DNA from: Roseiflexus sp.
Lineage (GTDB): Bacteria; Chloroflexota; Chloroflexia; Chloroflexales; Roseiflexaceae
NCBI GenBank assembly: GCA_025062325.1
Contig: JANXAL010000008.1
Span: 1-37,006, forward strand
Direction of reading: 5' to 3'
Length of the DNA stretch: 37,006 bases
The translations under genes were made by a program, and so were the position numbers. Positions 1-37,006 of the stretch are shown one piece after another. The notes under the pieces are model-generated. The model worked only from the letters and a program-made list of their open reading frames with translations. It was not told the origin of the DNA and searched no databases. Each line of letters starts with the position of its first letter. Position 1 is the first letter of the stretch.

Positions 1-422
1 GTCAGCACCGTTGCAGCGCCAGGCGGCGCGTAGGGCAGTTGATCCGTCGCGTGGAACACCTCGACGAACCGCGTCGCCGCCCGCAGTTCCAGGCCCATCT
101 CGACAACTGACAGGCGCGCCCAGACCGGGTCGAGAGCATGATCAATGCGTGCGGCAACAGTATGCGCGACTCCATCACGACATATCGGAAGGGCGCTCAG
201 GTAACCGCGCCGGATGCCTGGGCAACGCACCACGCGCACATTCGGCGCATCGAGCGCTGCCAGCGGCAGCATCGAGCGACCAGGGTTGAGTGGCAGCACG
301 TCGACCAGCGTGAAATGACAATCGCGCCCGACGCGCACCAGATGATTGAGCAACGACCGATGATAGGTCAACACGCCTGCCTGCGCAATACGCAAAAGCG
401 AGATGTCAACGCCAATGTGCAT
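1..422 (-). CDS. Glycosyltransferase, GT4-like, N-terminal part (runs off window start)
   Basis: The reverse strand is open from an ATG at 422 to the window edge, about 140 codons with no stop. The protein begins MHIGVDISLLRIAQAGVLTY, the usual opening of GT-B fold (GT4/GT1) glycosyltransferases: a first beta strand, then a glycine turn and a helix carrying the acceptor side. The catalytic C-terminal half lies outside the window, so the donor sugar cannot be judged. Its ATG shares one base with the TGA of the upstream glycosyltransferase gene (TGATG at 424-420), which points to translational coupling and a shared job in building a surface glycan. The family call is good; the exact activity is unknown. 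Confidence 0.75.
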   Translation of the reverse strand, partial: MHIGVDISLLRIAQAGVLTYHRSLLNHLVRVGRDCHFTLVDVLPLNPGRSMLPLAALDAPNVRVVRCPGIRRGYLSALPICRDGVAHTVAARIDHALDPVWARLSVVEMGLELRAATRFVEVFHATDQLPYAPPGAATVL

Positions 423-2404
423 CACTCAATTGCTTCCAGGCGCTCAATGATCTTCGCCGCTGCGTGTGACCATGTCCAGCGTGCAGCAACTTCAACGGCT
501 GCACGCGCGCCGACGGCGCGCGCTTCCTCGGGATGCTCATACACGTGGCGCATCAATGTGCAGAGATGGTCAAAATCGGGATCAGCCCAGCGCAGCCCCC
601 GGTAGTATGGGGTACGCGCTTCAGCCGGAACGAGACCGCGAATACGCAATGGGTAGGCGATGCCTGAATGAAGGAACTCCGTCTGCCCGCCCCAGTCGGT
701 CGAAATGACCGGCAGTCCGCATGCCATCGCTTCCAGCGTGGTCATCCCCCACCCTTCACCGCGCGTCGGTAATACGAAACAATCGGCGCTGCGGTACAAA
801 CACCCGACCTGGTATGAAGCCACTTTCTGGTTAGGGAGCACAACGATGGGCGGGCCGTCGCTGCGAATCAGGTCGCTGATGCGTCGCGCGATATCGAGAC
901 TGGGATCGTGGTTAAGGATTTTGAGCAGCAGCAACACATCATCGCTGCGACGGAACGTTTGCTGGTATGCCCGAATCAGCAACTCCGGCGCCTTGCGCTC
1001 GATCCACTCGAAGATCGACAGAAAGACGAAGCGATTGCCAGGCTTGCGCCCGGCGATGCCAGGGTGAAAATAATTGGGGTTGACCCCCAGCGGAACGACA
1101 TAGACGGGACGTCGGACGCCGCTGGCGCGAAACACCTCAGCCCCCCAGTGCGTTGGCGTCCAGACCTCGTCCATCTGATTCGCCTGGTACACCCACTCAT
1201 CCGGCAGTCGGTCAGTTTCCAACATAGTATAGCCAATGCGATAGCGTCCGCTATTCTTGATGAAGGAGTCGCCCTGGTGATAGACCACCTGTGGCAGGCG
1301 GGTGTCCTTGAGACGAGCACGCAACTGATCGATGCGCGGATCGCCCGTCAGCGGCTCGGTAAAATCATTCCCCCAGATGCACGCCAGACGCACGTCGATA
1401 CCGCAGCGGTCGAGTTCGATCACCAGTTCGCGCGACGACGTGGCATACCCGGACGGCGATGCCACTAGCGAGTGCCAGACAATGGCGCGGCGATATTTCT
1501 GGTTATAGAATGTGCGCCATTTGCGGATGAATGTCTCACGCCCTGCGTCCCACATTGCCCGCCACGAGGCATTGTTGATCCTGACGCTCGTATTCTCATA
1601 GTGCACCACCTGCGTTCCGCCGGTGCAGACGACTTTGAACCCCGCCTGGCGCGCCCGCAGGCAGTAATCGGTATCCTCAAAGTAGGACGTGTACGCCTCG
1701 TCGAACCCGCCGATCCGCGCGCGCACATCGCGCCGGATGTACATGCACGCGCCGGTGATCCCTTCAACTTCGCGCACTCCTGGGTACTGCCCAATGTACG
1801 TCTCGCCGCCGCCGATCTGATACCCCCAGAAACTATCCGCAGGCATATACGTTCCAGCATGCTGAAGCAGTCCATTGGCATGCAGCAGCGTACACCCGAC
1901 AATACCATACTCAGGATGGCTGTTCGCCACGTCACTGAGGTGCGCTAGCCAGTGATCCTGGACGATCAGCGTATCATTATTGAGCAGCACCACGTCATGA
2001 TCTGGCGGCGTCGCCGCCATGCCCTGATTGTTACCGCGTGCGAATCCCAGGTTGCTGTCATTTGCGATTACCCTGATGTCTGCTTGCTGCCGCAGCCACT
2101 CTAACGTCCCATCGCTGCTGCCGTTGTCCACCACCAGCAGATGATACGCAACATCTTTTGTATGCGCACGAATGCTCTCGATACAGCGGCGGGTGTACTC
2201 CAACCCATTCCACGTGAGAATGATGATAGTCACAGGTGGACGTTGCGGGACAGGGGAGGAACGAAGCATGCTGAGCGTTTCGGGTTGAACGTTGAACGTT
2301 TCAGGTTGAAGGTCGAGCGTCGCAGGTTGCAGGTCGCCAGGTCGCAGGTCGAGCGTCGCAGGTTGCAGGTTGCAGGTTGCAGGTTGAACGCTCAGAGTGC
2401 CCAT
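422..2404 (-). CDS. Bifunctional glycosyltransferase: GT2 domain fused to GT4 domain
   Basis: 660 residues from the ATG at 2404. Residues about 58-300 are a GT-A, family 2 domain: VTIIILTWNGLEYTRR start, NND metal/nucleotide region, and an ED pair in SYFEDTDYCLRARQAGF. Residues about 305-660 are a GT-B, family 4 domain with the GEGWGMTTLEAMACGLPVIS donor-binding region. Such fusions add two successive sugars in capsule, O-antigen or exopolysaccharide synthesis on the cytoplasmic side; this role is inferred. The first 45 residues are a low-complexity repeat peptide (units like LQPATLD) encoded by a DNA repeat. The ATG at 2404 has an AGGAG seven bases upstream, whereas the ATG at 2269 (Met46, just before the GT2 domain) has no obvious ribosome site. 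I therefore keep 2404 but regard 2269 as the ancestral start. Confidence 0.85.
   Translation of the reverse strand: MGTLSVQPATCNLQPATLDLRPGDLQPATLDLQPETFNVQPETLSMLRSSPVPQRPPVTIIILTWNGLEYTRRCIESIRAHTKDVAYHLLVVDNGSSDGTLEWLRQQADIRVIANDSNLGFARGNNQGMAATPPDHDVVLLNNDTLIVQDHWLAHLSDVANSHPEYGIVGCTLLHANGLLQHAGTYMPADSFWGYQIGGGETYIGQYPGVREVEGITGACMYIRRDVRARIGGFDEAYTSYFEDTDYCLRARQAGFKVVCTGGTQVVHYENTSVRINNASWRAMWDAGRETFIRKWRTFYNQKYRRAIVWHSLVASPSGYATSSRELVIELDRCGIDVRLACIWGNDFTEPLTGDPRIDQLRARLKDTRLPQVVYHQGDSFIKNSGRYRIGYTMLETDRLPDEWVYQANQMDEVWTPTHWGAEVFRASGVRRPVYVVPLGVNPNYFHPGIAGRKPGNRFVFLSIFEWIERKAPELLIRAYQQTFRRSDDVLLLLKILNHDPSLDIARRISDLIRSDGPPIVVLPNQKVASYQVGCLYRSADCFVLPTRGEGWGMTTLEAMACGLPVISTDWGGQTEFLHSGIAYPLRIRGLVPAEARTPYYRGLRWADPDFDHLCTLMRHVYEHPEEARAVGARAAVEVAARWTWSHAAAKIIERLEAIE
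2270..2395. repeat. Short-period 'word' repeat inside the start of a glycosyltransferase gene
   Basis: Direct units such as GTCGCAGGTTGCAGGT, GTTGAACGTT and GTCGAGCGTCGCAGGT recur at about 20-base spacing. The tract is free of stops in the glycosyltransferase frame and sits between its best ribosome site and its first conserved residues. It is followed at 2413-2437 by CCTAACCCCTAACCCCTA. Similar word-like repeats occur at 7930-8015. Confidence 0.75.
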
Positions 2405-2431
2405 ATAACGCTCCTAACCCCTAACCCCTAC

Positions 2432-4246
2432 TCACAGCCTCTCCCCGAACTCGCCGCTGCGACGCTGGAAATACCAGTAGCCAATTGCCAGCGTCGCCAG
2501 AGCAGTCAGCAGCACGCGCAGCACACTGTCGAGCGCAGGCAGGTTCGGCGTGGGGATCTGCCCGAACGCCACGGCGTTGCCATACAGGATTTCGCGGTAG
2601 AACTCGACCAGCGACGCCATTGGGTTCAGCCAGCGCACCAGCTGCGCTAGCGGACCGGCGACCTGATCGAGCGCATAGACAACGGGCGTGAGAAAGAACC
2701 AGAACTGAATGAAAATGCCGATCAGGTGAACCGTGTCGCGGTAGCGCACCGCCAGCGCGCTGAGGAACAACGCCACGCCAGACAGAAATATCGTCTGAAT
2801 GCCGATCAACACTGGCAGATACACGAACGTCCACGAGAAGTTCGTCCAGGCGCCAGCGGCGCGCAACGGCGGATACATCCACTGAACCGCCGCCATCACC
2901 AGCGCCAGCATCGGCAGCGATAGCACAAAGTTCACCAGACTCGACAGCACTGAGACCAGCGGCAGCACCTCGCGCGGGAAAAACACTTTCTTGACCAGCG
3001 CAGCATTATCGATTACACTGCGCGTCCCGCTGCTCACCGCTTCGCTGGCGAAGTTCCACGGCAGCAAGCCAGCCAGGATGAATACTGGAAACATGGCAAT
3101 ATCAGCCCGGAAGAAGGCGCTGAACACAAACCAGAAGACCAGCATGAGCAGCAGCGGAGCAAGTTGCGTCCAGAGATAGCCAAGCGCGCTTCCTTTGTAG
3201 CGCACGCGCAAATCGCGCAGCACCAGGTTGCGGATCAATTCGCGGTACGCCCACAGTTCGAGGATTTTGCGCATCGCGCCGGCGCTGCGATCCACCGCCA
3301 CACCTGCCGCGCCGAATGCTAATCCGACCACCGTCGCCGCTGAGAGCAGCAGTGGAATGCGCCGGTCAACGGCGCGTTCAGGCAACGGCGCGCGGTCGGC
3401 GCGATAGGCGTCACTCGGCGTATCGGGCGCAAACGCCGCGCCAAGGTTGCGATACAGGTATGCCAGCGCCTCCCGGATTGCCTGCCTTCCCGCTGCCAGA
3501 CGCAGCAGGTCAGCGTCGATCTGCCGGAGCGCCGCGCCGGTAGCAGTTGCACGGCGCACCTCGAGCGCGGGAATATCAATGCGCGTCAACTGCTCCTCGC
3601 GCACTTCCAGGGCGCGGGTCAGATCGCTCAACTCTTCGTGCGGCAGTTGATCGACAGTGATGTGCGCCGAAACCGGCTCGACTGCGCGGTTGAGCGGGAA
3701 CGCCTGCGTTCTAATAATTTCGCGCAGCAGACGCTGGAATGCCGTTTCCGGTTGACGCCCCTGGAGCGCCTCGGTCAACTCCCAGCCCATCAGATTGCGC
3801 AGAATCTCGCGCCCGCCAGCGGCGCGCACTGCGCGCGCCAGCGTTTCCGCCGCTTCATCTGCCAGCATTTGCGCTTCAAGGGGCGTCCGACCGGTGGCGA
3901 GAACTTCCACCCGCCCATCGGAGTGCGGCGCAAAACGCACGGCATACGTCGGACCGCCGAGGTCAGGACGGCGCGCCCTGAGCAACTCGAACGCCTGCAT
4001 CTCAACCGCGCGATAGTCGTCGTCGGGCTGACCGTCGGTATACAACTCGCGGTAGCGCCCGGCCGCGTCGATCTGCACCGCTGCGACCGTTTCATAGCGA
4101 ATTGGCTGCGAGAGAATCCGCGGTGCAGCAACTGCCAGCGCGCCAAGCGTACATAGTAGCAGCCAGAGCCACTGATAGAGACGCAACGGTCCCTGCTGGC
4201 GGCTCAATGCCACAATCCAGGTTGTCGGTGCAGCAAGACGCGCCAT
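2432..4246 (-). CDS. ABC-2 type polysaccharide export permease with N-terminal Wzz-like domain
   Basis: 604 residues in two parts. Residues about 335-600 are a typical ABC-2 permease of the Wzm/KpsM type: the cytoplasmic lead-in ELIRNLVLRDLRVRYKGSAL, six hydrophobic spans, and the VVYALDQVAGP and LNPMASLVEFYREILYG regions. It would move a lipid-linked or nascent polysaccharide across the membrane with a separate ATPase. Residues about 1-320 are extra: a span at 23-42, roughly 250 extracytoplasmic residues with helical stretches, and a second span at 297-318. That is the topology of Wzz/chain-length-determinant proteins. Plain permeases of this family are about 260-280 residues, so this is a genuine fusion. 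No ATPase partner is visible in the window. It lies 9 bases after the upstream membrane gene, in one operon. Confidence 0.85.
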   Translation of the reverse strand: MARLAAPTTWIVALSRQQGPLRLYQWLWLLLCTLGALAVAAPRILSQPIRYETVAAVQIDAAGRYRELYTDGQPDDDYRAVEMQAFELLRARRPDLGGPTYAVRFAPHSDGRVEVLATGRTPLEAQMLADEAAETLARAVRAAGGREILRNLMGWELTEALQGRQPETAFQRLLREIIRTQAFPLNRAVEPVSAHITVDQLPHEELSDLTRALEVREEQLTRIDIPALEVRRATATGAALRQIDADLLRLAAGRQAIREALAYLYRNLGAAFAPDTPSDAYRADRAPLPERAVDRRIPLLLSAATVVGLAFGAAGVAVDRSAGAMRKILELWAYRELIRNLVLRDLRVRYKGSALGYLWTQLAPLLLMLVFWFVFSAFFRADIAMFPVFILAGLLPWNFASEAVSSGTRSVIDNAALVKKVFFPREVLPLVSVLSSLVNFVLSLPMLALVMAAVQWMYPPLRAAGAWTNFSWTFVYLPVLIGIQTIFLSGVALFLSALAVRYRDTVHLIGIFIQFWFFLTPVVYALDQVAGPLAQLVRWLNPMASLVEFYREILYGNAVAFGQIPTPNLPALDSVLRVLLTALATLAIGYWYFQRRSGEFGERL

Positions 4247-4255
4247 ACCCGTCGT

Positions 4256-5992
4256 CTAGCGAAATTCCACGACCACGACATCGCCGACTTTTTCAACAGC
4301 GCGCAATTCCGGCGTTTCCGCCAATCGCTGTTCGACGACACTCCAGTGGAAAGCGCGGGTTCCGTCGAAGATTGGTTTTTCCAGGATCAGGTACCGTATC
4401 CCGAGTTCGCGCAATCGCCGCGCCGAGGCGCTGTCGGGGAATCCCCGCGAACGCTCATTGAAATCCTGGAAGACAGGCGGTATGTGCGCCTGATGCATAA
4501 AGGCGAACGTCCGCTTGCCATGGGTGAGCGTGCCGAACAGAATGTAGTAGTTGGTCGTTGCATCAATAACCGGAACAAATCCAACGGCAAAATCGCCTGA
4601 CTGCTGCGCAAGCCAACGATCAATCGGGCGAGGCGTCAGCACGGTAGACTCATTGATGCGCCCTGGCATCAGGTCCAGGACTACCAGCGCAATGATCCCG
4701 ACAGCAACAACGACCGTGTGCGATTTCATCGGCTTGCCCGACCCTGCGACGGCGCCGTTGCGTCCCGATGCGTTGTTGCGATGAACCAGGCGCGCTGCAC
4801 CCACACCTGCCAGCAGGGCGACAAACAGTATCGTTACCACCCCGAATCGCGCCCATACACGCATGAGATTCACACCTGGCAACTGGTGCAAATAATATGC
4901 TGGCAGCCAGATCGGAGTATCGGGGTGCAGAGGAACATTTCCAGTGTGCAGATCGGTGCCGAGCGCCAGGATGGCCGCCACGAGCGCGGTTCCTGTCCAG
5001 ACCCATCGGCGATCCCAGCGGCGCAGCGCAACCAGCGCCAGCATTCCAGGGACGATGCCGACATAGAGCGTTTTTTCAACCCACAGCGTCTCAGGGCGCA
5101 GTCGTGCGATGAATGCCCCCCAGAGCGGGTGCAAATGGAATGGCGCTACAAAGTTCACTGGACTCGCCGACCACATACGTATTGATTCGAGACCATAAGG
5201 CGTATAAATGCCATCGCGCGCCGTCAGGAGATAGGGCGCCGCCGCAAGCAACGCACCTATCAGGACAGCAGGGACCGCGAGCCACACCCGCGACCACAGG
5301 CAGACACAGCGTGTTGCCAGGGTCAACAGCGCATAGACAACCCCGCAGATCAGGCCAATGACCAGATAGTACTGCGACGCGGCGCCGAGCAGAAACGTCG
5401 CGCCAGCCAGACCTGCAAGCGCTTTCCGGTCCGGTTGTGGTCGCAACGAGGCATCCAGCGCCCAGAAGAAGAGCGGCAGCGGATAGGTGCTGACGATCTG
5501 CGGATGACCATAACTGTGTGCGAGACGAAATGGCGCCAGCATAAACGCGAGACCCGCCGTCAAACCTCCAAAGCGACTGTTGGTCAGACGTCGTATCCAC
5601 AGATACGCACACAGTCCTGAGAGGAAATGAGCCAGCGCCAGTTGCGCGTTATACCCAAAGACCGGACCAAACAGCCACGTCAGCGGCGCCACGACGATGT
5701 ACCCAACGTAGGGCACATCGGTGGCAGTCAGCGCCAGACCATCGGGCGCATTGATGCGCGGATCGACGAATGGCGACGCGCCGGTGCGCAGCGCCTCGGC
5801 GATCCATCCTGCCGCATAAACATACTGCACATTGTCGCCGGGCCATCCGATAATCCGGGATGACGGCGCGGCGAGCACCGGGTGCATCATTGCCAGCGCT
5901 CCACAGACGAGAAGCGCAACGACAGCCCAGTCGCCAGGCTGCATTCGCCACATCATCTGCGTCCACGCGCGCACGCTTGCTACGCCAGCCAT
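4256..5992 (-). CDS. Polytopic membrane protein, GT-C glycosyltransferase-like
   Basis: 578 residues with about eleven hydrophobic spans. After a first span (residues about 22-42) comes an outer loop with GWPGDNVQYVYAAGWIAEAL and an acidic-aromatic pattern, followed by repeated spans and a soluble C-terminal domain of about 130 residues ending in VGDVVVVEFR. This is the layout of GT-C membrane glycosyltransferases or YfhO-like proteins, which use polyprenyl-phosphate sugars outside the membrane. I cannot assign a substrate. The start overlaps the end of the deacetylase gene by 13 bases and the end is 9 bases before the permease, so it belongs to the glycan operon. It could instead be a non-catalytic membrane scaffold. 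Confidence 0.7.
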   Translation of the reverse strand: MAGVASVRAWTQMMWRMQPGDWAVVALLVCGALAMMHPVLAAPSSRIIGWPGDNVQYVYAAGWIAEALRTGASPFVDPRINAPDGLALTATDVPYVGYIVVAPLTWLFGPVFGYNAQLALAHFLSGLCAYLWIRRLTNSRFGGLTAGLAFMLAPFRLAHSYGHPQIVSTYPLPLFFWALDASLRPQPDRKALAGLAGATFLLGAASQYYLVIGLICGVVYALLTLATRCVCLWSRVWLAVPAVLIGALLAAAPYLLTARDGIYTPYGLESIRMWSASPVNFVAPFHLHPLWGAFIARLRPETLWVEKTLYVGIVPGMLALVALRRWDRRWVWTGTALVAAILALGTDLHTGNVPLHPDTPIWLPAYYLHQLPGVNLMRVWARFGVVTILFVALLAGVGAARLVHRNNASGRNGAVAGSGKPMKSHTVVVAVGIIALVVLDLMPGRINESTVLTPRPIDRWLAQQSGDFAVGFVPVIDATTNYYILFGTLTHGKRTFAFMHQAHIPPVFQDFNERSRGFPDSASARRLRELGIRYLILEKPIFDGTRAFHWSVVEQRLAETPELRAVEKVGDVVVVEFR

Positions 5993-7845
5993 ACCGTCAC
6001 CTCAACTGTCTCGCCAGCCGCCAGATCGAACGCCAGCGTCGCCCCGCGGATGATGGGATTGACGTTGCCATTCGCGCGCTGCACTGTCGCCTGTCGAATG
6101 TCGAAAGGCAGCCCGAGCGTCAGTCCCTCCAGATCGCGCGCGCTGCGATTGGTCACCACCAAGCGCAGGAGCGTTGTTTGGGACAGATCAGGGTTTGCGA
6201 TTTCGGATTCGCGCCGCTCGATATGCACCTGCGTTATCGCCTGCTGGCGATCAGCAATCTCCGCCAGCGGCGCGATCCAGAGATCGCCAGCGTCGCGGCG
6301 CATGGCGGCATACCGCACGACCTCGCCCCAGGCGGCAATCTGCGCCGGGCTGACCACCTCTTCCGTATGCGCCCACAGGTCAATCATGCCGCCAGTGGCG
6401 ATTGCCCGCTCAATCACAGCAGGCGCCTGCGCCGCGCTGCGTTCGGTCAGGTAAAAATCCGGGCAGGCGAGAATGGTCTCATGCCCCGGCACCGGTCGGC
6501 AGTGCGGATCGTCTCTGCTGACGAGGTGATACTGCGGCTGGCGCGGGCTCCAGTTGGTGCGGGTGACCGACGTGATCCCCGCGTCTGCCAGCGCTTGCCA
6601 GTTTGCATAACTCATCCCGGCGCTGCTGCTCCAGGGAAACGCCAGCGACCGTGCGGGCGGAACGCCACGCTCCACGGCGACAGCACGCCATTCGGCGAGG
6701 TCGCTGCGCCACTCTTCGGCGCTAGCAAGCCCGCCGTACAGGTGGCTGAAGGTATGGCTCTGAATGTCATGCCCCTCACGCTGCAGCAGCGGGATCAGGT
6801 CGCCGAAGTACCACGCCGGATCGGTAGCGACTGTGCCGTATGGATCGGGCGAAAACCAGGGTTGCTGCTGCCAGGCGTCGGTCTGCCAGCGATTGGCGCG
6901 GTTCGCCCACGTGAACGTCGGATCGCCCATGAAGCGTCGCCGCTCACGATTGCCGGTCAGGAAATTGTACCCGGTCGCGTAGTACGTTGCGCGGATGCCG
7001 TAGGGACGAAAGAGTTCCACCGTGGTCGTGACGCCCTCGCGCATCCGCATGCCGCGCAGCACCGGGTCCTGATCGAAGTTCGGATCATCGACCGAGCGCG
7101 AGTGGATCAATCCGCCCATGGTCGTCTCCCAGTCGAACGAAAATGACAGCGCAGCGCGTGCGCCATTGGGCCAGGGAAGTACACTCACGCCAGCCGGTCG
7201 CTCCGGCGACAGCGGCGGCATCTTGCCGGAAGCGGGAAAGCGTCCCGGTCGGATGCGAATCATGTCGAGGTAGATCCGGTCGTCGGAAGCGGGGTGGAAA
7301 GAAACCGCAAGGCGCGCCGCACCAGCCGGGGCGGTGAACCCACCGCCAATCAGCGACCAGGGTTGCGTATCGGCAGGTCCATTCCAGCGTCGCACCTCTT
7401 GCCAGCCGCTCCAGTCGGTGTGCAGAACATCGCCGCTGGAGTCGAGCCAGTGAAACCCTAGGCGCGCCCGCGTTGATGAGACCGAGTCGGCAAGCGCCCG
7501 CGCAACGGCGCAGTACGATACGCCGGGACGCACAGCCACATCAGGAGTGCGGAGATGATTGGCAATGCCAAGCAACTGGAACGAGCGACCATTGCCGGAA
7601 ACGGTAAAATCCCCGATCTGCACGCCGGTTGCCGCTGCGCTCCACCCGACAGGCAGCAGCACGCCGGATGGCGTGCCAGGCGCCAGGTTCGTAAAATCGG
7701 GCGCCCCCAGCAGATCATCGGCAAGAAACGGCACCGATGCACAGCGCCCAACCCGTTCTTGCGCAATCGCTATGCCCGCGCCAACCAGAATGACGCCCAG
7801 CGCGACCGCCGCCGTCAGGACAGCGCCTCGCCGTATTCCCTTCAT
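5980..7845 (-). CDS. Membrane-anchored polysaccharide deacetylase (NodB-like)
   Basis: 621 residues. Residues 8-28 form an uncleaved anchor or signal segment, and 35-200 look like a beta-sandwich carbohydrate-binding region. A NodB/CE4 deacetylase fold follows. Motif 1 is SFSFDWE, with the catalytic-base aspartate at about 238. Motif 2 is SHTFSH, with metal-binding His364 and His368. Motif 3 is the LAFPW segment near 401-405. The last ~100 residues resemble another beta domain. CE4 enzymes remove N- or O-acetyl groups from extracellular glycans. Here it would trim the polymer made by the downstream genes (inference). It is the first gene of the operon and has an extended -10 promoter about 45 bases upstream. 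The insert between motifs 1 and 2 is long for the family. Confidence 0.8.
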   Translation of the reverse strand: MKGIRRGAVLTAAVALGVILVGAGIAIAQERVGRCASVPFLADDLLGAPDFTNLAPGTPSGVLLPVGWSAAATGVQIGDFTVSGNGRSFQLLGIANHLRTPDVAVRPGVSYCAVARALADSVSSTRARLGFHWLDSSGDVLHTDWSGWQEVRRWNGPADTQPWSLIGGGFTAPAGAARLAVSFHPASDDRIYLDMIRIRPGRFPASGKMPPLSPERPAGVSVLPWPNGARAALSFSFDWETTMGGLIHSRSVDDPNFDQDPVLRGMRMREGVTTTVELFRPYGIRATYYATGYNFLTGNRERRRFMGDPTFTWANRANRWQTDAWQQQPWFSPDPYGTVATDPAWYFGDLIPLLQREGHDIQSHTFSHLYGGLASAEEWRSDLAEWRAVAVERGVPPARSLAFPWSSSAGMSYANWQALADAGITSVTRTNWSPRQPQYHLVSRDDPHCRPVPGHETILACPDFYLTERSAAQAPAVIERAIATGGMIDLWAHTEEVVSPAQIAAWGEVVRYAAMRRDAGDLWIAPLAEIADRQQAITQVHIERRESEIANPDLSQTTLLRLVVTNRSARDLEGLTLGLPFDIRQATVQRANGNVNPIIRGATLAFDLAAGETVEVTVWLA

Positions 7846-7888
7846 ACTCCCGTTCCGGCCTCATCTTTCGCCATCGTTCAGACGGCGC

Positions 7889-7897
7889 ATTATAGCA
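7889..7897 (-). promoter_or_regulatory. Extended -10 promoter of the glycan operon
   Basis: On the minus strand the bases read TGCTATAAT, a perfect extended -10 element about 44 bases before the deacetylase ATG at 7845. No good -35 box is seen at 17-base spacing, which is acceptable for extended -10 promoters. The same form occurs at other starts in this window. Confidence 0.6.
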
Positions 7898-7898
7898 C

Positions 7899-8015
7899 AC
7901 CAGGGGAACGAGGCGAGAGGCGAGAGACGTGAGGCAAGAACCGAGAATGAGAACCAAGAACTGAGAACCAATCCTTCCCCCCAACCCCTAATCCCTGATC
8001 CCTCACCCCAACACA
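7899..8015. repeat. Low-complexity word-like intergenic repeat
   Basis: Runs such as GAGGCGAGAGGCGAGAGACG, GAACCAAGAACTGAGAACC and CCCCTAATCCCTGATCCCT follow each other between the divergent glycan operon and msrA. They have the same style as the tract at 2270-2437 and hold no gene. Confidence 0.5.
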
Positions 8016-8026
8016 TCCGCGTAACG

Positions 8027-8032
8027 TATACT
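8027..8032 (+). promoter_or_regulatory. Possible -10 box for msrA
   Basis: TATACT lies 33 bases before the msrA ATG, with no clear -35 box. This is a weak call based on position and match only. Confidence 0.3.
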
Positions 8033-8064
8033 CATGCAGAACACGTTGTTGATAAGGAGTTCCC

Positions 8065-8625
8065 ATGGCTAACCCAACCACTCCAAACCGTGATCTCGCC
8101 ACATTAGGCGGCGGGTGTTTCTGGTGTCTTGAAGCCGTGTACGATGAGATCGAAGGGGTCATCAGCGTAGAGTCAGGGTATGCTGGCGGGCACAAGCCCA
8201 ACCCGACATATGAGGAGGTCTGCACCGGTAGAACCGGTCACGCCGAAGTTGTTCAAATTACCTTCGACCCGCAGGTGATTACCTTCCGCGATCTACTCGA
8301 TATCTTCTTCAGCATCCACGACCCGACCACGCCCAACCGTCAGGGCGCCGATGTCGGTCCACAGTATCGCTCGATCATTCTGTACCACAACGACGAACAG
8401 CGCCGTATCGCCGAAGAGACGATTGCTGAGTTGAACGCAGCAAAAATTTGGAACGCGCCGATCGTGACTGAGGTGAAGCCGTTTACGGAGTTCTGGAGAG
8501 CGGAAGAGTATCACCAGAAGTACTTCGCCAAGAATCCATACCAGGGATACTGCATGGCAGTTGTTGCGCCTAAGGTGATGAAAGCGCGGAAGCAATTCGC
8601 CAACCGGCTTAAGGCGAAACGCTGA
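8065..8625 (+). CDS. msrA: Peptide-methionine (S)-S-oxide reductase MsrA
   Basis: 186 residues, full length for MsrA. The enzyme reduces methionine-S-sulfoxide in oxidised proteins with thioredoxin as donor, a cytoplasmic repair step. The active-site motif is GGGCFWC near residues 15-21, with catalytic Cys18. Also present are the conserved GYAGG, the [15 protein letters not shown] segment, the [18 protein letters not shown] core, and the C-terminal [10 protein letters not shown]. The second cysteine of GCFWC (Cys21) could serve as a resolving residue. The start is fixed by AAGGAG seven bases upstream. It runs convergently into the next gene with only two bases between the stops. Confidence 0.95.
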
Positions 8626-8627
8626 GG

Positions 8628-9332
8628 TTAGACTCCTGCCAGGAACGCGACCGCTGCCGCTGCGACCGGCACGCTCAGGTTGTCTGTTCCATGCGGTGAC
8701 ACGGCTTCGACAGCGGTAGCGACAGCGGCGCCAAAGAGTGCAACCGCAACTACGCGCATCGGATCCGCAGCGGGTGCGAACGGCGCCCATGCAGATCCCG
8801 GAAGGAGCAGCATGGTCAAGAGCATAGCAATCGCGCTGGCTGCGAACATCACTGCCGATCCTTCCAGGGTGCGTGTGCTGCGCCCGATAGTATACCGCCG
8901 CCTGCCAATGCGCTGACCGGTGAGCGCTGCCAGCGCATCGCCCCATGTCATCGCCATGACGCCAGCCGTCGCTGCCACGCCGCGATCAACCGGACCCTGC
9001 GGACGCCAGAGGAGCGCATAGATCAGCGTGATCGCCAGCGCGAAGTAGATCGTGCCAGGCGAACTGTCCTCACGATCCATGGCGCGCACGATCCGGTAGC
9101 GGTAGAGAATGAAATTGACGAAGATAAAGGTGGCGAAGGGGATAATGCCAATCTCCCAGCGATCAAAGAGGGCCAGGACGCCAAAAACCCACATGCCCGC
9201 ACCGATGTGAATGATCTTGCGCGTCAGATCGGCAGGGAGTCCAGCAAAACGATGCAATGCCTCACCGAACAGGAGCAATCCGATTGCGTAAGCATACGAG
9301 ATGCCTAGACCAATCCACTCACTTGCAGTCAT
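8628..9332 (-). CDS. Phytol/dolichol kinase-like integral membrane protein
   Basis: 234 residues from the ATG at 9332. A longer reading to 9383 exists, but GGAG at 9342-9339 sits six bases before 9332 and supports the shorter form. The protein has about six or seven spans. Motifs match the VTE5/SEC59/CDP-diglyceride family: LTRKIIHIGAGM near residues 36-47, WGDALAALTGQRIGRRRY (the nucleotide-binding region), RTLEGSAVMF, and the C-terminal EAVSPHGTDNLSVPV. These enzymes phosphorylate prenyl alcohols with CTP. In a phototroph a phytol kinase could recycle phytol or geranylgeraniol from bacteriochlorophyll, but dolichol/undecaprenol kinase or phosphatidate cytidylyltransferase cannot be excluded. 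Confidence 0.75.
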   Translation of the reverse strand: MTASEWIGLGISYAYAIGLLLFGEALHRFAGLPADLTRKIIHIGAGMWVFGVLALFDRWEIGIIPFATFIFVNFILYRYRIVRAMDREDSSPGTIYFALAITLIYALLWRPQGPVDRGVAATAGVMAMTWGDALAALTGQRIGRRRYTIGRSTRTLEGSAVMFAASAIAMLLTMLLLPGSAWAPFAPAADPMRVVAVALFGAAVATAVEAVSPHGTDNLSVPVAAAAVAFLAGV

Positions 9333-9465
9333 TGACGACTCCGTTGTCTTACCCTGTGGGAGCACATGCATTTGCCCGCACAAGAACGGGTTAGGCCAGC
9401 AGGACGTCGCTCATTGGCGCCAGTCACAGCCGCTCCGCTGCTGATTCGCCGTTGCGGAAACTTCT

Positions 9466-9550
9466 CCCGACCTCACAAGTGCAGGTTTTCTGGCAAGCCT
9501 GCATCTGACGCGACCATATCGGGCATCAAGACGCCTCATCTCCCCCTTCC
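9466..9550. repeat. Family A repeat, partial copy (left arm)
   Basis: Begins CCTCACAAGTGCAGGTTTTC and continues with CAAGCCTGCATCTGACGCG, matching the left arm of the family A element that follows. The core and right arm are missing. Confidence 0.6.
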
Positions 9551-9726
9551 CTCTCACAAATGCAGATTTTTTGGCACGCCCTTCCATTGCATCGCTCGTC
9601 TCCGGCAACCGGATGCCCCGACTCCCCCTTCTCCCCTTGTGGGAGAAGAGGGCAGAGGGATGAGGGGAACACAGGCGTCAGGATGCGGCAAACTCATTTC
9701 GCACCCTAAAAGCCTACACTTGAGAA
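9551..9726. repeat. Family A MITE-like repeat, complete copy
   Basis: 176 bases. The left end CTCTCACAAATGCAGATTTT and right end AAAAGCCTACACTTGAGAA form imperfect inverted termini. In the middle is a hairpin with arms CCCTTCTCCC and GGGAGAAGAGGG around a TTGT loop. The complete copy at 22378-22552 has nearly the same length (175 bases) and order of parts. There is no coding capacity. Confidence 0.7.
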
Positions 9727-9890
9727 CCCCTTCCTCCTCCGTGGAAGAAGGGGACTGCTCACAGATGGAGAGCTTTTTGGCAAGCCCTCATGTTGCGTCG
9801 CCCGCCTTTGAGCAGCGGGACGCTCACCTCCTTCTCCACGTTGGAGAAGGGAGCTGGGGGATGAGGGCACAAAGGCATCAAGGCGCGGAG
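9727..9890. repeat. Family A repeat, diverged partial copy
   Basis: Contains a left arm (CTCACAGATGGAGAGCTTTT, then GGCAAGCCCTCATGTTGCGTC) and a hairpin core (CTCCTTCTCC ... GGAGAAGGGAG) followed by GGGGGATGAGGG. The right arm is lost. Together with the two preceding entries it fills the 9333-9928 gap; I see no gene there. Confidence 0.55.
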
Positions 9891-9928
9891 AACACCATCC
9901 ACACCCAAAAATCCATACCCGAAAGCGA

Positions 9929-11215
9929 TCAGATTCCCGGCAAAAACCGTCCCGGATTGAGCAACCGAAGGGGGTCAAACTCTTCCCGAATGCGCCGCAT
10001 GACCTCGATGCCCTGCGGCGGCGCGCCCCAACGCGGCGTGTCGGGAAGTGTCGTCGCCACCCATTGAACGCCCGGCAGATCGCTCAGCATGCCGGTCAGT
10101 GATGCGGATGTCACTGGTCGCACTCGCAAGTACAGAACACCGTTGAGCGCTCTGGCGCTGATACCAGCGGATGCGCCAGCACGTGCAGCGGATACCTCGC
10201 ACCTGGCAACCGCATCCGCAACATCCGCTGGCAACACCGACAGTTTCACTACAGCTTCGTCAGCGGTCAGCGCAGCAGTCTGCGGCAGGTCGGCGATGCC
10301 TGCCCAGAACGCCTCTGCATCGTCACCATCCAACCGCTCGACCGATTGCGCACCGTGACGACGCACAAGCGCACTCATGTCGCGCAGCTGACGTTCAACC
10401 GCCTGTGGCAATCCCTCAGCAGCCAGCGCCAGCGCACAGACGCCCGCCTGTCCCAGCATCGTGAGCGCGCCGCTATTCAAGTACTCGGCAGCGACCGGCG
10501 CCAGTTGCGTGCCATCGAGTTCGTCGAGCGCTGCAAACGCCTGTTTGGGTTCCGCAAACCGGCAGACAATCGTTCCTGCCGCACGCGGCAGCGGCAACAG
10601 CTTGAAATTCGCGCTGGCAATGACCGCCAGCGTGCCGAAGCTCCCTAGGTAGAGCTTCATCATATCAAAGCCGCTGACATTTTTGACCACCATGCCGCCG
10701 CCGCGCGAAAGGCGCCCGCCTACTTCAACAACGGCAATCCCGATCAGGACGTCCCGCAGCGTCCCATACCCCAGGCGTCGTGGCCCATCCGCTGCAGTTG
10801 CGATCAACCCGCCGATCGTCGCCCGATCCGGCAAGGGCGGATCGAGCGCCAGCATCTGCCCGTGTCGCTTCAAATGTGCGCGCAGTGCGCCCAACGTCAT
10901 CCCTGCCTCAACCGAAATCGTCAGGTCGTCGGGCGTGTGCGCCAGCACCCGGTCGAGGCGTGTAGTGCGCACAACTAGATCGAGACGTGCTGGCGGTGCG
11001 CCGATCCACTGCTGCGTGCCGCCGCCCCACGGCACAAGCGCTGCGCGCTGCTCCGCCGCCACGCGCATCACGGTCTGAAGCTCTCCGAGGGTAGCGGGTG
11101 CGACAACGCACTGTGGTCGGATGCCCTGCACGCTGAACGCCGTCAGGGATGCGTCGTCATCCTGAACGGAATCGGGGGGCAAGACAGATCGGAGCGTGTT
11201 GATGAGATCAGTCAT
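9929..11215 (-). CDS. glcE: Glycolate oxidase FAD-binding subunit GlcE-like
   Basis: 428 residues from the ATG at 11215. Its ATG overlaps the TGA of the upstream gene as ATGA, so I reject the longer reading to 11284. The N-terminal ~180 residues are a PCMH-type FAD-binding domain (VVAPATLGELQTVMRVA, VPWGGGTQQWIG, TIGGLIATAADGPRRLGYG), and the C-terminal end LRLLNPGRFLPG is typical of the family. GlcE pairs with GlcD and the iron-sulfur protein GlcF in membrane-linked glycolate oxidase, converting glycolate to glyoxylate. GlcF is not next to it. An alternative is a component of a related D-2-hydroxyacid dehydrogenase. Confidence 0.85.
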   Translation of the reverse strand: MTDLINTLRSVLPPDSVQDDDASLTAFSVQGIRPQCVVAPATLGELQTVMRVAAEQRAALVPWGGGTQQWIGAPPARLDLVVRTTRLDRVLAHTPDDLTISVEAGMTLGALRAHLKRHGQMLALDPPLPDRATIGGLIATAADGPRRLGYGTLRDVLIGIAVVEVGGRLSRGGGMVVKNVSGFDMMKLYLGSFGTLAVIASANFKLLPLPRAAGTIVCRFAEPKQAFAALDELDGTQLAPVAAEYLNSGALTMLGQAGVCALALAAEGLPQAVERQLRDMSALVRRHGAQSVERLDGDDAEAFWAGIADLPQTAALTADEAVVKLSVLPADVADAVARCEVSAARAGASAGISARALNGVLYLRVRPVTSASLTGMLSDLPGVQWVATTLPDTPRWGAPPQGIEVMRRIREEFDPLRLLNPGRFLPGI

Positions 11216-11874
11216 AGGACGCCCAAGTCCTTGAGGATGCGCAAGACGGGTGGACGTTGCCACAGCCATTCGACGCGCAGCCACAGCCCGGCAATGACTG
11301 CGGAGTGATACACGCCTTCGGAAGACGGGACAACCAGGCGGTAGCGACCCTGCGGCGTCAACTGGTAGAACATCGCCTCTTCACGAAGCGGATCGATCAG
11401 CCAGTATTCGCGCACACCTGCTGCCTCATATTCGATGAACTTCTCGCCGCGGTCGCGCTCATCACTCTCTGGGGAGATAATTTCTACAACCAGATCCGCC
11501 GGACCATCGAGGAACGCTGGCTGGAGCAGGTTCAGACGTTCCTGCGCGATGAAAAGAATATCCGGTTCACGCCCGCTTGGGCGCGAGGGCAGTCGCATCA
11601 GGAAGGGCGCGTCCAGAATCAAGCCCTGTGGACGTTGTTCCAGATAGAGTCCCAGCACCTGCACCAGAAACACTTTGAGCAGTTGATGATCGCTACTGGC
11701 GGGAGACATCAGGATCACCCGCCCATCCACCCACTCGGCGCGGGTGTCTTCATCGCGCTGGGCAAGAAACTCCTCCCATGTCTGAAGCGTCGGAAGGGCG
11801 GTCGGCGCACCCTGTGGATGCTCTGTGCCTGGAAATGATGCAGACATTTTGCCCCACGTATGCACCTTCAACAT
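11212..11874 (-). CDS. Uma2-family (DUF820) PD-(D/E)XK-like protein
   Basis: 220 residues. The fold is recognised by the N-terminal TWEEFLAQRDEDTRAEWVDG, then GREPDILFIA, then ADLVVEIISPESDERDRGEK and KFIEYEAAGVREYWLIDP, the usual order in Uma2 proteins. These have a restriction-endonuclease-like core (D, E, K residues present) and are abundant in Chloroflexota and Cyanobacteria; their function is unsettled. The gene starts six bases after glcD stops, and its own stop overlaps the glcE start (ATGA at 11215-11212). It is thus translated between two subunits of one enzyme. Met10 at 11847 is an alternative start. Confidence 0.8.
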   Translation of the reverse strand: MLKVHTWGKMSASFPGTEHPQGAPTALPTLQTWEEFLAQRDEDTRAEWVDGRVILMSPASSDHQLLKVFLVQVLGLYLEQRPQGLILDAPFLMRLPSRPSGREPDILFIAQERLNLLQPAFLDGPADLVVEIISPESDERDRGEKFIEYEAAGVREYWLIDPLREEAMFYQLTPQGRYRLVVPSSEGVYHSAVIAGLWLRVEWLWQRPPVLRILKDLGVL

Positions 11875-11880
11875 GCAACC

Positions 11881-13362
11881 CTACAACCACGTTCCAGCCG
11901 GCGCACTGCCTGTGTCCGCGCCCATCAGATCGGTGACCGGCAACCCGCGCCGTCGCAGCGCCGCCAGTTCGCCGCAGCCGACGCCTTTGGGAAAGATCTT
12001 GCCCGGATTGAAGATTTCGCGCGGATCGAAACTGCGTTTCAGCCCCGCCATCGCCGCCAGATCGTCGGTAGTGAACAGCAGGTCCATATAATCGCGCTTT
12101 TCGACGCCAATGCCATGCTCGCCGCTGATCACGCCGCCCTGGTTGATCGACTCACGCAGAATGTCGGTGGCAGCGTTGAGCGCCCGCTCAAGCTGGTTTT
12201 TGTCGCGGCGATCAAACAGGATGAGCGGATGCAAATTGCCGTCGCCAGCGTGAAACACATTCGCAATCGGCAGGCGATACTCGCGCGACACCTCGCTGAC
12301 GCGCGCCAGCGTCGCTGGCAGCCGCGTGCGCGGCACCACGGTATCGACCAGATAGTACGTTGGCGCCAGACGCCCCATGGCGCCGAACGCATTCTTGCGC
12401 GCTGCCCAGACCTGCGCCTGCTCAGCGGCGGTCTTCGCAGGGCGCACGTCCATCGCCCCCAGATCGCGGCAGATGCTGGTGATCTCGGCAAGCAAATCGT
12501 CCAGCCCGTCATTCACGCCATCGAGTTCGATCAGCAGCGCAGCGCCAGCGCTCTCCGGCAGCCCAAGGCGATACATGCCATTCACAGCGCGGATCGCCAG
12601 TTGATCCATCATCTCAAGCGCAGCCGGGAGAAACCCGCGCGCAATAACGGTCGAGACAGTCTGCGAGGCGGATGGAATATCCGGGAACAGCGCCAGCACC
12701 ACGCGCAGCGACTCCGGCAGGCGCGTCATTCGCACCCACGCCTCGGTGATGATGCCGCATGTTCCTTCGCTGCCGGTTAGCACGCCTGCCAAATCGTACC
12801 CGATGCCGTCCTGTCGCCCGTCGCCCGTCCAGATGACGCTGCCATCGGGCAAAACGACGCGCAACGCCAGCACGTGGTTCGTCGTCATGCCATATTTGAG
12901 GCAATGCGGACCGCCGCTATTGTTCGCAATGTTGCCGCCAATGGTGCATGCCTTCTGCGACGACGGGTCGGGCATAAACGCATAACCGTATGGCGCCAGG
13001 CGCTGCGACAGTTCCCAGTTGATCACTCCCGGCTGCACGCGCACGCGCCGGTTGCGCACATCTATCTCCAGCACCCGTTCCATTCGTGCTGTCGAAATCA
13101 CCATCCCGCCGTGGATCGGCGTTGCTCCGCCGGAGAGACCGGTTCCCGCACCGCGTGGCACGATCGGCATCCCCGCACGATTGGCGATCCGTACCACCTC
13201 GGCAGTCTCCTCGGTCGTTGCCGGAAGCACGACCACGTTGGGCGCGTGCGCATCCAGCACGCACCCATCCGCCTCATAGGTCAGCAGTGTGGCGGCATCA
13301 TCGATGACTGCGCGCGGTCCGACGACTCGTCGCAGATCGTCCAGCACATCGGCGCGATTCAT
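11881..13362 (-). CDS. glcD: Glycolate oxidase subunit GlcD (FAD-linked oxidase)
   Basis: 493 residues from the ATG at 13362, chosen because GAGGA lies about nine bases upstream; in-frame sequence to 13422 has no such site. An N-terminal PCMH FAD domain contains [39 protein letters not shown] and GPHCLKYG. The C-terminal FAD-oxidase domain contains [17 protein letters not shown] and [17 protein letters not shown], the signature of GlcD and D-lactate dehydrogenases. It would oxidise glycolate (or D-lactate) and pass electrons on. It is the first gene of glcD-Uma2-glcE. In a phototroph, glycolate oxidation links to photorespiratory-type salvage or mixotrophic uptake (inference). Confidence 0.9.
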
Positions 13363-13554
13363 AGCGTTCCTCGCAGATTTGCAATGTCTGTCCCGTCGTT
13401 GGGCCGGAAGGGTCACGAACATTATGCTGATGTTCCTTCAAGAAGGCTGACGCCAGGGTGCAAAGACGCGGAGAAGCGCTGGATACAACAAGACTTTGCG
13501 CCCTTGGCTTATGCGTCAACTTGACTCGGAAGCGCCATAGGGCTCATGCACATA

Positions 13555-15087
13555 TTACGTCTGCTTATCCTCATCGTTGAACAACTGGTTCATCCGGTCA
13601 ATTTCGCCGGGCGCAATATGGATCGGATTGCCGGAGAGAATGCCAGTGACCTGGCGGAACGGACGACCGATATGCATCCCGCGGTTATCAATCGTAAACT
13701 CACGAATATCCTTATCGTGCATCGATCCGCGCATCTTCAACACGGTCAACCCGCGCCGCATCTCGCCAAACATCTCCACGTATCGCAGCAGAATGATCGA
13801 GTCGGTCAGCGTCGAAATATGGGTTTCAGTTACCGACTCACCCCCCATCAGGCTGGGGGTTGTCGACGTGAACAGACCGGCGATCTCCTGATGCTTGATG
13901 AACGACGTCAGGCTAATGACAAACTCGCGGAAGCCGCGGATCGTCGAGACGCGCTCCAGAGCGGAGAGGCTATCGACCGCCACGCGGTTGGGGCGGAACT
14001 CCTGGATCAGTTTCTTCATCGCAATCAGGTGATCCTCGAGTCCTGCCGTCTCTGGATACTCGCAGACGACGCGCAGCAACCCATCGCGTTCCATCTGCTC
14101 GAAATCGACGCCCCAGCCGGTCGCGTTGCGGAACAATTGCTCGCGGCTCTCCTCAAAGGCGAAGAGCAGGCAACGTTCACCGCGATTGACCCCGCCCGCC
14201 ATGAACTCAGTCGTCATAAGGGTCTTGCCGGTTCCCGTCGCACCCGACACCAGGATGATCGAGTCGCGGAAGAAACCGCCGCCGCACATCCGGTCGAGTT
14301 CCGGATTGCCCGATGTGATCCGAATATCAGAAGAGCGCTGCTTGAGTTCAATGGCAGATAGCGGGATAACGACCATGCCTTCGCCCGACATAATTGTGAA
14401 GGGGAACTCACCCTTCTGATGCGACGTACCACGAAACTTCAAGATCTCAATGGTGCGGCGCCGCTTCTCATCTTCCAGCACGTTACGCAGAATGATGACG
14501 TTGTCGGCGACGAACTCCTCGACGCCGTAGCGCGCAATGTCGCCATACTCCTGGGTGCGTTCGCCGGTCATGATAGCGGTCACGCCCATCCGCTTCAGCG
14601 CCGAGACGATGCGGAACAATTCGCGGCGAACCACGGCGCCATCGGCGAATTGGGTAAAGATCGCGCCGAGCGAGTCCATCGACAGGCGCTTGGCGCCGAT
14701 CCGACGCACGGCATTCTCGATGCGCGCCAGGAGGGCGCCAAGATCGTAGCTGCCCGCAAACAAGACTTCTTCACCTGGCTGGGGCGATGCATCGACGAAT
14801 GCCCAGCGTCCTTCGCTCTCCCAGGTTGGAATATCCCAGCCCAGGGACTCCATATTGCGACGAATATCAGATGGCGGCTCTTCAAAGGTGACGAACACCC
14901 CTGGTTCGCCGTATTTGCGAATGCCTTCAGCGAGAAACTGCGCAGCAAAGACTGTTTTGGCGCTGCCGGCGGTGCCGGAAACGAGCGTTGTTCGACCAGA
15001 GGGGATACCGCCATTGGCAATCAGGTCAAAGCCGCTGATTCCGGTTGGCAGTTTCTCGATGGCTGGTTGACGCGGATTCTGAGTCAC
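13555..15087 (-). CDS. kaiC: KaiC circadian-clock-type double RecA ATPase/autokinase
   Basis: 510 residues with two KaiC (RecA-like) domains. CI has P-loop GTAGSAKT at 38-45, with Ala43 where a glycine is usual, and catalytic Glu69/Glu70 in [12 protein letters not shown] has the canonical P-loop GATGTGKT at 282-289 and Glu312/Glu313 in [12 protein letters not shown]. The phosphorylation region [11 protein letters not shown] (419-429) keeps the residues matching Thr426, Ser431 and Thr432 of the cyanobacterial protein, here Thr420, Ser425 and Thr426. The C-terminal [15 protein letters not shown] resembles the A-loop segment contacted by KaiA. A hexameric autokinase/ATPase with day-phase phosphorylation is therefore plausible. 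Its ATG overlaps the kaiB stop by four bases (ATGA). Confidence 0.95.
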
Positions 15088-15389
15088 TCCTGCGTTCCTC
15101 CTGTGCCCGTGGGATGGACTGGCAGATCCAGCCCTTGCAGCACCTTGAGCGTATCTGACAGATCACCAATGATGCGCCGAACCGGCGGCGGCAGTTCCTT
15201 GATCAGCGTTGGCGTCGCCAGGATGCGTTCCTGTTCCGCCAGATGCGGTTGCTCCAGCACATCGATCACGAACAACTGATACTGACTGCCCAGGTTCTGC
15301 TCACAGATGCGACGCAGGTTCTGGATCGCCCGCTCCGTGCGCGGCGTCTGTCCGGTGACATAGAGCTTGAGGACAAACTTGCTCGTCAT
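15084..15389 (-). CDS. kaiB: Clock protein KaiB
   Basis: 101 residues, the family's usual length. The sequence follows KaiB closely: [34 protein letters not shown], and the highly conserved [20 protein letters not shown] followed by LKVLQGLDL. KaiB switches fold and binds the KaiC CI ring, opposing the KaiA-stimulated kinase phase. AAAGGGGAAAGGG lies just upstream of the ATG, and a perfect TATAAT box lies at 15457-15452, about 63 bases before it. The stop overlaps the kaiC start, so the two are co-translated. Confidence 0.95.
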
Positions 15390-15451
15390 CGGTTCCCTTT
15401 CCCCTTTGAACGGTCTGGTCCCTCTCTTTCTCCGCCGCGAGTGTGCAGAGC

Positions 15452-15457
15452 ATTATA
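15452..15457 (-). promoter_or_regulatory. -10 box of a kaiBC-specific promoter
   Basis: The minus strand reads TATAAT, preceded by ATTGAGCGCGATT, in the 80-base gap between the KaiA-like regulator gene and kaiB. The leader would be about 55 bases. No convincing -35 box is present. It implies that kaiBC can be transcribed apart from the upstream kinase and regulator. Confidence 0.55.
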
Positions 15458-15469
15458 AATCGCGCTCAA

Positions 15470-16321
15470 TCAATGCGCTCCTCCAAGTGCATACGTGCGA
15501 TAGTAAGAGACCAGGTATCCCATCAATTCGAGGACAAGCAGCCGACCCTCCTCGACATACGCCTGCATGCGGATCGCATTGGCATTTCGCACACGCTGAC
15601 GGATCGCATGCGTATGGACATCAACGACATCTCGCGGACCAGCGCGGAGAAAGCCAAGTTGGTAGGCGATCTCACGGAGCGAATCAGACGTGTTGACATC
15701 TATTTTATACGCGCGCTGTTCCAATCGCTGATCCAGAATCTGACCGTACTGTGCAACCAGTTCTGCGAACAGATCCGGTTGCGCTTCGCGGAGCGGCGTG
15801 GCGCTGTACAGTTGCGCGGTCACCGACGTACGCGTATCGTGCGACAGTTGTTCGACGGCTGCAATCTCGCGTGCGTTGCGCGCTAGTTGTTCCTGCTGCC
15901 GGGCGCGTTGAAGCTCGCGCAGCAGACGCTGGCGTTCGACGGCGTAGCGCACCGAGCGCGCCAGCAACTCCTGGACGCAACTCCCTTTTTGCAGGTAATC
16001 CTGCGCACCGGCATTCACTGCCTGCACACCCAGCATTTCGTCGCTGAGCATCGTGAGCACGACCACCGGCATATCCGGCGCCTGCTCCAGCACGCGCTTC
16101 AGGGTATCAAGCCCGCCGCTGTCCGGCAGCGACAGATCGAGTAGCACGGCGTCGAACGAACGCTGCCGCAGCAGTGCCAGTGCATCCGCCAATCGCTCGA
16201 CATGCGTGAGGACAAATGTCCCGACGCTTGTCGCTGCAAGCGCCTCAGCCGCCAGGCGCGCGTCGCCAGGATTGTCTTCGACGAGCAGAACTTCGAGTGG
16301 CGCACCGGTTTCACTATGCAT
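15470..16321 (-). CDS. Response regulator with C-terminal KaiA/RsbU-like helical domain (candidate KaiA analogue)
   Basis: 283 residues. Residues 8-128 are a complete receiver domain: Glu15/Asp16 acid pair, phospho-acceptor Asp62 in LLDLSLPDSGG, Thr90, and Lys112 in LQKGS. A helical, probably coiled-coil linker runs from about 120 to 158. Residues about 180-280 are all-helical, with VVDVHTHAIRQ (His236) and a closing EEGRLLVLELMGYLVSYYRT. This pattern resembles KaiA C-terminal domains (IVEIHMELMDEF ... MYRRS) and RsbU N-terminal domains, which share one fold. The order receiver plus helical dimer domain is that of cyanobacterial KaiA, except that KaiA has a pseudo-receiver without the aspartate. 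The gene lies directly upstream of kaiB-kaiC and 45 bases after a histidine kinase gene. The family of the C-terminal half is my reading by eye and needs a profile search. Confidence 0.7.
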   Translation of the reverse strand: MHSETGAPLEVLLVEDNPGDARLAAEALAATSVGTFVLTHVERLADALALLRQRSFDAVLLDLSLPDSGGLDTLKRVLEQAPDMPVVVLTMLSDEMLGVQAVNAGAQDYLQKGSCVQELLARSVRYAVERQRLLRELQRARQQEQLARNAREIAAVEQLSHDTRTSVTAQLYSATPLREAQPDLFAELVAQYGQILDQRLEQRAYKIDVNTSDSLREIAYQLGFLRAGPRDVVDVHTHAIRQRVRNANAIRMQAYVEEGRLLVLELMGYLVSYYRTYALGGAH

Positions 16322-16366
16322 GACATCGCCCCGACGACGCTCATGGCGTCTGCGCCACGACAGACG

Positions 16367-17578
16367 CTACGGAAGTGCCGGTAGTGTAAAACAGAACAGC
16401 GACCCGCCGTCGGCGGGGCGCTCCACCCAAATTCGACCTCCGTGCCGGGTGATCACCTTCCGACAGATTGCCAGTCCGATCCCGCTTCCTGGATACTGAC
16501 GCCGACTCTGACCCCGAACGAACATGTCAAAAATGCGCTCTGCATCTGATGCCGGAATCCCAATCCCGTGATCGCGGACCGTAAAGAGCCACTCATTCGT
16601 CCGGCGTTGCGCACCGATATGAATACGAGGCCGCTCGTCGCCGCAAAACTTAATTGCATTGCTGATCAGATTGCGAAACACCAGCCCAAGTTCGACATCG
16701 TCGCCAAGAACAGTGGGCAACGGATCAAAGGTAATGTCCGCCTGACTCTCAGCAATCGCCACCTGCAGCATGCCGATAGCGCGCGCCAGCACATCATTGC
16801 AATCGACGGGACGCATCGCAGGCCGGCGTTGGTCGAGGCGCGCATATGCCAGCAGCTTTTCGATGAGCGATTGCATCCTCATCGCACCATCGTAGGCATA
16901 CGCAATGTATTCGTTGGCGCGCTCATCGAGCTGTTCACCATACCGTCGTCGTAGTAGGTCGAGAAAACTGCTCACCATCCGCAGCGGCTCACGCAACTCA
17001 TGCGATACGACCGAGGTAAACTGCTGCAGTTCAGCGTTGGCGCGCGCCAGACGCGTCGTCTGCTCGATTAACAGGCGTAACGATTGACGCGGAGCATGAG
17101 CCAGCCGCCGCCGTCGCCGCAATCGGTTCTGTAGGCGCTGATGCCGTTCGCGCAAATGGGCCAGCGCCTCAAGAGCCTGCTGCGCGGTGATGTCGGTGTT
17201 GACAAGCGCCACGCCACCCTGCCTGAGCGGCAGCGCCTCCAGACGAAACCAGCGCTCGCCAGCCTCGGTCTGACGACAGTATTCCCGAACGAAGGACAAT
17301 TGTTCCCCGCGCAGCACCGCATCGATCCCGGCTGGCGCATCCGGCGCCACGGCGGCGAAGATACTCTGTTCAGCAGTCCAGTCATCGCGGTAACAGGCGC
17401 CTATTCGAAACAGTCGATCACCGCTCCGTGCTGCGACTGATCGAAACCATGCTCGATTCGCCGCAATGATGACGCCATTCTGGTCAAGAATGGCAATCTG
17501 CGCATTGAGCGCATCGAGTACGCTCTGACAGGCGATGGTTTCTGAGGCGTCGTCGTGTGTTGAAGCAAGAATAGGCAT
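16367..17578 (-). CDS. PAS-domain sensor histidine kinase
   Basis: 403 residues, no membrane span, so cytoplasmic. Residues about 15-130 are a PAS-like sensor (LNAQIAILDQNGVIIAANRAW, closing VALVNTDITAQQ). A basic helical linker with RLRRRRRLAH follows, then a HisKA dimerisation helix with phospho-acceptor His193 in VSHELREPLRM. The HATPase domain has an N-box FRNLISNAIKFCG (about 301-313), G1 DHGIGI (336-341) and G2 PGSGIGLAICRKV (363-375). The HisKA type is that of phytochrome-like kinases. It lacks the KaiB-like sensor domain of SasA and any GAF domain, so it is not a SasA or CikA orthologue. By position it should phosphorylate the adjacent KaiA-like regulator or the divergent receiver protein. 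Confidence 0.9.
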   Translation of the reverse strand: MPILASTHDDASETIACQSVLDALNAQIAILDQNGVIIAANRAWFRSVAARSGDRLFRIGACYRDDWTAEQSIFAAVAPDAPAGIDAVLRGEQLSFVREYCRQTEAGERWFRLEALPLRQGGVALVNTDITAQQALEALAHLRERHQRLQNRLRRRRRLAHAPRQSLRLLIEQTTRLARANAELQQFTSVVSHELREPLRMVSSFLDLLRRRYGEQLDERANEYIAYAYDGAMRMQSLIEKLLAYARLDQRRPAMRPVDCNDVLARAIGMLQVAIAESQADITFDPLPTVLGDDVELGLVFRNLISNAIKFCGDERPRIHIGAQRRTNEWLFTVRDHGIGIPASDAERIFDMFVRGQSRRQYPGSGIGLAICRKVITRHGGRIWVERPADGGSLFCFTLPALP

Positions 17579-17625
17579 GACTCCGTTCTGCTCTGAACCG
17601 ACATCGGTTAGCTGGCGGCTACTAC

Positions 17626-17634
17626 ATTATACCA
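17626..17634 (-). promoter_or_regulatory. Extended -10 promoter of the kinase gene
   Basis: The minus strand reads TGGTATAAT, about 48 bases before the kinase ATG at 17578. It lies back to back with the plus-strand TGCTATAAT at 17661-17669, with only about 27 bases between the two boxes, so polymerase binding at one may affect the other. Confidence 0.6.
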
Positions 17635-17660
17635 ATTCTATCAGGCGACGCTACGCTTCG

Positions 17661-17669
17661 TGCTATAAT
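17661..17669 (+). promoter_or_regulatory. Extended -10 promoter of the stand-alone receiver gene
   Basis: TGCTATAAT on the plus strand, 101 bases before the ATG at 17770. No -35 match is seen. Together with 17626-17634 it forms a compact divergent promoter between the Kai-associated kinase gene and the receiver gene. Confidence 0.6.
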
Positions 17670-17769
17670 AGGCGCGTTCATCGTCGAGGCGGTTGTTTCT
17701 CCGCGCACTGTTGTCCGCCGCCTGACCGGCCGCCAGCGTGTTGATCGCGCCATTTCGCAGGATGGGATC

Positions 17770-18138
17770 ATGGACGAACAGCCGACCATTCTGGTCATTG
17801 ATGATGATCCGGCAATGCAGACCGTCTTGGAGATTGCCTTGCGCGAGGCGGGGTATGGTGTCGAACTTGCCAGCGATGGTCAGGAGGGCATTCACAAACT
17901 GGTGACCCTTCGACCTCAACTCGTCATCTGCGATATTATGATGCCGCAAATGGATGGCGTCGAGGCATTCCGGCGCATGAAGGATCAGCTCCAGGAGGAC
18001 GGCATTCCAATTTTCGTGATTACTGCCCTGAGTCGTAAACCTTGGTTTGCCGACCTCGAAGCCGAAGGAGCAGTGATCATTCAAAAACCCTTCGACATTG
18101 ACCAGGTAATTAGTTTGATTCGCACCATGCTGTCGTAG
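17770..18138 (+). CDS. Stand-alone CheY-like response regulator
   Basis: 122 residues, a single receiver domain with no output domain. Asp11/Asp12 form the acidic pair, Asp55 in ICDIMMPQMDG is the phospho-acceptor, Thr85 follows in FVITALS, and Lys106 is in IQKPF. Such proteins act in phosphorelays or by binding partner proteins. It is transcribed divergently from the Kai-locus kinase from an adjacent promoter, so it is a good candidate as second target or output of that kinase. AGGAT about ten bases upstream is the likely ribosome site. Confidence 0.9.
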   Translation: MDEQPTILVIDDDPAMQTVLEIALREAGYGVELASDGQEGIHKLVTLRPQLVICDIMMPQMDGVEAFRRMKDQLQEDGIPIFVITALSRKPWFADLEAEGAVIIQKPFDIDQVISLIRTMLS

Positions 18139-18236
18139 GGTGTCGATAAGATAAACAGAGGTTGCGCGACGTTGCATCGCTGAGATGACGTTTGGACAGG
18201 TAGATGCTGCCGCAGTGTGACATGTGAGAAGGGGGC

Positions 18237-18315
18237 GCTCACAAGAGCAGATTTTTCTCCGGCAGGTCCTCACGTCGCATCGTCCGGTTGGTTGAGGTGC
18301 GAGGACGCTAGAAAA
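18237..18315. repeat. Family A repeat, partial copy (left arm)
   Basis: Starts GCTCACAAGAGCAGATTTTT and continues through TCACGTCGCATCGTCCGG. Core and right arm are absent. Confidence 0.5.
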
Positions 18316-18333
18316 CGCTTCTCTCTCCCCAAC

Positions 18334-18450
18334 CTCACACGCGCAGATTTTTCCGGCAAGCCCTTCCGTTGCGTCGCCCGTTTTGAGCGTCAGGACGCCC
18401 TAACTCTCCCTTCTCCCCTGGTGGGAGCAGGGGGCGGGGGGATGAGGCGG
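18334..18450. repeat. Family A repeat, left arm plus hairpin core
   Basis: CTCACACGCGCAGATTTTTC, GGCAAGCCCTTCCGTTGCGTC and GCGTCAGGACGCCC are followed by the core CTTCTCCCCTGGTGGGAGCAG and GGGGGATGAGG. It ends without the right arm seen in complete copies. Confidence 0.6.
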
Positions 18451-18479
18451 GAAAAGATCGCACGCTGAACGCCACACGA

Positions 18480-18864
18480 CGGGCAGCGCCCGCGTCTGTT
18501 ATTCTATTCGGCGCCATTCACTTATTCGCTTTCCCATTCGCTGACAGCGTAGAGGCAGGTAGCGAGCGACGGACAGGGTGCGGGCAGGAAAAGACAAGTA
18601 GCGTTGGTGCGGCGCAACTACGAGAAGAAGGAACACCGATCAGGGCTGTCAACACTGCTCGACACGGAGCGGAGAGCAACTGTTGCTCGCGCGTCCTGGC
18701 GCCGCTCGATAGTAATCGTCCCCGGGGAAGAACTGACGCGCAGCCGGATTACGCCAGCAATTACAATTTGCTGGCGTCTATAGCATCGCGCCTAATGATA
18801 TCAAACATCGTCTGTGAACCGTCGGGCGCGAGCAGTGGACGATTGTGAAGCGCCAGCCTGCGCG
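18480..18864. other. Gene-free stretch with one inverted repeat
   Basis: No coding sequence is supported here. The only structure I see is a perfect 10-base inverted repeat, ACGCCAGCAA (18751-18760) and TTGCTGGCGT (18768-18777), with a 7-base loop. It lies about 90 bases past the end of prfB. It lacks a T-run on the minus strand, so it is at best a weak terminator or transcript-end structure. Confidence 0.4.
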
Positions 18865-19972
18865 TCATGCTGCCCTCCCAGCATTTGACCTCAAGTACGC
18901 CTCGATGAACGGATCGATGTCGCCGTCAAGCACTGCCTGTACGTCGCTGGTTTCATAGTCGGTGCGATGATCTTTCACCAGCGTGTAGGGGTGCAGGTAG
19001 TAGGTGCGCATCTGATTGCCGAAGTCCGCTTGGCGATACTCGCCGCGCAAACGGGCGCGCTCTTCACGTTTGCGCTGCAGTTCACGCTCAAGCAAACGTG
19101 CACGCAACACGCGCATCGCCGTTTCACGGTTCTGCAACTGCGAGCGCTCGTTCTGACAGGTAACGATAATCTGCTCTGGCGTGCCCGGCTTGTAAACAAT
19201 TCGCACTGCCGAGTCGGTCGTGTTCACCCCCTGCCCGCCATGACCGGACGAGCGGAAAACGTCGATACGGATATCCTCCGGTCGAATGACGACTTCCGGC
19301 GCATCGTCCACTTCGGGCAGCACCTCGACCAGCGCAAACGACGTCTGGCGTGCATTGCCGGCATTGAACGGCGAGAGGCGGATCAGGCGATGGACGCCTG
19401 CTTCCGCTTTCGCATAACCATAGGCGTAAGGCCCGCGCAATTCAATTGTTGCACTCTTGATCCCGGCTTCTTCGCCGTCGCTCTTGTCAATCAGCGCCAC
19501 CTGGAAGCCGCGCCGTTCGCCCCAGCGCATATACATGCGCAGCAGCATCTCCGCCCAATCCTGCGCATCCGTTCCGCCCGTACCGGCTTTGATCGACAGG
19601 AAGGCGTCGCGGTCATCGTAGGGACCGCTGAGCAGCACCTCAATCTCCAGCTCTTCGATCTCTTTGCTGGTGCGCTTGAGTTCGGCGGCAATGTCCGCCT
19701 GGAGCGAGTCGTCCCCCTCGGCAGCGGCGAGGTCGATCAGATCGGCAAGCGCTGCAAGCTGCCGGTCGAGCGCCTCAATCCGCTCGACCTCCTCTTTCAG
19801 GCGCGTTAGGCGCTGCATGACCCCTTGCGCCTCACGGGGATCATTCCACAGATTCGGGTCAGCGGCGCGCTCTTCGAGCGCCGCAATCTCCTGACGTTTT
19901 TCGGGCGAGTCAAAGACTCCCGCGAACGCTCTCAAAGCGCGTCCGCAGGACCTCCAGATCTATTGTTGTCAC
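18865..19972 (-). CDS. prfB: Peptide chain release factor 2, with programmed +1 frameshift
   Basis: RF2 ends translation at UGA and UAA. The main frame holds the SPF codon-recognition tripeptide (RLIRLSPFNAGN) and the catalytic GGQ loop (SSGHGGQGVNTTDSAVRI). The true start is a GTG at 19972, with AAGGAG at 19984-19979 six bases upstream. Twenty codons (beginning MTTIDLEVLRTRFESV) lead to an in-frame TGA at 19912-19910. A +1 slip at CTTTGAC (19915-19909) joins it to the downstream frame, giving about 368 residues, the usual RF2 length. A gene called only from the TTG at 19935 would be truncated and in the wrong frame at its N-terminus. Confidence 0.93.
19909..19915 (-). promoter_or_regulatory. 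prfB autoregulatory +1 frameshift site
   Basis: Minus-strand CTTTGAC matches the RF2 recoding signal: CTT in the P site, TGA as slow stop, and C as the poor-context base. GGGAG lies one base upstream of CTT as the internal Shine-Dalgarno-like stimulator; in E. coli the corresponding AGGGGG is three bases upstream. When RF2 is scarce the ribosome slips and makes more RF2. Confidence 0.88.
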
Positions 19973-19994
19973 ACACAACTCCTTACTAGCGTAT

Positions 19995-20756
19995 TCATCC
20001 GGGAATCGGCGCTCCGAGGGTGCGCTCAACAAGCTGCGGCAACACTACTGCAACATCGGCGCGGATCACTGCCTCGGCGCGCCCGTCCATATGGGTCGGA
20101 CCGGTATTGATGATAATCAATTTCGCGCCGTGGCGCAAGCCTATGGCGGGCAATTCGTTGACGGGGAAGACTTCCAGCGAGGTTCCGGCGACAATGATGA
20201 CATCAGCATGCTCGACGGCGCGCCGCGCCAGCCAGTACAACCCGCGCGGCAGCATCTCGTCGAACAGCACTACATCCGGTTTGAGCGGGCAGCCGCAACT
20301 GCACCGCGGCGGCTCACCACGGCGGATTTTGGGGAGCAGAACGTGGGTGGGAACCTGACGTTCACATTCCAGGCAGGTGGCAGTGCGCAGATGCCCGTGC
20401 AATTCGTAGACTTCGCGCGACCCGGCGCGCTGATGCAGCCCGTCGAAGTTCTGGGTGATAATCGCCTTGAGCACGTTCTGGCGCTCGAGCGCTGCCAGTG
20501 CGTAATGCGCCGCGTTCGGCGCAGCGGACAGCACCCGGTCGAGTAAAGGGCGGAACCAGTCGTAGAATGCACGTGGATTGCGCAGAAAATTCTGGAGCGA
20601 GGCGACTTCCAGGGGATCGACCTGCTTCCACGCACCTTCAGGACCGCGAAAATCAGGGATGCCGGATGGCGTGCTGATGCCTGCGCCGGTGAGCGCAACA
20701 ACATTGTGCGCATTCCGTAGCAGATCGGCGGCGTGTTTGATTGCGTCGCTGCTCAT
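19995..20756 (-). CDS. NAD-dependent protein deacylase, Sir2/CobB family
   Basis: 253 residues from the ATG at 20756 (AAGGTG lies upstream); an in-frame ATG at 20783 is less likely. The sirtuin signatures are in order: NAD-binding ALTGAGISTPSGIPDFRG near residues 20-40, TQNFDGLHQRAGS, catalytic His in ELHGHL, a four-cysteine zinc module (CLEC ... CSCGC), and VAGTSLEVFPVNELP with IIINTGPT near the end. It would remove acyl groups from lysines using NAD+, for example on acetyl-CoA synthetase; the target is not shown here. It lies 22 bases upstream of the prfB GTG on the same strand, so the two may be co-transcribed. Confidence 0.9.
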   Translation of the reverse strand: MSSDAIKHAADLLRNAHNVVALTGAGISTPSGIPDFRGPEGAWKQVDPLEVASLQNFLRNPRAFYDWFRPLLDRVLSAAPNAAHYALAALERQNVLKAIITQNFDGLHQRAGSREVYELHGHLRTATCLECERQVPTHVLLPKIRRGEPPRCSCGCPLKPDVVLFDEMLPRGLYWLARRAVEHADVIIVAGTSLEVFPVNELPAIGLRHGAKLIIINTGPTHMDGRAEAVIRADVAVVLPQLVERTLGAPIPG

Positions 20757-20919
20757 GAGACGATCACCTTCAGCATTCAGCACAGATCACGCTCGCCATC
20801 TCCAGCAGATGGTCGGTTCTGTCACAATGTTGCGCGAATGTTGCCCGACGCGGCAGTTTGGGAGATGTGCACTATTCTTGCTTGCATGATACCACATATT
20901 CGCAACATCCGAAAGAGCG

Positions 20920-20925
20920 TATAAT
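20920..20925 (+). promoter_or_regulatory. Possible -10 box upstream of the LIM-like gene
   Basis: TATAAT in AGAGCGTATAATGG, about 190 bases before the ATG at 21117, with the family B inverted repeat at 20991-21081 lying in between. The -35 match is weak, so the assignment is tentative. Confidence 0.4.
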
Positions 20926-20990
20926 GGTGAGGATACAGTCATGAATTGGCAGGCGGTTTGGATGCTTCGGTCGGCGCCACGTATGAAAGC

Positions 20991-21081
20991 CCACGGATTG
21001 ACACGGATCGAGACAGATGCACACGGATTGACTTCCCTGGATCCGTGCGAATCCGTCGTATCCGTGCCAATCCGTGTCCCG
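20991..21081. repeat. Family B repeat: compact copy forming a long inverted repeat
   Basis: Left arm units CACGGATTGACACGGATC and CACACGGATTGAC face right-arm units GGATCCGTGCGAATCCGTC and CCGTGCCAATCCGTGTCCC. The two arms, each about 40 bases, are imperfectly complementary and almost touch, so the transcript could form a long hairpin right before the gene at 21117. Confidence 0.65.
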
Positions 21082-21116
21082 TCCAATCATTCCCGGACCC
21101 TGAAGGTGTGCAGGTG

Positions 21117-21845
21117 ATGAGGACCGGTCACACGCCCGACATTCCCGAGTCGCTCCGTTGCGCAGCGTGCGGCGCGCTGCTGATCGACGGGTATTATTTC
21201 ATTCACGGACGGCGCGAACGCTACTGCGCACGCTGCATCCGTGAACGGGATCGCTGCGATGTCTGCTCGGCGCCGCTCGGCAACCGCTACTGGACATTGC
21301 ACGATGGGCGGCGGCTATGCGAGACGTGCCATGCGACGGCGATTTACGATCCGCATGTTGCGCGGATGTTGTTCGATGAAACCGTTGCCGCGATCGTCGC
21401 CCAACTCGGCATGGTGCTGCGGGTCGGGGTCGAGTTCCGGTTGGTGGACGCGCCGACGCTGGCGACGGTGCGGGCGCAGGACAGACCGCCGCAGCCGGGG
21501 GAGGCGCCAGCGTTGGGGTTGTATCAGCGCCGCGGTCGGTTGCGCGTTATCTATATGCTCTACGGGTTGCCAAAGTTGCTCTTCCGCACCGTTGTTGCGC
21601 ATGAATACGCGCATGCCTGGCAGGGCGAAAACTGCCCGCTCCTCAACGACCACGACCTGATCGAGGGGTTCGCCGAATGGGTGGCGTACCGGCACCTCAG
21701 TTACCTCGGCTGCCACAAAGCCGCCGCCGCCATGCGCGAGTCGAATCACCCTTACCGCCCGCTGCTCGAACGCATACTGGCGCTCGAAGCGCAGATCGGT
21801 CCGGCGGGCGTGCTGGAGTACATGCGGCGCGCGGGGGTGCGGTGA
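21117..21845 (+). CDS. LIM-like double zinc-ribbon protein with HExxH peptidase-like domain (DA1-like)
   Basis: 242 residues from the ATG at 21117, which has AAGGTG eight bases upstream. An in-frame extension to 20946 would begin with TTG and translate repeat DNA, so I reject it. Cys15/18/37/40 and Cys47/50/68/71 form two zinc modules with LIM-like spacing. The rest carries GLPKLLFRTVVAHEYAHAW with His162-Glu163 and His166, and Glu183/Glu187 in IEGFAEWVAYRHL as the third ligand candidate. This arrangement recalls the plant DA1 family, where LIM domains precede an HExxH peptidase. The substrate is unknown. Its stop shares a base with the next ATG (TGATG). Confidence 0.75.
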   Translation: MRTGHTPDIPESLRCAACGALLIDGYYFIHGRRERYCARCIRERDRCDVCSAPLGNRYWTLHDGRRLCETCHATAIYDPHVARMLFDETVAAIVAQLGMVLRVGVEFRLVDAPTLATVRAQDRPPQPGEAPALGLYQRRGRLRVIYMLYGLPKLLFRTVVAHEYAHAWQGENCPLLNDHDLIEGFAEWVAYRHLSYLGCHKAAAAMRESNHPYRPLLERILALEAQIGPAGVLEYMRRAGVR

Positions 21846-21961
21846 TGTTCCAGAGCATTGACGAAGCGCGCGACGTCACTGCTATTGCCCGCCGGATCGC
21901 CAGGTTGCTGCTCCTGTCGAAGGACCTCGACGCGAACTATCGGCGGGTTGCCTCCCAGTGA
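21845..21961 (+). CDS. Small ORF (38 residues) coupled to the LIM-like gene
   Basis: Starts at the ATG that overlaps the upstream stop as TGATG and reads MFQSIDEARDVTAIARRI, then RLLLLSKDLDANYRRVASQ. It is probably helical. The tight overlap is the main argument that it is translated; I do not recognise a family. It could also be a chance extension. Confidence 0.4.
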   Translation: MFQSIDEARDVTAIARRIARLLLLSKDLDANYRRVASQ

Positions 21962-21990
21962 TGACCGTATGCCTTCTCTAGCCCGTAATA

Positions 21991-22037
21991 GAACACGGAT
22001 ACACACGGATTAAGTAAGACGGATGGATACGGACTGA
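21991..22037. repeat. Family B repeat, single arm
   Basis: GAACACGGATACACACGGAT followed by AAGACGGATGGATACGGACTG matches the left arm of the 23878-24197 element. No opposing arm is seen nearby. Confidence 0.5.
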
Positions 22038-22171
22038 TAGAAACTCTCGGCTCTGGCGCCATCGCCTGAGCAATCTGCGCTCGGTGTGGATCTGCTGCCC
22101 AGGTCAGCGGCGTCTTGCCCGTCTCAGGCATCAAGATGCCATAACTCTTCCCTCGCAACCCTCTCATAGGT

Positions 22172-22377
22172 AGAGTTTTTCCGGGCGAGCCTGCATATCG
22201 AATCGCCCACTTTGGGCATCGGGACGCCCTGACTCCCTCTTCTCCCCCCAACCCTCTACGTGCGGAGGGCGCAGGGCTTACAAGTGTAGATTTTTTAGCA
22301 AGCCCTTATGTTGCATCGCCCATTTGAGGCGTCAGGACGCCCCTCCTCCCCTTGTGGGAGAAGGGGGCAGGGGGGAA
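22172..22377. repeat. Family A repeats, two partial tandem copies
   Basis: Two left arms with cores: one from CTCTCATAGGTAGAGTTTTT, a second from TTACAAGTGTAGATTTTTTA with CGTCAGGACGCCCC and CTCCCCTTGTGGGAG. They abut the complete copy at 22378. The whole 21962-22655 gap is repeat DNA; I see no gene in it. Confidence 0.6.
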
Positions 22378-22552
22378 CTCACAAGTGTAGATTTTTCTCA
22401 AGCCCTTACGTTGCATCGTCCGTCTTGAATGTCAGGAAGCCTCAACTCTCCCTTCTCCCCTTGTGGGAGAAGGGGGTAGGGGGGATGAGGGGAAACAGGG
22501 CGTCGGGATGCGGCAAACCTGCTTCGCACGCCAAAAAGCCTACACGTGAGAG
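22378..22552. repeat. Family A MITE-like repeat, complete copy
   Basis: 175 bases, CTCACAAGTGTAGATTTTTC at the left and GCCAAAAAGCCTACACGTGAGAG at the right, which are imperfect inverted repeats. The core CCCTTCTCCCCTTGTGGGAG with AGAAGGGGG forms a strong hairpin. It is the clearest copy in the window and defines the family. Confidence 0.75.
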
Positions 22553-22650
22553 AAAGGGGGTAGGGGATGAGGGCAAAACCGGCGTCAGGACGCCCCACCT
22601 CCCCCTTCTCCCCTCGTGGGAGAAGGGGGCCGGGGGGATGAGGGGAAGCA
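22553..22650. repeat. Family A repeat, core fragment
   Basis: Core and inner arm only: GGCGTCAGGACGCCCC, CCCCCTTCTCCCCTCGTGGG and GGGGGGATGAGGGG. It ends next to the stop codon of the ArsA-like gene and could act as its 3' hairpin. Confidence 0.5.
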
Positions 22651-22655
22651 AAGAG

Positions 22656-23759
22656 TTACCTTTTCCGCACCACGAGCAGATCGCCCTCGCGGGTGGCGCG
22701 GACGGCGCGGATGCCGCGCAGACGCGGCGGCAGCGGCACGTGCCGCCGGTAGGGTCCAACCCGCACGATCAGGTCGTCGCCGCTGAGGGTCAGCCCGATA
22801 GCGCCCTGCGGCAGACCGGGGAGTTCAAAGGTCAGCGCCGGTTCGCCGCGATACTCGTTGCCGATGGGCGAACGCACCTTGACCGCACCCGCGTCTCCCA
22901 TCGCGCGCCCGGCGAGCAACAACGGCATGTGCCCGCCGGTGACTGCGCTTATGTCGAGCCGGAGCAGCGGTCGCGTCGACCAGAGCGCAGCGGCTTCGTC
23001 GAGCAGCGCCGCCTGCAACCGTTCGAGCGGCGCCAGGCGCGCATCTTCGGGGTTGGGCGGCAGGAGCGGACCGGCGACTAGCGCGCCGACGGTCACGCCG
23101 TGCAACTGAATGGCGGGGATCGCCAGGCGCGCCTCTGCCAGCGCTGCTGCGTCGGGACGCAGCACGTAGCAGACCATGCTCGCAGGCGCGTCGAGCAGGC
23201 TGCGCAGACGTTCGGCTTCCGCCAGCACGCGCCGCAGATTGCTCGTGAACTCCGGCGGCAGCAGCAACCCCGGCAGCAGTGACCCCTGCGCGGGTTGCCC
23301 GTCGAGACCGATGAGCAGCCGCGCAACCCAGCGCAGATTATCGGGAACGCCAAGCGCCGCGATCAACGGGTCGTGCGGACCGGCGTCCACCACAACGCGC
23401 TCGTATTTGGGAGCAAGCTCGCGGAGACGGATCAGCGCAAAGGCAGCGTCAGAGGTGGGGGGTTGGGGGAGTTCATCACTATCGAGGTTGTTGAAAGGCG
23501 GTAGTAAGGAGGTGCGGGTTTCTTCCCAGGCGGCTGCCAGTTCACTGCGGGCATCGAGCGCCAGGGCGTCAAGGCGCGGCGCGACTTCCACCGGCGTATT
23601 GCCGACTGTCACGCCCAACAACGCGCTCAGTCCTGTTATCGAACCATATGTTAGCAGCAACGTGCGCTTGCCAGCGTCAGCGGAGCGCGCTGCCTCCGCC
23701 GCTGCTGCGATACTGATGCCCACGCCGGGCGATCCCGTGTAGATGAGGATTTTGGCCAC
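22656..23759 (-). CDS. ArsA-family ATPase-like protein with degenerate P-loop
   Basis: 367 residues from a GTG at 23759. The layout is that of ArsA/Get3 proteins: an N-terminal MAKILIYTGSPGVGISIAAA, VVVDAGPHDP as the Walker B-like/switch region, and a C-terminal ~70-residue small beta domain of the ArsA_HSP20 type (GAIGLTLSGDDLIVRVGPY, VPLPPRLRG). The P-loop that should read GKGGVGKT is GSPGVGIS here, so both signature lysines are missing and ATP hydrolysis is doubtful. It may be a non-catalytic partner of a canonical ArsA homologue elsewhere. It stands alone between repeat-filled gaps, and the ribosome site is weak (GGAAAG far upstream). Confidence 0.75.
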   Translation of the reverse strand: MAKILIYTGSPGVGISIAAAAEAARSADAGKRTLLLTYGSITGLSALLGVTVGNTPVEVAPRLDALALDARSELAAAWEETRTSLLPPFNNLDSDELPQPPTSDAAFALIRLRELAPKYERVVVDAGPHDPLIAALGVPDNLRWVARLLIGLDGQPAQGSLLPGLLLPPEFTSNLRRVLAEAERLRSLLDAPASMVCYVLRPDAAALAEARLAIPAIQLHGVTVGALVAGPLLPPNPEDARLAPLERLQAALLDEAAALWSTRPLLRLDISAVTGGHMPLLLAGRAMGDAGAVKVRSPIGNEYRGEPALTFELPGLPQGAIGLTLSGDDLIVRVGPYRRHVPLPPRLRGIRAVRATREGDLLVVRKR

Positions 23760-23877
23760 CGCTCAGACTTTCCAGGAACTTGTGCTGACCAACGACAGAC
23801 GCGGCGGAGGCGCGCCTGTCGTTGAGGGAAGTGAACGTTGCTTATCGAGAGATTAAGACTAGACGTTGAAAGGGTAC

Positions 23878-24197
23878 GGAACACGGATCCGCACGGATCA
23901 GGACGGATGCGGAAGGATTGAACAATTATGTCAGCGCGTGAGAGTCCTTCGCATGGCGAGCCGATGCCTGAGTGCTCTGTTCCAAACGACCTGTTGACTG
24001 TTCAGCGTTCGGCGCTGGCTTCGACAGGCTCAGCCAGCGCCACGGCGCGCGACGCCTGCCGACCGTATCCCCAGAGCGATCAAGGTCAAACGTGGCGACG
24101 GCGGGAGCGCGCCGGTGAAAGCATTTCCGCCAGCCAATGCAGGCGATGCGCAACCCAATCCGTATGAATCCGTCGAATCCGTGTGGATCCGTGTCCC
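23878..24197. repeat. Family B MITE-like element with ~42-base inverted ends
   Basis: The left arm 23878-23920 (GGAACACGGATCCGCACGG...) and right arm 24156-24197 (...GTGTGGATCCGTGTCCC) are imperfect inverted repeats built from CACGGAT words. The 235-base interior has no supported gene but holds a perfect hairpin, GGCGCTGGCT (24011-24020) with AGCCAGCGCC (24032-24041). It fills most of the 523-base gap between the ArsA-like and fumarase genes. Confidence 0.6.
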
Positions 24198-24282
24198 AGC
24201 GCCAGTGACGCTCGCAGAAGCACAAGTGTTCAACTTCTGGCTAAATGCTCGACAAGCAACCCTCCAATATTTGAGAAGGCGC

Positions 24283-25737
24283 TTACCCGCCGCCGCCGCC
24301 GAAGCCCATGATACCGCCTTCGGTCATAGCGCGCACGTCGAGGAGTTCATCAACCTGTTCGGGAGTGAGCAGCCCTTTCTCAACCACCACTTCCTTAATC
24401 GTCTTGCCAGTCTCCAGCGCTTCCTTGGCAACTGCCGCACCGTTGAGGTATCCGATCACCGGATTCAGCGCCGTCACCAGGATCGGGTTCCTCGCCAGCC
24501 AGCCGGTCGCTTTCTCAGCATTTGCCGTGATGCCGACAACACACTTCTCGGTAAAGGCGTTGATAGCGCCAATGAGGACGTGCATCATCTCGAACAGATT
24601 GTGCGCGATAATCGGCATCATCACGTTCAGTTCAAGCTGCCCGGCCTGCGCCGCAAGCGACACGGTCAGGTCGCACCCCTGGACGTGGAAGCACGCCATA
24701 TTCAGCATTTCCGCCAGCACCGGATTGACCTTGCCCGGCATAATGCTCGAACCGGGCTGCACAGGAGGCAGACGAATCTCGTCGAGACCAGTGGTCGGAC
24801 CGGATGCCAGCAGGCGGAGGTCGTTCGCAATGCGCGTCAGCGTGATGCTCAACGTGCGCAGCGACGCCGAGAAGTCCGCTGGATCGGCCATGTTCTGCAT
24901 CGCCTCGAACAGGTTGCCTGCCGAGCGGAGTTCTTGCCCGGTCAGTTCCGACAGGCGCTTCACCATGCGCATATGGTATTCGGGATGCGCATTCAACCCG
25001 CTGCCAACCGCTGTACCGCCAATGCCTATGCGGCGCAGTCGGTCGGCGGCAACCGCGATCCGCTCACGATCATGGCGCACCGCTAGCGCATACGCGCCAA
25101 ATTCCTGTCCTAAGCGCACCGGCACCGCATCCTGCAGGTGAGTACGTCCCGATTTGACAATTGGGTCGAACTCTTTCGCCTTCGCTTCGAGCGCATCGGC
25201 AAGCCGGTCGATAGCAGCAAGCAATTCATTGATGCGCCAGAGGCAGCCAAGACGGATAGCAGTTGGGATGGTATCGTTGGTGCTTTGCGCCATGTTGACG
25301 TGGTCGTTCGGGCTGACCGGCTTCTTCGGGTCATCAAGCGCAAAGCCAAGGATCTGGTTAGCGCGGTTCGCGATCACTTCGTTGAGATTCATGTTATGGC
25401 TGGTGCCGGCGCCTGCCTGGAATGGATCGACAACGAACTGATCGGCATGCTTTCCTTCGAGCACTTCGTCAGCCGCCTGAATGATGGCGTCGGCAATCTC
25501 ACGACCGCTGATTGTGCGGTCGCCAATCGTGACGTCTTTGAACAGTCCGAGGTCACGGTTCACTTCCGCAGCAGCGCGTTTGATCATTGCCTGCGCCCAG
25601 ACGAATGCCGGGTACGGACGCATGCCGCTGACCGGGAAGTTCATCACGGCGCGTTGCGTCTGTGCGCCATACAGCGCGTTCGCCGGCACCTGCACTTCGC
25701 CGAGCGAGTCCCTCTCGATACGGAATCCTTCAGGCAT
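24283..25737 (-). CDS. Class II fumarase / aspartate ammonia-lyase family protein
   Basis: 484 residues, full length for the family. It contains ALYGAQTQRAVMNFPVSG, GAGTSHNMNLNEVIANRAN, DHVNMAQSTNDTIPTA, SGRTHLQDAVPVRLGQE and the signature GSSIMPGKVNPVLAEM. MPGKVNP is fumarase-like (aspartases usually have MPAKVNP), while the C-terminal TIKEVVVEKGLLTPEQ is close to both. It therefore reversibly hydrates fumarate to malate or deaminates aspartate; fumarase is preferred. The C-terminus is a glycine run. AGGAGG lies six bases before the ATG, and TGGTACCAT about 40 bases upstream is a possible extended -10. Confidence 0.85.
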   Translation of the reverse strand: MPEGFRIERDSLGEVQVPANALYGAQTQRAVMNFPVSGMRPYPAFVWAQAMIKRAAAEVNRDLGLFKDVTIGDRTISGREIADAIIQAADEVLEGKHADQFVVDPFQAGAGTSHNMNLNEVIANRANQILGFALDDPKKPVSPNDHVNMAQSTNDTIPTAIRLGCLWRINELLAAIDRLADALEAKAKEFDPIVKSGRTHLQDAVPVRLGQEFGAYALAVRHDRERIAVAADRLRRIGIGGTAVGSGLNAHPEYHMRMVKRLSELTGQELRSAGNLFEAMQNMADPADFSASLRTLSITLTRIANDLRLLASGPTTGLDEIRLPPVQPGSSIMPGKVNPVLAEMLNMACFHVQGCDLTVSLAAQAGQLELNVMMPIIAHNLFEMMHVLIGAINAFTEKCVVGITANAEKATGWLARNPILVTALNPVIGYLNGAAVAKEALETGKTIKEVVVEKGLLTPEQVDELLDVRAMTEGGIMGFGGGGG

Positions 25738-25984
25738 GGGCTTCCTCCTCTCCTTTGGGGATGACCACGATGTTATGGTACCATGAATTTTACAGCGCTC
25801 TGCCGAGGCAGCGTCCTCTATCGCGGGTGTCGTTCTCTCGCATACGCTGCGTGCTTTCCAGACGCTTTCCCCTTCGTGGGTGAGTTTTTTTCTATCCTGT
25901 TGATCGCCAGACTATAGGGTTCATCAGCAAGCTAGGCTTCGTCCCTCTTCATAGGTCGCTCCCCGACTGAGAGTTATACGCCTT
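25738..25984. other. Gap upstream of the fumarase-family gene
   Basis: Carries the fumarase ribosome site (AGGAGG on the minus strand at 25749-25744) and the possible TGGTACCAT box near 25780. No gene or further repeat is supported in the rest. Confidence 0.4.
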
Positions 25985-26345
25985 CGAGATGGGTTTTCCG
26001 CGTCTTGACGCCTTTTTGCCCTTATCCCCTCTGCCCGCAGGCGTAGAGTTTTTGGGCGCAATTGAGGTTTGTCGCGTCCTGATTGCCTGTTTTCCCCTCA
26101 TCCCTCCGGCCCCCTGCCTCTCACGCGGAGGCTTTTTGGCAGACGAAGCAGGTTTGCCGCATCCCGACGCCTGTTTTCCCCTCATCCCCTCGATCCCCTT
26201 CTCCCGCACCCTCCTGCGTCCCCCGCATGTGGGGGGGTTGGGGGGAGAAGGGGGAGGTGGGGCGTCCTGATACCTTTTTCCCCCTCATCCCTCTAGCCCC
26301 CTTCTCCCACCGGGGGAGAAGGGGGAGGTAGGGCATCTTAATGTC
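25985..26345. repeat. Family A repeats, several nested copies, mostly reversed
   Basis: At least three arms and two hairpin cores. CTCTCACGCGGAGGCTTTTTG with GGTTTGCCGCATCCCGACGC is the right arm of the family read on the other strand; CCCCTTCTCCC ... GGGAGAAGGGGGAGGTGGGG and CCCCCTTCTCCCACCGGGGG are cores. They appear to have inserted into or recombined with each other. No gene is supported. Confidence 0.6.
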
Positions 26346-26425
26346 TAAAGCCGATGATGCAAGACACGGTCTTGTTAGAAAATCTCGCTCCGAGAGCGGT
26401 CGCGCTTCCCATTTTTTACGCCAAC

Positions 26426-26453
26426 TTGACAATTTCAGGATGTTGGCTACAAT
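26426..26453 (+). promoter_or_regulatory. Sigma-70-type promoter of the secreted-protein gene
   Basis: TTGACA (26426-26431), a 16-base spacer, then TACAAT (26448-26453). This is the best -35/-10 pair in the window and leaves a leader of about 165 bases before the ATG at 26624. Confidence 0.65.
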
Positions 26454-26533
26454 CGCGCCCTATATCGTGTCAGAGGGCGATACGATCACGCTTTCGTGCA
26501 CGTAATCGTGTCGCGCCGCGTTTTGCGCCTTCA

Positions 26534-26555
26534 GCCGCACTGATGGCAGTGCGGC
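26534..26555 (+). promoter_or_regulatory. Perfect 9-bp hairpin in the leader of the secreted-protein gene
   Basis: GCCGCACTG and CAGTGCGGC enclose an ATGG loop. A second possible stem (GCTGCC ... GGCAGC) follows at about 26568-26590. No T-run follows, so this is more likely a leader structure than a terminator. Confidence 0.45.
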
Positions 26556-26623
26556 GATCGTGCGTGCTGCCAGCCAGGATGCCCGGCAGCCTGGACAGGC
26601 GCAAAACTGTCTGAGCCAGAGGA

Positions 26624-27973
26624 GTGCAGATGTTATCAGTACAGCGACTGCTCTTCGTGACCCTGCTTGGAGCGATCGTCACGCCATTTCTACCCGTCAA
26701 CCAGACCCACGCCGAAGAGACTCGACCATCCCCCACTTCCGACGCTCCTGTTGCGACCTTGCCCGTCGCGCCGACCTACCGCGTCTTCGCCACACGCCAG
26801 GGACGCGTCGGTCGTCGCACTGCCAATGGGCATATCATCCAGCCGCGCGACCGGTTCGTGGCGCTGCCGTCGTGGAGCGTCCTCTCGAGCCGCGGCGGAC
26901 GCGAGTATCAGGTGCGCGTCACCTACCGCAATCGCAGCGTGGTGCTGCCAGTGTGGGATGTCGGTCCCTGGAACACCCGCGACGATTACTGGTCGCCGAA
27001 CCGGCGGTACAGCGATCTGCCGGTGGGTCTGCCAATGGCGCAGGCGGCGCGTCAGCATGGGTACAACAACGGACGCGACGAGTTCGGACGCCGCATTCGC
27101 CAGCCGAACGGCATCGACATTGCCGACGGCGCATTTTGGGACGACCTTGGCATGACTGACAGCGATTGGGTTGAGGTGACGTTTCTCTGGCTTGGCGCCG
27201 ATCCATTCCTCGCAACCGGCAGCGATGCCTCGGCGGGGAATGATCGCACAGCGATCAAGCCGGGGGCGATTGTCGTGGACGACGGCGCTGCGGGATACAG
27301 GGCAACCGATGGAAGAAGCTGGCAACGCGCCGACTGCGGGTTTGGCGGCAGTCATGTCTGGAGTTACGATACCCCGCAGGCGACGACGCGCTCTCTTCAC
27401 CGCGCCGTCTGGTCGCCCCATCTGCCAGGAGAAGGCTTCTACGAAGTGATGGCGTTCATCCCGACGTGCGGACCTACGCCGACAGACCGGGCGCGCTATC
27501 TGGTCACCCACAGCGGCGCTGTTTCTGAAATCGTTGTCGATCAGGCTGCAGCATCCGGCGGATGGGTCTCGCTGGGAGTCTTTCACATGGGACCAGGCAG
27601 CCAGGTCACGCTAACCAATCAGACCGGCGCCGATGGTCGCGCAGTTCACTTCGATGCGCTCAAATGGGTCCCGCACAACGATCAGACCCCGCCGGACGCC
27701 TCGGTGACAGGGGCGGCGCTCCTCCCCGAAGGCGGCATTCTGGTGCGCTGGGATGGGCAAGACGATGTCAGCGGCATTGCGTCGTTCGACGTGCAGGTGC
27801 GCCGCATGCCCGATGGCGAATGGATCGACTGGCGCATTCGGGCGACCGAACGCGAAGCGATCTTCGTTCCCTCAGCGCCCGGAACATACGCCTTCCGCGC
27901 CCGCGCCCGCGACTGGACGGGCAAAGAACAGCCCTGGCCCGATCTGGATGACATTCAGATCGTTGTGCCATAA
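26624..27973 (+). CDS. Secreted protein: double-psi barrel-like domain plus golvesin-like domain
   Basis: 449 residues. Residues 1-30 are a signal peptide ending THAEE. Residues about 52-190 resemble an RlpA-type double-psi beta-barrel (ATRQGRVGRRTANGH, VVLPVWDVGPWN, and PNGIDIADGAFWDDLG). Residues about 215-352 look like the golvesin/xanthan-lyase C-terminal beta domain (IVVDDGAAGYRATDG, YEVMAFIPTCGP, AVHFDALKWVP). The last ~90 residues form an FN3-like domain. It is probably an extracellular carbohydrate- or peptidoglycan-binding protein; catalysis is not evident. GAGGAG before the ATG fixes the start. It converges on the next gene with three bases between the stops. Confidence 0.7.
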   Translation: MQMLSVQRLLFVTLLGAIVTPFLPVNQTHAEETRPSPTSDAPVATLPVAPTYRVFATRQGRVGRRTANGHIIQPRDRFVALPSWSVLSSRGGREYQVRVTYRNRSVVLPVWDVGPWNTRDDYWSPNRRYSDLPVGLPMAQAARQHGYNNGRDEFGRRIRQPNGIDIADGAFWDDLGMTDSDWVEVTFLWLGADPFLATGSDASAGNDRTAIKPGAIVVDDGAAGYRATDGRSWQRADCGFGGSHVWSYDTPQATTRSLHRAVWSPHLPGEGFYEVMAFIPTCGPTPTDRARYLVTHSGAVSEIVVDQAAASGGWVSLGVFHMGPGSQVTLTNQTGADGRAVHFDALKWVPHNDQTPPDASVTGAALLPEGGILVRWDGQDDVSGIASFDVQVRRMPDGEWIDWRIRATEREAIFVPSAPGTYAFRARARDWTGKEQPWPDLDDIQIVVP

Positions 27974-27976
27974 TTG

Positions 27977-28957
27977 CTATCTGATCCGAACGTCCCCGCT
28001 TGTGGTTGCGATATTGAGCACGTGGGCGCCATCGCCAATCGTGGCGCGCCATTCGCGTGGCGCGCCTTTTATGCCAGGCGCCTCGATGTCGCCGCTCACA
28101 GTTTTGATGAACAGGCGAAACCCAGCCCATGGCGGAAGTCGTATGTCAACATCGCCGGACACACTGGCGATCTCAAGGTGGCCGAAGAGTGCGCCATCTG
28201 CGTGAACCTTCCCGCTCGTAGTTTGCAGACGGACTGTATCGCCTGCCACATTGTGCATTGTGATCGCTCCCGAAATCGTGGTGACAGCCAGCGACCCATC
28301 GATGTCGCTGAGACGGATGGCGCCGCTAACGGTTCTGATGCTGGCGTTGGAGACGCGGCCACGCAGAGTGACATCGCCGCTGACCGTATTGACCGCCAGA
28401 GAACCGCCAATACCGCCGAGATGGACATCGCCGCTGGTTGTGTTGACCGTTATCCCACTGTCAAGCGCTCCGATCTGCACATTGCCGCTCACCTCAGTCA
28501 CCCGCACGTCTGCCGCAGCAGGCGCATTGATCTGATAGCGTATCTCGCCGCAGAAAGGCCAGCAACTGGCCCGATGCGACACCTTCACCGTATCGCCATC
28601 GGCGCGCACTGCAACATCAACTTTCCCCATCGGCCATCCGACTCGTTGCGCCTGAATACGAAACCCGGAGCGATCCCAGCGTATAATAGTCACATCAGCG
28701 TTGCCAGCGTCGATCTCGATCCGACGACCACTGATGATCTGATCGAATAGCGTTTGACTTCCTGGTGACAACCGACTACCGACAACTTGGACCAGGATCC
28801 AGGCTAATCCCAGCGTCAGCAACGCCAGGCCTATGATCATAGCGCCATCCCGTCGCTGATAGTGTGGTTCAGCAGGCAGACGCGACAATATCGGCGAGTT
28901 ATCTGCCGAGGACAAACGATTTCTGGCCGGATACTGTTCGGGATTGCGCGCATCCAT
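27977..28957 (-). CDS. Membrane-anchored DUF4097-type beta-repeat protein
   Basis: 326 residues from the ATG at 28957, preceded by GGGAGG five bases upstream; an in-frame reading to 29065 is less likely. A cytoplasmic N-terminus of about 40 residues precedes a single span (MIIGLALLTLGLAWILVQVV). Outside lies a repeated beta structure with units such as VNTTSGDVHLGGI, VNTVSGDVTLRG, TVSGAIRLSDI and TTSGDVRIR, about 20 residues each, which stack into a beta-solenoid. This is the DUF4097 (adhesin-like) pattern, often near envelope stress regulators. Function is unknown. It is divergent from the NYN nuclease gene. Confidence 0.8.
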   Translation of the reverse strand: MDARNPEQYPARNRLSSADNSPILSRLPAEPHYQRRDGAMIIGLALLTLGLAWILVQVVGSRLSPGSQTLFDQIISGRRIEIDAGNADVTIIRWDRSGFRIQAQRVGWPMGKVDVAVRADGDTVKVSHRASCWPFCGEIRYQINAPAAADVRVTEVSGNVQIGALDSGITVNTTSGDVHLGGIGGSLAVNTVSGDVTLRGRVSNASIRTVSGAIRLSDIDGSLAVTTISGAITMHNVAGDTVRLQTTSGKVHADGALFGHLEIASVSGDVDIRLPPWAGFRLFIKTVSGDIEAPGIKGAPREWRATIGDGAHVLNIATTSGDVRIR

Positions 28958-29067
28958 CGCATCCTCCCAATCGCAAAAGAGCCAGAAGGTACAGCTCCTT
29001 CTGCTACGACGCTCCCTGGAAGATGTGAGTTGCACGCTGTGCAACGCCTTTCTGATGAGGAGCACTA

Positions 29068-29559
29068 ATGCCCTTGCTGATCGACGGACACAACCTGATC
29101 GCTCAGATGCCTGGTCTGCGCCTGTCCGATGTCGATGACGAGGCGCAACTGGTCATGATCTTACGGCGATACGCAGCGCAGCGCCGCGGACGCGCGATTG
29201 TGGTGGTGTTCGATCAGGGAGCTTACGGCCATCCCCAGCACCTCGACGGGTACGGCGTCACTTGCATCTTTGCGCGTTCACCCCAGGACGCCGATGCGCA
29301 ACTGATCCGGCGGATCGCAGCGATCACGAACCCGCGCGAGTGGGCTGTCGTCACTGCGGATCGTCAAGTTGCGCAGGCAGCGGCTGCGCGCGGCATGAGG
29401 GTCATCGACTCGCGCACATTCGCCCAAACGCTGGCGACCCTGGAGAGTCCGCCCCGGCGTAGCGCAGACTCTGAAAAACCGGAACGCACACCGGGGCAAT
29501 CAGAAGTCGAGGAGTGGCTGCGTCTGTTTGGAGAAGAGGAGGGAGACGATCATCAATAG
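29068..29559 (+). CDS. YacP-like NYN-domain ribonuclease
   Basis: 163 residues. The NYN/PIN-like fold is shown by MPLLIDGHNLIAQMPG (first catalytic Asp), VVVFDQGAYG, QDADAQLIRRIAAI with an acidic pair, and WAVVTADRQVAQAAAARGMRVID. YacP (Rae1) proteins are ribosome-linked endoribonucleases in other bacteria; that role here is by family only. The C-terminal ~35 residues form an acidic tail after SEVEEWLRLFGE. TGAGGAG lies upstream of the ATG. It is divergent from the DUF4097 gene and convergent with the lipoprotein gene. Confidence 0.85.
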   Translation: MPLLIDGHNLIAQMPGLRLSDVDDEAQLVMILRRYAAQRRGRAIVVVFDQGAYGHPQHLDGYGVTCIFARSPQDADAQLIRRIAAITNPREWAVVTADRQVAQAAAARGMRVIDSRTFAQTLATLESPPRRSADSEKPERTPGQSEVEEWLRLFGEEEGDDHQ

Positions 29560-29566
29560 CATACCG

Positions 29567-30067
29567 TTACCGCTGACACCGAATAACCGTCTGCACCGTA
29601 TCAGTATGATAGACGTAGAGATCGCTCCCTACGGCGAGCGTAATCCGATATCCTGGCGTAATGACCTGCTGGTACGTCATGCCAGGCTGCGGGCAACCGA
29701 GGCTTGTGTCGCTCCAGTACGTCGGATCGGCGATCACCACCTTGATCTGATCAACAGAAATCTCCAGTTCTTCCGCCAGTTTCTGGCGCGCCAGCTCGCT
29801 CATCGCCCGCATTGTCGCCTCGTTGATTTCGCTGGTCGGCTCGGGCGTCAGTTGCCCAGGCGCCGGGTATGCCGTATTCGGGTATGCAGTACTCATCGGG
29901 GCAGGATACGGCGAGACGGCGGGAGATGTCGGCGCTTCCACCACCACAACCGTGTTGATCGGCGCCTGCGTGGCTGGTGCAGTAGGCTGCGTTGCTGTTG
30001 GCATATTACTGCACGCCATTAGTATGAGCATGGCGGCAAAACCCCATATGAGCATTGACTTGCGCAT
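29567..30067 (-). CDS. Putative lipoprotein
   Basis: 166 residues. A short signal ends in LILMACS, a lipobox with the lipid-carrying Cys at residue 19. A Pro/Thr/Ala-rich linker (about 22-80) leads to a small folded domain with ISVDQIKVVIADPTYWSD, SLGCPQPGMTYQQV and TPGYRITLAVG. The domain pattern recurs in Chloroflexota surface proteins as I recall, but I can assign no function. AAGGAGG precedes the ATG. It is divergent from the inositol phosphatase gene. Confidence 0.75.
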   Translation of the reverse strand: MRKSMLIWGFAAMLILMACSNMPTATQPTAPATQAPINTVVVVEAPTSPAVSPYPAPMSTAYPNTAYPAPGQLTPEPTSEINEATMRAMSELARQKLAEELEISVDQIKVVIADPTYWSDTSLGCPQPGMTYQQVITPGYRITLAVGSDLYVYHTDTVQTVIRCQR

Positions 30068-30235
30068 CGGTTCCTCCTTGATACAATGACAACGATAGCT
30101 ATTGCTGTTCGCTCTTGGTAATCTGACCCGAAATCGACACTTGTGCGTCGATGGTCGGGCGACTCAGGCGCATAGAATAGACGCCGCACTCGTGCCGCCT
30201 GTTCCATCGACGGAACACTGCCATTGTACACGACT

Positions 30236-31003
30236 ATGTCCATGCTCTCTTTTGCCATTGACACTGCACGCCGCGCTGGCGCACTCCTGCTCGAAGGGCT
30301 GGCACGCCGCCGTTCCATGGAGCTGAAGAGCGCCTATGAAGTCGTAACCGAAGTGGACCGGGCGAGTGAGGAGTTGATTGTCACTGCTATCCGCAATGCC
30401 TTCCCTGATCACGCCATTCTCGCCGAGGAAAGCGGCGGCATCGAGCGGACGTCCCCTTTTCTCTGGCTCATCGACCCGCTCGATGGCACGAACAATTACG
30501 CCCATGGCTTTCCTTTCTTCTCGGTTTCCATCGCCTTGATGGAACACGGTGATCTGATTCTGAGCGTTGTGTTCGACCCGCTGCGTGATGAACTGTTCTG
30601 GGCGGAACGAGGCGCAGGGTCCTGGTGCAACGGGCAGCGTTTGCGCGTCTCTGAAACGCCGACCCTTGCGGCATCGCTGGTATCGACCGGCTTTCCATAC
30701 GATTTTGCCACTACCACCGACAACAATGCGCAACAGTTCATTCGCATTCAGGCGCGAACGCAGGGCGTCCGGCGGGCAGGCTCCGCAGCGCTCGATCTGG
30801 CATATGTGGCAATGGGACGGCTCGACGCCCACTGGGAACTGCGCCTGAGACCGTGGGATACGGCAGCAGGCGCGTTGCTTGTGCTGGAAGCGGGCGGGCG
30901 CGTGTCCGACTGGCGCGGTTCGCCCTGGAATCCGTGGAACGACCGGTTGGCGGCCTCCAATGGGCGCATCCACGATGAGCTGATTGCGGCGCTCGCCGGA
31001 TGA
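30236..31003 (+). CDS. Inositol monophosphatase family protein (SuhB-like)
   Basis: 255 residues from the ATG at 30236; an in-frame TTG at 30224 and an ATG at 30242 are alternatives. It contains the lithium-sensitive phosphatase motifs: metal-binding Glu pair in ILAEESGG, WLIDPLDGTNNYAHGFP (motif A), and WDTAAGALLVLEAGG (motif B). The enzyme dephosphorylates inositol-1-phosphate or a related sugar phosphate using Mg2+. It is followed 12 bases later by the radical SAM gene in the same direction, so the two are likely co-transcribed. The ribosome site is weak. Confidence 0.88.
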   Translation: MSMLSFAIDTARRAGALLLEGLARRRSMELKSAYEVVTEVDRASEELIVTAIRNAFPDHAILAEESGGIERTSPFLWLIDPLDGTNNYAHGFPFFSVSIALMEHGDLILSVVFDPLRDELFWAERGAGSWCNGQRLRVSETPTLAASLVSTGFPYDFATTTDNNAQQFIRIQARTQGVRRAGSAALDLAYVAMGRLDAHWELRLRPWDTAAGALLVLEAGGRVSDWRGSPWNPWNDRLAASNGRIHDELIAALAG

Positions 31004-31015
31004 CAGACGCAGCGT

Positions 31016-32083
31016 ATGGCGTACTACGTTGAGGAAAAGCTCTCCAGTTCGGCCATCGGCGCACGACGACCCATTATCAACGAGTACTTCCTGTCGTCGT
31101 ACACGATGGCCATCTACAATGGATGTGAGTTTGGCTGCCCCTACTGCGACGGATGGGCCATCCAGCCGCGCCCGCTGAACGAGCGGGTGCGCGTGCCTAT
31201 CGACCTGCCCGAGCGCGTTCGACGCGAACTCGAAGAGCTGGACCGCGGCGATCTGGTTGGTATCACCGCTCTGAGCGACCCATACCAGCCTGCTGAACTC
31301 ACCTACCGCCTGACTCGCCAAACACTTCGTGCATTTGCGGACTACGGGCAACCGGTCCTGATCCTTACCAAAAGCCCAGCGGTAGTGGAGGACCTGGCAA
31401 TTCTGGAACGCATCCACGCCTCCAGCCTAGCGATTGTCATGTTCACCCTGCTCACCATTGACCCGCATCTATCGGAGAAGCTTGAGGATCGGGCGCCTGC
31501 TCCCGCCCTGCGCCTTGGCGCAATTGCGACGCTCAAGCGTGCAGGTATTCCCGTCGGCGTGGCGCTGCTGCCGATTCTCCCGTATGTCAACGATACCGAC
31601 CTGATGCTCCACGCCACGCTCAACGCGATTGCCGACGCTGGCGCTGATTTTGTTATCTGGGATTACCTGCTCATTCCAGACGAACGCCATCGTGGACGGA
31701 TTAACGAGATGCTTATGCGCATTGGGCGCTATCCGCCAGCATACTACCGCGACCTGTACCGCGGCCGCACTCTGCCCGATCTGACCTATCGCAACGAGCG
31801 CGATCAGGCGTTGCTGAAACGGTGTGATGCGCTCAATCTGCCGGTGCGCGCGCCGCATGCGCTCTATGCTGGCCGGTTGCGTCCCCAAAACGAAGCTGCG
31901 CTGCTTCTAAAGCATACGGCGTTTCGGGATAGCGTCCAGGGACGTGTGCATTTGGCGCGCCAGGGACGCGAACTTGCTGACCTGATCTACACCGGCAAAG
32001 CCACCGATGTTCAGTTACGCGCCAGCCCGCTCTATAATACGCTGAGCGCCATTCTGCAGCGAACGCGCGATGCGGATGCCTGA
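31016..32083 (+). CDS. Radical SAM protein, SplB/Rv2578c-like
   Basis: 355 residues. The iron-sulfur motif is Cys37-x3-Cys41-x2-Cys44 in NGCEFGCPYCDGW. Around it are the DPYQPAELTYRLTRQTL and VLILTKSPAVVEDL segments typical of the 'DNA repair photolyase-like' radical SAM group, then ALLPILPYVND. The C-terminal half is helical and less conserved. It makes a 5'-deoxyadenosyl radical; the substrate is unknown. True spore photoproduct lyase activity is unlikely outside spore-formers. It follows the inositol phosphatase gene after 12 bases. Confidence 0.85.
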   Translation: MAYYVEEKLSSSAIGARRPIINEYFLSSYTMAIYNGCEFGCPYCDGWAIQPRPLNERVRVPIDLPERVRRELEELDRGDLVGITALSDPYQPAELTYRLTRQTLRAFADYGQPVLILTKSPAVVEDLAILERIHASSLAIVMFTLLTIDPHLSEKLEDRAPAPALRLGAIATLKRAGIPVGVALLPILPYVNDTDLMLHATLNAIADAGADFVIWDYLLIPDERHRGRINEMLMRIGRYPPAYYRDLYRGRTLPDLTYRNERDQALLKRCDALNLPVRAPHALYAGRLRPQNEAALLLKHTAFRDSVQGRVHLARQGRELADLIYTGKATDVQLRASPLYNTLSAILQRTRDADA

Positions 32084-32086
32084 TTG

Positions 32087-32095
32087 TGCTACAAT
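32087..32095 (+). promoter_or_regulatory. Extended -10 promoter before the 72-residue gene
   Basis: TGCTACAAT, 25 bases before the ATG at 32120 and immediately after the radical SAM stop. It would give a very short leader. Confidence 0.5.
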
Positions 32096-32119
32096 GCGGC
32101 GTAACTAAGGGAGGAATGT

Positions 32120-32338
32120 ATGCTGACTGTTGAACAGATTCTGGAATATCTGGAGCGTCGGATTGCCGAGCATCACCTCGCTGGCGATCGCCTGGCGCTC
32201 AAGCGCGACCAGGACGTGGCAGGGTTTTTGATGGCGGCAGCGCGTGATTCGGGCGATAAACAACTTGCTCTGCGCTTCCAGGTGCTAGCAGCGCGCGCCG
32301 CCGATATGCGCGAGCAACTGGAGCCAAACGCAAAGTAA
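32120..32338 (+). CDS. Small conserved-looking hypothetical protein
   Basis: 72 residues, helical and charged: EQILEYLERRIAEHHLAG, then DVAGFLMAAARDSGDKQ and a C-terminal helix to MREQLEPNAK. GGGAGGA lies before the ATG and the protein is not a shadow of another frame. It is 41 bases upstream of ilvA and may be co-transcribed with it. No family recognised. Confidence 0.65.
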   Translation: MLTVEQILEYLERRIAEHHLAGDRLALKRDQDVAGFLMAAARDSGDKQLALRFQVLAARAADMREQLEPNAK

Positions 32339-32379
32339 CGCGACCTTGACCGCCGTTCGATGATGAACGCGAGGAGACC

Positions 32380-33612
32380 ATGCCAATCACCCTGGACGAT
32401 ATCCGCACGGCCCGCGCAGCGCTGCGCGGCATTATTATTGAGACGCCACTGCTTCCTGATGAACGTCTTTCACAGGAACTCAACGCCTCCGTCTGGCTCA
32501 AGGCGGAATGCACCCAGCGAAGCGGCTCGTTCAAAATCCGCGGCGCTTACACGATGATCAGCCGCCTGCCGGTCGCTGTGCGACAGCGCGGAGTCATTGC
32601 GCCATCAGCGGGAAACCATGCCCAGGGGGTGGCATTGGCAGCAAAACTGATGGGCTTACCCGCCACGATTGTCATGCCCGAGCGTGCACCGCTGACGAAA
32701 ATCATGGCCACCCAACGCCTTGGCGCAGAAGTTATCCTTCATGGCGCTACGTTTGATGACGCTCAGGCGTATGCCCGCCGCCTCGAGGCGGAACGCGGAA
32801 TGGTCTATGTGCCAGCGTTCGACCACGAGCATGTCATCGCCGGGCAGGGCACGCTCGGTCTGGAGATTGCCGAGGCATTGCCTGACCTCAGCCTGATCAT
32901 CGTTCCGATTGGCGGCGGCGGCCTGATTAGCGGGATCGCCCTGGCGCTGCGGGCAACGCTGCCCCACGTGCGGATCATAGGCGTCCAGGCGGCTGGCTGC
33001 GCCCCGGTGCCACGCTCCCTCGCCGCCGGAGAACCTGTCGCCGTCTCGACTGCACATACGATTGCCGACGGGATTGCCGTCAAACGACCAGGAGAATTGA
33101 CCTTCTCGATCATCCGAGACCTGGTGGACGAGGTGGTGACCGTCGATGATGATTCGATTGCGCGAGCGATTGCTCACGCCGTACAGCACGATCACCTTGT
33201 GGTCGAAGGAGCAGGCGCTGCCGGGCTTGCGGCATTGATCAGCGGACAGGTGACGCCGCGCGCCGGAGAAACGGTATGCGTTCCTCTGTGCGGCGGGAAT
33301 ATCGACAGTAACCTGCTGACCCGCGTGCTCGAACAGGTCGCCGTGCGTCAGGGGCGCTACTTGCTGCTTAGGTCGACCCTCGAGGATCGCCCTGGCAACC
33401 TGGCGCCACTCCTCATGCGCGTCGCCGAGTCGGGCGCGAATGTTATCGACATTTTTCACCGCCGCGCCGTCTGGCTGGCGCCGCTCGACCGGGTCGGCAT
33501 CGAACTGGTGCTCGAAGTGCGCGACGAGCAGCACGGACAATACGTCATTCAGCACCTGCTCAACTCCGGCTACCACGTGGAGCGCGAAGGCGTCGGCGAA
33601 TGGCCTGAGTAA
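32380..33612 (+). CDS. ilvA: Threonine ammonia-lyase (dehydratase) with ACT-like C-terminus
   Basis: 410 residues. It is a fold-type II PLP enzyme: Lys52 in QRSGSFKIRGAY binds PLP, SAGNHAQGVALAA is the substrate loop, and IGGGGLISGIA binds the phosphate. The enzyme turns threonine into 2-oxobutanoate and ammonia, the first step to isoleucine. The C-terminal ~80 residues (LLLRSTLEDRPGNLAPLLMRV onward) form a single ACT-like domain, as in the shorter ~400-residue enzymes, so allosteric control is likely. GAGGAG lies before the ATG. Confidence 0.92.
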   Translation: MPITLDDIRTARAALRGIIIETPLLPDERLSQELNASVWLKAECTQRSGSFKIRGAYTMISRLPVAVRQRGVIAPSAGNHAQGVALAAKLMGLPATIVMPERAPLTKIMATQRLGAEVILHGATFDDAQAYARRLEAERGMVYVPAFDHEHVIAGQGTLGLEIAEALPDLSLIIVPIGGGGLISGIALALRATLPHVRIIGVQAAGCAPVPRSLAAGEPVAVSTAHTIADGIAVKRPGELTFSIIRDLVDEVVTVDDDSIARAIAHAVQHDHLVVEGAGAAGLAALISGQVTPRAGETVCVPLCGGNIDSNLLTRVLEQVAVRQGRYLLLRSTLEDRPGNLAPLLMRVAESGANVIDIFHRRAVWLAPLDRVGIELVLEVRDEQHGQYVIQHLLNSGYHVEREGVGEWPE

Positions 33613-33731
33613 ACGCGGTCGCCAGCGGTGTACAGCGGTAACGAAATGGTAATGCTATGCACTTAGACTGGATACACAAATGCCTGATCATTGCTGCACC
33701 AGAGAAAGTGTAATAAGGAGGATAGAGGACC

Positions 33732-33950
33732 ATGGGTCAGCGGCGTACCGAGTCTTTTCTGTTGCGCCTAGTCGTCCAAGATGACCCAACGGACCCGGAG
33801 CAGTGGCATGGTCGGGTGCAGCACATCGGAAGCGGTGATGAGCAGACGTTTCGGACGCTGCACGAGGCGCTGACCTTCATTCGCCATCGTTGTGAGCGAT
33901 CGCGGGAGCGCAACCCATCGCTCGATGAACTGCCGCCGCCATTCCCCTGA
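33732..33950 (+). CDS. Small hypothetical protein
   Basis: 72 residues with a strong AAGGAGG about 12 bases before the ATG. The sequence FLLRLVVQDDPTDPEQWHGR, VQHIGSGDEQTFRTLHEALT and FIRHRCERSRERN suggests a small alpha/beta fold, with the beta part resembling a short binding module. Similar short proteins are common in Chloroflexota as I recall, but I cannot name a family or role. Confidence 0.65.
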   Translation: MGQRRTESFLLRLVVQDDPTDPEQWHGRVQHIGSGDEQTFRTLHEALTFIRHRCERSRERNPSLDELPPPFP

Positions 33951-34172
33951 TAGTGCCTAATCGCTGCTGCCAGAACGCCACGTGGCGCTGCTGAAACAGG
34001 TTATTCCCGCCGTTTAGCGTTTGGGTCAGCCCTTTTGCGAAACCTTCCCGACGTTCAATCGGCGTCGTGCTGATCTCAGGCGGCGCTCACGGCGCCGGAT
34101 CACACTTCGTGAGCAGTGTCTAACTGCGGAATTGTTTTCAGATGGGTTATGCGTCGCCCAAAAAAGAGACAA
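33951..34172. other. Gap with small palindromes, no gene
   Basis: The first part of a 444-base gene-free gap. It holds the 12-base palindrome CGCCACGTGGCG near 33978 and a hairpin CGGCGC TCACG GCGCCG near 34082. Either could end transcription of the 72-residue gene, though neither has a T-run. Confidence 0.35.
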
Positions 34173-34314
34173 CTCGTCACTCGCCACTCGCCACTCATCA
34201 CTTGTCACTCGTCACTCACCACTCGTCACTCACCACTCGTCACTCATCACTCATCACCTGTCACTCGTCACTCACCACTCGTCACTCACCACTCGTCACT
34301 CGTCACTCATCACT
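34173..34314. repeat. 7-bp tandem array (CACTCGT / CACTCAC / CACTCAT)
   Basis: About 20 head-to-tail heptamers, mainly variants of CACTCGTCACTCAC, over 142 bases. The units alternate among three forms, giving hints of a 14-base and longer higher-order period. The array ends about 25 bases before a TATAAT box. Confidence 0.85.
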
Positions 34315-34337
34315 ATCAGATATGTTACTGTTTCGTG

Positions 34338-34343
34338 TATAAT
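34338..34343 (+). promoter_or_regulatory. -10 box downstream of the heptamer array
   Basis: TATAAT in TTTCGTGTATAATTAAGG, 52 bases before the ATG at 34395. The place of the -35 box is at the end of the heptamer array, so array length may matter for promoter strength (inference). Confidence 0.45.
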
Positions 34344-34394
34344 TAAGGTTAAGAGATTATTGGTTGAGCTTTCTCAACGAAAGGAACACGCACA

Positions 34395-34706
34395 ATGCCG
34401 GGTCAACCCCTGCACACGCTTCAGCTTCGTCACAGGCACCCATCAGGGGCGGAAGAATGGTCATGTCCGCACTGTGGTCGTCGACTGCTGATTCACCTGG
34501 CGCCGGTCCGCCGCCGGACGGTTCTGGCGCAGGGTGATCCCTCCGCACTTCACGTCGGCGGCGGCGGTTCTCGCCAGACGACTCACGCGCCGCTTCGCCT
34601 GACCCCCGCTCGTAGTTTGCCGGTTGTTCCCGAAGAGCCGGGGCACATCCCAGTGACTGATGCCCTGCTCCCCTGGATCCGCTGGATGGATCAGGCGGGT
34701 TTGTAA
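34395..34706 (+). CDS. Small hypothetical protein with a zinc-knuckle-like CPHC
   Basis: 103 residues. The N-terminus has GAEEWSCPHCGRRLLIHLAP, a rubredoxin-knuckle-like Cys-x2-Cys; only one such pair is present, so metal binding would need a partner or dimer. The middle is disordered (Gly/Ser/Arg/Pro), and the end VTDALLPWIRWMDQ is amphipathic. AAAGGAA precedes the ATG. Family unknown. Confidence 0.55.
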   Translation: MPGQPLHTLQLRHRHPSGAEEWSCPHCGRRLLIHLAPVRRRTVLAQGDPSALHVGGGGSRQTTHAPLRLTPARSLPVVPEEPGHIPVTDALLPWIRWMDQAGL

Positions 34707-34733
34707 ACCTCAATCACACTTCTCCCGCATCGA

Positions 34734-34789
34734 GCGTGAGCGCTGACTGAGCGCGGCGTGGTCGTTGCGCGAACGTTGGTCGCTCACGC
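34734..34789. repeat. Inverted repeat in the gap after the CPHC gene
   Basis: GCGTGAGCG (34734-34742) and CGCTCACGC (34781-34789) are perfect complements with a 38-base loop. The role is unclear. The rest of the 34707-34967 gap contains a short minus-strand open stretch with four cysteines that is treated as a finding. Confidence 0.35.
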
Positions 34790-34967
34790 ATTACTCTTCG
34801 CTGCCTCCTCTCCGATCGCGCGTCGAACCTGTTCGCAGCGTAAGCCAGACTTGTGACATTCCGCAGTTTCGCTGCACTGATCGCAAAGCGCGCCGTGAGC
34901 GGCGCGGCGTAGGATGCCCTTGCGCGTAAGCAACGCAGTGTAAGGTAAGGAAAGGGAGGTCACAACC

Positions 34968-35615
34968 ATGGCAGTCGCAACTGCGAAACGAGAACTGGTG
35001 GCAGCGAAGGGAGTGGAGGTCGAGAAGGAAGAACTGGCGGTCGAAGAGCTGCAGGCAGCGCTGCTGGAGCGCCTCGAAGCGGCGTATGAGGAGGCAAAGG
35101 CGAGCTGGAAACCGGAGATCGCCGCGCCGACTAACTGGTGGGACATCATGGCGGTCGGTCCGTTCTCTGCGCCGGTTGATCTCGGCTTCCCCAAGCCCAA
35201 TCCGATTGTGCGGGCCGGTCAGCAGGTGGTGATCTTCTCAGTGCTGTTCCTCAACCCGGCTGGTCCGCCAGCGCCATCGCCGATGCAGATCATCGGCGGC
35301 GCTCTGCTGCCCTACCGGATCACGTACCACACCAACAACGTCATTACGATGAGCCCCGACGCAGCGTTGAGCGGAACGGTGAACGGCAATCTATCGCCTA
35401 TGCCATTCCATCTCAATGCAATCGTGCTGACGCCGACTACGCCAGGGCTGTATGAAGTCCATCTGCGTGCGCAGATCCTGACGGCAATGAGCACCACTAT
35501 GGTTCCGTTCGCCGGGTATGCGTCGCGGGTCGACTCAATCCACGCCTCGATCTTCGGTCCGAGCGGACTCGTCATTCGCTTCGAGCAGCCAGTGCGCTTC
35601 GATGTGTATGCGTAA
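34968..35615 (+). CDS. Hypothetical protein, helical N-terminus plus beta domain
   Basis: 215 residues with GGGAGG about nine bases before the ATG. Residues 5-50 are a charged helix or coiled coil (KGVEVEKEELAVEELQAALL). The rest looks like a beta-sandwich, with NWWDIMAVGPFSAPVDLG, VIFSVLFLNPAG, PFHLNAIVLTPTTPGLYEV and VIRFEQPVRFDVYA. There is no signal peptide. I do not recognise the family. It lies 120 bases upstream of the trypsin-like protease gene, and the two could form a unit. Confidence 0.7.
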   Translation: MAVATAKRELVAAKGVEVEKEELAVEELQAALLERLEAAYEEAKASWKPEIAAPTNWWDIMAVGPFSAPVDLGFPKPNPIVRAGQQVVIFSVLFLNPAGPPAPSPMQIIGGALLPYRITYHTNNVITMSPDAALSGTVNGNLSPMPFHLNAIVLTPTTPGLYEVHLRAQILTAMSTTMVPFAGYASRVDSIHASIFGPSGLVIRFEQPVRFDVYA

Positions 35616-35663
35616 GGCGATAGTCTGTCGGTAGTCGGGCAACGGCAGAGACGTTGCAATGCA

Positions 35664-35711
35664 GTGGCGACATTGCATTGCCGTGGCGACGTTGCATTGC
35701 AACGTCGCCAC
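35664..35711. repeat. Direct repeat plus perfect 29-base palindrome between two genes
   Basis: GTGGCGACATTGCATTGC (35664-35681) is repeated as GTGGCGACGTTGCATTGC (35683-35700). The second copy runs into its own complement: GTGGCGACGTTGCA, T, TGCAACGTCGCCAC (35683-35711), a perfect 14-bp stem. It could end the upstream transcript or pause it before the protease gene. Confidence 0.7.
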
Positions 35712-35735
35712 GTGAGCCCAGTAAGGAGCGCGACA

Positions 35736-36797
35736 ATGGACGATGACCGTCTCCGCGCCGCACGGGCGCGACTTCTGGTGCGCCGCCTGGCGCCGATGTT
35801 CCTCTACAACCCCGCCTACCGCGTCAATGTGGTCGATTTCGGCATCCCGATCCGCGCCGAATCGACCGACGAGCGCCCGACAATTCGCTTTCACGTCCCG
35901 CAAAAGCTCTCCCGCGCCCAGCTTGAACGCGCTGGCATCGAAGCAGTACCGCGGCAGATCGGCGAATTCACGACTGATGTAATCGAAGGAACGTATCGAC
36001 CGCATCTCTGGGGCTGGTGGTATCCTCCACGACCGCCTGCCAGCGGTCCGCGGGCGCGCCACGATCCGCTGCGCGGCGGGATCAGCGTGTCGGTCGCACG
36101 CGACTTCAGTGCAGGCACCCTCGGCGGGCTGGTGCGCGATCGCACCACCGGCGAGTTGATGATTCTGAGCAACTGGCACGTGCTCGCTGCTGAACGCTGG
36201 GTTGCCGCCGGATTGCCGATCTGCCAGCCAGGACGACTCGATGGCGGTATGCCGCATGATGTTGTTGCGACCACGACGCGCCACGCGATGCAGCAGAAGA
36301 TCGATGCCGCCGTTGCAACGCTGAATGGCAATCGCTCGTTGATCAACGATCAGTTGAACATCGGTCCGGTTAGCGGCGTGGCGCTGCCGCGCCTCGGCAT
36401 GCGCGTCACCAAGTCCGGCCGCACGACCGGCGTGACCGAAGGGATCATCACCGGGGTTGAGGGACAGGCGCGACTATGGTATGGTTCAATGCAGCGCACC
36501 ATCGAGCACGTCGTAACCATCGTTCCTGCACATGGAAAGCGCGAAGTCAGCGCAGGGGGCGACTCCGGTTCGTGGTGGCTCGACGTCGAAACACGCGCGG
36601 CGGTCGGGTTGCACTTTGCGGGCAGCGACGATCCGGAGCAGGCGCTGGCGATTGAGATGCTGAGCGTGCTTGATGCGCTCAACGTCGATATTGTCACCGA
36701 ACGACCGCCGGTGACTGATCGGCGCCGACCGGAAGCGGTGGTGCGAGAGGCATGGCAGGCCGTCGAGCGCGAGATGCTGGAGACACTGGCGCGATGA
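35736..36797 (+). CDS. Trypsin-like serine protease domain protein
   Basis: 353 residues from the ATG at 35736, preceded by AAGGAG (35723-35728). An in-frame ATG at 35664 would translate the palindromic repeat and is rejected. The triad can be read as His148 in LSNWHVLA, Asp190 in QKIDAAVATL and Ser277 in SAGGDSGSWW, with TKSGRTTGVTEG before the last. No signal peptide is seen, so it is cytoplasmic or exported in an unknown way. The N-terminal ~110 residues (FGIPIRAESTDERPTIRFHV) form a separate domain. The stop overlaps a possible next ATG (ATGA at 36794). Confidence 0.8.
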   Translation: MDDDRLRAARARLLVRRLAPMFLYNPAYRVNVVDFGIPIRAESTDERPTIRFHVPQKLSRAQLERAGIEAVPRQIGEFTTDVIEGTYRPHLWGWWYPPRPPASGPRARHDPLRGGISVSVARDFSAGTLGGLVRDRTTGELMILSNWHVLAAERWVAAGLPICQPGRLDGGMPHDVVATTTRHAMQQKIDAAVATLNGNRSLINDQLNIGPVSGVALPRLGMRVTKSGRTTGVTEGIITGVEGQARLWYGSMQRTIEHVVTIVPAHGKREVSAGGDSGSWWLDVETRAAVGLHFAGSDDPEQALAIEMLSVLDALNVDIVTERPPVTDRRRPEAVVREAWQAVEREMLETLAR

Positions 36798-36982
36798 ATT
36801 CGCAATCGGCAGCATGGTGGCGCAAGGCGCGGCGGGTGGGGGGACGGGTTTTAGCGCCCAGACATAAACAAACCGGGGGGACCCAAAAACAAAAACAACA
36901 CCACACAAAAAGATTGAAAAAAAATGTAGAAAAAAAAAAAATTTTAAATATAACAGAGGATACAGTGAACCATTTTAAATAA
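36794..36982 (+). CDS. Possible start of a further gene, corrupted or truncated
   Basis: An ATG overlaps the protease stop as ATGA and opens MNSQSAAWWRKARRVGGR. From about residue 18 onward the sequence becomes Lys/Asn-rich because the DNA turns A-rich. Only the first ~15 codons have the composition of the neighbours, so the rest is probably not real coding sequence. Confidence 0.2.
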   Translation: MNSQSAAWWRKARRVGGRVLAPRHKQTGGTQKQKQHHTKRLKKNVEKKKILNITEDTVNHFK

Positions 36983-37006
36983 AAATAAAAAAATTTAGTT
37001 GATATT
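36840..37006. other. A-rich terminal sequence, probable contig-end artefact
   Basis: After GGGTGGGGGGACGGG the base composition changes within about 50 bases from roughly 60% GC to mostly A and T, with homopolymer runs of up to twelve A. No gene, terminator or mobile-element end is visible. Poor-quality read ends or a chimeric join explain this better than biology. Confidence 0.6.

Follow-up and report, generated by a model that had tools for sequence, protein, structure and literature searches.

A putative zinc metallopeptidase with a LIM-like double zinc module and a DA1-like domain in Roseiflexus and related bacteria

In this study, we analyzed a stretch of 37,006 nucleotides from Roseiflexus sp. 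(contig JANXAL010000008.1 of assembly GCA_025062325.1; hereafter, the window), whose forward strand carries a gene for a putative LIM-like/DA1-like zinc peptidase of 242 amino acids (21117..21845, ATG start, TGA stop). Only 14 residues precede a LIM-like double zinc module that extends from Cys15 to Cys71 (21159..21329, same strand; C-x2-C-x18-C-x2-C-x6-C-x2-C-x17-C-x2-C) and whose CxxC pairs start at residues 15, 37, 47 and 68. Residues 77-242 (21345..21842, same strand) were assigned to an M1-like (gluzincin) peptidase domain on the basis of a match to Pfam family PF12315, the predicted structure and a structural match to M1 enzymes. This domain contains the putative zinc-binding/catalytic motif HEYAH (residues 162-166, 21600..21614 on the forward strand), followed by Glu183 (21663..21665, same strand), probably the third zinc ligand (HExxH-x16-E), and by Glu187. 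A previous sequence-only reading had noted eight cysteines in two modules and then HEYAH with a downstream glutamate, and both the coordinates and the motifs proved to be as it described.

The reading frame of the peptidase is open upstream as far as 20946; however, the ATG at 21117 appeared to be the likely start, because similarity to the genus relatives begins at residue 3 and short repeats lie upstream. These repeats (ATCCGTG/CACGGAT) are interspersed in the intergenic DNA surrounding the gene and its neighbors, in direct and inverted orientation, at 20992-21076, 21994-22035, 23882-23906 and 24160-24193; the pattern, which was picked post hoc from the sequence, matched 14 times against 4.3 expected, and 1 of 100 shuffles reached 14. 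The closest named relatives of the peptidase were from Roseiflexus metagenome-assembled genomes (92% identity). No stretch resembling an export signal was seen by eye, and we took the protein as cytosolic. The gene is flanked by a Sir2 gene (19995-20783) and an ArsA-like ATPase gene (22656-23759), both on the opposite strand and identified by Pfam; the same two families flank the gene in L003, and a Sir2-like ORF was recognized by eye at least in L136. Rfam reported nothing in the window at gathering scores, and the promoter/terminator scan gave no signal above shuffles. The peptidase had no NCBIfam match. An anti-phage defence reading was considered and rejected for the peptidase itself, the protein scanned, which had no PADLOC match at E <= 1.

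Family membership was examined by hmmscan of the window protein against Pfam. The LIM family (PF00412) scored 32 bits against a curated cut-off of 22.9, the best stretch covering profile positions 28-56 of 58, and the DA1-like family (PF12315) scored 27.7 bits against a cut-off of 25 over residues 138-204, a modest match that is limited to profile positions 75-141 of 213. When the window's genome was searched in six frames, PF12315 again picked up the peptidase gene (27.3 bits) and matched none of the 14 control genomes, whereas the LIM family missed this gene. At E <= 0.01, 49 of the 50 aligned members matched PF12315 and 46 matched LIM; when the distant members L042, L045, L046, L048 and L050 were scanned singly, none reached the PF12315 cut-off. 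The Peptidase_M1 family (PF01433) gave 22.7 bits in the window protein, below its cut-off of 27.7, and weak matches in 34 of the 50 members. PDB searches by sequence returned only LIM proteins and aminopeptidases, with weak E-values (best 0.087 and 0.0029). The sequence-only reading had proposed a prokaryotic DA1 relative with LIM-like zinc modules and had named DA1 similarity of the HExxH part as a check; the two above-cut-off Pfam matches agree with this proposal. On the other hand, the N-terminal ubiquitin-interacting motifs (UIMs) of plant DA1 were not among the Pfam matches of the 242-residue protein at E <= 1. With no UIM among these matches, ubiquitin control of the bacterial peptidase is unsupported. 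Searches for ubiquitin and E2 with PF00179 and PF00240 had no match in the window's genome and likewise none in the 14 control genomes, so that they carry no information on the presence of these proteins.

Conservation was assessed in a 50-row family alignment (A1) that excludes L034 and L041, whose genes are truncated or split. H162, E163, H166, W168, E183 and Y213 never varied, and Y164 was also invariant in all 50 members. Since Glu187 was kept in 45 of the 50 and Glu183 in every one, the latter is the likely third zinc ligand, which favors Glu183 in a choice that the sequence-only reading had left between the two. All eight cysteines were present in 49 members, the exception being a Bacillota record (L050) that has no LIM part. 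The linker between the second and third pairs measured six residues in all 49 members with pairs; the last three spacings between pairs were 18, 6 and 17 in 44 of 50 members and 17, 6 and 17 in five, one member having no pairs. The same six-residue linker repeats along the whole array in the inspected proteins with eight to sixteen pairs. Within the genus, dN/dS values of the peptidase were 0.067, 0.053 and 0.058 against L002, L003 and L136, respectively, and these sequence comparisons indicate purifying selection.

The structure prediction that the sequence-only reading had suggested gave a confident whole-protein AlphaFold2 model from the family alignment (pLDDT 94.0, pTM 0.90), in which the catalytic part adopts a predicted M1-type fold. 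Foldseek found nothing in the PDB for the whole model at E <= 0.001; VIA-align, applied to the Foldseek list, superposed residues 77-242 on E. coli aminopeptidase N (2dqm; Z 11.7, 2.6 A over 144 residues) and also matched LTA4 hydrolase (3fts; Z 10.8). Because of the Foldseek result, the M1 assignment rests on VIA-align, the sub-cut-off Pfam M1 match and the motif. Predicted alone, the zinc module had a pLDDT of 90.8, and the first 16 Foldseek matches of this isolated module were all LIM proteins, at E >= 0.056 and with rmsd of about 8-15 A. VIA-align gave Z <= 3.2 and a poor whole-domain superposition on LIM, perhaps because of the six-residue linker, and single zinc modules resembled treble-clef units of the ZZ, RING and GATA types over about 36-45 residues. 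No clear family for the zinc part alone emerged from these comparisons, which is not evidence against one. The zinc part is therefore best termed LIM-like; of the 'two modules' of the sequence-only reading, the two zinc modules stand, but they form one LIM-like unit and not two LIM domains.

A search of the class matched the peptidase in 58 of 158 genomes at E <= 0.001, including the window's own and two (G018 and G151) with only 20-22 bits, mostly with one match per carrying genome. In the profile search of the phylum, 80 of 400 genomes were matched at E <= 0.001, of which we counted the 72 with over 50 bits; the remaining eight matched only in part, at 31 bits or less. A collection of species genomes provided 49 loci. 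The aligned Chloroflexales members have four CxxC pairs in a short form without other domains. Longer arrays were present in other lineages: eight pairs in five Anaerolineae-type members (L038, L039, L040, L043 and L048, the last with a record titled Chloroflexi) and in two Acidobacteria records, 12 pairs in one Omnitrophota record (L042), nine in another (L044, whose contig starts there) and 16 in L045. Hydrophobic stretches near the start, resembling export signals by eye, were seen in L042, L046 and L047. A record titled Candidatus Gracilibacteria (L041, JAAUTF010000172.1) carries a split LIM-DA1 gene that is Chloroflexales-like and 57-66% identical to that of the window, and this genome is probably mis-binned or mis-assigned.

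The neighborhood of the gene varied among lineages. Our tallies cover genes within 3 kb on the same strand and count loci rather than events, as they include near-copies and contigs too short to show both neighbors. Not counted are L130, which is a distant second copy in G015, and L134, L135 and L140, which repeat the places of L009, L004 and L016. Of the 37 genomes that lie outside the order and scored over 50 bits, the neighborhoods of 27 were covered. No kinase, phosphatase, FHA, VWA or cyclase gene was found within 3 kb in the window, L002, L003 or L136. A UvrD-type helicase gene adjoins in 14 of the 32 other loci from the species-genome collection (Chloroflexales by title or matching genome, one of them titled Gracilibacteria), where it follows LIM-DA1 (L006, L010-L014, L018, L021, L022, L025-L028 and L032) and in several cases starts inside or just past its stop codon. 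In five Chloroflexus-type loci (L030, L031, L035, L036 and L049), the helicase is replaced by a glycosyltransferase, that of L030 being tRNA-queuosine mannosyltransferase-like by Pfam. Among the 27 other loci of the phylum, seven (L110, L111, L112, L118, L120, L121 and L124) have a gene upstream on the same strand for a large protein combining a zinc ribbon, a class III nucleotidyl cyclase, AAA and TPR parts (assigned by Pfam for L118).

One family of VWA proteins (VWA1) recurred beside the peptidase in more than one lineage. It was near the gene in all five Anaerolineae-type loci and in three of nine Roseiflexaceae loci, four of these nine being from one genus, and in none of the 27 other phylum loci, the 32 other loci, the three f3-family loci or the six loci from other phyla. 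In L016, from a further genus of this family, VWA1 is about 4.5 kb away, and with this locus counted it was near in four of the six genera seen; the window's genome has a VWA1 orthologue on another contig (G000:C126). The gene order in L038, L039, L040 and L048 is PP2C, Ser/Thr kinase, FHA-FHA-ABC, LIM-DA1 and VWA1 (Pfam assignments for L048 and parts of L040), followed in L039, L040 and L048 by a second VWA gene (VWA2), and L043 reads LIM-DA1, VWA1, VWA2 from the contig start. In a tree of 22 VWA proteins, nine VWA1 rows from LIM-DA1 loci were separated from five VWA2 rows with 100/100 support; of the L158 rows labelled VWA1, one was on a very long branch and the other grouped with VWA2. L158 itself (G043:C1:5360000-5378000) is an Anaerolineae-type-like PP2C/VWA cluster without an adjoining peptidase gene. 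When near genes of nine Roseiflexaceae loci were compared by BLAST with those of 32 other loci, VWA1 was the sole family adjoining LIM-DA1 in both sets; other families common to the two were ABC-transport genes beside L004 and scattered single matches. These gene-order data provide evidence for an old, although not universal, link between LIM-DA1 and a VWA protein.

Sequences and model together demonstrate family membership, conserved putative catalytic and zinc ligands, and a confidently predicted fold in one piece. The product of the window gene is probably a bacterial DA1-like peptidase, cytosolic and zinc-dependent, that combines an active site of the M1/gluzincin type with a LIM-like double zinc module. 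The protein is quite probably a working zinc peptidase, in which H162, E163, H166 and E183 would provide zinc binding and catalysis. That its substrates are specific proteins, bound through the LIM-like module, is an evenly balanced proposal: the enzyme may cut a small set of partner proteins rather than digest peptides in general, and the module may dock a substrate or a regulator and hold or gate the active site. By analogy, the LIM-like module could matter for catalysis, because in plant DA1 the C274Y change in this module abolished peptidase activity as well as ubiquitylation (Dong et al. 2017, PMC5322733). The pair affected by C274Y corresponds to the third CxxC pair (Cys47 and Cys50) of the window protein. 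Also by analogy, activation might occur through protein contact in signalling networks and not through ubiquitin, which would make the protein the regulated protease that the sequence-only reading had considered possible. Signalling neighbors (VWA and class III cyclase proteins) in several lineages favor this reading, but they are not constant.

Two other accounts of the protein were weighed against this DA1-like peptidase reading. The protein might be mainly a scaffold or a zinc-dependent binding protein whose peptidase fold is little used, that is, a pseudo-enzyme or a very weak enzyme, and both the short Chloroflexales form without other domains and the neighbors that vary by lineage are compatible with such a role. 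However, if the protein were a pure scaffold, E163 should have been lost in some members, whereas the four putative catalytic and zinc-binding residues were invariant even in the LIM-less L050, so that we regard this account as improbable. We consider it similarly improbable that the protein is an M1-type housekeeping aminopeptidase for peptide trimming in which the LIM-like part only stabilizes the fold. Its best structural matches were indeed M1 aminopeptidases, and about two thirds of the members showed the weak Peptidase_M1 match, but the window protein stayed below the curated cut-off of that family, the structural match took in no more than about 145 residues of an M1 enzyme, and the substrates of DA1, the nearest characterized relative, include proteins, for instance its E3 ligases (Dong et al. 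2017, PMC5322733).

A further account concerns a tiny ORF of 38 amino acids (21845..21961, forward strand), whose ATG shares one base with the peptidase stop codon and which the sequence-only reading took for a coupled inhibitor or adaptor, making the locus a two-gene unit. Neither Pfam nor NCBIfam nor PADLOC matched it at E <= 1; tblastn over the loci returned the window's own copies plus matches at E >= 1.1, and of six genus genomes, only that of the window and G068, the latter at a contig end, gave a match at E < 0.6. The similar stretch in G068 lies beside the same ArsA-like gene, which speaks for the two-gene account; G068 had no LIM-DA1 match, but as the contig breaks off just there, the missing match need not mean a missing gene. 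On the other side, the DNA of L002, L003 and L136 is similar only up to the peptidase stop codon and the tiny ORF does not lie behind the gene there, while the comparison with G068 gave a weak coding signal (over 33 codons, 5 synonymous changes against 7 non-synonymous ones, with the stop moved by one codon). The tiny ORF was rejected as a partner of the peptidase on grounds of this non-conservation; it is most likely a chance or recent ORF, and a two-gene unit is highly improbable.

For the DA1-like peptidase, the gene order PP2C, kinase, double-FHA-ABC, LIM-DA1, VWA and VWA in the Anaerolineae type, together with the VWA orthologue in some Roseiflexaceae, hints that proteolysis by LIM-DA1 could be the output of a signalling module built on phosphoproteins and VWA proteins, although we consider this rather unlikely. 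If it were true, plant DA1 would have inherited a signal-gated LIM peptidase, with ubiquitin control replacing phospho-signal control. The recurring VWA neighbor is a candidate partner or substrate, and such neighbor links make this reading testable. The small bacterial proteins, that of the window being without UIMs, may offer a simple test bed for how a LIM-like module switches a peptidase on; the role of the LIM-like module in activation is a question that Dong et al. (2017, PMC5322733) left open. The striking layout turned out to be an already curated Pfam pair that had already been mentioned for this genus, which is a lesson for genome scanning.

Compared with known systems, the window module shares with canonical LIM domains eight zinc ligands in four pairs and a Pfam LIM score above the cut-off, but it has a six-residue linker and all of its ligands are cysteines, whereas canonical LIM domains have two residues between their zinc modules and a histidine as third ligand. 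With M1 aminopeptidases and LTA4 hydrolase, the window protein shares the predicted fold of residues 77-242 and HExxH with a downstream glutamate; it differs in matching the catalytic core only and in its x16 spacing, M1 enzymes having x18 between HExxH and the glutamate. The closest likeness in layout is to the plant DA1/DAR peptidases, named family M102 (PMC8643629), in which a LIM-like module with four CxxC-type pairs also stands ahead of an HExxH peptidase. The DA1 motif is HEMMH-x15-EE (Dong et al. 2017, PMC5322733), and its second glutamate is spaced as in HEYAH-x16-E183; the window protein differs in having no UIMs, no separate canonical LIM domain and only 242 residues. DA1 kinship of this kind of Roseiflexus protein is already in print: plant DA1-family proteins were described as highly similar to predicted Roseiflexus proteins with four CxxC/H pairs, with Burroughs et al. 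2011 cited there (Dong et al. 2017, PMC5322733). The sequence-only reading had set a well-described bacterial family of known function against its proposal; such kinship was found, but no bacterial function is described in the available part of that paper. A search of titles and abstracts, which did not extend to Burroughs et al. 2011, found no paper on bacterial LIM-DA1 gene neighborhoods. Our analysis adds the uniform six-residue linker, the longer arrays in other lineages and the changing neighbors, any of which may already be in print. As far as that source goes, the predicted Roseiflexus proteins mentioned by Dong et al. (2017) belong to the same genus group as the window protein and have the same layout.
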